A DNA stretch of 64,000 nt from positions 434,001 to 498,000 of the forward strand of contig NZ_AP018341.1 of NCBI RefSeq assembly GCF_003574135.1. The letters run 5' to 3'. Shown one piece after another: positions 1 to 64,000 of this stretch. The notes below the pieces were generated by a model, which was given only the letters and a program-made list of their open reading frames with translations, was not told the origin of the DNA and made no database searches. The translations under genes were made by a program, and so were the position numbers. Every line of letters starts with the position of its first letter. The first letter of the stretch is position 1. This DNA comes from a cyanobacterium endosymbiont of Rhopalodia gibberula (lineage in GTDB: Bacteria > Cyanobacteriota > Cyanobacteriia > Cyanobacteriales > Microcystaceae).

Positions 1-760
1 ATCCTTGACTACTATATTTATTTGATAACGCCTTAACTAAAGAAGACTTACCCGAGCCCCGACTTCCATATAGTAAAACATTAAGAGCAGCATAACCAGC
101 CAATAGAATTTCTGTATTTTTAATTAATGTTTCCTTTTGTGGCTCATAACCAACAATCTCAGTTAATCTAACTGGATCTGGATTATTAATTCCTATTAAT
201 TGTTCTTTTTCCCATTTCAACACCTTATATGTAGCGAGAATACCTGTTCCTTGTCGATTATAATGGTCAGCTAATTGTTCTATTGTATCTTGCCAATTAT
301 TAGATCGGTGTAAAAAAGTATTATCAATATTCTCTACTTCCCAAGCCACAGGAACATAGTCTATCAATGTGGATTTTTTTACCCATTCAGCAATTTGTTG
401 AATTGGACAATTATAAATAATCTGTAGAATGTTTAGATCATGTTTAACTGCATCAATCAAGGGTTTAGATAATTCCTGATAAGGAATTAATTGGACCTGT
501 TGACTAAAAGGATTTTCATTGATCAAAATCTCACTAATTAAATAATCTTGCCAACTTTTTCCTATTTTTGCTAAAGCTTTAAAAAAAAATCCATAATTTT
601 TTAAAGACTCTAAACTTAAGGTATTTTTATCTCTAAAGTAGAGGGAATATAACAAGGAAATAAAAGTTTGACCAACTTCACTTTTTAAAAGTGATTGATA
701 AAGGAGTAAGGATGATATTTGAGGGTATAGAAAATACTTAAACTGGTTTAACTTATGCAT
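1..760 (-). CDS. DUF815-type P-loop ATPase, C-terminus cut by window edge
   Basis: The minus strand reads open from the window edge to a stop at 938-940. The most downstream part reads NVLLYGSRGSGKSSLVKAL, a Walker A loop in the form typical of DUF815 ATP-binding proteins. The catalytic half lies outside the window. The part before it is a hydrophobic and helical region of about 220 residues, as in cyanobacterial members of the family. The first in-frame ATG is at 760-758. Protein-like codons continue upstream to about 900 with no ATG, GTG or TTG, so the original start may be lost or non-standard. The role is unknown. The family call is good; the start is uncertain. Confidence 0.75.
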   Translation of the reverse strand, partial: MHKLNQFKYFLYPQISSLLLYQSLLKSEVGQTFISLLYSLYFRDKNTLSLESLKNYGFFFKALAKIGKSWQDYLISEILINENPFSQQVQLIPYQELSKPLIDAVKHDLNILQIIYNCPIQQIAEWVKKSTLIDYVPVAWEVENIDNTFLHRSNNWQDTIEQLADHYNRQGTGILATYKVLKWEKEQLIGINNPDPVRLTEIVGYEPQKETLIKNTEILLAGYAALNVLLYGSRGSGKSSLVKALSNKYSSQG

Positions 761-905
761 TGAGTTGACTATAGGACTTATTTCTGTAAATTTAAAAGTA
801 AATATCTGTGAATAAGTACTCCCAACAAATAGGAGCTTTTTAATTTCTTTCTGTTCTAATCGACTTAGATTATGGTAGTATAAACTCCAAATATAGAGGA
901 ATTTT

Positions 906-1109
906 CTACAGCAGATATAACGGGATTGTTGATAATGTTAAAGCGTAAATATCTTTACGTCCAAATCTAACCAAACCACTGAAAATGTCTACTGTTAACA
1001 AAATGCCGGCTATAGTCAATATTATTAACGTTAGCCAGGAAATACCTATAAATCCGGCGATTAACATTATCATTATACTCCCTGTCCATAAAACTACTAA
1101 TAATGACAA
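906..1109 (-). CDS. small hydrophobic membrane protein or 5'-truncated remnant
   Basis: 67 codons from a TTG start. Almost the whole product is hydrophobic, with two to three possible membrane spans, ending in a short polar stretch around FGRKDIYALTLSTIPLYLL. The same frame continues upstream to a TAA at 1158-1160 and reads GHFHLLVLALELSVLSLS, which also looks coding, so the gene may have lost its real start. There is no clear ribosome-binding site before the TTG. It ends just before the DUF815-type reading frame on the same strand. I do not recognise the family. Confidence 0.4.
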   Translation of the reverse strand: MSLLVVLWTGSIMIMLIAGFIGISWLTLIILTIAGILLTVDIFSGLVRFGRKDIYALTLSTIPLYLL

Positions 1110-1177
1110 CGAGAGAACACTAAGTTCTAAAGCTAGGACAAGTAAATGAAAATGTCCTTAGACTATTGCGACTTTAG

Positions 1178-1288
1178 TTAATCGAGGAACTTGAGTTAAA
1201 AGGGTTTGAAGATAACCCTGTCATCGACGAGTTATTTAAATTTTTGCAGTGTGACTTTATTCGGGAAGAATACCTATTACTTGAACAT
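1178..1288 (+). pseudogene. unrecognised gene fragment
   Basis: The plus strand reads about 36 acidic, helix-like codons beginning LIEELELKGFEDNPVIDELF and ending EEYLLLEH before a TAG at 1289-1291. It is closed upstream by a TAG at 1175-1177, and no start codon fits. The stretch is richer in G+C than its surroundings. It looks like an internal piece of a degraded protein gene whose family I cannot name. Confidence 0.35.
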
Positions 1289-1291
1289 TAG

Positions 1292-2806
1292 GACAGAACA
1301 GAAGATCCTGCTAGAGCTAAATCAATTCCTAATTGCATATTTTTCACTAGCCAAAGATGTTTTTTGAATAAAAGACCAAGGAACAGCCATTCCTATTTCT
1401 CCTAATAAGTAGGGAAGTTCTAAAAAAAGTAAACCAGTACAACGAACTTTATTTTTTCTCAAAAAACTAATTTAGCACTAGTATTATCAGGTATTATTAA
1501 TAAATAAAGAGCTTGTATAGACTTCCCTGTTAGTGATACTTTTTGGTTCTAAATAACGATCTGTACTCAGAACCTTACCAACATATAATTCTCAAGAGAA
1601 TCGAGTAATAAGCACTCTGAAAGCTTAACAAGCTAAAACTCTCGTTGAAGAAAATGATGGTTAATAGCCGGATATTGATTTAATAAATAAGCAATTTTCA
1701 TACTGGAAGATATTTAAACTAACCTGATTTTTAGTTTTTATCTGATCGTCCTTACTCTAGAATACAATAATTTTTACTAAAATTTTGGTTTATTTAAAAT
1801 AAAAAGATAGTCATAAAGTCACAATAAATCTCTATTTATTTAAATTAAACATGGATACATAATAGACAATTAACAGTTACTTTTATCCATGAATAAAAAT
1901 ATAAAAATATGTCAAATAGCCTTTGGAGTCAAGTAAGTTATTTAGTGTTTCTAATGAAACAATATGTAATTTTCTCTAAAAAATATATCCTACAGCTTTT
2001 GAAACAAAAATGTAGGATATATTTTGCATAATAGTTAATCCTTATTAATTTTTTTACAGAAGTTGGAGCTGTGATCGGAGCCTGCTGGGGTCGGCAATTA
2101 GCTGGGGAAAGTTTAAAGTGTTAATTACTTGTGATGATTGGAGAGTTCTTTGGGAAGCGATTTTACTTATTTATCGAGTTAATCATGATGAGTTTACTCA
2201 TTAGAGTCCAGGTTTCTTAGGAAAAGTAAATAAAAATTTCTATACTAATCAATCAGTAGAATATTTATGTTTATGGCGATCACCTCGAACGGTTATGAGT
2301 TGAAGAATTCAAACAATAGTTAACTAAAGAAAGTTTCAATATTATTGTTCGTTAAACGATTTTATTGCTTATTTATTAATATAGCAAAATTAGAAGATAT
2401 TTGATTTTCTTTAAACCTGTGACAAAGATCACAACATCAATTAAACTTTTAATATTCTCTGCATTCATCAATTGGACTATAATTCCAGTCGTTAAGATGA
2501 GTCAAATCTTAGTATTCTCATAGTAAAAGTATCTAACTAAACCCACAGTATCACTTGTTTGTTAACCTTTGGAAATCTAAAATAGGATTTTGGATTATCA
2601 TTCAATATTATTTTGTTACTTTTAATCATTATTCTCATCGAAATTATCTATAAACTGTGAAGTTTTAAAGTATTTTAATGAAGCTAGTTTACATATTTTT
2701 TCTATTAATGACGTTTCTTATTGTTGTTATGGACACTATTAAACTATCAATTTTTTCTAAAATTAAAGAGAATTTAACTTAATTATTCTGTTAATTTCTA
2801 TCTATT
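1292..2806. other. decayed intergenic region with coding fragments
   Basis: No intact gene is seen. On the plus strand, 2053-2124 reads EVGAVIGACWGRQLAGES followed by a stop. It is followed in another frame by 2121-2204, containing DDWRVLWEAILLIYRV, also closed by a stop. These look like adjacent pieces of one frameshifted gene of unknown family. The rest is AT-rich with stops in all frames. Confidence 0.45.
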
Positions 2807-3670
2807 TTAGATTTTCCGATTTAATGCTTCCATTACTGCATATTGACTTATATTTTTATAAACTTGTTGTAGATACTGTTGAGCGATTCGTGCTTCTTCA
2901 TAAGTTAAAGTAATCCTTCCTAAAATATTTAATACTGTTTGATCATCAGATGGAGGAACAATCACGATTAGTGAAGAATCTAATCCTCCCTTATACTGCC
3001 AAAATTTAGTAAGATCTAAAGTCTTAAATTCTTCTGCTTGGTGATTTGACGTTTCTGTTATTTCTGTTAAGCTATTCTTATTTTTCGTTAATTTTAGGAC
3101 TTTCTGTTGATTAAGTTTCTGAAGGCGTAGCTGACGTAAAGCGTCAAGAATTTGCTCCTTTGTCCGTCCTCTTAATTTAAAAATTGTAAAAGGATCTTCA
3201 CTAAAATACTCGGCTAATTGATAATAAACTGCTCCAATATGTTTACAAGGGTTGGCTTTGTCAGGACAACTACAACAAGCATTAATATCTGACAAGGTAA
3301 AAGGAAAGACACTAAGTCCATTTTTAATAAAAACTTCTTCAATATTTTCTGGCATTTTTCCAGCCAATAATTCGGCTGAAAAAATTGCTTTTTCTGCCAA
3401 ACTTTCAATAATATAATGCCAATCTTCATCAGTAAAAGGAACTAATGAAAGTGATACTTGATAGGGATTAATGTCACTACCTTGGACTTTTGCAAATACT
3501 TTTGCTTTTTTAAATTCAATACTTAAAATTTTTCCTTCTCTTGCATAAATTCTCGCCCGTTCTAATCGCTTTTTAAATCTATAAGAATCCAGCAATTCTA
3601 ACCAACGTTCTACCCACCATTCTTTGTGAGAGAAAGTTGCGTTACCGTTTGATAAATTAGGATTAGTCAT
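2807..3670 (-). CDS. SWIM zinc-finger family protein
   Basis: 287 residues starting with ATG. The middle carries the SWIM signature CxCx(n)CxH as CSCPDKANPCKHIGAVYY (about residues 132-150), which binds zinc and is thought to mediate DNA or protein contacts. An N-terminal segment with WWVERWLELLDSYRFKKRL is typical of the cyanobacterial family, in which the gene often sits near SNF2 helicases; none is seen here. The C-terminus is lysine-rich. It starts 14 bp after the end of the upstream VanY-type gene, so the two are probably one transcription unit. The biological role is unknown. Confidence 0.85.
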   Translation of the reverse strand: MTNPNLSNGNATFSHKEWWVERWLELLDSYRFKKRLERARIYAREGKILSIEFKKAKVFAKVQGSDINPYQVSLSLVPFTDEDWHYIIESLAEKAIFSAELLAGKMPENIEEVFIKNGLSVFPFTLSDINACCSCPDKANPCKHIGAVYYQLAEYFSEDPFTIFKLRGRTKEQILDALRQLRLQKLNQQKVLKLTKNKNSLTEITETSNHQAEEFKTLDLTKFWQYKGGLDSSLIVIVPPSDDQTVLNILGRITLTYEEARIAQQYLQQVYKNISQYAVMEALNRKI

Positions 3671-3684
3671 AATCTTATTGTCTT

Positions 3685-4452
3685 TTAGTCAGAAAGGGGT
3701 TGCTGTAAATTCCTAGCTCTATAAAAAGTCTCTAAACTTTCTTGATCCCCCACATATCGCCAGTGCCAGGGTTCATAACTAATGCCTTGGTCGTTATCAG
3801 GCGGAAAAGACAGCTCAAAACTGTATTTAGCAGCATTATTTTTTAGCCAGCTAAAAGCAGCTGTTTTCTCAAAATCAAGGCTTAAATGGGTAGCAGGGAT
3901 TTTAGCATCGCCAATATCTACCGCATATCCGGTATGGTGTTCACTGTAGTTAGGGGGTGCACTCACTTCAGCACGTTCACTAGGATTTTGGTTCCGTTGC
4001 CGTTGGATTTCAAAAAATAAGTAGTTTTGTTCAGAAACCGTTCTAAATCCTGAAATAGGAGTCAGAACAACTCCTTGATATCGAGCTGCTTTTTGCATTT
4101 CTATAAATTGCTCAGCCGCATTATGGCGTAACCGGACGCGTCCGTCAGAAGTAATTGCTTTTAACTCTGATATGGGAGCTTGTTTATATTCTAAATGTCC
4201 AAGAACATTTTCTAACTGCTCAGGAGAAGGATTAACCACTGGAATTGATTTGGGGGCAGGAGAAAGTCTAACAGAAGTTGTAGAAGATGAGGAGGTGGTT
4301 GATGGTGAGGACATTAGACGCAGGAAGAAGGCCCCCCCTAAAATTAGAATAGTCCCTATTCCTAGGATGCTTCGCACTAACAATCTTCGTTTTGATTGTA
4401 TCTTAGCTTGACTGATAGAAGTTTCCCTTAAAGCCTCTGGAATATCATTCAT
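3685..4452 (-). CDS. VanY-type D-alanyl-D-alanine carboxypeptidase (peptidase M15)
   Basis: 255 residues. Residues about 23-48 form a membrane anchor, followed by a Ser/Thr/Pro-rich linker and a periplasmic M15B domain. The zinc and active-site motifs are visible: SGFRTVSEQ, SEHHTGYAVDIGD and EPWHWRYVG. The family trims the terminal D-Ala from peptidoglycan stem peptides. The gene leads a probable two-gene unit with the SWIM-finger gene 14 bp downstream. Length and motifs are complete, so it is likely functional. Specificity (D,D- versus L,D-carboxypeptidase) cannot be settled from sequence. Confidence 0.9.
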   Translation of the reverse strand: MNDIPEALRETSISQAKIQSKRRLLVRSILGIGTILILGGAFFLRLMSSPSTTSSSSTTSVRLSPAPKSIPVVNPSPEQLENVLGHLEYKQAPISELKAITSDGRVRLRHNAAEQFIEMQKAARYQGVVLTPISGFRTVSEQNYLFFEIQRQRNQNPSERAEVSAPPNYSEHHTGYAVDIGDAKIPATHLSLDFEKTAAFSWLKNNAAKYSFELSFPPDNDQGISYEPWHWRYVGDQESLETFYRARNLQQPLSD

Positions 4453-7400
4453 GTCATGATCGTATAATTAATAGTTCATTGAACATTGTTGATGTATTAT
4501 CGTTTTTTGTCTACTCTTGTATTTGCCAATTTTATAAAAACTTTCAATTTAGTGTGGCAGATTGACAGCAATGAGTAAATTTGTCAATCGTGTCTCATTC
4601 AGTCCTTCAATGAATGACAGATAGCTTTATTGAACATTTAATTGAGTTTTTTCTATTACTTAGTTCAGATTTTTTAATCTCTACATTAAGAAATATAACT
4701 TTGGAAAATATCACTGTTTCTTTGTTTCTATAGTTAACCTTCAATTGTACTGACTATTTATAATGAATTTATTGATTAAAATTTAGCAAGATGTTGAATA
4801 AACATTAAATGATAATCAATTCGCCTGTTTTTCTGGATTATTTGTCAGGTGGAGTTGACAATCTAAGTAAAATTTCTAGAAATAATTAAATCTATCCCCA
4901 TTTCTCAACCATGAATATTCTTGATTATGAAGCTGTTTTTCTGGCTAACTCTATTAAATATAGCAATCTTTGTCTTAAATGAAACATATCGGTTATCAAA
5001 TGTATCAGAGACGGAATTAAGAAATTTTAGCAGTAGTTGCTTATGCTGTTTAAAAATCATTTGATATTACTGGAGTTTTTAACCTCAGCTGGATAAAAGA
5101 TTAATGTAAAAAATACATCAACAACTAAAGACACAACCATCATTACTAACTTTAAAAAAGTATAGATAATTTTAATTGTGGTGTCAAATATCGATGAATA
5201 TACCTATAGTTTCGTTACCAAAGCTATTATATAGTTCTCCATAACTCTCATAAATTTAACCTGTACTGCTGGAAAATCTCTAAGGAAATTAGCCCATCAA
5301 TTACCATTGAATAAATTTATATCACTCTGGGTTTAGATACAATGGAACAGTCAATTTCCTGCGGTTATATGTGAGGTTTCGGTGTTAAAAACAACTTGTA
5401 TAAGATTATTAAGAGCAGAAACAATTTGAAGTTTTTGCTGATTCTGTTTAAGACACTACAATTGTATTCTCTAGTTTATAAGAAAATATTTAAGAGATAT
5501 ACAGTTTGTACTAATTTCACATCATCGTTACTTTTTTTAAAGTTGAGAGAGCTAAAGCAACCGCTGATTTCTTATTTTTTGGGAAAACTCTAACCTACAT
5601 TTAGATAAATTGCGATCTTGTCCTCAAGATTTCGATCACGCTGCGTGCGATTAATGTTTAGCAGAAGCGTTTATTTTGGCTTTTTGTTCTTGATATCAAG
5701 TATGGGTATTGTTTAAGGATGTTAACGTGATTATTGCACTCACAAACTTTATTTTTTTTAAAACTAGAATAATAAAAAATGATAATTTATAGGAAATAAG
5801 TTTGGATTAATTACAATTCTAAAGCAATTTAATCAGTCTCTATTTTTTATTGACTTACTAGTGTTAGTATTATATGTTTTATAGGCTTAATAATTAGTTC
5901 TTATAGTTCAATTTATTGCTGCATCTTATCAAGAGTATTTTATTTTATAAATTTCTTAATTTCTGCAATAAAATCTGTTAAAATAGAATGAAATAATTTT
6001 AGTAAATTTTCGAACTATAAATTTTAAAATAAAGCTGATATTCATTGATAAAAAACTCAGTTAATCAAGATGAATACAAGTAATTTTAAAAAATAAAATA
6101 TTGCTATTTAAATAAATGGAGCATATGCTCTAGACAATAGTTTTAAGATTCTGTTCTATTAGAGGCTTATAAAGGAGAAATTACAGTAATTAATTTAATC
6201 CATTTTTCTTAGATAGAAATCTATCATGAGACTAGTGTGGAGCACATGGAGCTTTTAAATGTCTAGTTGGATAAGACCAAAATCTTTTAGTCTAGTATCA
6301 GAAATTTAAACTGCATTTAATTGTAAACAATCACAGTTAATTACTGGTTTTGAAGTATTTCTAAGTTAACTCCAAGCGACACAGACAATCATCAATCCGT
6401 TTCTAAATTAAGGAACAATTTAATTTGCAAATTATTCGAAAATCAAGTATGTATTGCTCAATAATTTTTTTTAAAACTTTATCAATAACGACTTTAATTA
6501 ATTACTTATCTTCAACATAAGATAAAAAAAATGAGTAAAATTGACTGGTATTATTTTACCTTATAAGCGCTCTTTAATTGAAACAGTTAACGATCAACTT
6601 TATTATATATATAAAATTGAATCTAATAGAAATGGAAGTGTTTATAACTGTTTATCTTCAAAATATAAGTTTACATTGTATCCTACTGAGTTCAAATAAT
6701 CATTTTCGCATTGATTGTTAGTAGTTACTGTTTTAGATAATTATCAATCTTATCTTTTTTGAATTAAGATTTTGATAAACTGTGTTTTTAAGTCTCGTTT
6801 AACTCATGTATAAATAGTCTCTTATAGGAGAAGATAAGAGACTATTTATACCTAAAATAATAGATATTTACTAATATAATTAATTATAAATATTTTTGTT
6901 GTATCTAATAACTATAATTAGAAATATATTTAATGATTATATCTATAACAGGTTACTCGGTTCTGTAAGTAAGGTTTTCTATAAAGTGATATTATTCTCT
7001 TCCAAAATTATTAAGGAGAAGATGTCTGATTTTTCCCAAAAAGTTCCTTGATTCAATCCTTACCTAAAGACATTTCTATAATGATTAATTACTGCAGTAG
7101 ATGCATCTGTTTAAGAGGTAGTTTATTTATATATTTATATGTCTATTGTAAAGAATAAAAATTCATAAATTGCCATCTAAAATAAATACTTGATTGATCA
7201 CAGAAAAATATACTGACTTTTTGTTAACTGTTTAAAAACTAATAATTATTAAAAATATTGTATAAAATTAAAGTAATCAATTTTGCCAGTTTTATTGACT
7301 TCTTATAAGTAAAGAAAAACTACTCAATGATTTTTTAAAAGACTGTTATTTGATGCTGTCAAGCATACCAAAATTCAGATAATCTCTACAACTAGACAAC

Positions 7401-8087
7401 ATTAATATCAAATTTTTCTCTCCTTGAATAACCAGAGTTGAATACCGTTAGTTTTAATGTAGTTGTGATGCCACTTAGATTTAAAAAATAAAAATATAAA
7501 TTCCTCTATTTATTGATAATTGAGGTATCAACTTATTGGGTATTAAATATTTTATATATATTTATTTTAACGACAAGAACACTTACGGACAAACTTAAAA
7601 TTTTTACAATAAATAATTGTCGAACTTTAGTTAAGGTAAATATATATGTATGTATTTCTCAAAAAGTTATTCATCGTTCTCAGTGTAACAACTTCCAAGA
7701 AATCTAGTAGTACTAGTAGTACGAAAAAGAATAACTAAGAATAATACAGTTTATTTTTTTGCCTCTCTTTATAGATTAATATTTGATTATAGAGATTTTG
7801 ATTTCCTACTTTTATATATTTATTTGTCAAACAATAAGATCTTTGTTATTCAAGTCTATCAATATATTTTGTTCCAAATTTTTTATAAAAACTTGCATAT
7901 TTTTTGAAAAAATTACATAGAATTTGTAGATATTTTTAGAATATTTAATTTCCATTGCCTTCTTGACTTATAAATTCTGACTAAGCTGTTTGGTAATTCT
8001 ATAACCATAACAACCAAAATCAAGAAAGACCATCCTGAGTTATAGAGGAAATAAAATATTTCAATCGTCCCCTACATTTTTAGATAA
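4453..8087. other. 3.6-kb gene-free AT-rich region
   Basis: No supportable gene. Short open frames around 5396-5593 and 7513-7707 have the Lys/Asn/Ile/Leu/Tyr-rich make-up expected of random AT-rich DNA and lack ribosome-binding sites. A patch of more normal base composition at about 5600-5710 may be the last trace of a gene, since its minus strand reads about 20 plausible codons. One strong hairpin lies at 6809-6850. Confidence 0.6.
6809..6850. repeat. perfect hairpin, 17-bp stem and 8-nt loop
   Basis: TATAAATAGTCTCTTAT (6809-6825) is exactly complementary to 6834-6850, with loop AGGAGAAG. No gene lies within 1.2 kb on either side. It could be the terminator of a lost gene, a processed RNA or a small palindromic repeat element. 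There is no strong T-run on either side. Confidence 0.7.
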
Positions 8088-9479
8088 TTATTCAGAAGCC
8101 ACCCCATCTTGACGTGCTGCACGACAAACTGCTTCTGCAACTGCTTTATAAACTCTTTTATCAAACACCGAAGGGATAATATATTCTGGATCAAGTTGAC
8201 TAATATTCACCAAAGATGCGATAGCTTTAGCTGCTTCTAAATACATATGCTCAGTGATAGTTTTAGCGTGACAATCTAAGGCTCCACGAAAGATTCCGGG
8301 AAAGGCTAAGACATTATTAATTTGATTAGGATAATCACTACGTCCAGTAGCTACAACTGCTACATCATCACTCATTAATTCCGGTTGAATTTCTGGGATG
8401 GGGTTTGCCATGGCGAACACAATTGGTTTACTAGCCATGGATTTTACCATTTCTAGTGTCACTACCCCTGGTGCACTCACGCCCAAGAACACATCAGCCC
8501 CCTGCATTGCATCTACTAAAGAACCACTGACATCAACTGCAAATTCTTTTTTCTGAGAGTTTAAATCAGTGCGGGAATGGGAGACAAGTCCTTTAGAATC
8601 ACATAACCAAATAGTAGTAGCTCCGGCAGTGCGTAACAAAGCCGCGATTGCTATCCCTGCAGCTCCTGCCCCATTAATCACAATTCGTACCGTTTCTAGG
8701 GATTTCTGGACTAGTTTTAGGGCATTAATTAATGCTGCTAGACTGACAATGGCCGTTCCATGTTGATCATCATGGAAGACTGGAATATCTAATTCCTGTC
8801 GCAGTCGCCGTTCAATTTCAAAACAACGAGGGGCAGCAATATCTTCTAAGTTTATCCCTCCAAACACTGGAGTAATGCGTTTGACAGTTTCAATAATTTC
8901 TTCAGTGTCCTGGGTAGCTAAACAGATGGGAAAGGCATCAATATCAGCAAATTCTTTAAATAACAGGGCTTTTCCTTCCATAACGGGGAGGGCAGCTTCT
9001 GGACCTAAATTTCCTAATCCTAGGACTGCACTCCCATCAGTAACAACTGCCACGGTATTTTGCTTAATAGTCAGGTTAAACACTTGAGAGTGATCGCGGT
9101 AAATAGCGTTACAGATACGTCCAACCCCTGGAGTATAAGCCATGGACAACTCAGCTTTAGATTTTATAGAAATACGACTGGTGACCATAATTTTCCCCTT
9201 GCTGTGGAGATCAAAGGTGCGATCAGAGATTTTGAGAATTTTAACGTTAGGAATTTCTCGAACTGCTGCTACAATCTTCTCGGCATGTCCTTCACTCGAA
9301 GCATCCACCGTAATTTCCCTTTGGGTAATTGCACGAGTATGTTCAATTAAAGAAATCTGTCCAAAACTTCCTCCTGCTCCGGCTATTGCCTGGGTAACGT
9401 TAGAAAGAGTTCCCACTATGTTGGGAAGTTCAATAGTTAAGGAGAGACTATAACTTGAATTGGGATTGAGATTTGCCAT
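8088..9479 (-). CDS. malic enzyme with N-terminal ACT domain
   Basis: 463 residues. Residues about 10-85 form an ACT-type regulatory domain (LTIELPNIVGTLSNVTQAIA). The malic enzyme domain follows, with the signature MAYTPGVGRIC, the catalytic region TDGSAVLGLGNLGPEAALPV, the metal-binding FHDDQHGTA and the Rossmann loop INGAGAAGIAIA. It oxidatively decarboxylates malate to pyruvate with NAD(P)+. The cofactor cannot be read reliably. It lies downstream of pntA1-pntA2-pntB on the same strand after a 338-bp gap. A shared role in reductant supply is plausible, because transhydrogenase can convert NADH to the NADPH that biosynthesis or nitrogen fixation needs. Confidence 0.92.
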   Translation of the reverse strand: MANLNPNSSYSLSLTIELPNIVGTLSNVTQAIAGAGGSFGQISLIEHTRAITQREITVDASSEGHAEKIVAAVREIPNVKILKISDRTFDLHSKGKIMVTSRISIKSKAELSMAYTPGVGRICNAIYRDHSQVFNLTIKQNTVAVVTDGSAVLGLGNLGPEAALPVMEGKALLFKEFADIDAFPICLATQDTEEIIETVKRITPVFGGINLEDIAAPRCFEIERRLRQELDIPVFHDDQHGTAIVSLAALINALKLVQKSLETVRIVINGAGAAGIAIAALLRTAGATTIWLCDSKGLVSHSRTDLNSQKKEFAVDVSGSLVDAMQGADVFLGVSAPGVVTLEMVKSMASKPIVFAMANPIPEIQPELMSDDVAVVATGRSDYPNQINNVLAFPGIFRGALDCHAKTITEHMYLEAAKAIASLVNISQLDPEYIIPSVFDKRVYKAVAEAVCRAARQDGVASE

Positions 9480-9817
9480 GTTTAGAAGAGGTTAGAGGTT
9501 ACGAGTTATGAGGAAAGAGCTAAAGAGTTCAGTATACTAAATATGATTTGGGGCAAAATTATGCCATTCTTTTATGTCAAGACAACGATCATAGATTTTA
9601 AGTCGATAAGACGATCTCTTCTTTCAAGAAGAATATAGTTAGCTGGTAATTTGGAGAAACATAGAAAATTATTTACGTTACACCTAATTGAATTGCTGCT
9701 GAAGATTTATCCTCAACTTATTCATCGTTCTCTATTAGCTATTTCTTTTTTTATGAAATACAGTGAACAGTCCCAATCTTAAAAAGAAACAACTGTTCAC
9801 CGATAAACAAAAACAGT
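9480..9817. other. spacer between pntB and malic enzyme genes
   Basis: 338 bp with no reading frame of note. It presumably holds the malic enzyme promoter and the end of the pnt transcript. No clear hairpin terminator was found. Confidence 0.4.
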
Positions 9818-11248
9818 TTAGAGTTGCTTAACCTGAGAAACTAACTGGGATAGCATATCTTGCGCGTTGCCAAAAAGCATCATGGTTTTATCTTCGTAGA
9901 AAAGTTGATTATCTACCCCAGCAAACCCAGTGCTAAGACCCCGCTTAATGACGATAGTATGATGAGCTTTGTCTACTTCGAGGATAGGCATTCCAAAAAT
10001 GGGGCTATCCTGATCGCTTTTTGCAGCAGGATTAACAACATCATTGGCCCCAATCACCAAGGCAACATCAGTAGTATTAAATTCAGGGTTGATGTCTTCC
10101 ATATCATAAAGTTGATTGTAAGGGACATTTGCTTCAGCTAACAGCACGTTCATATGACCAGGCATTCTTCCAGCAACAGGATGAATAGCATATTTGACTT
10201 CTACACCCATTTTTTCAAGTTGATTAGCTAATTCGCGCACAGTATGTTGTGCTTGCGCTACTGCCATTCCATAACCAGGAACAATTACTACGGAACGGGC
10301 GTATCCTAACATCATTGCTCCTTCCTCAGGATCAATGGAGTGAATAGTCTTATCAGCTATTTCCCCAGAACTTCCATCAGTAGCGGTGGTTGAACCACCA
10401 AATGCGCCAAATAAAACGCTTAAAAGGGAACGGTTCATAGCTTTACACATGATTTCCGTTAAAATAATTCCTGATGCTCCTACTAACGCCCCTGCAATGA
10501 TGAGCATATTGTTCATTAAAATAAACCCCGCAGCACTAGCAGCTAACCCAGAGAAGGAGTTCAAAAGGGAGATAACCACGGGCATATCACCACCTCCAAT
10601 GGGAAGGACAAATAATACCCCAAAGATGAGTGAAACAAAGACCAATCCCAAGAAAATAAAGATGTTGGTCGGATCTAAAAAGAGATAAAAACTACCGACA
10701 ATAAAGCTAAGAAATAGCAGAACATTAAATGCCTGTTGTAAGGGAAAAGTAATAGGAGAACCCCTGACTAACCCTTGTAATTTCCCAAAAGCTAGTAAAC
10801 TTCCGGTTAGGGTAATACCGCCAATAAAAACCCCTAAAATTGCCACGATAGTCGCATCAACGGGGATAGTATCTCCAACTTCTAATAACCGCCAAAATTC
10901 TCCAACCGCAATTAAGGCACTGGCTGCTCCACCCAACCCGTTGAAAATACCTACCATTTGGGGCATAGCTGTCATAGCAACTTTTTGGGCAGTAATCCCC
11001 CCGATAAGGGAACCAATTACCGCACTAATTAAAATCATTTGATAGTTAACTACTGACTGATTAATCATGGTGGCAACAATAGCTAGCAACATTCCGAATG
11101 AAGCAATAATGTTACCCTGACGGGCAGTTGCGGGAGAGCCTAATTGTTTTAACCCCATAATAAAAAGGGCCGCGGCGGTTAAATAGGTCAATTCAATGCC
11201 AGTAGTTAATCCTGATAGGATATCCTTACATAAGGTGGTATCGTTCAC
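9818..11248 (-). CDS. pntB: NAD(P) transhydrogenase subunit beta
   Basis: 476 residues. The N-terminal two thirds consist of many membrane segments (domain II). The C-terminal domain III binds NADP(H), with VVIVPGYGMAVAQAQ (GxGxxxA type), HPVAGRMPGHMNVLL and the acidic VALVIGANDVVNPAA. The enzyme couples proton movement across the membrane to hydride transfer from NADH to NADP+. It sits 6 bp after pntA2, so subunits are probably co-translated. Length is normal and all motifs are present. Confidence 0.96.
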   Translation of the reverse strand: MNDTTLCKDILSGLTTGIELTYLTAAALFIMGLKQLGSPATARQGNIIASFGMLLAIVATMINQSVVNYQMILISAVIGSLIGGITAQKVAMTAMPQMVGIFNGLGGAASALIAVGEFWRLLEVGDTIPVDATIVAILGVFIGGITLTGSLLAFGKLQGLVRGSPITFPLQQAFNVLLFLSFIVGSFYLFLDPTNIFIFLGLVFVSLIFGVLFVLPIGGGDMPVVISLLNSFSGLAASAAGFILMNNMLIIAGALVGASGIILTEIMCKAMNRSLLSVLFGAFGGSTTATDGSSGEIADKTIHSIDPEEGAMMLGYARSVVIVPGYGMAVAQAQHTVRELANQLEKMGVEVKYAIHPVAGRMPGHMNVLLAEANVPYNQLYDMEDINPEFNTTDVALVIGANDVVNPAAKSDQDSPIFGMPILEVDKAHHTIVIKRGLSTGFAGVDNQLFYEDKTMMLFGNAQDMLSQLVSQVKQL

Positions 11249-11254
11249 AGCTAT

Positions 11255-11554
11255 CTATGCTCCCTTCTTTTTAAACATCTGCAACATACGGTCAGTCACT
11301 AAAAAACCACCCACAACGTTAATGATAGCGAGGCAAACGGCGATTAAACCCAAAATAACGGTAAAACTCCACTCTTTAGGTCCAGCAATTAATAAAGCCC
11401 CAACAACTGCAATACCTGAAATTGCATTAGCCCCTGACATTAGAGGAGTATGCAGAGTGGGGGGAACTTTATTAATTACCTCAAACCCCACAAATGAGGC
11501 TAAAACAAATACCACTAAACCAACCAACAGTCCAGTTGTCATAAATAATTTCAC
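11255..11554 (-). CDS. pntA2: NAD(P) transhydrogenase subunit alpha, membrane part
   Basis: 99 residues with three to four membrane spans, including [21 protein letters not shown], the hallmark of the membrane domain of PntA. In many cyanobacteria the alpha subunit is split into a soluble NAD-binding protein and this small membrane protein. It lies 94 bp after pntA1 and 6 bp before pntB, on the same strand. Confidence 0.95.
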
Positions 11555-11648
11555 TCCTAAGCAGAATTCAGGATTACGATATTGAGATAAAGAACTCTAA
11601 ACTTTATCTGTTAAAACTGTTGCCTTTTTCTTTCCCGATAGGCTAGCC

Positions 11649-12806
11649 TTAGGCTTTCACCAAACGGAGTAGAGCCTCTTTAACTTTGGGATGGCGTAAT
11701 TGTCCTTCGTGGGTAACACAAGCTCCATCGATTATGTCATCGTCGAAATTAAGCTGCATTACTCCATCTTTAACCAGGTATTTCACCAATGTTAAGAGGT
11801 TTTTTGCATAAACTTGACTTGCATTAACGGGAAGACTGGATGGTAAGTTCAAAGGGCCAATCACATGAACCCCGTTGTAACAAATATTTTTTCCAGGTTC
11901 AGTACAGGCGCAGTTACCTCCACGATCAGCTGCAATATCGACAATCACCGAGCCGACTTTCATTTCTGCGACCATTTCCTCCGAAACGATAACAGGAGCT
12001 CGTTTTCCTTGAACTTGAGCAGTTGTGATCACTACATCGGACTTTTTAACATGCTCAGTTAATACCTGACGAATAAGTTCTTGGGTATTCTGGGTAACTT
12101 CTTTGGCATAACCCCCTGTGGTGGTAGTATTTTCCTGTATAGGAATTTCCACAAATTTAGCCCCAACACTCTGTACTTCCTCTTTGACGGTGGGACGAAT
12201 ATCGAACGCTTCTACTACAGCTCCTAAACGACGCGCAGTGGCGATTGCTTGTAATCCGGCAACTCCTGCCCCAATTACTAAAACTTTGGCAGGAGGAATA
12301 GTTCCAGCCGCTGTTGTCATCATGGGAAACAGTCGGGGAAGAGAAGCTGAAGCGATTAGAACAGATTTATAACCGGCAATATTGGCTTGAGATGAAAGAG
12401 CATCCATACTTTGAGCGCGACTAGTACGAGGGATTAACTCCATGCTAAAAGCAGTGATTTGACGCTGTGCCAATTCCTGAATTTTTTCTGGGTTTCCCAG
12501 GGGGTCAAGGAAACTGATTATCTTAGCTCCTGATTTAAGCCAATCCATTTCCATTTTTCCATGCTGTTCCCCTGGAGGAGCAACTTTGAGGAGGATATCG
12601 GCTTCTCCCCACAGTTGTTCTGGAGAACTGATGACCTGTGCTCCAGCTGCCGTGTATTCAGCATCGGTAAAATGACCTCCGAGTCCTGCTCCTGATTGAA
12701 CCAACACCTCAAATCCTAATCTGATGAAACGGGCGACGGTATCGGGAACTAGAGCTACTCGCAATTCTCCTATTTCACTTTCCTTTGGAACAGCAATTTT
12801 GATCAT
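11649..12806 (-). CDS. pntA1: NAD(P) transhydrogenase subunit alpha, NAD-binding part
   Basis: 385 residues from the start chosen here. The product is the soluble domain I that binds NAD(H): it opens MIKIAVPKE, and has the Rossmann motif VLVIGAGVAGLQAIATARRLG and the mobile-loop region ENTTTTGGYAKEV. The frame is open to 12938, but the extra 44 residues do not resemble the family. The ATG at 12806-12804 has a good GGAAGG ribosome-binding site 9 bp upstream, which decides the start. First gene of pntA1-pntA2-pntB. Confidence 0.94.
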   Translation of the reverse strand: MIKIAVPKESEIGELRVALVPDTVARFIRLGFEVLVQSGAGLGGHFTDAEYTAAGAQVISSPEQLWGEADILLKVAPPGEQHGKMEMDWLKSGAKIISFLDPLGNPEKIQELAQRQITAFSMELIPRTSRAQSMDALSSQANIAGYKSVLIASASLPRLFPMMTTAAGTIPPAKVLVIGAGVAGLQAIATARRLGAVVEAFDIRPTVKEEVQSVGAKFVEIPIQENTTTTGGYAKEVTQNTQELIRQVLTEHVKKSDVVITTAQVQGKRAPVIVSEEMVAEMKVGSVIVDIAADRGGNCACTEPGKNICYNGVHVIGPLNLPSSLPVNASQVYAKNLLTLVKYLVKDGVMQLNFDDDIIDGACVTHEGQLRHPKVKEALLRLVKA

Positions 12807-13424
12807 GCTTAACCTTCCTTCTATACTGTTATCGGTTAAAAAGGGCATTGCTAGTATTTTGAGGGTTATTTCTTGGTTAAGAGCAAACCTTAAACCCTTC
12901 TTCGTTTTTGAAAATGTTTGCTTAATAAAGCTTAGCAAAACTTTATTAGTGTTTTCCCGTTAATGTAATTAACCATACTTTGATTGAGTTTTAAATAAAC
13001 TTTGATCCTAGTCTTGTACCATATATTTTAGTCTATGTAAATGTATATAACTATAAATTATAAATTTAAGTCGATAAAATTTTTCTTATTGTCTTACTAA
13101 GAAAAGAAATCTGTCATTAAATTTAATATCCACAAACTCCTCAATTTAATTTCTTTCAATAAAAGCTAAAGTTTTTGTTATTCAATCGTAATAAAATAAG
13201 TATAAATTAATGATTTAAAAGTTATTCTTTTGAGTAAAACATGTTATCATCAAGTCTGGCGACAAGGTTACTTAATTATTCATAAAAAGTAAAATTGCGT
13301 GTCTGCGTAGTCAAAAGTTGCTTGACTAGATAATTTTCAGGAATAAATATTAATTAATAAGTTCATTTATTCTGCAATAAATAACTTTTCAAGCTAATTA
13401 TCTTAGGAGTTTATAAAATAAATT
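12807..13424. other. divergent spacer between pntA1 and modA
   Basis: 618 bp with no gene. It should contain the divergent promoters of the pnt operon and modA. It is AT-rich and no operator could be assigned by eye. Confidence 0.5.
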
Positions 13425-14210
13425 ATGATTATAAATAGGAGAAGATTTATAGCTTTTAACTTAGCAATTTTGACGACGGCTTGTACAAATTATAACTTAT
13501 CTAAAAAACAACAAAAAATCAATTTAACTATCTCAGTTGCATCTAGTGTTCAAGATGTAATGAAGGATATTCAAGTACTTTATCGAAAGGAAAACCCAAA
13601 TGTTTATGTTAACTATAATTTTGGTTCTTCTGGTTCGTTGCAGCAACAAATTGAACAGGGGGCGCCAACTGATATTTTTCTTTCTGCAGCTCCTAAACAA
13701 ATGAATGCCTTGCAAAGAAAAAAGCTGCTGTTAACAGAAACTAGACGGAATTTACTAAAAAATAGAGTTGTTTTAATTGTTCTTAAAGAGATAGACAATA
13801 ATGTAACTTTCGAAAGCTTAAATAGAGCTGAGTTTAAAAAAATTGCTTTAGGAGACCCCGCAAGTGTTCCTGCTGGACAGTATGGAAAAGAAGTTTTAAG
13901 TTTTTTGGAACTATACAAAAAAATTGATTCTAAGTTAGTTTTTGGGAAAAATACCCGTCAGATTTTATTTTATGTGGAAACAGGTAATGTTGATGCAGGA
14001 TTAGTCTATAAAACTGATGTCAGAGTTTCTGACAAAGTTAAAATAGTAGATATAGCTCCTGAAAATTATCATTCTCCAATTATTTATCCTATTTCTGTTA
14101 TGAAACAAAGTAAACATCCAGAAGAAGCTAAAAAGTTTACAGAATTTCTTTTTAGTGAGAGAGCAAAAGATCTTTTTAAAAATTATGGATTTAGCTTAGT
14201 GAAAAATTAG
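13425..14210 (+). CDS. modA: molybdate ABC transporter substrate-binding protein
   Basis: 261 residues. A lipoprotein signal (RRRFIAFNLAILTTAC) is followed by a type II periplasmic binding fold. Family motifs include LTISVASSVQDVMKDI, YNFGSSGSLQQQIEQGAPTD, VFGKNTRQILFYVETGNVDAGLVYKTD and a C-terminal ALF-like FLFSERAKDLFKNYGF. It captures molybdate (or tungstate) for uptake, needed for the nitrogenase FeMo cofactor and nitrate reductase. No permease (modB) or ATPase (modC) is adjacent, so those must lie elsewhere or be lost. An AGGAG is present but about 15 nt before the ATG, rather far. Confidence 0.9.
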   Translation: MIINRRRFIAFNLAILTTACTNYNLSKKQQKINLTISVASSVQDVMKDIQVLYRKENPNVYVNYNFGSSGSLQQQIEQGAPTDIFLSAAPKQMNALQRKKLLLTETRRNLLKNRVVLIVLKEIDNNVTFESLNRAEFKKIALGDPASVPAGQYGKEVLSFLELYKKIDSKLVFGKNTRQILFYVETGNVDAGLVYKTDVRVSDKVKIVDIAPENYHSPIIYPISVMKQSKHPEEAKKFTEFLFSERAKDLFKNYGFSLVKN

Positions 14211-14237
14211 GGCAAGTATAAATCGATAAACCTTCTC

Positions 14238-15224
14238 CTATTCTAAGGTTTGCCAAACAATTTGGAGAAGTTCCTCTAATCTTGTTCGCGTTACTGCAGA
14301 AATAGTGATAATTGGGGATGAATTAAGATTTTTCAATTCTGTTTTAACGGTTTGAATAGTTTCTTCATCTACTGCATCTATTTTGTTAAGAGCAATAATC
14401 TGGGGACGATTGCTTAACCCTCTACCATAAGCGTTTAATTCCTCTTGAATAATCTTATAATCAGCGATCGGATTGGTAGAAGTTACATCTACTAAATGCA
14501 ATAACAGACGAGTTCGTTCAATATGACGCAGAAATTCATGTCCCAACCCGATTCCTTCATGAGCACCTTCAATTAACCCTGGAATATCTGCAAATACTGT
14601 CCCATCTCCTGTGGGTTTACGCACCACTCCTAAATTGGGAACCAAAGTAGTAAAAGGATAGTCTGCAATTTTAGGACGGGCTGCCGACAATGCAGCCATT
14701 AAGGTAGATTTCCCTGCGTTAGGTAAGCCGATAATCCCCACTTCGGCTAGTAATTTTAGTTCAAGACGTAACCAGCGATGTTCCCCTGGCAGTCCATCTA
14801 GGGCATAGTCGGGGGCGCGATTTTGGTTACTGAGAAAGTGTTTATTTCCTAATCCACCCTTACCTCCAGCCACTACGCAGAGGCTTTGTCTCTTTTCTAC
14901 TAAGTCTCCCAAAATTTCTTCAGTTTCTCTATCGTAGATGACAGTGCCACAAGGAACTTCTATGATACAGTCTTTGCCATTGGCTCCTGTCCGGTTGCTG
15001 GGACCGCCTCGTTTCCCATCATCAGCCTTAAAACGACGTGCATAAGAGAAGTCCAGTAAAGTTTGTAGGTTTTGATTAGCTACGAGAATAACTGAACCTC
15101 CCCATCCCCCATTACCCCCTGCAGGTCCTCCAGCCGGAACATATTTTTCCCGTCGGAAGGCAACTATACCATCTCCTCCTTTGCCTGCTTCAACTTCAAT
15201 CTCAGCGCGATCAATAAATTGCAT
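14238..15224 (-). CDS. obgE: Obg family GTPase
   Basis: 328 residues. The glycine-rich Obg fold (about 1-158, with [20 protein letters not shown] and GGKGGLGN) is followed by a GTPase domain with G1 [10 protein letters not shown]3 [10 protein letters not shown]4 NKID and G5 ISA. The family acts in late 50S ribosome assembly and stress signalling. It ends 27 bp from the modA stop, in convergent orientation. Complete, although it lacks the C-terminal extension found in some bacteria. Confidence 0.96.
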
Positions 15225-15311
15225 AGAAAATTATCGTTTTAAGTCCCGAAATGTGTATTTCTTGAGGGTCAACACCCGTCGACCCCTACCTGAGTTTATT
15301 GTTTACTTATT

Positions 15312-16010
15312 CTAAACGTACTCTGAAATATCTTCTTTACAATTATCAGACAAATAGCATAAAGCACGAAAACGCAACCCGACTAGTTGTTCATAGAGAG
15401 GGTTAAGCTTACATAAAGCAGGAATGTGAACGATTTTATGTCCAAAAAGCTTAACGTCTCGTTCAAAGGGACATTGAGAAGGGACCATCTTACAAATAAA
15501 TCTAGCAAGGCGAGGGTCACTAATATCCATTCCATCAAGCCAATCCTTGAGGGGATGTAAGAGATCAGGATGGGGATGAGGAGGACTTGATAAAGAGACA
15601 GCTGCCCCGTCAGCTTGTGCTTGTGGGTGTTCTTTGAGAGCTTGGCACAAGGTATGTTCTAGGGATTTGAGGGCTTCTATCTTGAGTCCTAAAGCATCGC
15701 TAAATTGATGTAATAACTTTGCCTCGGAGGGGGAGTAAATCCCATCAGCAATTGCCACTAAAACGGCGGTTCTTAAGAAATTTTCAGCAGTATTTTCGTC
15801 AGGACCTAATGCTTTGGCCAATTTTTGGGGGGTGATCGCTCTAAAAGTTACATCCGTTGTATCTTCTAAGGCTAGATCTTGAGTAAGTTGAGAAATTAAA
15901 TCTTGTTCTTCAGGATCATAATGCCCGTCGGCCCAGGCAATAGTTAGTAAACCTTGTAACCAAGCAGAAATTTGAGTTTCAGTGTAAGAAGATTGAGCAA
16001 CGCCAGCCAT
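15312..16010 (-). CDS. TerB-like / Mo-dependent nitrogenase C-terminal domain protein
   Basis: 232 residues. The N-terminal half (about 10-125) is a TerB/DUF533-like helical domain with two repeats (TIAWADGHYDPEEQDLI and VAIADGIYSPSEAKLL) whose acidic residues may bind metal. The C-terminal half (about 150-232) matches the Mo-nitro_C domain: PSQCPFERDVKLFGHKIVHI, LCKLNPLYEQLVGLRFRALC. That domain is named for its occurrence with nitrogenase proteins and in cyanobacteria is often a stand-alone or TerB-fused protein near nif genes. The biochemical function is not established. Here it lies between an L,D-transpeptidase gene and obgE, away from any nif cluster in view. Confidence 0.85.
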   Translation of the reverse strand: MAGVAQSSYTETQISAWLQGLLTIAWADGHYDPEEQDLISQLTQDLALEDTTDVTFRAITPQKLAKALGPDENTAENFLRTAVLVAIADGIYSPSEAKLLHQFSDALGLKIEALKSLEHTLCQALKEHPQAQADGAAVSLSSPPHPHPDLLHPLKDWLDGMDISDPRLARFICKMVPSQCPFERDVKLFGHKIVHIPALCKLNPLYEQLVGLRFRALCYLSDNCKEDISEYV

Positions 16011-16121
16011 AATAATATTCTAACTAAACACATTAAGTAAGGGACGGAGACAGTCGATTGCACGATAAACAATTAGTTTTTTCTATCTCCCTCCCTTACG
16101 AGTTTAACTTTGCACGTCACC

Positions 16122-16721
16122 TTATGGTTGAACAATCACTGGAATTCCTTTATTTACCAATTTAAATAAAGCTTTTACATCAGCATTCCTCATACGAACA
16201 CAACCGTGAGAAACTGCTTGACCAATCAAATGTTCTCCAGGGGTTCCATGAAACCCAATATAATTCTTTCCGTTTGTCCAGAAGCCGATCCAACGTTCTC
16301 CGAGGGGACTGTTTGGCCCCGGCGCACTTATTTTTCCATTCCAAGGATTTTCCCATTTTGGGTTTTCTATCATTTGAATGACTTCAAATTCCCCTTGTGG
16401 AGTTTCCCACCCTTTTTTACCGATCGCTACTCGATAACTGGCCAATAATTGCTCATCTTGGTATGCGTAAACCTTACGCTCCTTTAATTTCAGTACTAAG
16501 TGCGTCGCTAATACTTTAGTTTCTGCCGGAGTTGTTTTGTCCGTTGGACTAACTTCTTCTAAAATAGCTGGCGCGATGGGAGAGGTAGGAGTTTTTGTAG
16601 TTTCTGCCTTTGATGGTACAGCCGCTTCCTCTGCACCGACCTGCTCATTGATCAGGGAGATAGGTAAAAAAAGACTCCCACTAGCCAAGATCAACGGTAT
16701 TAAAAGTTGTTTAAACTTCAT
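16122..16721 (-). CDS. L,D-transpeptidase (YkuD family)
   Basis: 199 residues from the chosen ATG. A Sec signal peptide (MKFKQLLIPLILASGSLFLP) is followed by a Pro/Thr-rich linker and a YkuD catalytic domain. The active-site motif reads HGTPGEHLIGQAVSHGCVRM, with Cys as nucleophile. The family forms 3-3 peptidoglycan crosslinks or anchors proteins to the wall. The frame is open 17 codons further upstream (to 16772), but the internal ATG places the signal peptide correctly. Confidence 0.92.
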   Translation of the reverse strand: MKFKQLLIPLILASGSLFLPISLINEQVGAEEAAVPSKAETTKTPTSPIAPAILEEVSPTDKTTPAETKVLATHLVLKLKERKVYAYQDEQLLASYRVAIGKKGWETPQGEFEVIQMIENPKWENPWNGKISAPGPNSPLGERWIGFWTNGKNYIGFHGTPGEHLIGQAVSHGCVRMRNADVKALFKLVNKGIPVIVQP

Positions 16722-16772
16722 TGTTTTATAAATTCTATGTAAACTTCCAATGTTTCTAAATAAAAATCGCAC

Positions 16773-17302
16773 CTAATCACCAATATTTTAAAATATATCT
16801 CAGACAATGAAATCTAAATTTAATATTATTTTTTCCATAGTTCCTTTTTTATCTTCCCAGCTTCACCTCATCTGTCCATTATGCAGTTTAGCAACTACGG
16901 TAATTCCTGCCGTCTTAATTTCTTCATTCTGTAGACTTTTGAGAGAACTAGCAACGGAGAAATGGTGTCAATGATTAGTTAGTAACTTTGTCTGTTCACT
17001 TTAAGGCGACGATCATAATTTTAATTAAAGCTGTTGCTTTTCTAGTCGCTGATTCAAGCATATCCAAAACATTGGCGGTACCGAGCTAGCAAAAACAGTC
17101 TCTAATTTTCGTAAAACGAAAGGCTTTTCATTGGTTTTACTTTAGCTAAATCGAGTTCCTTTTAATATTTTCTGGTCAGAATAAACGACGAAACTATAAA
17201 GTTTATCCGACTGAACAGACATAAAGCATAGACTTTTTTTGATAAGACATAGTACAATGACAGCCATTACTAAAAATTTCGGTGTGAGAGTTGATTTCAA
17301 TA
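16773..17302. other. spacer with possible gene remnant
   Basis: About 500 bp. On the minus strand around 16975-16860 a frame reads SLKSLQNEEIKTAGITVV and continues about a dozen codons before a stop. The segment looks like a fragment of a lost gene of unknown identity, since no start and no longer frame exist. The rest must hold the porin promoter. Confidence 0.4.
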
Positions 17303-18997
17303 ATGTTAAAGATTCAAAACATAATCCAATTTCCCCTAATTCTCCTAGGAATAATGATGATAACTTCATCTAATTCCCAGGCTTCTCCTTTACCTGAGCC
17401 ATCTAATCCCCAGGTTTTTTCTTTACCTAAGTTGCCTAAAAATAACTTAAGGCTGCAACAATTAAGTGATGGTTTCTTAGATAACACTGGTCGCCGTGAG
17501 CAGTTACAAGTAACCAGTGTTTCAGAGTTACAAGATGTTACTCCCACCCAATGGGCTTATGAAGCATTAAGGAAGTTAGTAGAACGCTATGGTTGCGTTA
17601 GTGGATATCCTGATCGCATTTTCAAAGGAAACAGAACCCTATCCCGTGATGAATTTGCTAGTGGGATAAATGCCTGTTTCGAGGATATGAAAGTCTTTTT
17701 AGAGAACAATACAGCGGTCTTGCGAGAAGATATAGAAAAATTAAAGCGTCTAGCGTACGAGTTTGAGGCAGAAACAGGCTCTTTGGGGTCACGAGTGAGA
17801 AATTTAGAGTCACGAATAGCATATGCTGAAAATCATCAGTCTTCCGTTACTACTCTTCTCACTGGTGAGGTAATCGTAGGGTTAACGGGGATCACTAGTG
17901 GAGAGAAAAACCAAGGTACTGAAGACATCTTTAAGGTAACTAACCTAGGGTATCGGGGACGACTGAAATTAAATACCACTTTTGACGGGGATGACTCACT
18001 TTATATCCGTTTTACAACAGGGACTGCACCGTCTTATCCTGACATCACAGAAACATTTGAAGGGAAATTAAGCTTTTCACAACCTGATGAGAGTGATTTA
18101 GCTATACAACTGATAATCTATGATTTTGCACTCGCAGAAAATGTGCGAATGTTTGTTGAACCAGTTGGAGGCGCTTTTGATGACTTTGTTCCCACAGTGA
18201 ACTTCCTTGATGGGGATGCGGCTTCTGGGGCATTATCTTCATTTGGCACTCGTAATCCCCTCTATTATATGCCCGGAGGGCCCGGTGTTGGTTTCCGAGG
18301 GCAGATTTTTGAAGTGTTTGAATGGAGTGGAGGTTATTTAGCCGACTTGGGTGCTAGTCCTGACTTGGGTGCAGGGATGTTTAATGGTCCCTATGGTGTG
18401 ATGGGACAATTGGCTTATGAACCCAATGATAATTTTAAAGTGGCGTTTACCTATCTGCATGGATATAACAATCTTGATTCAGGAACTGGTAGTCGTCGTT
18501 CTAATTTCCAAAGCTTTATTGAAGAAGAGTTCAAGGATTTTGGAGCCTCTGTTGATACAATTAATAATTCCTATAGAATGGAATTTAGTTGGCATATGTT
18601 TGATCAATTTGTCCTAGGTGCTTGGGGAGGCTTTACGACAACCAGAACCTTAGGGGCAATTGATTTAGGGAAAGATTTAGACCCCATAGGCAGAGGGAAT
18701 CTAGATATTTGGAACTGGTCGATGAGTTTAGCTTTTCCTGATGCTTTTTTTGAAGGAGATACTGCGGCAATTATTATTGGTATGGAACCTTGGGTTTCTA
18801 AGTCTAATCTCGTTTTACCTAACGGGTTAAGAAATAATGACCGCGATAGTTCTTTTCATGTGGAGGCAATCTATGAATATGCGATTAATGATAACATTTC
18901 AATTACCCCTGGCATAATTATCATTACTTCCCCTGATTATGACAACAGTAATGATTCTTTAGTTATTGGAACGATTCGCACAACTTTCACTTTCTAA
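17303..18997 (+). CDS. SLH-domain porin (OprB-type, iron-uptake porin family)
   Basis: 564 residues from the ATG at 17303; the frame can also start at a TTG 12 bp upstream. A signal peptide ends near SSNSQA. An SLH domain follows (about residues 75-125: TPTQWAYEALRKLVERYGCVSGYPD), then a short coiled coil, then a C-terminal beta-barrel ending in Phe (TIRTTFTF). This is the standard build of the major cyanobacterial outer-membrane porins, which let inorganic ions including iron through; the SLH part binds the peptidoglycan layer. No frameshift is seen. Confidence 0.9.
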   Translation: MLKIQNIIQFPLILLGIMMITSSNSQASPLPEPSNPQVFSLPKLPKNNLRLQQLSDGFLDNTGRREQLQVTSVSELQDVTPTQWAYEALRKLVERYGCVSGYPDRIFKGNRTLSRDEFASGINACFEDMKVFLENNTAVLREDIEKLKRLAYEFEAETGSLGSRVRNLESRIAYAENHQSSVTTLLTGEVIVGLTGITSGEKNQGTEDIFKVTNLGYRGRLKLNTTFDGDDSLYIRFTTGTAPSYPDITETFEGKLSFSQPDESDLAIQLIIYDFALAENVRMFVEPVGGAFDDFVPTVNFLDGDAASGALSSFGTRNPLYYMPGGPGVGFRGQIFEVFEWSGGYLADLGASPDLGAGMFNGPYGVMGQLAYEPNDNFKVAFTYLHGYNNLDSGTGSRRSNFQSFIEEEFKDFGASVDTINNSYRMEFSWHMFDQFVLGAWGGFTTTRTLGAIDLGKDLDPIGRGNLDIWNWSMSLAFPDAFFEGDTAAIIIGMEPWVSKSNLVLPNGLRNNDRDSSFHVEAIYEYAINDNISITPGIIIITSPDYDNSNDSLVIGTIRTTFTF

Positions 18998-19225
18998 TTA
19001 CTGTGGATAATTGACCCATACAGATTCTTTTTATAAAGAAAGGACTCTGAACAAAAATCAAAACTGAACTGGATTATCATTCAATAACAGTAATTATACT
19101 GAACCTATCTTATATAATTATTGTTATTGACATTTTGAAAATCTTATCATTAAGATAATTCGAGTTCCTGACGGTTAACTGGTTATTAACATTATTGTTA
19201 TTACCAAATTAAGCTTTCTTAAGAC

Positions 19226-19321
19226 ATGAAAAACTTTTGTTGTCCTAAGTTTGGTAAAGCCGGGATAGTTGCCGTTTTTATTCTTTCCTCTGGTTCCAGT
19301 TTTATCCATCTCTTTATTTAA
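19226..19321 (+). pseudogene. possible truncated membrane-protein ORF
   Basis: 31 codons from ATG to TAA. The reading has a charged start, then a hydrophobic span, and looks more protein-like than the surroundings. It has no good ribosome-binding site and nothing recognisable after the stop. It may be a broken N-terminus of a gene that followed the porin. Low confidence. Confidence 0.25.
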
Positions 19322-19532
19322 AATTATTCTACTTTTTGAGGTTCTTCTTCCTTAGAAGATGGATAAATCTTTGTACTCATTTTTATTCCTTATAATTTAC
19401 AGCCTTTCTTTTTACCTACAGATTTTATCGGAAGCTCATTTCGAACGTGATATTTTTATTCTTGTCTTTGCTCTTGTGCTGAAGAAGTTTTTGGTGCATG
19501 TCAACTTTGATAGTTCTTGCTCTTCTAATTCC

Positions 19533-19569
19533 GTTTGCTAGATACCAGCCTGCTTGGTATCTAGCAAAC
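19533..19569 (+). terminator. terminator-like hairpin, 15-bp perfect stem
   Basis: GTTTGCTAGATACCA (19533-19547) pairs exactly with 19555-19569 around a 7-nt loop (GCCTGCT). T-rich sequence follows on the plus strand. It lies 536 bp after the porin stop, so it could end a long porin transcript or a lost downstream gene. Confidence 0.55.
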
Positions 19570-20339
19570 ACTATTTCTTAATTATTTTTCTGTGTTTTTT
19601 TCTTTTAAAGTTCAATTATTTGGGACTCAAAAAAAGATAGCACAAAAATAGCTCTTCTAGACTTAATATGATAAATTAGCAGCCAACAAATTCTAAAACT
19701 CTTATTCTGAATATATTCTGTGAATACAGAGCTATTATTTCTATAAAGATCAGACTTTTTGATTCTTAGAGACCTTGCAGAGTAACACTTTTTTGTTTTC
19801 TATTTTTAAAAAATTTGGTTTATTTTGACTATAAAAATAAACTTATGTAAGTACTACAGTATTTTATCAGTTTTGCTATATTCTCGATAGTCAACCATAA
19901 AAATGAAAAAATCCATATTTTAAAAATGTTGTGCCAAATTAAGATTATAACTAATTTTTTCAGCATTAATGTACAAATATAATGAAACACAATAACTGTT
20001 TAAATCAGCAGATATACACCATCCATAAATATGTTCCCTTTCACTATCTATGATCAACATATTCACCCAAAAATATTAATAATCTCAACTTAATTTTTAA
20101 AAAGTATAATTTACATGAGAGGAGGTAACAAAAATTGATTGCTCTTGTTAAATTACTAACCCTAAATAAAGGGCAAGATAGGCAATTTTTATTTTTAATG
20201 TTTACAAAATACCGACTATCTATTGTCGAGCAAAATAAATAATCATGCCTCAAAAGTACTCTCTAAATAATTATTCGAGAATGAATGGGTTTATATTAAC
20301 AATACATATTTTATAAGGTATAAAAGACTAAATTATTCA

Positions 20340-21788
20340 CTACTTTAACGTTGGTTTTTGATTATGCCAATCAGTGGCTTGTTCATAAGCGTAGCCGACT
20401 TGAAATAGTTTACCCTCTTCTAAAACGTTTCCAATCAACTGTAAGCCAATAGGTAAGCCATTTTCGTCGAAACCGCAAGGAATACTCATTCCTGGAAGTC
20501 CGGCTAGATTAACGGGAATTGTCATTAAATCAGACATATACATACTCAGAGGATTATCTATTTTTTCGCCTGCTTTAAATGCTGTAGTAGGAGACGTAGG
20601 ACAAACTAAAACATCAACGGTTTCAAAGGCTTCATCAAAATCCTGTTTAATTAAAGTGCGAACTTTTTGCGCTTTTAAATAAAAAGCATCATAGTAACCT
20701 GCAGACAACGCATAAGTTCCAATCATAATGCGTCTTTTAACTTCAGGACCAAAGCCTTTAGCACGGGTTTTAGTGTACATTTCCAAAAGGTTTTCTGCTT
20801 CTTCTCGAATACCGTATTTAACCGCATCGTAACGAGCTAAATTAGCTGATGCTTCCGAGGGCGCAATGATATAATAGGCAGGTAAACCGTAGCGGAAGTG
20901 AGGACAAGAAACCTTCTTAACTTTTGCCCCCAATGTTTTTAATTGATCAATAGCGTTATTAACGGTTTTAGCCACTATGAGATCTAAACCTTCTTCAAAG
21001 GTTTCTTCAATAATGCCAACTGTTAACCCTTTTAAACTCCTTTTAAGAAAAGTAGTGTAATCCGGAATGGGAACATTAAGACTGGTGGAATCTTTAATGT
21101 CATAACCCGCAACCGCTCCCAATAAAATCGCTGCATCTTCAACACTTCTCGACAACGGACCGATTTGATCTAAAGATGATCCATAAGCGATTAACCCAAA
21201 CCGTGAGACTAGTCCATAAGTCGGTTTTAGTCCAACAACACCGCACAAAGAGGCCGGTTGGCGGATAGATCCTCCTGTATCCGAGCCTAAGGCAACGACG
21301 CACTCATCAGCTGCTACTGCCGCCGCGGACCCGCCAGAGGAACCACCTGGAATCCGTTCGAGATCCCAAGGGTTAGCAGTGACTTGATAGCTAGAATTTT
21401 CCGTAGAACTTCCCATAGCAAATTCATCTAAATTCGTTTTTCCTACCATAACTGCCCCCATTTCCTGTAATTTCTGAGTAACAGTAGATTCGTAGGGAGG
21501 AATAAAATTTCCTAATATTCTCGAGGCACAAGTAGTAGGAATACCTGCAGTGCAAAGATTATCTTTTATACCGATGGGAATGCCCGCTAACAGTCCAATT
21601 TCTTCTTTGGCTGCAATTCTTTTATCTACTGCCTTAGCAGTTTCTAAAGCGCGATTGGCGGTGACACAGAGAAAACTCTTGACCTTGGGTTCTATTACTT
21701 TGATGCGTTCTAACACTTCTATAGTAGTTTCGACAGCAGAACGTTCTTTGGTGATTAATTGTTTATGTAGTTTGCGGATAGATGTCAT
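20340..21788 (-). CDS. gatA: aspartyl/glutamyl-tRNA(Asn/Gln) amidotransferase subunit A
   Basis: 482 residues, normal for GatA. The amidase signature is intact, with a Lys-Ser-Ser triad at about K75 (PIGIKDNLC), S150 ([10 protein letters not shown]) and S174 ([12 protein letters not shown]). With GatB and GatC it converts Glu-tRNA(Gln) to Gln-tRNA(Gln), which is essential in cyanobacteria lacking glutaminyl-tRNA synthetase. It stands alone between long gene-free stretches. Confidence 0.97.
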
Positions 21789-22931
21789 AAATATAACCTA
21801 CTATGCTTTGGATGGGATAACTTATATACTCCAATGGTTTAGATAATACTAGCACTTAATGCTATCATTTTTTTAGAGAATTAGTCACTAATAATTGATA
21901 ATCAAAAGAATGACTTAATTAAACTTAATTGACAACCAGTCTAGATTGATAATTAAATCTTAATTTTCTAGCTTAATCAAATTCATTTAATAATAAACAA
22001 TGGAGTTAAATATTTTAATTTAAATTACTATATAAAAAACAATATTTTTAGTATGAGTTTACCTACAAAAATTAATTTTTTATTTTTAGTAGTATTACTA
22101 CGTTCCCTTTTTATAAAATTATTTAGGATAAATAATCAAGATATTTTTAGAATAGGAGTAGCTAACCTGTGTCTTTTTTTATTCTTGTTTTCTCTGAGTT
22201 AAATTTTGTGTAAATCTTCATCAAGATGGCTACTACTATTAATAGTCCCTTGGTAAAATTTTATATTTTTATTTTTTTATTAGAAATTGCCGTAGTAAAT
22301 ACTAACCAAATAAAAAATCATACTGAACTGATAATCTAGAATTGACTATTAAAATACCAAGTCAAGAGACTTCAGAGTTAAAAATAATTATCAATCTATA
22401 GGTTATCCTTTTCACTCACTTCGATTTATTATTAATATTTCTTACTCTTAACTTAATGTTTTTTTAGAAAAATAATTATTTTATGATGTTTTTAACACCA
22501 ATTATTTAATTTTTATAGTTATAATATTCAGGTTATTTCCTCTCATAACTATTCCAATTTTTGGGAAAACTATTATATTTTTATATATCCGATTAGTTTA
22601 GCTTTTATTTCTTTACTTAAATATTTTTTATCTTTATGTAAAACATATTTACTTCCGTTTAATTATGACTAGCTCTTTAAACTCTCCAGTTTTTTATTTA
22701 AGATTTTTTAAAAAAATATTTATATAGAATCTCTAAAAATATAGAGCAACCTATTTAATTTTTATAACAATATTTTTTATTATACTTATAACTATATAAG
22801 TATTTTTTAATAAATTTTTGTTTATATAATTTCTATACTTACTTGTTTATTTAAATAAAATAACACTGTATAATAACTTCTTTATCTTTTAATAAAAGCG
22901 ATTTAATTAATTTTCTAATTGTCAACTATTT

Positions 22932-22965
22932 AACTCTTAAATAATGATATTTAAGAGTTTTTTTT
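22932..22965 (+). terminator. orphan intrinsic terminator
   Basis: AACTCTTAAATA (22932-22943) pairs perfectly with 22948-22959 around loop ATGA. A run of seven to eight T follows on the plus strand. The shape is that of a Rho-independent terminator, but there is no gene within more than 1 kb upstream on the plus strand. Confidence 0.6.
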
Positions 22966-23264
22966 AAAGACTTTAGTATATATTTTTCTATTTTCAAGTT
23001 AAATTAACTATTCTTTAGGTTTGACTTCATGTTGATTAAATCTTATTTAATGACGACTTATATTGAAATATAAAGCTTTTTTTACTCAAGGCAAATTTAT
23101 CATAGTTAATTTATAATTTTGATGATTTTTTATAGTTTTACTAGTATAAATAAAGATTTATATTGTTCGATAAATTAAACTATTACTATCTTAGTTTTAT
23201 TTAAAATTTAAATAATAGGTAATATTGAGTCTTTCTAAATTTTAAATATTATTTATTAAACTGA

Positions 23265-23301
23265 TTTCAAAAATTGATACAGTTAGTATCAATTTTTGAA
23301 A
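23265..23301. repeat. perfect hairpin, 16-bp stem and 5-nt loop
   Basis: TTTCAAAAATTGATAC (23265-23280) pairs exactly with 23286-23301 around loop AGTTA. It is in a gene-free stretch with no T-run beyond the stem. Function unknown. Confidence 0.65.
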
Positions 23302-24574
23302 AATCTTGAGTTTAGTATAATTCAATTTAAATATCAAATCTTATAAAAGATTATCTATATAATAATCGTAGGGTTTAAAAAACATATAAATAACAATCAA
23401 ACTTTATCTTTTAGTTTGCATATAAATAAATAGAAAATCTAAAATTTGCTATTACTAATTATCTATTTATTACTGTTATAATTATTATATTTTTTGAGTT
23501 TATACAAATAATCTTATAGAGAAGATAACTGATTTCTTTTAAGAAAAAGAATTGCTATTATAGCTTTAAAATAAACAAATATTAAAAATAGATTATTTAT
23601 CTAGATAAATATTTTCCATATAACAATTAAAGTAGAGTAAAATTGGTGGACTATGTTCAACTAAAATTTGAAATTCTGTAAAAGAGATCTTAAGGGTTAT
23701 ATTCAATATTTTCTTACTCAGATTAGTTTTGAAAACTTTACAGAAACTAAAAATTTATTTCCCTAAGTTACTATAATTTTTATTAAGTCATTGCTGAAGA
23801 TAAGAATACTTTAATTTATCAAATAATTTGATACAGTACCCGTGGCATTTTTAGACTTGATTATCACAATGTAAAAATATTTTTTTAAGAAAATTAAACA
23901 ACAACTAAAAATCTGTAATAAATAATTTAACTTTAAATAAACTTATAAATAAGTTTTTAGATATTATTAATACACATAACTTAATAAGTACAATAGTATA
24001 AAATTATTTTTTCTAGCTTAGAAAACTATTAATCTAGTTTAGAATCTATTTAAATTTTTTTTGATGATTAGCGATCATAATTTATGATAAATTTTAGTTA
24101 TTTAAATAAATATTAATCTAGGTTTTTAAAACCATATCACTTCTAATAAAAAAATAGAATCATTGAAATGACAAGTACATTGAGCTTATCTTCTTATTTA
24201 GAAAAATATACTTTTATTTAGTTTATTTAAATTATTTCTCTTACTTGATTAACTTTTAAGATCTCTCGGAAAATTGTTTTTATCTATAGAGTTGATCTGG
24301 CACAAAAATTAAATCTATAAATTTATTTATTACTATCTTTACTAATTTAATAAAACTAATATTAGTACTAGTTTTATTACCATTACTGCTTTTTTTCAAA
24401 GTCAGAATGTTAACCTAGTATGAGCATTAACCAGCTTTTAAATTAGAGGTTTGACAGTTGTCTTTACGGTGCAATAAACCCTTGAACAACTATTTGTTCA
24501 TTCGTTTCCTTAAATTAGTTCTGTGACCTAAGTTCTAGATATTGAAATCCTAGATTAATTAATCTTATTAAGTA

Positions 24575-25969
24575 TCAAGCTGCTTCTCCTCCTACCATAA
24601 CCTCTTTAATCCGTAGACTTGGTCCTCCACAACCAACAGCTAAACCACTTTGTCCTCCTTTACCACAGCCTCCTGATTCATCCCAATAAAAATCATTCCC
24701 GATTGCCTCAATATTACCTAGAGTTTTAAATACATTCCCTGATAAAGTCACATCTCTGACAGGTTCAGCCAGCTTTCCATGCCGAATCATCCAAGCTTCT
24801 CCTGCACTAAAAGTAAACATCTCCCCATTTGTCATTCCCCCTAACCAATTTTTTGCATAAATCCCTTCTTGAATATCTGTCAATAAATCTTCTACTGGAG
24901 TTTCTCCGCGTTCGATCCAGGTGTTTGTCATTCGTACTAAAGGAGGATAATGATAGTTTAAACAACGGGCATTTCCAGTAGGACGTTCGTTTAATTTTCC
25001 GGCGGTTTCCCGTGAATGTAATCGTCCGACCAAGACCCCATTATGAATTAATTGGCTCTTGGTTGCAGGAACCCCTTCATCATCATAAAAATAACTCCCT
25101 CTGTGGCCTTGGGGAGCAGCCCCATCAAAAATTTGCAGAATCTCAGGTCCAAATTGTCTCCCCATACTCATTAACTCTAAAAGCTCGGGATTGTCGCATA
25201 ACATGTCCGCTTCAGAAAGATGGCCAAATGCCTCGTGAACAAACAAACCTGTAAGAATAGGGTCTATCACAACTGTATAGTTATTCCCCTTCACAGGGGG
25301 TAAAACTAAAGCATTCAGCGCGCGTTGGGCTGCTCCTTGTATTTGTTGTTCTAAACCTATCAAATCTTCATATCCCCGACGAGACCCTATAGTTTCCCGT
25401 CCTGTTTGTAGGGTTTCACCACTTCTAGCCGTCGCTGAAAACCGCATTTCCAAATCTGCCCAAGACTGTTTAATCAATGTACCTTCGGAGGTAGCCAAAA
25501 GGATGTTTTGGGTACTGTCCCTATAGCGGACTGAGGTAGTCGCAATTTTTTCACTCAAACTGCGGAGAATTACGTTGTAATGGTCACACAGGGCTTTTTT
25601 TTGTGATAAGGGAACATGGCGAGGATCAGTCCCGGTTAAAGGCAACTGACAGTCAATCTGGACTGGTTCAATGGGAGCTAATCGAGTTTCCTCATCCCCC
25701 ACCAAACGTGCTGCTGCGATTACCTCTTCTACTCGCTGGTTTAGAGTTGATAATTCATTAAAGGTGGCAAAACCCCATCCACCTCTGTAACAGGCTCTGA
25801 CTTGACCTCCACTGGCAATACCTTCACTCAGAGTGTCTATTTGATTCCCCCGCAATATAATATTTGTCTCTTCAGAGTATTCGACTCGAATTGCTAAAAA
25901 ATCCACGTGATTGCGGTAACGGGAGATGATTTCTGTTAGTTGATTTTTGTAGGTGGTAATCTTAGTCAT
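24575..25969 (-). CDS. tldD: metallopeptidase TldD
   Basis: 464 residues, full length for the TldD/PmbA family. The zinc motif HEAFGH (H245-H250, HExxxH) and the C-terminal CGKGGQSGLAVGCGGPSLRI are intact. TldD with its partner PmbA/TldE cleaves unfolded peptides and processes some ribosomal peptides; the partner gene is not in view. It stands between two gene-poor stretches. Confidence 0.93.
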   Translation of the reverse strand: MTKITTYKNQLTEIISRYRNHVDFLAIRVEYSEETNIILRGNQIDTLSEGIASGGQVRACYRGGWGFATFNELSTLNQRVEEVIAAARLVGDEETRLAPIEPVQIDCQLPLTGTDPRHVPLSQKKALCDHYNVILRSLSEKIATTSVRYRDSTQNILLATSEGTLIKQSWADLEMRFSATARSGETLQTGRETIGSRRGYEDLIGLEQQIQGAAQRALNALVLPPVKGNNYTVVIDPILTGLFVHEAFGHLSEADMLCDNPELLELMSMGRQFGPEILQIFDGAAPQGHRGSYFYDDEGVPATKSQLIHNGVLVGRLHSRETAGKLNERPTGNARCLNYHYPPLVRMTNTWIERGETPVEDLLTDIQEGIYAKNWLGGMTNGEMFTFSAGEAWMIRHGKLAEPVRDVTLSGNVFKTLGNIEAIGNDFYWDESGGCGKGGQSGLAVGCGGPSLRIKEVMVGGEAA

Positions 25970-26318
25970 AGAGGCAGCCGTAGTTAATTTTGATTTACGT
26001 GTCTTTTAGTTTAAAGGACAGATGGAAAGTGGAGTACGCGAGTATAAATAACCTTTTCTAGAAAAAGGAAAATTTGCGATTTTGGTGTTAATTATACTCT
26101 TTATTATGGAAATAATATGGCAAGTCGTTAAATTTATTAATTGCTATCTTAGCTTCTAGTGTAAGATTTTATCTATAAAATAGACACAGTTGTTAGCTAC
26201 TATTATTATAACCCTATTTTTATAAAAAAAAAACTTCTAATATGTCCCTTTTTATAGTTAGTGCCTGAAGATAAATAATAGGTTTTAAAAAACTTTATTT
26301 TTCTGTATTATTAATGAG

Positions 26319-26363
26319 TTTACATATTATTTACCTAATAAAATTAGGTAAATAATATGTAAA
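26319..26363. repeat. perfect hairpin, 21-bp stem and 3-nt loop
   Basis: The 21 nt at 26319-26339 (beginning TTTACATATTATTTACC) are exactly complementary to 26343-26363, leaving an AAA loop. It is one of the longest perfect small hairpins in the window and lies in gene-free DNA. Confidence 0.75.
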
Positions 26364-26557
26364 GACTAAAAATTCAATATATAAATCTTTACTACTTGTT
26401 GTAGTAAAAGTTTATTTTGTGTTAGTAAATAAGAAGTTTTAGTTACTTCTATTTTATTAATATGATTTATGGGACTTTCCTCAAAAATTTGTTGTGTGCT
26501 TTCTATTGTCATAGATTAATTCTTACTGAAGTTTTTTTTATTTCATCCTGTAAGGAT

Positions 26558-26621
26558 GCTAATTAAGCTATCATTTCCAGTCTTAGTGAATATTAAGACT
26601 GGAAATGATGACTTAATTAGC
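26558..26621. repeat. two-tier hairpin, 15-bp and 10-bp perfect stems
   Basis: Inner stem TCATTTCCAGTCTTA (26571-26585) pairs with 26594-26608 around an 8-nt loop. Outer stem GCTAATTAAG (26558-26567) pairs with 26612-26621. The two are separated by three positions that pair poorly. The total structure spans 64 nt. Confidence 0.75.
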
Positions 26622-26770
26622 TACAATTTTCTTATAATCAGAAGAAAATAAATTATATTTTTTTTACTAATAGTTAAAAAGAAAGTTCAGTTAGTATATT
26701 GCTGTAGTTTTTTAGTTAGTTATCTATAACAAGCTTATACTAGCTTAGTAATAAAAACAGTTAATTTCAA

Positions 26771-26812
26771 GATTATTCTAATAACTATAAGACTAAAGTT
26801 ATTAGAATAATC
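26771..26812. repeat. perfect hairpin, 16-bp stem and 10-nt loop
   Basis: GATTATTCTAATAACT (26771-26786) pairs exactly with 26797-26812. It is the third long hairpin within 500 bp in this gene-free stretch. Confidence 0.7.
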
Positions 26813-27886
26813 CGTGGTTGATCATCTCTTATTTTAACTTAGCCTACAAAGAGAATAAAGTTAACACTAATTAGGTTATTAAAAGTTATGCATTGAGGCA
26901 GAATAGCCTAATATATTAGAACAATTTCTAGAAGAAGATAATAATGCCATTCTACAAAAACTAAATACTAGCTTGTACCGATAAAATGTTCACTACATTA
27001 GTATTTTTATTATTTCTACTTTTTAAAGATGGACAAATAAAAAAGTTTTTCTTGCTTATATAACAGAAGTGTTAATATTATAATTTTGTACGGTAGCTTA
27101 TGTAGTAATCGATAATTTATCGGTTAGTAAAACAATAAAAGTTAAATAATTTATAAAATCTATAGAGACAAAATTTTTACTTTTACCTTCTTGTTCTTCC
27201 GATTTAAACCTTATTAAAAATTTTAAGTCAAAAATTGAAGACTATTTGTGAAGCCAAAAATTCCAGAATTCTAGAGTACTCAATTAAGCTATAGATTTAG
27301 CAACTATCGACTAGTGTACCTATTATTGTTATTACGAGCTATCCAATGGAAAACCACTTCTTAAGAAAGTAAAATTGTTTGCTTGAAAACCTTCTTTTTA
27401 CTTTATAAAAGGAAAAATCTACCTCTCTAACCACATAGAGTATTTTTCCTTTGTTTATTAAGCCTAAAAATATAACTTTAATTAGGTTTTTTTGACTTTT
27501 ATATTTATCTTTTTAGTCAAATTTTAAGTGTTTGATCAAAAGTAAATAGTAAATTAATTAAATCACTGCTGAAGGGTTATTCACAAATATCATTCCAAAA
27601 TAGAATCTATAAATTTATCTGCTTTAACTTCCAATTCATTTGTGATTGTTAAAATCCTCCAGACTTCTTATTTTTTGTAATGCTAAGTTTTCGTTTGCAA
27701 AATTAGCATTACTTTAATCATTAAAAGTATTTCACTGCATCCACTTGTTTTATAAACTCATTTCAAAACTGATAGACTTGTTTAAAATAGGTGTCATCAC
27801 TCATCTTTTTTTTAGAAAATTATTAGAATGGGGAACTAGTTTGAGTGTAACTTTTAAGGATATATTTAAAAGCAACTCGAGCTTTG

Positions 27887-27906
27887 ATCTCGTAAGCTTA
27901 CGAGAT
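27887..27906. repeat. 20-bp perfect palindrome
   Basis: ATCTCGTAAGCTTACGAGAT reads the same on both strands with no loop. It could be a protein-binding site or a short cruciform-forming remnant. No gene is adjacent. Confidence 0.6.
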
Positions 27907-28922
27907 GTATAAGATATTTAAACTATTCTCTCTAGAATCCACCGACACTGTTTCAATAATTTATTAATACTTTTTTAGTAACTTATCCCAAACAGTTTCA
28001 ATAATTTGAACTTCTGAAATTGTGTCAGGTCTCTACTGTCTATTCTACTGTATTGATTGTCTCTGTATCTAGGGCTAGGAAAATTTTTCTTGGTAAGACT
28101 TAAACATCAATCACGAAACAGGGTATCATCTCACCTCACCAACCCAGAAACATGTACTTTTAACTCTTTGAGATCTTTTATAGACTTAATTTCTGTTTTA
28201 AACTATTTCCTCGTTTTTCCTCTCATTTGTGCCCCGCATTGCGAGTCGAGAAATAAATCACCTCAAAATTAGCATAGAGCCTGTGCATAACTTCAAGTCT
28301 ATTCACGTAATACAATCAAGAACTGTATTGTTGATAACCTAACTCGAAAGGCATAGATTTCTCAAACCCTAAAACTAGATTGCTGCCTATGTATTTATGT
28401 AATGATAGCTTGCTGAGTATCTACGTTACAACGGCATTTTGTTGTACCACATTGAAAACCTATAACCATAGTACAATCTCTTTCCTTCCATAAGCAATAG
28501 GCAGCAATGATGAACTGCTTTTTTATCATAGTTAAAACTTAATTGTAAACTGTTTGCGTTTCCTAAAATTGTATGGAGAAACTTATTCCAACTGGTGGCA
28601 AATTTCACCAAAGATAAGTTAAGCTATTTCTTGTTACTTCTCCTGAGCTAGATTGAGCATTATTAAGAGTTGATAATCGTAGTATTGGCAGCTTCGAATT
28701 CGAAAGTACTAAATAGAACGTTATATAAGGTTTTTCTCACCGAATTATTCTTCAGTTACAGTCATTGACTGTGTCAGTGTTTATCTTAATTTATAAGTAT
28801 CCTGACCAAATTAAATGAAAGGTTGGTATTGTCTAGCAACAGGTTTTTGTTTATTAACTTATTTTAATCTTTCTGTTAAGATAGACTGAACACATAACTT
28901 AACTTTTGTTAAAAATATTCTT

Positions 28923-30425
28923 ATGTTTAATTGGTTTAACCGTAAAGTTGAAACGCCTGCTCAATCTCAAGAATCAAAATCTGTTGAAGAAAAAACTCTT
29001 TCTGATTCTTCACAAACCCAAAAACAAATCCCAGAACAAACATCTCAGTCAAGTCAAGAGGATTATCTAACTTTGGCTAAGTTCGCTTATAAAAACATTC
29101 AACAACGCGAAGGAAAATCCCAATCGGAAGAAACTCCAGAAACGCTTGAAACTGAAGCCGATTTACAACAAGAAGAAACCATAAAAACTAAGTCCTCAAA
29201 GACTCCTAAAACCCCAGTATCAGAAGTCTTTGAGGAACCCGTTCTCACCAGTGCAACCACTACCGTTGAAACTCCTCAATCCTCGGCACAAGAAGTTAGG
29301 TATGAACCGGCTTCCGTTGAAGAAAGAACCACACCAGCTTGGATGCAAAAATCTGATCGTCTAGAAATCCTTAAGGAAACAGCGATAGAGACGAAAAAGG
29401 TAAAAGAATCAGAATTGGCCTTTGATGAAGAATTTGTCTGGTCAGTCAAAGTTCTTGCAGCTCAAGGCCGTGCACCTAAAGATATTTCTGCCGAAGAGAT
29501 TAGCTGGTTGAAACGACTGCGTCAAGGACTAGGTAAAACCCGTCGAGGGTTAATTAACAAACTTAAAGCGGTTGTTGGTCAAGGACCCCTCAACCAGGAT
29601 GCGGTAACAGAAATTGAAGCTTTGTTACTACAGGCGGATGTAGGTTTAGAGGCTACTGACTATATCATTACAAGTTTACAAAGTAGACTTCGCGAAGAGA
29701 CATTACCCCCCGAACAGGCGATTGCCTATCTTAAAGAAATTCTACGTGATATTCTCGATGCTCCCTTAAAACAGATAAAGAATCCAGGGTTTGCTCCTGA
29801 AAAAGGTATTCTCAATATTTGGTTAATGACAGGGGTTAATGGTGCTGGTAAAACAACCACCATTGGAAAACTCGCCCATTTATCCCGACAATCCGGTTAT
29901 AGCTGTATAATTGCTGCGGCGGATACTTTTCGAGCAGCAGCTGTGGAACAGGTAAAAGTATGGGGACAAAGGAGTAATACTCTAGTCGTCGCTAACCCAG
30001 GCAAAAATACTGATCCGGCAGCAGTAGTATTTGATGGCATTGCGGCTGCCCAATCTCGTCAGACAGAACTCTTGTTAGTGGATACGGCAGGACGGTTACA
30101 AAATAAAAAGAATCTCATGGAAGAATTGTCTAAGATTAGACGAATTATTGACAAAAAAGCTCCTAATGCCCAAGTTGAAGCTTTACTAGTTCTCGATGCT
30201 ACTTTAGGACAGAACGGATTACGCCAAGCTGAAGTTTTTTCAAAATCAGCAAACTTAACGGGGGTGGTGTTAACTAAGTTGGATGGAACCGCTAAAGGTG
30301 GGATAGCCTTGGCCGTTTCTCAAAAACTTAATTTACCTATTCGCTTTATCAGTGCAGGAGAAGAAATCGAAGATTTACGACCTTTTTCTAGCTACGAATT
30401 TGTAGAGGCTTTACTTAATGATTGA
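28923..30425 (+). CDS. ftsY: signal recognition particle receptor FtsY
   Basis: 500 residues. A long acidic, Glu/Gln/Thr-rich N-terminal A domain (about 1-190) precedes the NG GTPase. NG motifs are intact: GVNGAGKTTTIGKLA, DTFRAAAVEQ, DTAGR and TKLDGTAKGG. FtsY docks ribosome-SRP complexes at the membrane for co-translational insertion. The acidic extension is of the kind used for membrane association. It stands alone. Confidence 0.97.
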   Translation: MFNWFNRKVETPAQSQESKSVEEKTLSDSSQTQKQIPEQTSQSSQEDYLTLAKFAYKNIQQREGKSQSEETPETLETEADLQQEETIKTKSSKTPKTPVSEVFEEPVLTSATTTVETPQSSAQEVRYEPASVEERTTPAWMQKSDRLEILKETAIETKKVKESELAFDEEFVWSVKVLAAQGRAPKDISAEEISWLKRLRQGLGKTRRGLINKLKAVVGQGPLNQDAVTEIEALLLQADVGLEATDYIITSLQSRLREETLPPEQAIAYLKEILRDILDAPLKQIKNPGFAPEKGILNIWLMTGVNGAGKTTTIGKLAHLSRQSGYSCIIAAADTFRAAAVEQVKVWGQRSNTLVVANPGKNTDPAAVVFDGIAAAQSRQTELLLVDTAGRLQNKKNLMEELSKIRRIIDKKAPNAQVEALLVLDATLGQNGLRQAEVFSKSANLTGVVLTKLDGTAKGGIALAVSQKLNLPIRFISAGEEIEDLRPFSSYEFVEALLND

Positions 30426-32120
30426 AATCTATAATAATTTTAGTTTTTAGGGAAGCATTTTATTTTCATTTATTGAACTTTAGTAATTACTCGCAAGTTG
30501 ATTGTCTGCACAAAATATTCTAATGCGTTATACAAAAAATAACACTAGTAAACTGGTACTTTTAATTGTAGCTACTTGTAATGTTGAACCTTATTAGTTA
30601 AGGTAAGTTGGACTCATATTACTATCTAGGAATGAGTACTTTGATACGCATTTATTTCTTGGATATACAAAATGTAGAAAAATAAGAATTTTGTTAAAAT
30701 TGCCAGTTGTGATACTTATATGAATGTCTAAACTGGTGATGTTGAATTGAATAGTGAAATGTTAAGTTAAGAAATTTTAGAGTTAAAAATAGACTAAATT
30801 TTTAATCTATAAGCTTTCTTTTTAATTGACTTTATTCAATTTATTATTAATATTGTTTACCGTTTTACAAGTTATTTCCTCGTCAGAATAGATAATAAAT
30901 TCTATAATCCAACGTTTAGACTAATTATTTCACTACGATGAATAAGCTTTTTTACACCAGTTAGCTAAGTTCAGTAATCCTGATATCCAGTCTTAATTTT
31001 TGTAAAAAATATTTTTTTATTGAAATTCTCTTGAGAATTTTAATAAAACTCAATCAACTTTTAGGTTTTTCTATGTGGAATTTTTGATCTAATTTTTTTA
31101 TAATTATTTCTATGGTTTACTCATTCCATTCTTTTTTAGCAGCATTCTTTATGTCACTATTTCAAGTCTTTTAAATAATTTTAATTTTAAATTTTTTAGT
31201 ATATATTATTTTTTTAAAGAAAATTAACTCTTTTATAAATTTACTTTTAAAAATGATTTATCCACTTTTTAAAAAAACTTAATGAAAGATGTTAAAAACT
31301 TTTATTAAGTTACAAGCTACTCAAAAAATTATCCAACTAATTGAAATTAAAACTAGTGATTTGAGGAATATAGGCAGAATCTCAAATAATTTCTTGAAGA
31401 AAAACTAACTTTCCTGAAGCGTCAGAGCTATAAATAATCATATACTTATAGGTTTGTTAAACTATTCACAGAAGAAATTTCATGGTATTAAGTCCAAAGA
31501 GGGAATATAAAATAGTTAAGTTTAGTTTATAAATATTTGATTAAAATATAGCGTCATCTAAAAATAGTATTATTATAGGATAATATTGTTTAGTTTTGTA
31601 GCAAAAGAAGAAAAATAAATTTAGAAATTACTAAAGGATATTTACTGGCTTTCTATTCATAATTAAAGCCAGCATAAAAATTATAGGTGTTAATAGATAA
31701 GCCTGGCGTTCATGAGTATTTTGGAACAGTTAATGAAATGGAAGAAGTCTTGCTAAATCGTTGTAATTTCTTCAGGAAAATAAAAAAATAAATTAAAAAT
31801 ATAACTCATTATCATTGGCTAAATTTTTAGTTCCTTTTTCTAGGAGAATGTGTCTGCCGAATTTGGCATCAAACAATAAGTATATAGAATTATAGTCCAT
31901 TTTGATAATCTACTTGTCCAAGAAATGGTGAAAAAGATCAATCGGACAATCAAATTAATTATAAAGATAATCTTATGGCTGAACTAACTTTAATAGTTTT
32001 ATAAAAAGAGAAAAATAGTTTTGTTAAACCAGTATTCTCCTATTAACTTGTGACACTTAATCTGGAAAAGCTTTATTTATAAGAATATTCTGAGTTAGAC
32101 TAAAAGATTAGAGTTAAAAA
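30426..32120. other. 1.7-kb gene-free AT-rich region
   Basis: No gene found. A weak hairpin at 31023-31040 (AAATTCTC / GAGAATTT) is present. Plus-strand stretches near 31850-32000 have slightly coding-like composition but are broken by stops. Probably eroded genes. Confidence 0.5.
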
Positions 32121-33620
32121 TTAAGGCAACCATTGAGGACGAAATCCAATTAAAGGTAATTCTTTCAGTTCTACTTGAGTATTCGAAGTATTCTGTATTG
32201 GTGGAATCAGTAGCCATAATTGTCCACCGACGATTGCTTCTCCTGAATTACTAGTTAATTTATCATTAAAAATAGGATTATCACTAGTTACGACCTGATC
32301 AAATAAAAGAGCTAAACCGTCGGGAGCTAAACTGATTTTTATATCTCGATAATCGGATAAGGTCGCCAAAGGAACCATCGCTCCTTTTTTAAGATCAAAC
32401 TTCGCAAAATAAGGTTGTTCTTTATATTCTTCAGTATTGACCAATTCGGTTAGTAAACAATAAAGAATAGTTCCCTTTAAATTAAACTGACAATCAATGA
32501 TAGACCCTTCAGTTGTTAGGAGTTCTTTTTGCACTCCCTGATTATTCACATAAAAAAGTGATCGCATGTAACGCAAATTAGCATCATCTGTATTAAAGTC
32601 TACCATAGCTGCTGCTGAACCATTAGGAGCAAAATTGAGTAATTGACCGAATTTTGGCAAAAAATCTAAGGGTTCAGCCCGAGGTTCTAAGGGTAAAATT
32701 CCAATTCCTTCTCCTCTAGCTACTGCTAACGTTTGGCTATCAGGAGTAATGGAAAACTCTCCCCCCGTTACTTTTAAACGTTCCGGTTTGTTCCCAGATT
32801 TCAGCATCCACAGATCAAAATCAGCCGGATTTTGACGGTTAACTCGTTGTATTACAATAATTTTTCCGTTATCTGACAAATCGAATTGGTTATTTTGATA
32901 GTCTTCATTATCAAGTATTAGTTCTATTTTCCCTGGTTGGTTAGCTGTAGGGTTATCTACCCCATTATCAACTCCTGTTGTCACTTTATACAGTTGCAAT
33001 TCTCGTAATCCCTCAATTCCTCGCCCTTGAGGTGCGGCAGAAAAGAGTATGTAATCACCTTGGGGATAAAATTCAAAGTCAATGACAACTAGCTCTCTAG
33101 GAGTCAAAATTCGCTTATTTTGTCGGGTTAAATTGTAAAAAACCAGTTTTCCTTCTTCTTCCCCCTGAGTTCCGATGTAAGCTAAAGCGCGATCTCGACT
33201 TTGAAACTTTCCCACAAATGGTTCCATTATTTCCCCTGGTTGTCCTTGTTGTCTAAACCTTTCCCTAGCCCCAGAAAGATGGATTTGATAGGTTTGTCCG
33301 TAGGGGACTGGATTTTTTAAAGTGTAAGCTAGTCGTCGTCCAGCCCAACTAAATTTACCAGGAACAGGAGGCTTAATCACTAAGTTCTTTTCGACACTAA
33401 CAGTATCCATCGGGCGATCAAAGGTTAAAATAAATGCTCGATCTTTTGCCCCAATTTGTTTACCTTGCCATGTTAAACTTTTGACTCGAGGTCCTTTTCT
33501 TAAAAAACATTGACTTCCACAATTTTTTTCTCCTATGATCAGACCTCCAATTACAACCATTAAAGCTGCCATTATAAATAAAGAAATTCTGTCAATGGGT
33601 CGCAATACTAACTTATTCAT
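32121..33620 (-). CDS. membrane-anchored Ig-like / beta-propeller envelope protein
   Basis: 499 residues from the chosen ATG; the frame also allows a TTG 21 bp upstream. One N-terminal membrane span (about residues 10-32) is followed by a bacterial Ig-like (SbsA/Big-type) domain at about 45-140 (FILTFDRPMDTVSVEKNLVIKP). A long WD40/TolB-like repeat region follows (for example LVVIDFEFYPQGDYILFSA and DSQTLAVARGEGIGIL). It is probably anchored in the membrane facing the periplasm; the function is unknown. It is the last gene of a likely operon with the two permease-type genes, 53 bp after the upstream one. Confidence 0.75.
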   Translation of the reverse strand: MNKLVLRPIDRISLFIMAALMVVIGGLIIGEKNCGSQCFLRKGPRVKSLTWQGKQIGAKDRAFILTFDRPMDTVSVEKNLVIKPPVPGKFSWAGRRLAYTLKNPVPYGQTYQIHLSGARERFRQQGQPGEIMEPFVGKFQSRDRALAYIGTQGEEEGKLVFYNLTRQNKRILTPRELVVIDFEFYPQGDYILFSAAPQGRGIEGLRELQLYKVTTGVDNGVDNPTANQPGKIELILDNEDYQNNQFDLSDNGKIIVIQRVNRQNPADFDLWMLKSGNKPERLKVTGGEFSITPDSQTLAVARGEGIGILPLEPRAEPLDFLPKFGQLLNFAPNGSAAAMVDFNTDDANLRYMRSLFYVNNQGVQKELLTTEGSIIDCQFNLKGTILYCLLTELVNTEEYKEQPYFAKFDLKKGAMVPLATLSDYRDIKISLAPDGLALLFDQVVTSDNPIFNDKLTSNSGEAIVGGQLWLLIPPIQNTSNTQVELKELPLIGFRPQWLP

Positions 33621-33673
33621 AAGAATATGGTCAAACAACAATTAATTTCTTCTCAAGAAAGTTGTGTGTAAGT

Positions 33674-34492
33674 TTAATATTCATAAGGAGAATCAGGAGT
33701 TGGAATGGTCTTAATAGACGTAGCTTTTAACACCAACTGACGTTTTTCAGTAGGGGTTTCTTTCATAGTTTGTGTATCAACTTTTAGAGTTTCCGTCATC
33801 ATTAGTGCTTCTACTTCTAACCAAGTATCAGGAGGATAAGCATTGCGATCACCATCTAATTTTAAAGGCAACCCCACTGGATAAGCATCTACTGCACAAC
33901 AAGTAATAATAAAACGACTTAGAAAAATGTAATTGTTAGGTAGAATGGGAGAGTGAACGACAAATCCTGTGACTTTAGCTTTCTGTCCTTCATAGGCGTC
34001 AGGTTCAGGATAAGCATTCAAAGTACGTATCCATTCTATGAGAGATCTTTCCTCTGGTTTCAAAGTAGCTCTAAAGGTTTGGGTTTGGGTTTGAGTGATG
34101 GGTAAAGATTCAGAAATTCCCCTTTGTAGTGCCATTTGACTGTTAAAAATGGTTGGAGGAATCGCTAGTCCGGCGATTGCTGTCACAATTAACAAACCAC
34201 TGCTCCATCCAGGTGGAAATAGAGTAATATGTTGGACAGACTCAAAATCCACTAGATTAGTGGTTTTTCTGCTTATGTTCTTGATTAATTGCCAGGTTTT
34301 GAGCCCGGCTAACACAAAGAGGATAATGCTGGTGACAAAAACCAGCCAAAAGTAATTAGGGTGAATCAATAATTTTAACTGACCGGTTACCCAATATTTA
34401 AACAATAAAATCGCCCAAGTCAGCAAAGCTAAAACATCTAACCCTGGTAGGAGACGTTTTAGGAAAGATTGTAATTTCGAAAGAAAAGTCAT
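33674..34492 (-). CDS. TIGR03943 family (YcgQ/DUF1980-type) permease-associated protein
   Basis: 272 residues from the ATG at 34492; the frame opens with a GTG ten codons earlier. Two to four N-terminal membrane spans are followed by a soluble domain with ITCCAVDAYPVGLP, GFVVHSP and PDTWLEVEALM, the pattern of the TIGR03943 family. Members occur next to DUF318/YcgR-type permeases, as here: the permease gene ends 40 bp upstream. The substrate is unknown; a metal or metalloid is often suspected for the pair. Confidence 0.85.
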   Translation of the reverse strand: MTFLSKLQSFLKRLLPGLDVLALLTWAILLFKYWVTGQLKLLIHPNYFWLVFVTSIILFVLAGLKTWQLIKNISRKTTNLVDFESVQHITLFPPGWSSGLLIVTAIAGLAIPPTIFNSQMALQRGISESLPITQTQTQTFRATLKPEERSLIEWIRTLNAYPEPDAYEGQKAKVTGFVVHSPILPNNYIFLSRFIITCCAVDAYPVGLPLKLDGDRNAYPPDTWLEVEALMMTETLKVDTQTMKETPTEKRQLVLKATSIKTIPTPDSPYEY

Positions 34493-34532
34493 TATTATAA
34501 CTAGTATCACCTGATTAGGCACTGTTTTTATT

Positions 34533-35573
34533 TTAGAAGAAATAACTATGATATAAGGCTAAGATAAAGGTTAATTGAGCAATTAAGACAAATAAATAAA
34601 TTAGCATTCTGGGTTTGAAGATTGAAAGCATCAGTCCGATTGCTTTAATATCAATCATGGGGCCAAAGACCAAAAACGCGAGCAAAGAACTTGTCGTAAA
34701 GGTAGACGCAAAGGAAAGGGCAAAAAAAGAATCTACTGTGGAACAAATAGACACAATTGCCGCTAAGAGCATCATAGCTACGATAGAGCTAATGGTTCCG
34801 TGACCTAAGTCAAGAATAATTTCACGGGGAATAAAGACCTGCAAACAAGCGGCAATCGCACTCCCTAAAATCAACATTCCTCCTAATTCTCTTAATTCTT
34901 GTATAACATTATCCAAAACTAGTTTCAGTCGTTGAGTTGAGTCTGCGGTCAGATTTGTGGATAAGGCAATAGCAGAAGCAGCCATTCCCTCGATTAATAA
35001 GGGTTTTCCTGGTTTGTCAAGTAAAAAAGTTCCTGACTGCAATAATGTTAGGCTATCTTGACGAAAGCCTTTTTGAGTTGACAAATTCTTTTTACTTGTC
35101 TGATGGCGTAATCTAGTGACTCGTTGGGCTAAAAATGGTTGTAACAAAGGACGTGGATCTTTTTGGACACTGAAAACACAGCCCATGATTACGGCAATGG
35201 TTAAGGAAAATACAATCCGAAAGATGACAATTTCTGGTTGTGCCCGAAAAGCTACCCAGGTTGACCAAACAACAACAGGGTTAATGGTCGGAGCAGCTAA
35301 TAAAAAACTAATAGCTGCCGAGGTAGGTATTCCCTGCATCAACAGTCGTCGTGCTACTGGAACGTTTCCACATTCACATACAGGAAACAAAAAACCAATA
35401 CAACTACCGGCCAATGCTCCTAAAAAAGGGTTTTTGGGCAATGTTTCAATTAATCTTCCCTCATCAATTAATAGCAGTAAGCTACTTGATAGCAATACCC
35501 CTAATAAAAGAAAGGGAAAAGCTTCTATCAGCAGGCTAAGAAATAATGTGAAGGCGTTATACAGTTGACTCAT
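34533..35573 (-). CDS. DUF318/YcgR-type (UPF0718) permease
   Basis: 346 residues with about eight membrane spans. The conserved motifs PVCECGNVPVARRLLMQG and FLLAAPTINPVVVWSTW near the start and SICSTVDSFFALSFAST near the end are typical of the family, which includes ArsP-like organoarsenical permeases. It heads a three-gene minus-strand unit with the TIGR03943 partner. The transported substrate cannot be told from sequence. Confidence 0.88.
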   Translation of the reverse strand: MSQLYNAFTLFLSLLIEAFPFLLLGVLLSSSLLLLIDEGRLIETLPKNPFLGALAGSCIGFLFPVCECGNVPVARRLLMQGIPTSAAISFLLAAPTINPVVVWSTWVAFRAQPEIVIFRIVFSLTIAVIMGCVFSVQKDPRPLLQPFLAQRVTRLRHQTSKKNLSTQKGFRQDSLTLLQSGTFLLDKPGKPLLIEGMAASAIALSTNLTADSTQRLKLVLDNVIQELRELGGMLILGSAIAACLQVFIPREIILDLGHGTISSIVAMMLLAAIVSICSTVDSFFALSFASTFTTSSLLAFLVFGPMIDIKAIGLMLSIFKPRMLIYLFVLIAQLTFILALYHSYFF

Positions 35574-35928
35574 TATCAGTGATTCGAGGATTTCTTTAGG
35601 CTTAACTTATCCTAAACCTTAACGGATATGAGTACCTCGACAAAAATTAAAGTGACTACAATTTTACAAATATCTTCCTTCGGCAGAGGAAACTTCAGAT
35701 CTGACAACTGGCAATAGTAAAAATTTGACTTTAAATAGAATCTGTTGGAAATGTTTCGTTTACTTTCTCAATCAATAGGTTTAAGCTCTTCGTCTCTTGA
35801 AAACAAGTATTTGCGGTGGGTTAACTCCCCGTAAATGCTTGTCAGTATTCTCTGTTATCTGTTCCCTTGATTGGTTGACTAGAGAAGCTGGTACCGTACG
35901 ATCCCATAGTTTCAGTGTTAGTAGTATA
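35574..35928. other. spacer between cobL and the permease operon
   Basis: 355 bp without a reading frame. It contains the structured element at 35803-35842, plus the presumed promoter of the permease operon. Confidence 0.5.
35803..35842 (-). promoter_or_regulatory. structured hairpin between cobL and permease operon
   Basis: Positions 35803-35816 (ACAAGTATTTGCGG) and 35829-35842 (CCGTAAATGCTTGT) form a 14-bp stem in which two positions pair as G-U. The loop TGGGTTAACTCC can itself fold. It could be the cobL terminator or a 5' leader element of the permease operon. It matches no riboswitch consensus I know. Two wobble-preserving positions hint at an RNA function. Confidence 0.4.
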
Positions 35929-37206
35929 TTAATACCCTAGGTTTCCTACTCTATCGAGTTTTATTGAGTCTGCCCGTAATAGCATAATAGGATTTAAAGG
36001 AGAAAAGCGGGTAAAATTACCGGCAGAGGCAGAACGGGAAACTTGTAGGTTTAATAACTGATAATCCCAGGAGCTTCTTTTAAACCAGTCTATAGCAATG
36101 GCTAAGTTTTCCAATGTTGCTAATGCTATAACTAAGATTCCATCCTCAGCTAACTTATCTTTACAAACTTCTAAAATTGGAATAATGTTTCCCCCGCTTC
36201 CTCCCATAAAAATGCGATGCGGTTGGGGTAGATTAGCTAGAATATTAGGGGCTTTTCCATGGATGGGAACAACATTAAAAGCTTGAAGACGCTGGCAGTT
36301 TTTTTGAATCAATGCAATTCCGACTGCTGTTTTTTCTAGGGCATAGATTTTGGAATTAGGACATAATCTGGCAATTTCAATAGATACAGACCCTGTTCCT
36401 GCTCCAATATCCCAAACAACTTGTTTGTTTTGTAGGGATAATTCTCCCAGAATGCTAATGCGAATTTCTCGTTTTGTAATTAATCCTGGTCGATCTTTAA
36501 AGGTAGAAAATAAGTGATCCGGTAAGCCAAATAAAGGTAATTCATTAAAATCAATGTCTAAAGAGTTATTTAAAGGTTTTTGTGAAACAACAACGATATT
36601 AAGAGAGGCAAATACATCAGGATTTTTTTCCGATAATTCCTTGGCAGAAAAAGACTGTATCTTTTCAGTATGACCTCCTAAGTTTTCACAAACCCAAAAT
36701 TCATAATGATAAGGTAAATTCAAACTAAGATAAAGACGAGCAATTACTGATGGATTATTATTGTGATCTGTTAAAATAGCAATTTTGTTAACTCCCTGTC
36801 TAAATAAAGGAATTAAGTTATCTATCTCTCGACCATGACCGCTAACAATTTCAGTGTCTTGCCAGGGTATTTTTAGACGATTAAATGCCAATTGTATACT
36901 ATTTATATGAGGATAAAAAAATAAATCTTTTACCGAAAAATACTCTATTAATAATCGTCCTAAACCAAAAAAAAATGGGTCACCACTCACCAAGATAACA
37001 ATACAATTATGATTGTCTTTTTCTTGATTGATCTTTTCGATAGCTTCAAGTAAATCACTCATAACTATTATTTTAGCAGGATGGTTAGGAAAGTAGCTTA
37101 AGTGCCGTTTACTGCCAACTAATAATGTAGCTTTATTGACAATTTCTTGGACTAAGTTAGTTAGTCCCATTGCTCCGTCTAAACCAATTCCTATTACTTT
37201 AATCAT
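35929..37206 (-). CDS. cobL: precorrin-6Y C5,15-methyltransferase (decarboxylating), CbiE-CbiT fusion
   Basis: 425 residues. The N-terminal CbiE half is a tetrapyrrole methylase (LVSGDPFFFGLGRLLIEYF, EIVSGHGREID). The C-terminal CbiT half is a SAM methyltransferase (VVWDIGAGTGSVSIEIARL, RIFMGGSGGNIIPIL). It methylates C5 and C15 and removes the acetate side chain in cobalamin synthesis. The next gene in the pathway, cobH, lies 33 bp upstream on the same strand, so they form an operon. Confidence 0.94.
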   Translation of the reverse strand: MIKVIGIGLDGAMGLTNLVQEIVNKATLLVGSKRHLSYFPNHPAKIIVMSDLLEAIEKINQEKDNHNCIVILVSGDPFFFGLGRLLIEYFSVKDLFFYPHINSIQLAFNRLKIPWQDTEIVSGHGREIDNLIPLFRQGVNKIAILTDHNNNPSVIARLYLSLNLPYHYEFWVCENLGGHTEKIQSFSAKELSEKNPDVFASLNIVVVSQKPLNNSLDIDFNELPLFGLPDHLFSTFKDRPGLITKREIRISILGELSLQNKQVVWDIGAGTGSVSIEIARLCPNSKIYALEKTAVGIALIQKNCQRLQAFNVVPIHGKAPNILANLPQPHRIFMGGSGGNIIPILEVCKDKLAEDGILVIALATLENLAIAIDWFKRSSWDYQLLNLQVSRSASAGNFTRFSPLNPIMLLRADSIKLDRVGNLGY

Positions 37207-37239
37207 AATTAAATTAGAAAATAGAGGTCATAATATTTA

Positions 37240-37857
37240 TTAACCATTTTGGTTATATGCCAAGATTAATAAAGTATTGAGAATAGCAGAAGCAACTGTT
37301 GATCCTCCTTTACGACCTTCGACTCTAATCTGAGAAATGTTAGTTTTAGCTAATATTTTTTTTGAGTGAATTACAGAAACAAAACCAACAGGGCAACCAA
37401 TAATAAAGGCTGGTTGAACTTTAGAAGTGATTGACTTTTTACACAAAGCAATTAAAGCAGTAGGGGCATTTCCAATGACATAAATAGCTTGAGGATATTG
37501 GTTAAAACAATGTAATAATCCAGTTTCGGCACGAGTTTTTCCAGGCAAAGCATTGCTGACTTGTTCTATAGCAGCAATAATAGGATTTTGAAATGTCTTA
37601 TTAACTAGAGTGGAAATTCCCTGTCTAACCATTGTAACATCAGTTACGATGGTTTCTCTTTGAGACAAAGATTTGATAGCTTTAGTAATCGCATCAGGAC
37701 TAAATTTAAGTAAATCAATAAAATCGAAATCTGCCGTAGAATGGATAACACGACGAGCGATCTCGTACTCGAATTTATTCAGATTATGATCTCCAATTTC
37801 ACGATCAATAATCGCAAAACTCTTTTCAACAATTGGATGATTAAATTGTTGACTCAT
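37240..37857 (-). CDS. cobH: precorrin-8X methylmutase
   Basis: 205 residues, full length. It has the family motifs IARRVIHSTADFDF, TDVTMVRQGI, GNAPTALIAL, IGCPVGFVSVIHSK and the C-terminal EGRKGGSTVASAILN. The catalytic His is in RRVIHSTAD. It moves a methyl group from C11 to C12 to give hydrogenobyrinate/cobyrinate. It is co-directional with cobL, consistent with a retained cobalamin pathway. Confidence 0.95.
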   Translation of the reverse strand: MSQQFNHPIVEKSFAIIDREIGDHNLNKFEYEIARRVIHSTADFDFIDLLKFSPDAITKAIKSLSQRETIVTDVTMVRQGISTLVNKTFQNPIIAAIEQVSNALPGKTRAETGLLHCFNQYPQAIYVIGNAPTALIALCKKSITSKVQPAFIIGCPVGFVSVIHSKKILAKTNISQIRVEGRKGGSTVASAILNTLLILAYNQNG

Positions 37858-38249
37858 TTTTAATAAAAACCTCCATCAAAGGATAAAAAATAAGAGATTT
37901 ATCATAAATTATTTGGGAGTACTATAGCACATTACTATTATGGATAGATTGATAAAAAGGCTACCAGAAAAGGCTTAATAAATATTTATAAAAGAAAGAA
38001 AAATTCGTTTCCCTGATACTGAAAAAGGTTAATGGAGAAATAGACTTTTTTCGTCCTCTATTCTTCGGTAATGGAAACAAAATTTTAGATCATCTATTAT
38101 GTGTCAGTGTTTTTTACTCCTGATACCTATGTTGTTATGGCTAAAACTAAGTACGTTCCCGTCAATTATCTCACAATACAGAGAACTCCTCATATATGCA
38201 TCTATAGCGCAGTCGCTCAACCTAACTAGCTTCTGAATAAGAATAATTT
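37858..38249. other. spacer after natG
   Basis: 392 bp with no intact frame. In related transporter operons this position would hold the second permease gene; nothing recognisable of it remains by eye. Confidence 0.4.
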
Positions 38250-39422
38250 TTAACGTTCTTTAAGCTGTACGATTGCGTTAAATTGGTTCATCATTGTAGA
38301 TATAATCAAATTAAAAACCAGATAAGTTATCATGACAACCAACAACATTTCTACTGCCCTTCCAGTTTGATTCGAAACAGTATTAGCGACAGCATAAATG
38401 TCATTGTACCCAATAGCAACCGCTAAACTAGAATTTTTAGCTAAATTAAGAAATTCACTTGTTAATGGCGGAATCATAACTCGTAATGCTTGGGGAAAAA
38501 TTACTAAACGCATTACTAAACCTGGATTAAGCCCTAATGCTGTAGCTGCTTCCCATTGTCCTTTAGACACTGATTGAACACCGGCCCTAACGATTTCAGC
38601 AATAAAGGCTGCCGTATAAATGGTTAATCCTAATAACAATGTAGTAAATTCAGGGGATAAATTTAATCCTCCTTGAATGAGATTAATGTCACTGTTATAT
38701 TGAGGCAATTGCCAATCAATGCCAAAGATAAAACTTAATAAAACAAAGATTGATATCCCTAACAGTAGTCCTTGATAAGTTCGTTCTTTTTTTTTCGACT
38801 GAACTATCATTTGATTCTGTTTACGCCAAACTAATCCAACAAGCAAAACACTGAAAACAATCAATCCCAAAACTAAGAAAGTTTGTAAATTACCTAAAGG
38901 ACGAGGAAGATAAATTCCTTGATTAGAGAAGAAAATTAAACCCCAAAAACTACCAGGATCATAAATTTTAGGAAATTTTAAAAAAACAGCAAAGTACCAA
39001 AAGAATAACTGTAATAGTAAAGGAGTGTTTCGTAATATTTCTACATAAATTGAAGCTATTTTACGGACTAACCAATTATCAGAGAGTCTTCCTAATCCGA
39101 CAGTAATACCGACAATAAAAGCTAAAACAATACCAATAATCATTACTCTTAGAGAATTGAGTAATCCCACTAGAACTGCTCTGCCGTAGGAATCAGTAGA
39201 ACTGTAAGGAATCAGAGAGTCAGAAATACTGAAAGATGCCGTGCGATCAGAATCAACTAAAAAAAATAATCCAAAATTCAATCCTAATCGTTGAAAATTG
39301 TTAATTAAATTATTACTCAAAGTTAATATAACTAGCCCTAAAATTAGGACAACAAATACCTGAAGTAAAATTTTGAGAAAACGAGAGTCTCGCCATAATG
39401 GTATTTTTTCTTTATCAATCAT
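38250..39422 (-). CDS. natG: polar amino-acid ABC transporter permease (NatG/BztB-like)
   Basis: 390 residues. An N-terminal span and a periplasmic loop are followed by a HisM-type permease domain. The insert in the middle and the C-terminal EAATALGLNPGLVMRLVIFPQALRVMIPP (the EAA loop that contacts the ATPase) are typical of the AapQ/BztB/NatG group. It would import neutral and acidic amino acids. It lies 144 bp after natF. The usual partner permease (NatH/BztC) and ATPase do not follow, so the system is incomplete at this locus. Confidence 0.88.
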   Translation of the reverse strand: MIDKEKIPLWRDSRFLKILLQVFVVLILGLVILTLSNNLINNFQRLGLNFGLFFLVDSDRTASFSISDSLIPYSSTDSYGRAVLVGLLNSLRVMIIGIVLAFIVGITVGLGRLSDNWLVRKIASIYVEILRNTPLLLQLFFWYFAVFLKFPKIYDPGSFWGLIFFSNQGIYLPRPLGNLQTFLVLGLIVFSVLLVGLVWRKQNQMIVQSKKKERTYQGLLLGISIFVLLSFIFGIDWQLPQYNSDINLIQGGLNLSPEFTTLLLGLTIYTAAFIAEIVRAGVQSVSKGQWEAATALGLNPGLVMRLVIFPQALRVMIPPLTSEFLNLAKNSSLAVAIGYNDIYAVANTVSNQTGRAVEMLLVVMITYLVFNLIISTMMNQFNAIVQLKER

Positions 39423-39566
39423 TTTAGTTAGTGATCAGTAATTAATAGTGAATAGTTTTAAAATTACTAATAGCTTTCAAGCATAGTACTTCATATTTAG
39501 GAAGTTAACAATAAAACAGCTTCGACATCGTCTATTAAGTATTGATCTTTAACTATACACAACACC

Positions 39567-40655
39567 CTATCGAAACGGTGGAGAATAAAGCAAACCGCCA
39601 TCAGTCCAAAGTTTATTAAGTCCTCGATCTAATTTTAATGGTTGACCAATGTTGCGTTCATAAATTTCGCCATAATTACCGACATGCTTAATAATACGGA
39701 AAGCAAAATTATTAGGTAATCCCATGTCCTCACCTAATTTATCATCCAATCCTAAAAACCTTCTGATATTAGGATCTTCACTAGATTCAAAAGTTCCTAT
39801 ATTTTCGGACATAAGGCCGAATTCTTCTGCTTGCATAGTAGCGAAAGTAATCCATTTCACTGCATCAAACCAATTGGAATCTCCATCAGCGACAACTGGA
39901 CTGAGTGGTTCTTTAGACATAAAGACCCCCAGTATAACATGGTCATCTTTTTGAGGAAAAACAGAACGACGGGCTACTAATTGAGACCTATCCGAAGTAA
40001 CCGCCTCGCAGCGACCCTCTTGATAGGCAGCATAAAGGGCGTCTACATCATCAGAAATAACGGAATTATAGTTTTCTACTCCACGTCTACGCATCTGATC
40101 AGCTAAGTTTTGTTCCGTGGTAGTTCCAGCTAAAACGCAAATTGATTTAGCTTCCAAATCTTCTAATTTAGTTGCCCCACTTGCTTTAGTTACCATGATG
40201 CCTTGGCCATCATAAAACACTATAGGGGCAAATGCCACACCTACTGAGGTATCTCGACTTACTGTCCAGCTGGTATTACGATTGAGAACATCCACTTCCC
40301 CTGCCTGGACAGCTGTAAAGCGCTCATGTGCGCTAAGCTTACGGTATTCAACTTTGGCTGGATCATCAAACAAAGCTGCTGCGATCGCTCGACAGATGTC
40401 CACATCCAAACCAGAATATTGTCCATTTTCGTCGACAAAACTAAACCCTGGAACTTCCCCATTGATGCCACAAATTAGGTTTCCTCGTTCTTTAACTATT
40501 GCTAGACGACTTCCATTAAAGTCTGTTTTTCCTTTCTCGATAGTGGTTTGAGTAGTCCTTTGACTGCCTCCACAAGCTGTTAATGGAACCACTGAACATA
40601 GAGTTGCTAAAACTAAGGACAGCCATTTAGCCATAAACCGGGTTTGCTCAGACAT
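39567..40655 (-). CDS. natF: polar amino-acid ABC transporter substrate-binding lipoprotein (NatF/BztA-like)
   Basis: 362 residues. A lipoprotein signal ends at the lipobox LTACGG. The SBP type 3 domain has GVNGEVPGFSF-like CGINGEVPGFSFVDENGQYSG, DVDICRAIAAALF and DVLNRNTSWTVSRDT, as in AapJ/BztA proteins. It delivers amino acids to the NatG-type permease. It heads the natF-natG unit. An internal Met at residue 8 could also be the start. Confidence 0.9.
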   Translation of the reverse strand: MSEQTRFMAKWLSLVLATLCSVVPLTACGGSQRTTQTTIEKGKTDFNGSRLAIVKERGNLICGINGEVPGFSFVDENGQYSGLDVDICRAIAAALFDDPAKVEYRKLSAHERFTAVQAGEVDVLNRNTSWTVSRDTSVGVAFAPIVFYDGQGIMVTKASGATKLEDLEAKSICVLAGTTTEQNLADQMRRRGVENYNSVISDDVDALYAAYQEGRCEAVTSDRSQLVARRSVFPQKDDHVILGVFMSKEPLSPVVADGDSNWFDAVKWITFATMQAEEFGLMSENIGTFESSEDPNIRRFLGLDDKLGEDMGLPNNFAFRIIKHVGNYGEIYERNIGQPLKLDRGLNKLWTDGGLLYSPPFR

Positions 40656-40702
40656 TTGTTACTTCTAAGATTAATGTGATGTATTGATACGTAAGTTATC
40701 CC

Positions 40703-41251
40703 TTAAAAGGATTTTAAAAACCTTCCGCTTTGCACTAAATCAGATTTAGAGTAATTTAAAGGCGATGTCACAGTAAAAATTGTTCTTTGATTCAAGCTAC
40801 TGTTTATGGTGTTCTGTCTTTGATAATTTTTGACAATCGCCTCAGCAATAGCTAATTCTAAACTAGATTCTTCTGAACTTTGATGAATACGAGACTGATT
40901 AAGACAATAGAAACGGTCGAACAGATAACTTTTAGTGGTTTCTAGAATACCTTTACCATTATTTTTAATAGTAACTTTTAGATGAACAAGGCGGTTACGC
41001 CTCATTAATTGGAGTCTCACTTTTATTGATACTTTGGTTTCCTTGAGATTGGTCATATCTTTTCTTTTATCTAGGTCGCACTAAAAAAGATCATTGACCA
41101 GATTCCCTAACTGTTGAGTCAAGTATCCTAAGTATCCTACTACTTTGAGCTGCCGCTGTTGAGGATCTACTTCAGAATAAGCTAATGTCATCTGTACACT
41201 AGTTTGAATGATGGGGACGGGGCTTCTCAATTTATGAGAAGTATCGGCAGC
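40703..41251 (-). pseudogene. sensor histidine kinase remnant
   Basis: One reading frame covers both conserved parts of a kinase, but with an in-frame TAG at 41081-41083. Upstream of the stop it reads AADTSHKLRSPVPIIQTSVQ, a HisKA box with the phospho-acceptor His. Downstream lies the C-terminal ATPase part, in which N-G1 has become NNGKGI (from DNGxGI) and G2 has become SSEESSLELAIAEAIV (from GSGLGLAI). The N box with the ATP-binding Asn is missing. The whole sensor half is unreadable. The C-terminal 117 codons (40703-41056) are open but cannot bind ATP normally. The gene is dead or nearly so. Confidence 0.8.
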
Positions 41252-41862
41252 AGGTTAAAATTATTCAGGACTTTGGGCAGAATTTCCAGATGGGTTTTGC
41301 AGCCAGTCCCAATTAAGAACTTAAACAATAGCCCCCATAATCATAATCGATACTCAGTTGCAGGACATATCCGATTACCCTAAACTAGGGATAATCTAAC
41401 GTTAGACATTCTAATACATAGCGATTATGGTTAGTCTTTATGAGTAATTTATTCTGAAGATGTGCTCGCCTCCCATTAAGTTTTTTAGGATATTGTCAAT
41501 ACGGTCCACTAGATAGATTCTAACGCAGAAAAAGACTATTGTTGCAAATAGTAACAATATGATGGCTGTCATAGCAGAAAATCAGATCGCTAAACAAATG
41601 ATGTAATATACATGAATTTTGTAAGACTTTTAAATAATTAAACAAACGCGGACTTTTTAGTCAGGCTGTGACAAAATCACAATAAAAAAAGCTAAATTTA
41701 TAACTTTACAATGTTTTTAATATCTCAAGTACTTGACCTTTTAATAGTTTTAAAATCCATTATTAGCCAATTTATCGCACCCAGTTTAGAAGAGCCCTAA
41801 TTGTTTAATTAGGGATGGGTAATCAAATTTCATTATAATATTTTTCAAATAAAATTATTTCT
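41252..41862. other. decayed region upstream of the kinase remnant
   Basis: This should hold the lost sensor half of the kinase. A 44-codon minus-strand ORF at 41438-41572 (see its own entry) and a short inverted repeat CCCTAATT / AATTAGGG (41795-41802, 41807-41814), placed after the DUF4168 gene, are the only structures noted. Confidence 0.45.
41438..41572 (-). CDS. possible 44-aa membrane peptide
   Basis: ATG to TAA, 44 codons. One N-terminal hydrophobic span (MTAIILLLFATIVFFCVRIY) is followed by a polar tail. There is no ribosome-binding site and it lies in decayed DNA. It may be a genuine small protein or a broken piece of the kinase sensor region. I do not recognise it. Confidence 0.25.
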   Translation of the reverse strand: MTAIILLLFATIVFFCVRIYLVDRIDNILKNLMGGEHIFRINYS

Positions 41863-42330
41863 TTAGTTTTCTTGCTGTATCTTAACCATAGCGTTTTGAA
41901 TTTGTTGTTTTAAGGTTTCATCTCCTTGTGCTTTTCGAGTCATGCTATTAAACTTACTCGCGGTCAATCCGCGTTCTTCAGCAATATTTTTAGAACTGTT
42001 ACAAAAATCAACTGCAATCTTTTGCACTTCGTTAGGTAACTTTCTAAAACTCTTAGGGCTATCGCAAACAATTTCCGGGGGAGGATCATCAATAATATCT
42101 TCAATTTTTTGATATGCGATTTGACGTTGAGATTCTATAGTTAACACAGTTCTAGCATAATTAATAATATCGCTATCAGTGATCTCCGAAGTTGACGACG
42201 GATCTTGTCGAGAAAAGGTAGGGAAAATATTACATCCGTGGAGGATACCGATAAGTGCTAGTAAACTAGCCATTAAAGAACGAGTCAATGTTCTGTTCAA
42301 ATTCAATAGGGAACAGTGAATAAACACCAT
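41863..42330 (-). CDS. DUF4168 lipoprotein
   Basis: 155 residues. A hydrophobic signal ends in a lipobox LIGILHGC, giving a probable lipoprotein; a start at the internal Met 20 would give a more standard signal. The rest matches the cyanobacterial DUF4168 pattern: ITDSDIINYARTVLTIES, VQKIAVDFCNSSKNIAEERG and SKFNSMTRKAQ. Function unknown. It is transcribed divergently from rsmH. Confidence 0.75.
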   Translation of the reverse strand: MVFIHCSLLNLNRTLTRSLMASLLALIGILHGCNIFPTFSRQDPSSTSEITDSDIINYARTVLTIESQRQIAYQKIEDIIDDPPPEIVCDSPKSFRKLPNEVQKIAVDFCNSSKNIAEERGLTASKFNSMTRKAQGDETLKQQIQNAMVKIQQEN

Positions 42331-42508
42331 GCGCGCTAACCGTCAAGTATATAATACTATTGAAATCTCCGCCCGAGTTTCTTCTTTGTTTTGAATTATT
42401 TTAAGCATTATAAGTTCCTGTGATCTCCAAAAGGAACTTAGACTACATTGTTCATAATTTCTCCTGTTTCTAGCCATCTGTGTGATTCTCAATTATTTAT
42501 CCTTTTCT

Positions 42509-43423
42509 ATGACTTACTTAAATAATCCTGCTTCAACAACTTTTACCAATATTCAAGAGACCTCATTTATCCATATTCCTGTTTTATCGCAAGAAGTCAT
42601 TACCGGATTAAAAATTTGTCCTGGAGGACATTATCTGGACGCAACAGTGGGAAGTGGTGGCCATAGCTTCTTAATTTTAAATACCTTTCAAGATGTACGT
42701 ATAACTGCTATTGATCGCGATCAACAGGCGATTGCCGCAGCTACTGCCAAATTAAAAAAATTTGGTCGAGAACGAGTTCGATTGTGGCAAGGAAACTTTG
42801 CTGATTATCCAGGAAAAAAAGCAGAGTTTTCGGGGATTATCACTGACTTAGGGGTCAGTTCTCCTCAGTTTGACATTCCTGAACGAGGGTTTAGTTTTCG
42901 TCATGAAGCTTCTCTGGATATGCGGATGGATCAAAACCAGCTCCTGACAGCAGCTGAAATTATTAATCATTGGAACGAAAAGTCTCTAGTTGAGCTTTTT
43001 TTTCATTATGGAGAAGAACGGCGATCACGACTTATTGCTAAGCGCATCGTAGAGCAAAGGCCATTTCATACCACTACCCAACTAGCTCAAGCTATTGCTC
43101 ACACAGTTCCTCTTAAATATCGTTATGGACGTATTCATCCTGCTACTCGCATTTTTCAAGCGTTACGAATCGCAGTGAATGAGGAACTTGTATCTTTAGA
43201 AAAGTTTTTAGAGCGGGTCCCCCAGTGGCTACAACCTGGAGGACGGCTCGGAATTATTAGTTTTCATAGTCTCGAAGATCGTATTGTAAAGCATCGTTTT
43301 CGTGACTCTTTAACGCTGACAGTAGTTAATAAAAAACCCATTACTTCTCATCCCCAAGAAAAAGCTAGAAATCCTCGTTCCCGTTCAGCTAAACTCCGAT
43401 TTTCTCAACGGGTAAAAGATTAA
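42509..43423 (+). CDS. rsmH: 16S rRNA (cytosine1402-N4)-methyltransferase
   Basis: 304 residues from the ATG at 42509; the frame is open to a GTG at 42482, but the ATG gives the usual N-terminus. Motifs: [24 protein letters not shown] (SAM site), [51 protein letters not shown] and [12 protein letters not shown]. It methylates C1402 of 16S rRNA. It is alone here rather than in a cell-division cluster. Confidence 0.95.
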
Positions 43424-43570
43424 GTAGATAGAGAGAAAAATTAAGCTGTTCGTTATTTAAAATTTATAATTTTGACTGTGATAGAACTTTAGATCCGGAA
43501 ATAAAAATACAGAATACCTGTACTTAAATATCCAATAAGCGATTCAAATGCACAACAATTTAACCACTAA

Positions 43571-45133
43571 CTACTCATCAAGGGATTTATCTTTAACTCC
43601 GCGAACAATACGGGAAAATTCATTTTTTTCATCAATGGTAATTCGAGTGGGAGAACCACTAATAATGCCTTCGTAATTACGGAATGAACCCTGAATTCTT
43701 GGACCACCTTGATCAATGGTGTATTCCCGAATACCTTTATCATGCCAAGATCCTCGCATTTTAAAGACATTAATCGCTCTGGACATTTCCCCTCGAATTT
43801 CTACGTATTGCAGCATAAGAATGGTATCAGTGATAGTAGAAATATGAGATTCCGTAATAGAATTAGAACCCATAAATTGATCAGTTGTGTTGGTGAAAAA
43901 ACCTGTGATTTCTTCTTGTTTTGCGTAACCTGTTACCCCAATCACAAACTGACGAAAGGTGTTATTGGTAACTCCTCTTGCTAATGCTGAAAGAGAATCA
44001 ATAGCAATTCGTGACGGTTTAAATTCAGAAATTTCTGATTTAATGATCTGTAAATGATCTTCTAGTCCTGCAGATTCGGGATAGCTACATAATAATTTTA
44101 GTAGTCCCTTCTGTTCCATTTCTTCAAAATCAATTCCCCAGGAAAAAGCATTTCGAGACAATTGAGCACGAGACTCTTCATAAGCAAATAAAATTGATCT
44201 TTCTCCTTGACGACAACCTTCTTCTAAAAACTTACTTACTAACAAAGTTTTACCAGTTCCTGTTGCTCCAGTCGCCAGAATAATTGAGTCTTTAAAAAAG
44301 CCTCCTCCACACATTTCATCAAGAGTTTCAATCCCAGAAGAAGCTCGAGTATTTGAAGAACGCTGAGTAAGTCGCATAGCTCCTAACGGAAAAATATTAA
44401 TTCCATCATTAGTAATGGTGAAAGGATACTCTCCTTTCATATGGGTTGTTCCGCGCAGTTTAAGGATTTCAGCTGTTCTTCGACGACGTTCTCCTTCTAA
44501 AACATTTCGTAAAATAACCACATTATCAGAAACGAATTCTTCTACCCCAAAACGAGCGATCTGCCCGTATTCTTCCACCCGTTCTGTAGTCATAATTGAA
44601 GTAACCCCTAGGAGTTTTAACCGTGCTACTAAACGGAAAATTTCTCGACGTACCACGGAGGCTGCATCGTATTGTTGAAAAACTGCTGTTACTGAGTCAA
44701 TAGAAACGAGTTTTGCTTTATACTTGTAAATTGCATATTGAATACGTTCAATTAGGGCCGATAAATCAAAACTTCCCACCACTTCTTGTCCATCAGGGTC
44801 AGGGGAAGCATCAAGAATAAAGAGTTGACCCTTATCAATAATTTCTTGTAAATCCCAACCAAAACTATAGGCATTTTGAATAACGTCTGCTGGCGATTCC
44901 TCAAAAGTCACAAATAATCCCGGATAATCAAAGTATTTAATCCCATGATAGAGAAATTGAATTGCTAGTAATGTTTTACCAGTTCCTGATGTTCCACTCA
45001 CCAAGGTGGTTCTTCCAATAGGAAGTCCGCCATGGCTAATTTCATCAAACCCTTCAATCATAGTCCGAATCTTACGGACTCCTTTGGTGGGTAGTTTTTC
45101 TGATGTTTGCCTGTTAGGAAGCGGTTCATTCAT
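43571..45133 (-). CDS. kaiC: circadian clock ATPase/kinase KaiC
   Basis: 520 residues, the normal size. Two RecA-like halves are present. CI has Walker A GTSGTGKT (about 47-54) and catalytic E78-E79 (VTFEES). CII has Walker A GATGTGKT (about 289-296) and E319-E320 (AYEES). The autophosphorylation pair is intact at S432-T433 (HISTITDT), matching S431/T432 of Synechococcus. Third gene of kaiA-kaiB-kaiC, 107 bp after kaiB. All catalytic residues needed for the oscillator are present, so the protein is likely functional. Confidence 0.98.
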   Translation of the reverse strand: MNEPLPNRQTSEKLPTKGVRKIRTMIEGFDEISHGGLPIGRTTLVSGTSGTGKTLLAIQFLYHGIKYFDYPGLFVTFEESPADVIQNAYSFGWDLQEIIDKGQLFILDASPDPDGQEVVGSFDLSALIERIQYAIYKYKAKLVSIDSVTAVFQQYDAASVVRREIFRLVARLKLLGVTSIMTTERVEEYGQIARFGVEEFVSDNVVILRNVLEGERRRRTAEILKLRGTTHMKGEYPFTITNDGINIFPLGAMRLTQRSSNTRASSGIETLDEMCGGGFFKDSIILATGATGTGKTLLVSKFLEEGCRQGERSILFAYEESRAQLSRNAFSWGIDFEEMEQKGLLKLLCSYPESAGLEDHLQIIKSEISEFKPSRIAIDSLSALARGVTNNTFRQFVIGVTGYAKQEEITGFFTNTTDQFMGSNSITESHISTITDTILMLQYVEIRGEMSRAINVFKMRGSWHDKGIREYTIDQGGPRIQGSFRNYEGIISGSPTRITIDEKNEFSRIVRGVKDKSLDE

Positions 45134-45240
45134 TGTTGATTTATTGATTTTTCTTATTCAAGATTAACGATAACTTAATTTAAGATGTAAAGATATGCAA
45201 GTTTGTCTTAATATGTTAGCAAACAACATGGAAATTCCTG

Positions 45241-45555
45241 TTACGAATTATCTTCTCTTTCTTTGATTTCTTCATAAAGAAGATCTAGTCCAATAAGAAC
45301 TTTTTCTCTATCTGAAAGATCGCCTATAATCTTGCGAACAGGGGGAGGTAGAATTTTAGCTAGGGTTGGGGTTGCTGAAATTTTATCTTCCTCAGCTAAT
45401 CGAGGGTTTTTTAGGACATCAATAACTTTGAGGGCATAAACTCCTCTAAATTCATCTTCGAGAATATTTTTAAGCATTTTTAAAGCTTTGACAGAGTTGG
45501 TGGTATTGCCTGCCACGTAAAGTTTAAGAACATAGGTTTTTTTGAAGTTCATCAT
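45241..45555 (-). CDS. kaiB: circadian clock protein KaiB
   Basis: 104 residues with very high similarity to known Kai[51 protein letters not shown] and [10 protein letters not shown]. The C-terminal part is the fold-switching region that binds the KaiC CI ring. It lies between kaiA (309 bp upstream) and kaiC (107 bp downstream). The 309-bp gap is where a separate kaiBC promoter would be expected, as in Synechococcus. Confidence 0.98.
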
Positions 45556-45864
45556 CGGCTAGAGCTTAAGATATTTTGAGATAAAGAATATTGTTTGAAA
45601 GTATTTTTCGGACTTTTGTAGCCCAGCTGCAATAAAACTATAATGAACAAAAACTTGATATCTTGATTTGCAAGTCCTCCAATACCTCAAAGACTTGTTA
45701 TTTATAAAAAACAGAGTTTTTATTGTTACAGAGTACAGTTAGGATAAAAATTTTAGAAGTTATTAGCCACCAATTTATCATACTTATATCTAGAAGAGCC
45801 AATTTTTTTATTTCTCAAAAAATCTGAGATGGTAACAATGCCTTAATCTGTTTTGTAAAGTTAA
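45556..45864 (-). promoter_or_regulatory. kaiA-kaiB intergenic region, expected kaiBC promoter
   Basis: 309 bp without a gene. By analogy with Synechococcus, kaiBC has its own promoter here. I see no motif that fixes its position. Confidence 0.4.
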
Positions 45865-46749
45865 TCAAACATAAAGATTTTCCCTTGGAACTGAACGACG
45901 ATACATTTCTCCTAAATGCGCTAAAATATCGATGATGGTTAAGCGGTAATCTAAAAGAATTTCATCACTGCGGCCTTCTATTTTAAGCTGTTGAGAAAAT
46001 TCGTCGATTAACTCCATATGAATTTCTAAAATTTTAGAAATTGCAATATCAGCAAAAAAAGCTTTATTGACAAACTGATCAATAAACTGGTTAATTTCGG
46101 TCTCATTACTAAAGTAATTAAGAATGATTTTTCGATATTCTTCAGTTAAATGCTTAATGAGTTCTTCTTGCTGTATTTTAGAAATATTTCGAAAAAAATG
46201 TTTAGGATTTCTCTTATAAAATACCCCTAAATAGCCCAGTCTTTCCTTAAGCTTTTCCGCCAATCGACGTTGTTGCAAAAGCAGAAAACTTAACTGTTTA
46301 TCAGGAACTAAAGCTTCAGGTAAGGAAACTGGACTTTTCACTAAAGAACAACTTGGTCCCAAACGCAAAAACTGCGCAATGGCTAGCTCAAGAGATTTGT
46401 CTATATCATCCAAGGTAGTTACTAGCTGTCGTACCTCCGCACTATGATAGAGGCACGTTAGAGTTCCAACTTTTTCTAGAAGAACCTCTGAATCTAACTC
46501 TGGTTCAATAATAACCACCGGAAGTAGGGTTCCTTGCTCGTAAAGTTGATTAAATAAAGGAGAGACTGTAGTATCTCGGAAAATAACGAGACAATCAATT
46601 TGTACGTCATGACTGTTTACTAAGTCGAGTAACTCCTGAGAAGAGTAAACTAGTTGAATAGAATAGGATTTATTGCTCAGAATACTCGTCAAATCCTGGG
46701 CAATGTGGTGATTACTGATATAGAGACAAATCGATAATCTAGATTGCAA
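45865..46749 (-). CDS. kaiA: circadian clock protein KaiA
   Basis: 294 residues, aligning end to end with Synechococcus KaiA (284). The N-terminal pseudo-receiver domain (about 1-140) is followed by the KaiC-stimulating four-helix domain, with LAEKLKERLGYLGVFYKRNP, FFADIAISKILEIHMELIDEF and ILLDYRLTIIDILAHLGEMYRR. It promotes KaiC autophosphorylation. The only plausible start is TTG at 46749-46747, as no ATG lies in frame nearby and the N-terminus aligns there. The ribosome-binding site is weak, suggesting low expression. Confidence 0.95.
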   Translation of the reverse strand: MQSRLSICLYISNHHIAQDLTSILSNKSYSIQLVYSSQELLDLVNSHDVQIDCLVIFRDTTVSPLFNQLYEQGTLLPVVIIEPELDSEVLLEKVGTLTCLYHSAEVRQLVTTLDDIDKSLELAIAQFLRLGPSCSLVKSPVSLPEALVPDKQLSFLLLQQRRLAEKLKERLGYLGVFYKRNPKHFFRNISKIQQEELIKHLTEEYRKIILNYFSNETEINQFIDQFVNKAFFADIAISKILEIHMELIDEFSQQLKIEGRSDEILLDYRLTIIDILAHLGEMYRRSVPRENLYV

Positions 46750-48027
46750 GGTTTTAATATTAAGAACTAGGTTGCTAGAGAATTATTAAAGAAAAAACTG
46801 AAGAGTATTAACAACTCCCTCTCATAAAGGTTAACACAAATACTTTCAGATTATATAATTTAGGATTTTTGACTAAACTCTCCCAAGAAAAATTAAGCGC
46901 TTACTCCCTAGTTGACTATTGTTAATTCTTCGTTTTTAAAATAGCTCTGCTTTTTATAGCAGGTAAGTTTAAATAAACTCACTACTAAAAAAGTAGTTAA
47001 TACTAGTAATTGCTAAATACTTTTTTTTTAAAAAAAAGTTAAAAAAAATAAAAGATTAAGAATTTCAAAAATAAACTAATCACGAAAAATACCCCAAAAT
47101 AAGGTAAATATCCAAAATCTTATATGTAAATTCTAAGAAATAGAAAGTTAATAAAATTGCAGGCTAGGTGAGACTTTTAAAAAATAATTTATAGACAAAT
47201 TATTTAAGTAAAAAAAAGATTATGATTTTCTCTGAAAAATATAAGAAAGACAACTTGGAGTGAAGAGGAGATTGAATATCTTGAAGAGCTTTTATCAAAA
47301 AATAAAAAGACTTATTATAGCCAACAATTATCTAATTGTCTTTAAAAAAAATAATTGTTGAATTAACTTTTAAAAGAATCTGTAAATATTTTTTAGAAAA
47401 GCCTAGAAATAAACAATATATTAAAAAATAATGCTGTTAATAAATAGTTAAAAATAAATATTATTATACTAATATAATTGATATTTGCTCCAAGCAACTA
47501 CTATAATTAGAGTGATAAAAAAATATGCAATTCTACTTAAATAAAAAATAATTAGCTTTAAACTAATTACTTAATTGCTAATTATTAAATAATAATTTAA
47601 TTTACTTTCAACTCTCTGATCGCTATGTATAGCGTATATAAATTAATAAATAAATTTGGTGTTTTTTATTAATTAAAACTAACTTTGATTTTGAATATAA
47701 AAACTTTGGTAATTGTTGAATATAAATCTCCATAAATAGAGAATATTTCTAGTTAAGTAGATGAGTATTATTAAATATACTAAATTATTAGATAATAACT
47801 TCTGAGACTCTTATTTTAACTGTGTTGTGCAACTCAAAAAACTTTATCTCTATAAGCATTAAGTTTTTAATATCTTGAAAATTTTGCAAAGCAAAACTTC
47901 ATAGTTGATTTAGATGAGCCATAAGTCTTTGTACGAACAAATATTTGTAAACTTATTCTAAGAATTGTAATCATTTGTAATTTCTAAGCCTTTAAAGACC
48001 ACTAATCAAGGCAAGATCAAGATTAGA
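46750..48027. other. 1.28-kb divergent spacer
   Basis: AT-rich region between kaiA and the large kinase gene. A plus-strand fragment near 47245-47345 reads RKTTWSEEEIEYLEELLSKN and ends in a stop; it looks like a Myb/SANT-like or HTH piece of a lost gene. A near-perfect T9/A8 palindrome is at 47019-47038. Confidence 0.5.
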
Positions 48028-50613
48028 ATGAAGGACAGAGATACCTGTCTTGATTTGGACAGAATCACCCCCGTTAGGCCGATGCTGACCATAAAACAAT
48101 TCCTGCACCCTGTCCCTATTTGTCAATCTTCTATCACCATTCAAGAGATTACTGCCCTATTTTGCTCAGGAAACTATGAGGGGGTAGTGGTGGTAGATTG
48201 TGACCAAAAGCCATTAGGTCTGATCTCTAGCCATTATTTTCTTTCACTACTCCTACAACAGCCTTTTGAGGCTATGCTTTCATCATCTAGGTTTTCTAAG
48301 AAAAATAGTCAAGTATCTCAATCGTTGAAACTAGATGATCTAGAAAACTTGTTAACTCCTTTAGTACTTATTCCTTATGACTTAAAAGTAATAGACTTTT
48401 CTGCCTATTTACGAGACAAGAATATTGACTCAAGAACTTCTCCTACTTATGGACTTGTGAATAACAGTGGAAATTTTCAGGGGCTTCTCGATAGCCGAAA
48501 AATGCTACAAGCTTTTTTGACTCAAACCCTTCCTATTGCCCCTCAATCGTCTTCATTATTCACCTCAGGATCGTTCCTGATTGAATTGTTGGAGCAATTT
48601 CCCCTACCTGCTATGTTACAAACAAAACAGGGAAATGTGATACTACAAAATCACATTTGGCGTGAGCAAATTGGAGAAAATCAACTCTCCAATGATGCTA
48701 GTGTTTGCTCCTTATCGAGCCCAAAAACACAATCTTTCTCGGATCAAGTCGTTGCAGTTGCCCAAACTCCTACTTTCCACTTTCTTGCTCCCTACTACTT
48801 AGCAGACTGTTCTTCTTTAACAACTCACCCTTCTTATTCTCAATGGTTTCAATCTGTTTCTGAGAAGCTTAAACCTCAAGATTCTCTAACCAATACCAAT
48901 TCGTTACATCCTTTTTTGTCTTCTCCTAGCTCATTAATAAACTATAATCTGGGCAAAGAAAGAGTTTGGAAATTTGTTAGATGTCCCCTAAACACGAAAG
49001 ATGGAGGAATTTCTCTAGTCTTAGCTGCTGATGTCACAGAACAGCAAAGGCTGTGTCAAGAATTAGCGGCAAAAAATGCTGATTTAGTTCAGCTCAATCG
49101 TCTCAAAGATGAATTCCTCGCTTGTATTAGCCACGAGTTAAAATCTCCCCTCACAGCAGTGGTAGGATTGTCGAGTCTTTTGAGGGAACAAAAAGTCGGT
49201 GAACTTAATTCTCGTCAAGTCCATTATGCCCAGTCAATTTACCGCAGTGGACGTCAATTGATGACTATAGTGAATGATTTGCTCGATCTCACTCACTTAG
49301 AAACAGGGGAGCTTAAGTTAACCTTTATTTCACTTAACATCCAAAGTGTCTGTGAACGAGCTTACAATGCCATCTCTGAAAAATACCAGGATAAAATTGA
49401 TAACTCCATATCGTTTTCCCTAGAAATAGAACCAGGATTAAAGTTTTTACTAGCCGATGAACTGCGTTTACATCAGATGTTAGTACATCTGTTGGATAAT
49501 GCTATGAAATTTAGTCAATCAGGTGGAGCAATTGGCATCAAAGTAAATTACTGGGAGAATTGGGTTGCGTTTAACGTTTGGGATACAGGCATTGGCATTC
49601 CTGAAGAGTCTCAACACTTGATATTTCAGAAATTCCAACAATTAGAAAACCCGTTGACTCGTAAATTCGAAGGGACTGGCTTGGGACTGGTACTAACCCA
49701 GCGCTTAGCAAGAGCTCATGGGGGTGAGATTTCTTTTATTTCTAAAGCAGGACAGGGAAGTCAGTTTACACTACTGTTGCCCCCTGATGCTAAATTTCAG
49801 GGTAGGAAATATCATCATCAATCTTCTCTAACGCCTTATCCCCTGGTGTTGATTGTCGAAGCCATTCCTCAATGTATAGAAAATTTGATGGGTAAGCTGA
49901 ATGAATTAGGCTATAGAGTGGTTATTGCCCGTACTGGCACAGAAGCAGTGGAAAAAGCACGACGATTACGTCCCTATGCTATTTTGCTAAATCCTTTATT
50001 GCCCTTACTATCAGGGTGGGATGTGTTGACATTAATCAAATCTGACCCCCAGACTCGGAAAATTCGCGTCTTTATGACAACCACTGAGAATCGCCAACCC
50101 TTAAAAGAACCAAATCAAGCGGACGGCTTTGTATCTGTTCCTCTCGATTCATCAGTGCTAAAAACAATTTTGGGGAAAGTTAATCCTCTAAAAAAGATTT
50201 CTGATCGTGCTTTGACTCTATTAAGTCTTTGTCCCAACTGTCCTGATAGCAAAACTAAGTTTGTTCTATGCTCTCCTCTAGACTGGACTTCAACGGATTT
50301 GCCCTCTCAATTTAATCATCGTATTCTCGAGGGCGACAATCTCGAACAAGCACAAATATTAGCCAATATTTGGCAGGTCGATGTAGTAGTCTTAGATGGC
50401 CGTTGTCTTGATGATCCAACCGATTACGTGCAATCACTTTCTGAACAACCCAGATTAGCTGAGTTACCCTTAGTTACCTTAGACTTAAAAACAACCGAAG
50501 CAGCCAATCAAGTCAAAAATTTATCTGTTTTTCCTTGCTTGATTCCTCGAAATAAGCAAAATACTCAGCAATTATGGCAGGTTATTTCTATTGCTGCCTC
50601 AAGTACACTCTAA
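48028..50613 (+). CDS. CBS-domain hybrid sensor histidine kinase
   Basis: 861 residues. A CBS pair comes first (about 20-170). A PAS-like stretch (about 180-340) follows, then HisKA with phospho-acceptor H369 (FLACISHELKSPLTAVVGLS), then HATPase with N box HLLDNAMKF, G1 DTGIGIP and G2 GTGLGL. The receiver-like domain (about 605-720) has the phospho-acceptor Asp replaced by Asn655 (ILLNPLLPLLSGWDVL). A further uncharacterised domain ends the protein. The kinase core looks active; the receiver probably cannot be phosphorylated. CBS domains often sense adenine nucleotides, so energy-state sensing is possible. No cognate regulator is adjacent. Confidence 0.85.
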   Translation: MKDRDTCLDLDRITPVRPMLTIKQFLHPVPICQSSITIQEITALFCSGNYEGVVVVDCDQKPLGLISSHYFLSLLLQQPFEAMLSSSRFSKKNSQVSQSLKLDDLENLLTPLVLIPYDLKVIDFSAYLRDKNIDSRTSPTYGLVNNSGNFQGLLDSRKMLQAFLTQTLPIAPQSSSLFTSGSFLIELLEQFPLPAMLQTKQGNVILQNHIWREQIGENQLSNDASVCSLSSPKTQSFSDQVVAVAQTPTFHFLAPYYLADCSSLTTHPSYSQWFQSVSEKLKPQDSLTNTNSLHPFLSSPSSLINYNLGKERVWKFVRCPLNTKDGGISLVLAADVTEQQRLCQELAAKNADLVQLNRLKDEFLACISHELKSPLTAVVGLSSLLREQKVGELNSRQVHYAQSIYRSGRQLMTIVNDLLDLTHLETGELKLTFISLNIQSVCERAYNAISEKYQDKIDNSISFSLEIEPGLKFLLADELRLHQMLVHLLDNAMKFSQSGGAIGIKVNYWENWVAFNVWDTGIGIPEESQHLIFQKFQQLENPLTRKFEGTGLGLVLTQRLARAHGGEISFISKAGQGSQFTLLLPPDAKFQGRKYHHQSSLTPYPLVLIVEAIPQCIENLMGKLNELGYRVVIARTGTEAVEKARRLRPYAILLNPLLPLLSGWDVLTLIKSDPQTRKIRVFMTTTENRQPLKEPNQADGFVSVPLDSSVLKTILGKVNPLKKISDRALTLLSLCPNCPDSKTKFVLCSPLDWTSTDLPSQFNHRILEGDNLEQAQILANIWQVDVVVLDGRCLDDPTDYVQSLSEQPRLAELPLVTLDLKTTEAANQVKNLSVFPCLIPRNKQNTQQLWQVISIAASSTL

Positions 50614-50935
50614 GATTCCTAGATAATAATGTACGGTGGTTAATCAACGCCTTCGATGAATTCCCAAAGGATTAATCGAGTCTTTAGCTCCCAAGCGAGG
50701 ACTTCATGCTATAAATAAAAGGATAAGCGTCGAACCGTAGAGTAATTCCGCAAGATCTTAGGTCCGAGATAAAAACGCGCTCAAAATTTGACAACTAAAA
50801 TTGGTGCTGCTAACTGTGAAGGTATCTGGATAGGGTAGGTGAATAGGAGGATTTTTTATCTAGAAGATATAGGTGAAGTAACAGGGTTTTATTGCGAGGG
50901 ACAAGAATACTGCGCTTATCAAAACTGTCAATAGT
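50614..50935. other. spacer between hybrid kinase and plsC
   Basis: 322 bp where the two genes converge. The base composition is less AT-rich than other gaps and short runs look coding-like, but none can be identified. No clear terminator. Confidence 0.4.
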
Positions 50936-51586
50936 CTAACGCCCTAAATCATGCATTTTGTTAATGGCCATAGCACATTGTTGGGTAACGGCTGTAAGTT
51001 CGGTACGTTTAACTGATGCAGGGGGATCAATTAAGGTGCCAACGCGTAAAGTAATAGGAACAGGAAGGGGAATACGAACTCCTTTGGGGAGAATTTTATG
51101 AGTTCCCCATAAACAGACTGGAAGTAAGGGAAGTTGAGCTTTGGCAGCAATCATAGCTGCTCCCAATTTGGGTTCATGAATACGACCATCTGTTGTGCGA
51201 GTTCCTTCAAGAAAAATACCTACAATCCATCCTTCTTTGAGAGCATTCAAAGCCGCTCGAATTGCCCCACGATCACCTGAACTTCGTTTGACAGGGTAAG
51301 CTCCATATAACTTAATTCCCTCCTTAAGAAGGGGAATCTCAAATAACTCTTGTTTAGCCATAAATGCTACAGGACGACCAACTCCACTGCCCAAAATAGG
51401 AGGATCAAAGTAACTAGCGTGGTTACTAACAATAATTAAAGGATTTTTTAGCGGAACATTTTCAAGTCCATAAATCTTTCCTCGGAAATAAGTATGGAAG
51501 ATTGGAGCAATAATAATTCCCTTAAATAAATAATAAAGAATTAAATTTTTAAGAGTTTCTCGTTCACGAAATTCACTGTTAGGCAT
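50936..51586 (-). CDS. plsC: 1-acyl-sn-glycerol-3-phosphate acyltransferase
   Basis: 216 residues. The acyltransferase motifs are intact: NHASYFDPP (HX4D), GAYPVKRSSGDRGAIRAAL and FLEGTRTTDGRIHEPKLGAA. It makes phosphatidic acid from lysophosphatidate at the inner membrane, the branch point of glycerolipid synthesis. Confidence 0.9.
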   Translation of the reverse strand: MPNSEFRERETLKNLILYYLFKGIIIAPIFHTYFRGKIYGLENVPLKNPLIIVSNHASYFDPPILGSGVGRPVAFMAKQELFEIPLLKEGIKLYGAYPVKRSSGDRGAIRAALNALKEGWIVGIFLEGTRTTDGRIHEPKLGAAMIAAKAQLPLLPVCLWGTHKILPKGVRIPLPVPITLRVGTLIDPPASVKRTELTAVTQQCAMAINKMHDLGR

Positions 51587-51781
51587 GGTGATTACTTATT
51601 TTTTCTTAATTTTTTTCCACCTAATCAAATTACCCCATATTCTCATCAGTTAGTTCTTCACTAGATAACAAAGGTGTAACATAATGTCCAAATGTCGCAG
51701 TGGGTGACTTGTCTGAGATTCCTTAGTTTTTAGAACCATTGTCGCCTAAGACTTAGGAAAAAATTTAGGGAAATATGATTT

Positions 51782-52210
51782 TTAGATTACTTCAGCTTTG
51801 AGTTTATCAATCACTTGTTGTTCAGCTAATTTAATAGCCATCTCTTCCTTTTTTTTGAGCTGCTTATAAAGCTTTTCAACTAATTGTTTTTGTTCTTCTA
51901 ATTCTATCTGGCATCGATTCACTTTTTGTGTATCCAGCTTAAGCGTTGTGACCAATATTTTTCCTTCTTCTAAGCTCATTTTCATTTGTAGATTATTAAC
52001 TTGTTGATTAGTTTTATCTAAAATTTCGGTTAATTTCCTTACTTTAACTTCGAGTTCAGCTTTAGTCATGCGACTTAACCTAGGATTGGTAGTGGATTGC
52101 AATGAAGGAAGAGCCTGAAAACTTTTTTCTTTAGTTGTGTCGGAAATATTTCCAAGAGCATCCGGGAAAGCTTCTTCTCTCAAGAAATCAGGTAAGCTTT
52201 TCTTTGTCAT
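51782..52210 (-). CDS. coiled-coil protein downstream of ParA remnant
   Basis: 142 residues. The N-terminus is polar and disordered (about 1-45). A long coiled coil with Lys/Glu/Gln/Leu heptads follows (about 46-142), for example LSRMTKAELEVKVRKLTEIL. It starts 31 bp after the ParA pseudogene, so the two probably formed one operon. It may be a ParA partner, now without it. I do not recognise a named family. Confidence 0.6.
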   Translation of the reverse strand: MTKKSLPDFLREEAFPDALGNISDTTKEKSFQALPSLQSTTNPRLSRMTKAELEVKVRKLTEILDKTNQQVNNLQMKMSLEEGKILVTTLKLDTQKVNRCQIELEEQKQLVEKLYKQLKKKEEMAIKLAEQQVIDKLKAEVI

Positions 52211-52241
52211 AATTTACTCCAATCTCGTTGTAACTCTTCTG

Positions 52242-52812
52242 TTACCCTACAGTAATCCGCCTTAGCTGTTTTGGTATTTTCCCTCGTTGTTCTCTAACAG
52301 GAGCTCCTTCTAATACTGCTCGTTCATGGGCTTTATACTGACAAATAAAAGTATGGCAAGTAGGAAGTTTCAATTCTAGGAGGGTATTTTGTGCCTCTGA
52401 AATCTCTTTGAGACTACGAGAATCTACCTTAGTTAACAAAACCCGGTAAGCAGTTCTAAGCAGTACTACCATGATGCATACTGTCTCAATTAAAGTTGTG
52501 AAATCCATCGGAGTTGGTGGGGTAGGCAGAATTAAATAATCAGCAGATATAATCACAGCTTTTAGAGATTCTGAACGCAATGCTGGAGGTATATCCACAA
52601 TAGCAAGTCCATAATCGCTAGTTTGATAGATTTTTTCTAAAAATTTAGGATTATCTTCTACCTTCAAATTAAGATCCATATTTTCTTTACCACGTCCTGT
52701 CTACCAGGTTACAGACTTCTGAGGATCAGAATCTACTAACAAAACTTCCTATTTTTGTCCGCTACAGTCGCCAAATTGACGGCTGTAGTGGTTTTATATA
52801 CACCCCTTTACT
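52242..52812 (-). pseudogene. ParA-family ATPase remnant
   Basis: The open part (52242-52679, 145 codons) is the C-terminal two thirds of a ParA/MinD-type ATPase, with LAIVDIPPALRSESLKAVII, ADYLILPTPPTPMDF and a C-terminal REQRGKIPKQLRRI. Just upstream the frame reads VLLVDSDPQKSVTW, then a TAG at 52701-52703 where TGG (Trp) is expected. Further upstream the frame shifts, giving VYKTTTAVNLATVADKN, the remnant of the Walker A region (KGGVGKTTTAVNL). With a broken P-loop, a frameshift and a nonsense codon, the gene cannot encode a normal ATPase. Confidence 0.8.
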
Positions 52813-54779
52813 ATTAACGAGGGTGAGTCGTTTTTGACAAAGACGATGCTAAGGAAGACTTTCCCTGGCTCATAGTTCGTTTTTGCCATATCGATAATCC
52901 TTCTTACCATATCATGGTGGCTAACTTTTGGTCATTAATTGTCATTAAGCTAAATTAAATGAGAGTGTCTCACTATTACTTAGATAATTCCTCTCTAGGA
53001 GGATTCTCTAAGTGAGCAATTGCCGCTTCACATCCAGTATGAGTAAGTGAGTTTAGATAAATCTAAAAATAGAAAAGTAGTTAAAGAAGAGCAATCTTTT
53101 AGATATTAACCTGTCTGAAAATTAAGCTAACAGAATTAAAATGGCAAACACTATATAAAGTTGACTAGCGATCTAAAAATCCTCTTCAGAACGAGAACAA
53201 GATTGGAAATCTTATATTTAAATTAAAGAGTATGGAAAACTAAAGAAATAGTAGGTCAAATAAATCTGCCAATAAATATTATTTATAGAATATTTAGAGA
53301 AATAATTTCTAGATAGATTATTCAATGAAGAGAATAACTAAGGAAGTTTTAGAAAAGTAAAAGAATAATTTAAAACAAGCAAAATATTAAATATCTTTAA
53401 TAAATTTTAGGAGAATGTCAAAGAACTCATCATATCAGGTAATTGTTTAAAACATTAAAAATATAGAAAAGTAAAGTTAATTATTATTTAATATTTTACA
53501 AATTTTAAATAATAATTATGAATGAAAAAAACAAAATATAAAACTACAATTACAACTATAACTAATCTGTACCAGAGACAACCCATTTCCGTAAAAAAAT
53601 TAAAAAATTTTGTAAAAACAAAATAATAATTTTAGTAACTACTAAGAATAGTTATTTGTTGTATATACGTAGTTTAGTTAAAGTTAAATTAAAAGAATAA
53701 AAAGCAAAAGAAGGATATCCATTCCCTTTCGTTAACTTATAGTCCATAAAGAAATCTAATATTTCATATATTTAATTAAATAAAATCTATGAAATCACTG
53801 GAAAAATATACAAAAATAAATATAATAACATCCACACATTCTTCAACTGTTTAAAATTTAAATATCATTTGTTTGATTAAAGTTTTACAATTAATTGTTA
53901 ATTTTGTTTAAATCTAGAAAATAAGGTAATAAACCTGTAGTTTATATCTGGATTTTTTATTTTTTTTTTAAATTTTTATTGTAAATTATTTTAGTTAATG
54001 AAATAACTAACTTCTCTTTTTATTTCTAGATTTCATAGTGTATTGTTTTTATTTTCTGTAATTATAAACATATAAATATTTTTTTATTATCATATATAAA
54101 TTTATTTAAATACTCCTTTCTATTTTAGTTTAATTCTTATATTTACACCTCCATTTTTTTATTTTACAAAATAATTTATATTATATTAATCAATATTAAT
54201 TCCTGCAATTGAGGTGTTCTTATTTGGATTATATCGGTATATTACTTAATAAGTAATATTAACTTTTATTTATTTCAACCTTACTGTATTTTCTTTGTTT
54301 ATTAACAAATGTTTATTCTTATAAATTTTGACTATTTTTAACCGTGAATTTAAAATAACTTAACTAAGTTAAAATAACCATTATTTCTTATTTTTTTATT
54401 GTTAATAATATAATTAATGGTGCCAATTTGACTATTTAATTACTTATTTTATTAGTAAAAGAAATTAAAAAAATTTTATGTTGTGTTATTTTTATTTAGT
54501 TACTATAAATATAGTAAAAATACAGATTGATAATGTAAGTAAGTACATTTTACTGGTTTATTCAAGTGTTAAAGCTATTTGTTAGTAAATTTATACTAAC
54601 AAATAGCTTTAATAAAAAAATTGTAAAAATAAATTTTTGTTATTAATAACAGACTTGCAAAGGATTCTAATATAGATAGCTTATACTAAATGTAGTAAAT
54701 AAACTAATTAATTATCTCTAAATTGTTTATTTAGTTAATCGGTTTGTTTAATTTTCTAAAAAAATAAAATTATCGAAAT
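52813..54779. other. 2-kb very AT-rich gene-free region
   Basis: No gene found. A 19-bp perfect hairpin is at 54569-54612. A short plus-strand motif near 53665-53700 encoding RSLVKVKLKE has a diverged counterpart at 57656-57686 (SSLAKVKLK), outside the other arm of the large inverted repeat. It may be a trace of a duplicated gene. Confidence 0.5.
54569..54612. repeat. perfect hairpin, 19-bp stem and 6-nt loop
   Basis: TTAAAGCTATTTGTTAGTA (54569-54587) pairs exactly with 54594-54612 around loop AATTTA. It lies 168 bp outside the left arm of the large inverted repeat. A run of A follows on the plus strand, so it would read as a terminator on the minus strand. Confidence 0.7.
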
Positions 54780-54941
54780 AATCAATATTTTTTATTTCTA
54801 ATAAACAGTTATCGATAAAGTTTAAGTCAAGATAAAAAAGTAATAAAAATATATTTTTTTATAAAATTTGTTATTTTCTGATTTTTATAACTTTATGAGC
54901 TGGTCAATTATTTATAACTAGACAAACTTCTAGCTATAGGG

Positions 54942-54981
54942 TTAATACTTCTATTTTTTTTAAAAAAAATAGAAGTATTAA
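54942..54981 (-). terminator. 40-nt perfect palindrome behind the 17-codon ORF (left arm)
   Basis: TTAATACTTCTATTTTTTTT is followed directly by its own reverse complement. On the minus strand it lies 4 bp after the stop of the 17-codon ORF, a terminator position. The same element is repeated at 57319-57358 in the right arm. Confidence 0.65.
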
Positions 54982-54985
54982 TTTA

Positions 54986-55039
54986 TTATTCAAAAGTAAA
55001 ATAAGTAAAAAATAATGTAGTAAGCGCTCCAATTAACAT
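54986..55039 (-). CDS. 17-codon ORF with ribosome-binding site (left-arm copy)
   Basis: Identical to the right-arm copy at 57261-57314. ATG at 55039-55037, AAGGAG 8 nt upstream (55053-55048 on the minus strand), TAA at 54988-54986. The predicted peptide MLIGALTTLFFTYFTFE is a single hydrophobic segment. See the right-arm copy. Confidence 0.4.
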   Translation of the reverse strand: MLIGALTTLFFTYFTFE

Positions 55040-55477
55040 AATTATTTCTCCTTAATTTTTAGAAAAATTTTTATAGGCTCGTCTTCCTTCCGTTACTCAG
55101 GTACAATAAGGAATCATAGCTAAATAAACTCAGATTTTCTAAAAATAAACTAGGTTTTAGAGTTTAAGTTGTCCTAACATGGTCAAATATTTATGTCTCG
55201 GAAAAAGTATTCTTCCGGTAAAGTTTAATTTTTAAACTAAATGATACATAGCAGGAATATTAACGATAATATCTATTTTTTATATAAGCAAGTACTTAGT
55301 TTGTATAGAATAGCAGCGCTATTTAGTTCTAGTAATAATTCTATAAAATTAAGCTTTTCTATCTTAATTAAAGGCATTTTTTTTAAGCCATTAGATAAAG
55401 TTTTATCTTTTGTACTATTTTATAAAATTTAAGGAAAAGATTGACAAAACTATAACTGAGTTGACGATTCACTGCTA

Positions 55478-55909
55478 ATTGTCGAGTCAATTGATTTTTC
55501 TGATTTATTAGTTTTTATAACTTTAATGAGAATATTTTATATAGTACAACCGCGTTAATAAATCTCACTGGAAAGGTTGAAACTATTAAATATCTGTTTA
55601 TTTTTGATAGAAAAAATCTTTAAATTATTCAAATTAAAATTGAAGTATTTAACAATTTATACAAAAAAAATAGTCTCGTCAAAAATATTCTTGTAATGTC
55701 ACTAATTAGTACAAAGTCTTGAGTAAAAAAGATTAATCATTTAAGGTTGTGCCCTAAATTTTAAGAAAATTACTCAAGAAATTAATTAGCTATGATAGGA
55801 TGGGACTATGTAGAATAAAATAACCTTGTTCATATTTACATTAACTGTTATTTTTTTACATTAACTATTATTTTTTTGAGGTTGAAGATAATAGTCTAAA
55901 TTGTTTACT
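55478..55909. other. leader between left repeat arm and ecfT-like gene
   Basis: 432 bp of unique AT-rich DNA inside the repeat. It must carry the ecfT-like promoter unless that lies in the repeat arm. A short direct duplication (TTAACTRTTATTTTTTT) is visible at about 55843-55876. Confidence 0.45.
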
Positions 55910-56782
55910 ATGGACTTACTGCGCTCACTTCCCATTGGACTCTATCTAGAAAAACCTATCACTTGGTTACATCAACTCGATCCTAGAGTAAAACTAGTTT
56001 GGTTAATGACTTTTCTTGCTTCCCCGATTTTAGCTCACCCCTTCTGGCAACTTGGAGTAGTTGGAATTCTGATATTATTGACCATAGCAGCTAGGATTCC
56101 AATAAGAGTCTGGAGACAACAAATGGGCTGGTTAATTGTTCTCTCAATTCTCACATTTATGATTACAGCAATTGCCCCTGATGGTTTGGCGGTCAATGCC
56201 CAACCTCGACTCTTGGATGGTGACTTATCTTTGCCGCAGCCTACTGATTATGACTATATTTTATTTGATAAAGGGCGGTTGATTACCCGTCGGTCTGTTG
56301 AGTTAGGAATTCGTATCAGTACCCTAATTTTCATTCTTATTTATAGCACTAACCTTTATCTTTTAACTACCGCTCCAGAAGAAATTACTGCTGGGTTAGA
56401 AGATTTACTAGAACCTTTGCGTCATCTGAAACTCCCCATTACAGAAATTATGTTAACTCTAACGCTTTCTTTACGGTTTATTCCCCTGGTGCTAGAAGAG
56501 TTACAAAATTTAGCTAGATCGATTCGTACTAGGGCAATTAATTGGAAAAAATTAGGAATTAAACGAACTTTACAGGTATGGTTAGTTGTAGTAGAAAAAT
56601 TATTAGAAAATTTGTTGATGCGGGCTGAAGAGATTGCCGTTGCCATGGAAGTTAGAGGGTTTACTAACCCTAATGAACATCGAGTTCAATGGTATCAATT
56701 ACGCTTAATTCAGTGGGATTGGGTCGCTTTAGCAATTTTAATTCCTTTTTGGTGGGCACGGTTTATTTGGGGAAGAATGTGA
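55910..56782 (+). CDS. EcfT/CbiQ-family transmembrane transporter protein
   Basis: 290 residues from the ATG at 55910; a TTG three codons earlier is also in frame. It has four to six membrane spans and the family hallmarks: LHQLDPRVKLVWLM near the start, LTLSLRFIPLVLEELQNLARSIRTRA (first Ala-Arg coupling helix) and AEEIAVAMEVRGFTNPNEH (second, AMEVRG). EcfT proteins couple two ATPases to a vitamin- or metal-binding S component. No ATPase or S component is adjacent. Many cyanobacteria carry such a solitary cbiQ-like gene. It is intact and sits alone in the centre of the inverted repeat. Confidence 0.88.
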   Translation: MDLLRSLPIGLYLEKPITWLHQLDPRVKLVWLMTFLASPILAHPFWQLGVVGILILLTIAARIPIRVWRQQMGWLIVLSILTFMITAIAPDGLAVNAQPRLLDGDLSLPQPTDYDYILFDKGRLITRRSVELGIRISTLIFILIYSTNLYLLTTAPEEITAGLEDLLEPLRHLKLPITEIMLTLTLSLRFIPLVLEELQNLARSIRTRAINWKKLGIKRTLQVWLVVVEKLLENLLMRAEEIAVAMEVRGFTNPNEHRVQWYQLRLIQWDWVALAILIPFWWARFIWGRM

Positions 56783-57260
56783 TATGAACTTTCTGTATTT
56801 TAAGGAAAAAATCGGCGTTGACTAGCAGTGAATCGTCAACTCAGTTATAGTTTTGTCAATCTTTTCCTTAAATTTTATAAAATAGTACAAAAGATAAAAC
56901 TTTATCTAATGGCTTAAAAAAAATGCCTTTAATTAAGATAGAAAAGCTTAATTTTATAGAATTATTACTAGAACTAAATAGCGCTGCTATTCTATACAAA
57001 CTAAGTACTTGCTTATATAAAAAATAGATATTATCGTTAATATTCCTGCTATGTATCATTTAGTTTAAAAATTAAACTTTACCGGAAGAATACTTTTTCC
57101 GAGACATAAATATTTGACCATGTTAGGACAACTTAAACTCTAAAACCTAGTTTATTTTTAGAAAATCTGAGTTTATTTAGCTATGATTCCTTATTGTACC
57201 TGAGTAACGGAAGGAAGACGAGCCTATAAAAATTTTTCTAAAAATTAAGGAGAAATAATT

Positions 57261-57314
57261 ATGTTAATTGGAGCGCTTACTACATTATTTTTTACTTATT
57301 TTACTTTTGAATAA
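57261..57314 (+). CDS. 17-codon ORF with ribosome-binding site (right-arm copy)
   Basis: AAGGAG (57247-57252) stands 8 nt before ATG at 57261, an unusually good ribosome-binding site for this window. The frame reads MLIGALTTLFFTYFTFE and stops. A 40-nt palindrome follows 4 bp later. Site, start, stop and terminator-like element together resemble a small transcription unit, present twice because of the repeat. The peptide is one hydrophobic span and matches no small photosystem or cytochrome subunit I know. It could be the cut-off start of a longer lost gene. Confidence 0.4.
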   Translation: MLIGALTTLFFTYFTFE

Positions 57315-57318
57315 TAAA

Positions 57319-57358
57319 TTAATACTTCTATTTTTTTTAAAAAAAATAGAAGTATTAA
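57319..57358 (+). terminator. 40-nt perfect palindrome behind the 17-codon ORF (right arm)
   Basis: Right-arm copy of the palindrome at 54942-54981: T8 then A8 in the centre, flanked by TTAATACTTCTA and its complement. Confidence 0.65.
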
Positions 57359-57520
57359 CCCTATAGCTAGAAGTTTGTCTAGTTATAAATAATTGACCAG
57401 CTCATAAAGTTATAAAAATCAGAAAATAACAAATTTTATAAAAAAATATATTTTTATTACTTTTTTATCTTGACTTAAACTTTATCGATAACTGTTTATT
57501 AGAAATAAAAAATATTGATT

Positions 57521-58415
57521 TGCAAACCCAATAATTTCATAACTCTATGATTCTCAATCAAGCGATTGATTAAGCAACTGATAAAAACATAACTAGCCAG
57601 TTTCCTCAGTTCGGTTATTATGAGTTATCTAATTCAAAACCACTATCAATGCATACAAGTAGTTTAGCTAAAGTCAAATTAAAATAATAGATAAGAATAA
57701 ATAATATTTTTTGTATAAAATCACAGTCCGTAATTTTTCTTAAAATAAAGAGGTATAGCATCAAATGAAAATCATAAAATTGTCATGAATATATCTATCT
57801 TTAGATATATTTTAGCTAAGGCAATTAAATTGGTTATTGCTAAAAGACATCATCATAAAATGATATAAATAAAAGCGATATAAATTTCACTTGAATTACT
57901 TCAATATAAAGATACAAAATAATTAGCGTTATCAACATTTATTTAAAGTCATTTATTTAACGTTAAAGTTAATGTCGCCGATTAACTTTTTGCCATCTTT
58001 GATCCTACCACTTACCGTCTTCCCCTTGTTAATTCTAAATCGGCGGAAACTCTTTAATTATTCTATTTATAGATACAGCGAGGTTTATAAATAAACTTAC
58101 CCCGTCATTAGTCAATGCTTTTCAGGCTAATCCACTCCAGGGAAAGAAAGTCACTGAAGTGGATGCCCTTCTTTGTTTGACTAGTCTCGCCTAACGTGGG
58201 AAATTTTAAGTTGAATCGGTTATGATGATTTTTGGAAAGATGTCCCTAACCCTTAAGTCGATGTTGTCGACGTTTAACACAATTGATTAGATGAAAAGTA
58301 CATTTTCGAACAGACTAAGGCTAAACATTCCTAAGCTGTGTTAATTTACGTGAGTAGGCAGTTTGAGTTAGAAACTAAACCAAAAGCTATGGCATTTGGT
58401 TTAGTTTCTGCAGAT
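57521..58415. other. 0.9-kb decayed region with coding fragments
   Basis: Plus-strand fragments are protein-like but broken. 57575-57686 reads DKNITSQFPQFGYYELSNSK and on to a stop. 58099-58193 includes LTPSLVNAFQANPLQGKKVT and ends at a TAA. 58217-58260 reads GYDDFWKDVPNP then a stop. The last two may be parts of one frameshifted gene; families not recognised. A hairpin lies at the right end. Confidence 0.5.
58370..58409 (-). terminator. hairpin after murE, 15-bp perfect stem
   Basis: AGAAACTAAACCAAA (58370-58384) pairs exactly with 58395-58409 around a 10-nt loop. It starts 6 bp after the murE stop on the minus strand, so a transcription-terminating or 3'-stabilising role is likely. No long T-run follows. 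Confidence 0.65.
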
Positions 58416-59918
58416 TCAGATACTTTGGTCTAATTTTGCAGCTAAAGCTTTTCTAGCTTGTTCACGATCATCAAAGTGTATTTTTTCTGTTCCTAAAATT
58501 TGATAATCTTCGTGACCTTTTCCGGCAATTAAGACTCCATCTCCTGGTTTTGCTCGTTGAATAGCTTGATTAATAGCCTCAGCACGATCACTAATAACAA
58601 CGGGGTTCACTGAATCGGGAATCCCCTCTAAAATATCAGCCAAGATCCTCTCGGGATCCTCAGTGCGGGGGTTATCAGAGGTAACAATGCATATGTCCGC
58701 TAATTGGCCAGAAATTCGACCCATTAGGGGACGTTTAGTACGATCACGATCACCGCCACACCCGAAAACGCAAATCATCTTGCCCTGAATGAAGGGACGA
58801 GAAGCATTGAGCAAATTTTCTAGACTATCAGGAGTATGAGCATAATCGACAATGACGCTAATATCCTGTTTATCACTAATTTTTACCCGTTCCATTCGCC
58901 CTGGAACTCCTGTAAATTTAGGTAACTTAGCAACAATTTCGTCTAAATCTAGCCTAAAACATAAGACTGTTGCGACTGCTGCTAAAAGGTTGGACAGATT
59001 GAATTGTCCGACCAATGGGGAAGTAAAGGAAACAGTTCCCTGAGGCGTATGTAAAGCTCCTGACACTCCCGCTGCTTCGTAAGTGAGATTGCTTGTATAG
59101 AAGTCTGCTGTCTCACTACTGACGCTATAACTCCATACCTTATCAGAACCTAATCTTTCAATTAGCCGTTCTCCGTAGATATCATCTAGGTTAACAATTG
59201 CCCGTCCTGTAAGGTATTCTGATCCAAATAAAAGACTTTTGGCGAGGAAATAATGTTCCATATCTTTATGAAAGTCCAGGTGATCTTGGGTTAAATTGGT
59301 AAAAACTCCTACCTTAAATTGGCATTCTTTAACCCTTTCTTGGGCTAAGGCGTGGGAACTCACTTCCATGACACAATACTGGTTTTGAGCCGCTACTGCT
59401 TCTGCCAGTCGTCCTTGTAATTCTGCGGCAAAGGGAGTGGTATGAGTAGCCGTTTGTTGAAATCCCTGCCAACGGGTATATAGAGTGCCAAATAATGCGG
59501 TGGGGTATTTTCCTTGAGTCAAAAAAAATTCAATTAAGTGGGCAGTGGTGGTTTTTCCATTAGTTCCGGTGATCCCAATCATGTTCAACTTTTGACTTGG
59601 ATAATTGTAAAATGCTGTGGCTACTTGGGCACAGACTGTCACCATGTCCTCTGCCGTAAGAATGCAAACGTCAGGGGGAGGGGGAAATTGGGCAGCTGCT
59701 TGAGGGGTAATAATAGCTGCTATCGCTCCTGCTTCTATGGCACTTTGCCAAAATTGGCCACCGTCAACACGGGTTCCTGGCATTCCGATAAATAAATCCC
59801 CCGGTTTACAAGCATGGGAATTAGTGCAAATACCTTTAATTTGGCGATCAAGAAGATTATTAGTACAAAAATCTCCGAAAATGGAAACTTTTTTTAGTAA
59901 ATCTCGTATTTTTACCAT
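58416..59918 (-). CDS. murE: UDP-N-acetylmuramoyl-L-alanyl-D-glutamate--2,6-diaminopimelate ligase
   Basis: 500 residues, full length. Mur ligase motifs: ITGTNGKTTTAHLIE (ATP loop), MEVSSHALAQERV, FTNLTQDHLDFHKDMEHYFL, VDYAHTPDSLENLL and the DNPR motif (TSDNPRTEDPERI), which marks addition of meso-diaminopimelate rather than lysine. It builds the third residue of the peptidoglycan stem. It shows the organism still makes a wall. Confidence 0.97.
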   Translation of the reverse strand: MVKIRDLLKKVSIFGDFCTNNLLDRQIKGICTNSHACKPGDLFIGMPGTRVDGGQFWQSAIEAGAIAAIITPQAAAQFPPPPDVCILTAEDMVTVCAQVATAFYNYPSQKLNMIGITGTNGKTTTAHLIEFFLTQGKYPTALFGTLYTRWQGFQQTATHTTPFAAELQGRLAEAVAAQNQYCVMEVSSHALAQERVKECQFKVGVFTNLTQDHLDFHKDMEHYFLAKSLLFGSEYLTGRAIVNLDDIYGERLIERLGSDKVWSYSVSSETADFYTSNLTYEAAGVSGALHTPQGTVSFTSPLVGQFNLSNLLAAVATVLCFRLDLDEIVAKLPKFTGVPGRMERVKISDKQDISVIVDYAHTPDSLENLLNASRPFIQGKMICVFGCGGDRDRTKRPLMGRISGQLADICIVTSDNPRTEDPERILADILEGIPDSVNPVVISDRAEAINQAIQRAKPGDGVLIAGKGHEDYQILGTEKIHFDDREQARKALAAKLDQSI

Positions 59919-60665
59919 AAAAATTCTTTGTTTTTTATAAATTGGGGTTAGATTTTATAATCTCTTGTGAGTGATGTTAGCAAAATTCTTTAATAAGTTC
60001 CCTTAGTAAAGATAAAAACTAAATGTACTAATAATACACATGTTTTAGAGTAATCAATAAAGCTCTGAAATAACTATTTTATTTCATAAAAAATTTTTTT
60101 TTGTATAATCGAGATAAGATTCGTTTTTTTATGTAAAAAATTGCAAAATTTTGCCATAATTCTGTAGAGTAGTACAACTTAAATAAGTGTATAGATTAGT
60201 GATTTAATCATCTTTATTTTAACTTTTAAAACTAATAATTTTCCCCTTTTAATTTTGTATTAAATTATTTTAATTTTATCTAAAATTGAAGTAGTAAAAA
60301 CGTCTGATTATTTTTTTCTAAACTATAGATAGCTAGTTTTTCTTAACCAGATATTTTCTAAAAAAATACTAAGTTAAATGACCTACATCCAATTGCTGCA
60401 ACCACTTTTTATTTTAAATAATAACAGTTATTTATAGCCATCTATAAATTATAGACTTCATCTTTTTATTGACTTCATCTTTTTTTATTCTACATTAGAC
60501 TTTATCTACAATTTTTTAAACTATAATATAAAATTATGATGATTTTCGTCTCTTAAAGTAAAAAAATATTTCTTAGGATTATCTTTAAAGTGTTGTTACT
60601 TATTTTTCTGATGAAGAAAGGTTAAAATAGGAATTCATAACACTACCTTGTAAAAGAATAGTCAA

Positions 60666-60705
60666 GCCAAAGTAGAGACGCCATGTACAGCGTCTCTACT
60701 TTGGC
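60666..60705 (-). terminator. GTAGAGACG-type palindrome downstream of desA
   Basis: GCCAAAGTAGAGACGC (60666-60681) pairs exactly with 60690-60705 around an 8-nt loop. The core AGTAGAGACG...CGTCTCTACT belongs to a kind of small dispersed palindrome seen in many cyanobacterial genomes. It is 43 bp after the desA stop on the minus strand and may serve as its terminator. Confidence 0.65.
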
Positions 60706-60729
60706 AATTTTCCTAAATTTAGGAAAATT
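60706..60729. repeat. 24-bp perfect palindrome
   Basis: AATTTTCCTAAA followed directly by its reverse complement. It abuts the GTAGAGACG-type hairpin, giving a double-palindrome downstream of desA. Read on the minus strand it comes first after the desA stop. Confidence 0.6.
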
Positions 60730-60747
60730 TTAGGACGACATCCCCCA

Positions 60748-61824
60748 TTAACTCAGGAAAGAAATATTAGTATTTTTTGATTTTTCGTGGTAGTAATTCT
60801 TAAAAGATTGGTAATTAGACTCGAGGTGATACAGATGGCACTGAGTTGTAATCTTCTTTATTAAAGACCAAGAAAACCTGTATTCACAAAGATAATTTCC
60901 CCAATTCTCCTTTAAACTTTGATGGGCTTGGCGTAAATTATAACTGGGAATTCCAGGAGAAATATGGTGAGGAATATGAACATTGATATCATGGCAAAGA
61001 ATTTCTATCCAATGGGGATAGTCACAATGAACCGTCCCACTTAATTGGGCCTGGGCCTCATTCCATTGGTCAGCCTTTTTAAAAGCAATATTTGGGACTG
61101 TGTGATGTACTAGAGTAAAGGTGCTCATCCAGAAGTGAAAGACTAACCAAGGTAACAACCAAAATTTAACAAAACCCCATACTCCTAGAGTCGTTAATAA
61201 AATCGGAAAACCAATAACTGCACTAATAATCACAACTAAGACAGAAAAACGAACTTGCTCTCGTTCTCTTCCGGTAAACGTCGTCCAGTCAAAGTGAATC
61301 TTAGCCCAATGAACAACAGAAGCAAACCACCAAAATCGTCCTCGAAGTTGACGATAACCCCATTTAGCAAATGGAGAAAAACTTTCATAAAACTCTGTAG
61401 TGATGGGATTCCAGGCGTTATCCACATCAAGCTTGTTTGTATGTTTATGATGGTAATCATGGAGAATACGCCAACTATGGAAAGGATAGATAATCGGTAA
61501 AAAAGCTAAATGTCCTACCCAATTATTAACCCAAGTACTGTTAGAAAAGGAACGATGGCCACAGTCATGACCAATCACAAAAAATCCAGTTAAAGCAGTT
61601 CCTGTAAATACCCAAAGAATAGGCAGTAAATACCAAGGAGTGGTCGCTAAAGCTCCCATACCTAAAGCCACCATAAAGATACTTAGAAGTATCTTAAACC
61701 ATGCTTTACGCGGATCTTTAGTAAATACGTTTGAGGGAAGGGTATTGATAATATCCCGTAAACGCACTGCGGGGTCAAGTTGTGATAGGGTTTTGCGTTG
61801 AGTAGGACTAGTCAGTGTTGTCAT
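60748..61824 (-). CDS. desA: delta-12 type fatty acid desaturase
   Basis: 358 residues with the three histidine boxes of membrane desaturases: HDCGH (86-90), HDYHH (122-126) and a C-terminal HIPHH (NVHIPHH), with four membrane spans between. The acyl-lipid delta-12 group introduces the second double bond in oleate-containing glycerolipids. Box spacing and WVFTGTALTGFFVIGHDCGH fit DesA rather than DesB or DesC. Complete. Confidence 0.9.
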   Translation of the reverse strand: MTTLTSPTQRKTLSQLDPAVRLRDIINTLPSNVFTKDPRKAWFKILLSIFMVALGMGALATTPWYLLPILWVFTGTALTGFFVIGHDCGHRSFSNSTWVNNWVGHLAFLPIIYPFHSWRILHDYHHKHTNKLDVDNAWNPITTEFYESFSPFAKWGYRQLRGRFWWFASVVHWAKIHFDWTTFTGREREQVRFSVLVVIISAVIGFPILLTTLGVWGFVKFWLLPWLVFHFWMSTFTLVHHTVPNIAFKKADQWNEAQAQLSGTVHCDYPHWIEILCHDINVHIPHHISPGIPSYNLRQAHQSLKENWGNYLCEYRFSWSLIKKITTQCHLYHLESNYQSFKNYYHEKSKNTNISFLS

Positions 61825-62078
61825 GAACGATGAATAATATTGAAATGGTGAATCCGGAGTAATTAAAAAGCCAAATTAACATAGAGAAACCAATTTATCC
61901 TAGCGGGGAAGTAACATATGTCCTTCACGAATAAAAATCTCTTAGGTTGAGCCTTAATAGTTATATCACAATCTATGAGTCACCCTATCTTAGTTGACAA
62001 ACAGTATGGTGTAATGGAATGGTAGATCTCTTGTGATTTCCTAACCCGTTATTTCAGTGAAACACTGACACACTTTGC

Positions 62079-62762
62079 ATGGAGACTCAATCAATTAGCG
62101 AGCTGTTTCCCCTGTTCCATACAGCTAATTCAGAGACATTAGAATGGTTTTTATCAGTTGTAGACCAAGAGGACTATCCCCCTGATATTAAAGTTGTGAG
62201 GGAGGATGATTGGGGAAAAGCGGTTTACTTTGTCGTTTCTGGTTGGGTTAAACTCCGCTCCCATTACCAGGGTTCCGAAACAACCCTAGAAATTCTCAGT
62301 CGAGGAGATTTTTTTGGAGAAATGGAGGTTCTTGAGGAATCCCTTAGGTCAATTGAGGTTATATCTTTGTCTGAGTTGCAATTATTGAGTATTTCGGCTC
62401 AACGCTTCCTACAAATGTTGTTTAAAGATCCTCAGTTACATCATCGAATGTTACAGTTACAAGTCCGGCGAGTTCGTCAACTTTATCGTCGTCTTCAATT
62501 GCGCCAACAGTCTCCTAAAGTTAGGTTAGCTAAAACCTTAATTAAGTTAGCAGAAACCTACGGTAAGTCTACTGAAAAAGGAACAGAAATTTGGTATTTT
62601 CCTGGGCAAGATTTAGCGGACATCGCTGATGTTTCTTTAGAAGAATTACAGTCAGCAATAACCCAGTTGCAAAGTCAAGGTTGTCTAGAAATAGACCTAG
62701 TTGGTCATAATTTATATTTAAGTAATCTTAAGCAAATTCACCATTTTTCCCAACAACTTTAA
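62079..62762 (+). CDS. Crp/Fnr-family transcriptional regulator
   Basis: 227 residues. The N-terminal cyclic-nucleotide-binding fold (about 15-115) has VVREDDWGKAVYFVVSGWVK and ILSRGDFFGEMEVLEESLRS. A dimer helix (about 118-145) and a C-terminal winged helix (about 150-220, DLADIADVSLEELQSAITQLQ) follow. The recognition helix lacks the usual Arg-Glu-Thr-Ser/Val-Ser-Arg pattern, so DNA specificity differs from NtcA and Crp. The cNMP pocket also lacks the canonical RA(A/T) end. Ligand unknown. The next gene starts 2 bp after its stop, so both are probably co-transcribed. Confidence 0.82.
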   Translation: METQSISELFPLFHTANSETLEWFLSVVDQEDYPPDIKVVREDDWGKAVYFVVSGWVKLRSHYQGSETTLEILSRGDFFGEMEVLEESLRSIEVISLSELQLLSISAQRFLQMLFKDPQLHHRMLQLQVRRVRQLYRRLQLRQQSPKVRLAKTLIKLAETYGKSTEKGTEIWYFPGQDLADIADVSLEELQSAITQLQSQGCLEIDLVGHNLYLSNLKQIHHFSQQL

Positions 62763-62764
62763 GC

Positions 62765-64000
62765 ATGACTAGAGCAACAAGAACCGATAGCTCAGATATT
62801 CCTAAAACTTCTCCGATTATTGCTTACACTGTAGCTATGCCTCAACCAAGTTCCCATATTTTTGAGGTGAAGTTACAAGTTAGCCAATGGCAAGAGTCTA
62901 TTCTAGAATTAGGAATGCCTGTGTGGACTCCCGGTTCATACTTAGTTCGGGAATACGCTAGACATATTCAGTATTTTTATGCATCTTCTAGCCAAGATAA
63001 AACAAAATTATTAAGTCAGAAAATTAGTAAAAACCATTGGATAATTGAAACAGGAAATGTTAACGATATTACGATACATTATCAAGTTTATGCCAATGAA
63101 CTAACCGTCAGGACAAATCATTTAGATAAAACTCATGGCTATTTTAATGGAGCCGCCTTATTCTATTTTATTACAGGGTTAGAAAAACAGTCCATTACTG
63201 TACAAATAATCCCCCCAGTTACTCAATGGAAAGTTAGCACAACCCTACCCAAAATTCCTGGAAAAATCAATTTATTTCAAGCAAATGATTATGACACATT
63301 AGTAGACAGTCCTTTTGAAATTGGTACCCATAATATTTATACTTTTGAAGTTTTAAAAAAATCCCATCAGTTAGTCATTTGGGGACATGGTAATATTCAG
63401 CCTATTTCTCTAATTAGGGATGTTAAAAAAATTATTGAAATAGAAGCTAAATTATATAGAGAACTTCCGTATGATCACTATCTATTTATCCTACATCTAT
63501 CGGGAAGTTGCTTCGGTGGATTAGAACATAAAAGCTCTTGTTCTCTAATTTATCCTCGTTTTGGCTTTCGAGCTAAGGACAAATATAATCGTTTTATTCA
63601 GTTAGTTGCACATGAATTTTTTCATCTGTGGAATGCTAAACGCATTCGACCAAAAGCCCTAGAAACTTTTGATTATGAGCGAGAAAATTACACTAAATCT
63701 CTCTGGTTTTTAGAAGGAACGACTAGCTATTATGACATGATAATGCCCCTGAGAGCAGGAATTTACGATATCGATAGTTTTTTCGAGATTCTAAGCAATG
63801 ATATCACTCAATATTTGAACACACCAGGACGCAAAATTCACTCTTTAAGTGAATCGAGTTTTGATGCTTGGATTAAATTGTATCGCAGTGATACTCATAG
63901 TGATAATGTTCAGATTTCCTATTATTTAAAGGGGGAATTAGTCTCGTTACTTCTGGATTTATTGATTCGATCACGTCATAATAATCAGCGATCACTCGAT
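62765..64000 (+). CDS. M61 family metallopeptidase, cut by window edge
   Basis: 412 codons are in view from ATG at 62765, open to the edge. The N-terminal domain has MPVWTPGSYLVREYARHI and the catalytic domain has CFGGLEHKSS and the zinc motif VAHEFFHLWNAKRIRP (HExxH), followed by LEGTTSYYD, as in glycyl-aminopeptidase-like M61 proteins. The PDZ domain expected at the C-terminus lies beyond the window. It begins 2 bp after the Crp-type regulator gene. Function in cyanobacteria is not established. Confidence 0.9.
   Translation, partial: MTRATRTDSSDIPKTSPIIAYTVAMPQPSSHIFEVKLQVSQWQESILELGMPVWTPGSYLVREYARHIQYFYASSSQDKTKLLSQKISKNHWIIETGNVNDITIHYQVYANELTVRTNHLDKTHGYFNGAALFYFITGLEKQSITVQIIPPVTQWKVSTTLPKIPGKINLFQANDYDTLVDSPFEIGTHNIYTFEVLKKSHQLVIWGHGNIQPISLIRDVKKIIEIEAKLYRELPYDHYLFILHLSGSCFGGLEHKSSCSLIYPRFGFRAKDKYNRFIQLVAHEFFHLWNAKRIRPKALETFDYERENYTKSLWFLEGTTSYYDMIMPLRAGIYDIDSFFEILSNDITQYLNTPGRKIHSLSESSFDAWIKLYRSDTHSDNVQISYYLKGELVSLLLDLLIRSRHNNQRSLD

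Follow-up and report, generated by a model that had tools for sequence, protein, structure and literature searches.

A single intact transporter gene on the chromosome of the Rhopalodia gibberula spheroid body (RgSB) is enclosed by two inverted stretches of DNA that are identical over 698 bp, and the question raised by this locus is where these arms came from and how they came to be identical. The locus lies in a window of 64 kb, positions 434001-498000 of the closed RgSB chromosome, the length of which is given as 3,020,309 bp (Table 1 of PMC5638926; Table 1 of PMC11131595). The arms, at 54780-55477 and 56823-57520 of the window, are complementary at 698 of 698 positions and are separated by 1345 bp, in which one intact gene, ecfT, is found, just as the preliminary description of this DNA had it. 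The reading favored below, to which a probability of about 0.8 is assigned, is that the arms belong to an ancient inverted pair of insertion sequence (IS) fossils of the IS630 family, which would have been homogenised in RgSB by gene conversion and would have flipped ecfT by crossover in EcSB (Epithemia clementina). The features of the locus, in window coordinates, are as follows:

54653..55620 (approximate limits), minus strand: left fossil, an IS630-type element with its transposase pointing away from ecfT, placed by tblastn pieces and alignment of the SU2 element
54780..55477, minus strand: left arm, over which the left fossil does not differ from the right one
55478..55560 (outer limit approximate), minus strand: 5' (N-terminal) part of the left fossil, missing from the truncated right copy
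55631..55909, plus strand: upstream region of ecfT inside the centre, alignable with SU2
55901 (TTG) or 55910 (ATG) to 56782, plus strand: intact ecfT gene for the CbiQ-type transmembrane component of an ECF transporter
56806..57648 (approximate start), plus strand: right fossil, a 5'-truncated IS630-type element, placed by tblastn pieces
56823..57520, plus strand: right arm, identical to the left arm in inverted orientation
57626..57648, plus strand: decayed 3' terminal repeat of the right fossil, with 4 mismatches in 23 positions relative to the SU2 element

With 16-base seeds, no other repeat of at least 60 bp was found in the window. Among inverted repeats, none besides this one reached 100 bp with at least 90% identity in the window combined with 20 sampled stretches of 20 kb (464 kb of the 3.02 Mb; outside these stretches, the chromosome was scanned for arm copies only). 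This 464-kb sample otherwise yielded palindromes measuring 40-63 bp, direct pairs with lengths of 56 and 85 bp and a single 47-bp pair linking two stretches. A search of the rest of the genome for more copies of the arm had been proposed; over the whole RgSB chromosome it returned the two full copies, no third near-identical one, and otherwise matches of 64-87% over shorter stretches, the next best after the two full copies being 72-73% over 220-243 bp. A perfect loopless 40-bp palindrome is present in each arm (54942-54981 and 57319-57358) and is imperfect in EcSB; palindromes with arms of at least 14 bp and loops of at most 3 number 18 in the 464 kb of the RgSB chromosome.

The relatives used for comparison were EcSB, EtSB (E. 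turgida), uoEpiScrs1 and the free-living SU2, and further the MAG UBA12306 and R. orientalis PCC 8801; the genus set comprised seven genomes, among which the endosymbionts of R. gibba and E. adnata (CP067995, CP076462) were not identified. In SU2, the relative of the arm lies in a broken transposase gene, and for two of the open pieces of this gene the best NCBIfam family was IS630 (NF033545; E 2.3e-16 and 8.9e-8, 60.1 and 31.9 bits, at consecutive profile positions); both pieces are partial and hence under the whole-protein cut-off of 100 bits. Matches to Pfam HTH_32 and DDE_3 were also obtained. When searched by tblastn against RgSB at 53-58.6 kb, the SU2 transposase pieces matched both arms in order: the N-terminal piece at 55505-55401 (E 9.5e-6) and, from residue 21, at 56807-56899 (E 0.013), the middle piece at 55198-54989 and 57102-57311 (E 5.8e-11 each) and the C-terminal piece at 57472-57633 (E 7.3e-9), in the right copy alone. 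In reversed sequence of RgSB, EcSB and EtSB, used as a control, no match fell under E 0.24. The ends of the SU2 element are terminal inverted repeats of 23 bp with one mismatch between them, and this end sequence occurs with at most four mismatches at one site in the window, 57626-57648, right behind the transposase end; a 400-kb sample contained no such site, two with five mismatches and three with six. Elements of the IS630 family duplicate a TA target. The left copy, the ends of which are decayed past recognition, retains most of its 5' end; the right copy is cut near residue 21 and has lost its 5' end. All transposase frames in the arms are broken. By sequence homology, the arms are parts of two dead IS630-type elements, each pointing outward from ecfT.

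Several statements of the preliminary description need revision in this light. It had held that no transposase is present, that the ends share no terminal repeat and that a GTTGAC/GTCAAC pair at the right junction would fit an origin by template switching. Both arms are decayed IS630 transposase genes by tblastn and NCBIfam, the element extends past the arm edges, with the terminal repeat kept by the right copy, and the inner edge is the place near residue 21 where the right fossil stops and the left one continues N-terminally. Two other identities considered for the arms were dropped. A known RNA family was ruled out by an Rfam search of 53-59 kb, which returned nothing at E up to 1, and a small gene of 17 codons (57261-57314, with a ribosome-site-like stretch before it) falls within the match of the transposase middle piece and shares its frame. 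Among PHROGs, weak matches were found, one of them a named transposase (E 0.0024).

Decayed relatives of the arm are dispersed in RgSB, EcSB and EtSB, at 64-75% identity over the longer stretches, and the matches of a reversed or merely complemented arm were confined to the same two stretches (21 and 33 bp, E 0.003) in 20 such loci. Across 24 genomes, matches to the N-terminal piece numbered 16 in RgSB, 22 in EcSB, 12 in EtSB and one in uoEpiScrs1, some of which are parts of one copy; stops are contained in 15 of the 16 RgSB matches. The RgSB arms are absent from the matches of this 24-genome search, and at the present locus it found only the EcSB left-flank copy (E 9.8e-4). Other fossils of the family in RgSB reach at best 79-83% mutual identity (one query). 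A count of 22 IS elements in RgSB, none of them likely transposable, is given in PMC5638926.

The pair itself can be followed into the sister genomes. In EcSB, one unbroken alignment covers the left flank genes and the left arm (5646 columns, 76.3%), and another leads from the right flank to the outer portion of the right arm (643 columns, 72.0%). EtSB has the right copy and retains, upstream of ecfT, a 5' portion of the left one together with 43-46 bp of the arm. Since EcSB has both copies and EtSB has the right copy and a left stub, all at the same places, both copies are older than the split of RgSB, EcSB and EtSB. DNA matches at the expected places and in the expected orientation in uoEpiScrs1 (E 3.4e-5 and 2.6e-9; best reversed-query matches 0.013 and 1.9e-5) are only suggestive of both copies, and the transposase protein pieces had no match at the uoEpiScrs1 locus.

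It had been proposed that recombination between the arms could flip the centre, and the flipped state turned out to be the assembled state of EcSB, in which the ecfT centre is inverted between flanks of unchanged order. The inversion was seen in EcSB only: EtSB and uoEpiScrs1 have the RgSB orientation at both flanks, and SU2, which is comparable at the right flank only, agrees with RgSB. The 5'-truncated fossil, matched from residue 21, is located at the right flank in RgSB and at the left flank in EcSB, and in both genomes the copy with the earlier residues is on the opposite side. Exchanged 5' ends together with an inverted centre are as predicted by a crossover between the copies. Judging from the RgSB and EcSB assemblies, the flip would have arisen by recombination between the inverted repeats, as both orientations exist and the junctions lie inside the repeats. 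Close to its inner end, the left-flank fossil of EcSB carries a tandem duplication of 6 bp (L061 8107-8163) that is missing from the other EcSB copy.

The product of ecfT matches Pfam CbiQ (PF02361, E 2.8e-38). Against the NCBIfam model of the cobalt transporter CbiQ it scores 39.1 bits, far under the cut-off of 111.8, and hence no substrate is assigned to it. A match to the gene was found in 39 of the 39 genomes searched, its own genome counted. About 270 bp 5' of ecfT, conserved relative to the free-living SU2, lie within the centre and travel with the gene on a flip; for this reason it is doubtful that the flip alters ecfT expression, and the flip was probably tolerated, as the gene carries its upstream region along. 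A 20-bp tandem duplication is present just 5' of ecfT in RgSB (55835-55874), the unit being single-copy in EcSB, EtSB and uoEpiScrs1.

The identity of the arms was compared with that of their counterparts elsewhere. In RgSB, no differences are present in 698 positions, with a 95% upper bound of 0.43%, while the counterparts in the sister genomes differ from the RgSB arms by 24-38%. For the inner arm, identity amounts to 75.6% with the EcSB left-flank copy (390/516) and 76.2% with the EtSB right copy (317/416); over the outer 159 bp, it is 62.3-65.6% with three counterparts. Immediately beyond the arms, the two RgSB elements are 58.6% alike (68/116), which was matched by 0 of 500 shuffles; in related cross-genome comparisons of the outer ends, 0, 1 and 23 of 500 shuffles were as good, the last value belonging to a weak link between the RgSB left and the EcSB right outer end, and a reversed control gave 96 of 500. 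As the arms are identical while being 24-38% different from their counterparts and 59% alike just outside, their identity most likely comes from recent homogenisation by gene conversion. The earlier suggestion that the identity is either recent or kept by gene conversion is supported, and conversion fits better, the copies being older than the split of RgSB from EcSB and EtSB. An edge of the conversion tract inside longer homology is seen on the outer side only; the inner edge is the end of homology.

In the innermost 28 columns, the two copies differ from each other at 0 positions in RgSB, 2 in EcSB and 6 in EtSB, and RgSB differs from EcSB at 9-10; six states occur in both EcSB copies and nowhere else, and the upstream copies have no state exclusively in common. 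The outer arm parts of EcSB are 52.3% alike (81/155). Greater likeness within a genome than between genomes was therefore found in RgSB and, for EcSB, at the inner 28 columns and not in the outer arm; EtSB did not show it. Homogenisation seems to have acted throughout the arms in RgSB, only near the inner end in EcSB and not in EtSB, so conversion would not be general. A right-to-left direction of conversion was weighed and then set aside, since the outer RgSB arm has 99 matches to each EcSB copy and the two directions are indistinguishable. If the assembly is right, the last homogenising event in RgSB would date back no further than roughly 1-2% of the time since the split, as estimated from the 0.43% bound and the 25-30% divergence between lineages. 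Comparison with sister genomes had been put forward as a check on the repeat, and the arms were found to be substantially different in EcSB and EtSB, which does not make the repeat itself false; it shows the perfect identity to be recent and lineage-specific.

The identity has also to be weighed against the way in which RgSB was sequenced, from whole-genome amplified DNA by MiSeq (2x300 bp, 550-bp inserts) with SPAdes assembly and PCR gap closure (PMC5638926). Because the arms are longer than these reads and inserts, their identity and orientation rest on PCR closure or on the assembler; such data are unable to phase 698-bp arms, small differences may be lost and the orientation may be unproven. 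It could thus be argued that the true arms are some percent different, that repeat collapse or PCR closure duplicated one of them and that the RgSB orientation is perhaps arbitrary. Copies with the expected difference of 25-35% would presumably not collapse, however, and near-identity would still need explaining. Moreover, two copies and an inversion are present independently of the RgSB assembly in EcSB, whose hybrid assembly combines Nanopore with Illumina reads (PMC11070190) and shows diverged copies, and an assembly artefact is considered unlikely.

Perfect identity, together with the presence of the right copy in all three of RgSB, EcSB and EtSB, would also fit a recent inverted duplication of the right arm, by template switching, to a place upstream of ecfT in RgSB alone. 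This is very unlikely, given that the left copy or its 5' part occupies the same place in EcSB and EtSB, and that it passes the inner arm edge into N-terminal sequence missing from the right copy and the outer edge as a diverged element end. It is scarcely credible that an active IS630 element inserted twice in recent times; two identical transposase-derived copies might suggest it, but every frame is broken, the next best match on the chromosome is far from a third near-identical copy and the copies are older than the lineage split. A gene between inverted repeats, with both orientations among sister genomes, likewise brings to mind a programmed on/off inversion switch of ecfT; with the arms decayed, one of them partly lost in EcSB and EtSB and the conserved 270 bp travelling with the gene, such a switch is given very little probability.

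At the level of the assembled sequences, the comparison demonstrates the fossils, the ancestral pair, the EcSB inversion with exchanged 5' ends and the higher identity inside RgSB, and the reading of an ancient fossil pair would link them in the following way. Two IS630-family copies would have come to flank ecfT in opposite orientation before RgSB, EcSB and EtSB separated, probably by separate insertions rather than by an old duplication, and both would then have died and turned into AT-rich non-coding DNA. Lying inverted and 1.3 kb apart, the fossils could still recombine, presumably in a continuing exchange with homologous recombination as its agent; RecA is intact in the RgSB genome. Non-crossover events (gene conversion) would copy one fossil onto the other, and in RgSB would recently have erased all differences over 698 bp. 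Crossovers would flip the centre with ecfT, one such flip, presumably neutral, being fixed in the EcSB assembly.

A study of dead elements in an obligate endosymbiont, reportedly Wolbachia, offers a parallel. Its title concerns gene conversion of non-functional transposable elements in such a host (Cordaux 2009, Mol Biol Evol 26:1679, cited in PMC3004938) and, going by that title, the likeness is that dead IS copies are homogenised through recombination in an endosymbiont; the present case differs in being a cyanobacterial diatom endosymbiont, in which the pair is inverted about a single gene and for which a sister genome shows an inversion. For Wolbachia, PMC3004938 described how IS copies or their ends recombine ectopically, with inversions and conversion tracts. 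In both cases, inverted homologous sequences recombine, giving inversion plus conversion, but in the Wolbachia account an element is flipped by its own short terminal repeats, whereas here two whole fossils would flip a host gene. Recombination and conversion between insertion sequences were already known, and this locus is a further, well-documented case; no mention of it was met in the passages and sections of the literature that the search covered.

The inverted repeat of plastid genomes consists of identical inverted arms, which evolve in concert and between which the intervening segment flips. The present locus resembles a tiny version of it in all three respects; it differs in that there is no common origin, that the arms are geneless IS fossils and that partial loss of an arm is tolerated. 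It is a tentative idea, more doubtful than probable, that the pair is still active, with both ecfT orientations among R. gibberula endosymbionts and dead IS copies acting as a self-maintaining inverted repeat in an organelle in the making; if true, this would be an initial stage of the type of structure retained in plastid genomes. The locus suggests that recombination of dead IS copies outlasted their mobility, with the pair homogenised in RgSB and the gene flipped in EcSB, and the same pair across sister genomes is a test bed for how long decaying repeats can serve recombination.

A second dispersed non-coding repeat, of about 310 bp (57650-57960), is located directly 3' of the right fossil. 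It has 23 matches in RgSB, 26 in EcSB, 13 in EtSB and 3 short ones in uoEpiScrs1, and none in the remaining three genomes of the genus; a 40-bp piece of it, at 85%, is found at 53660-53699.
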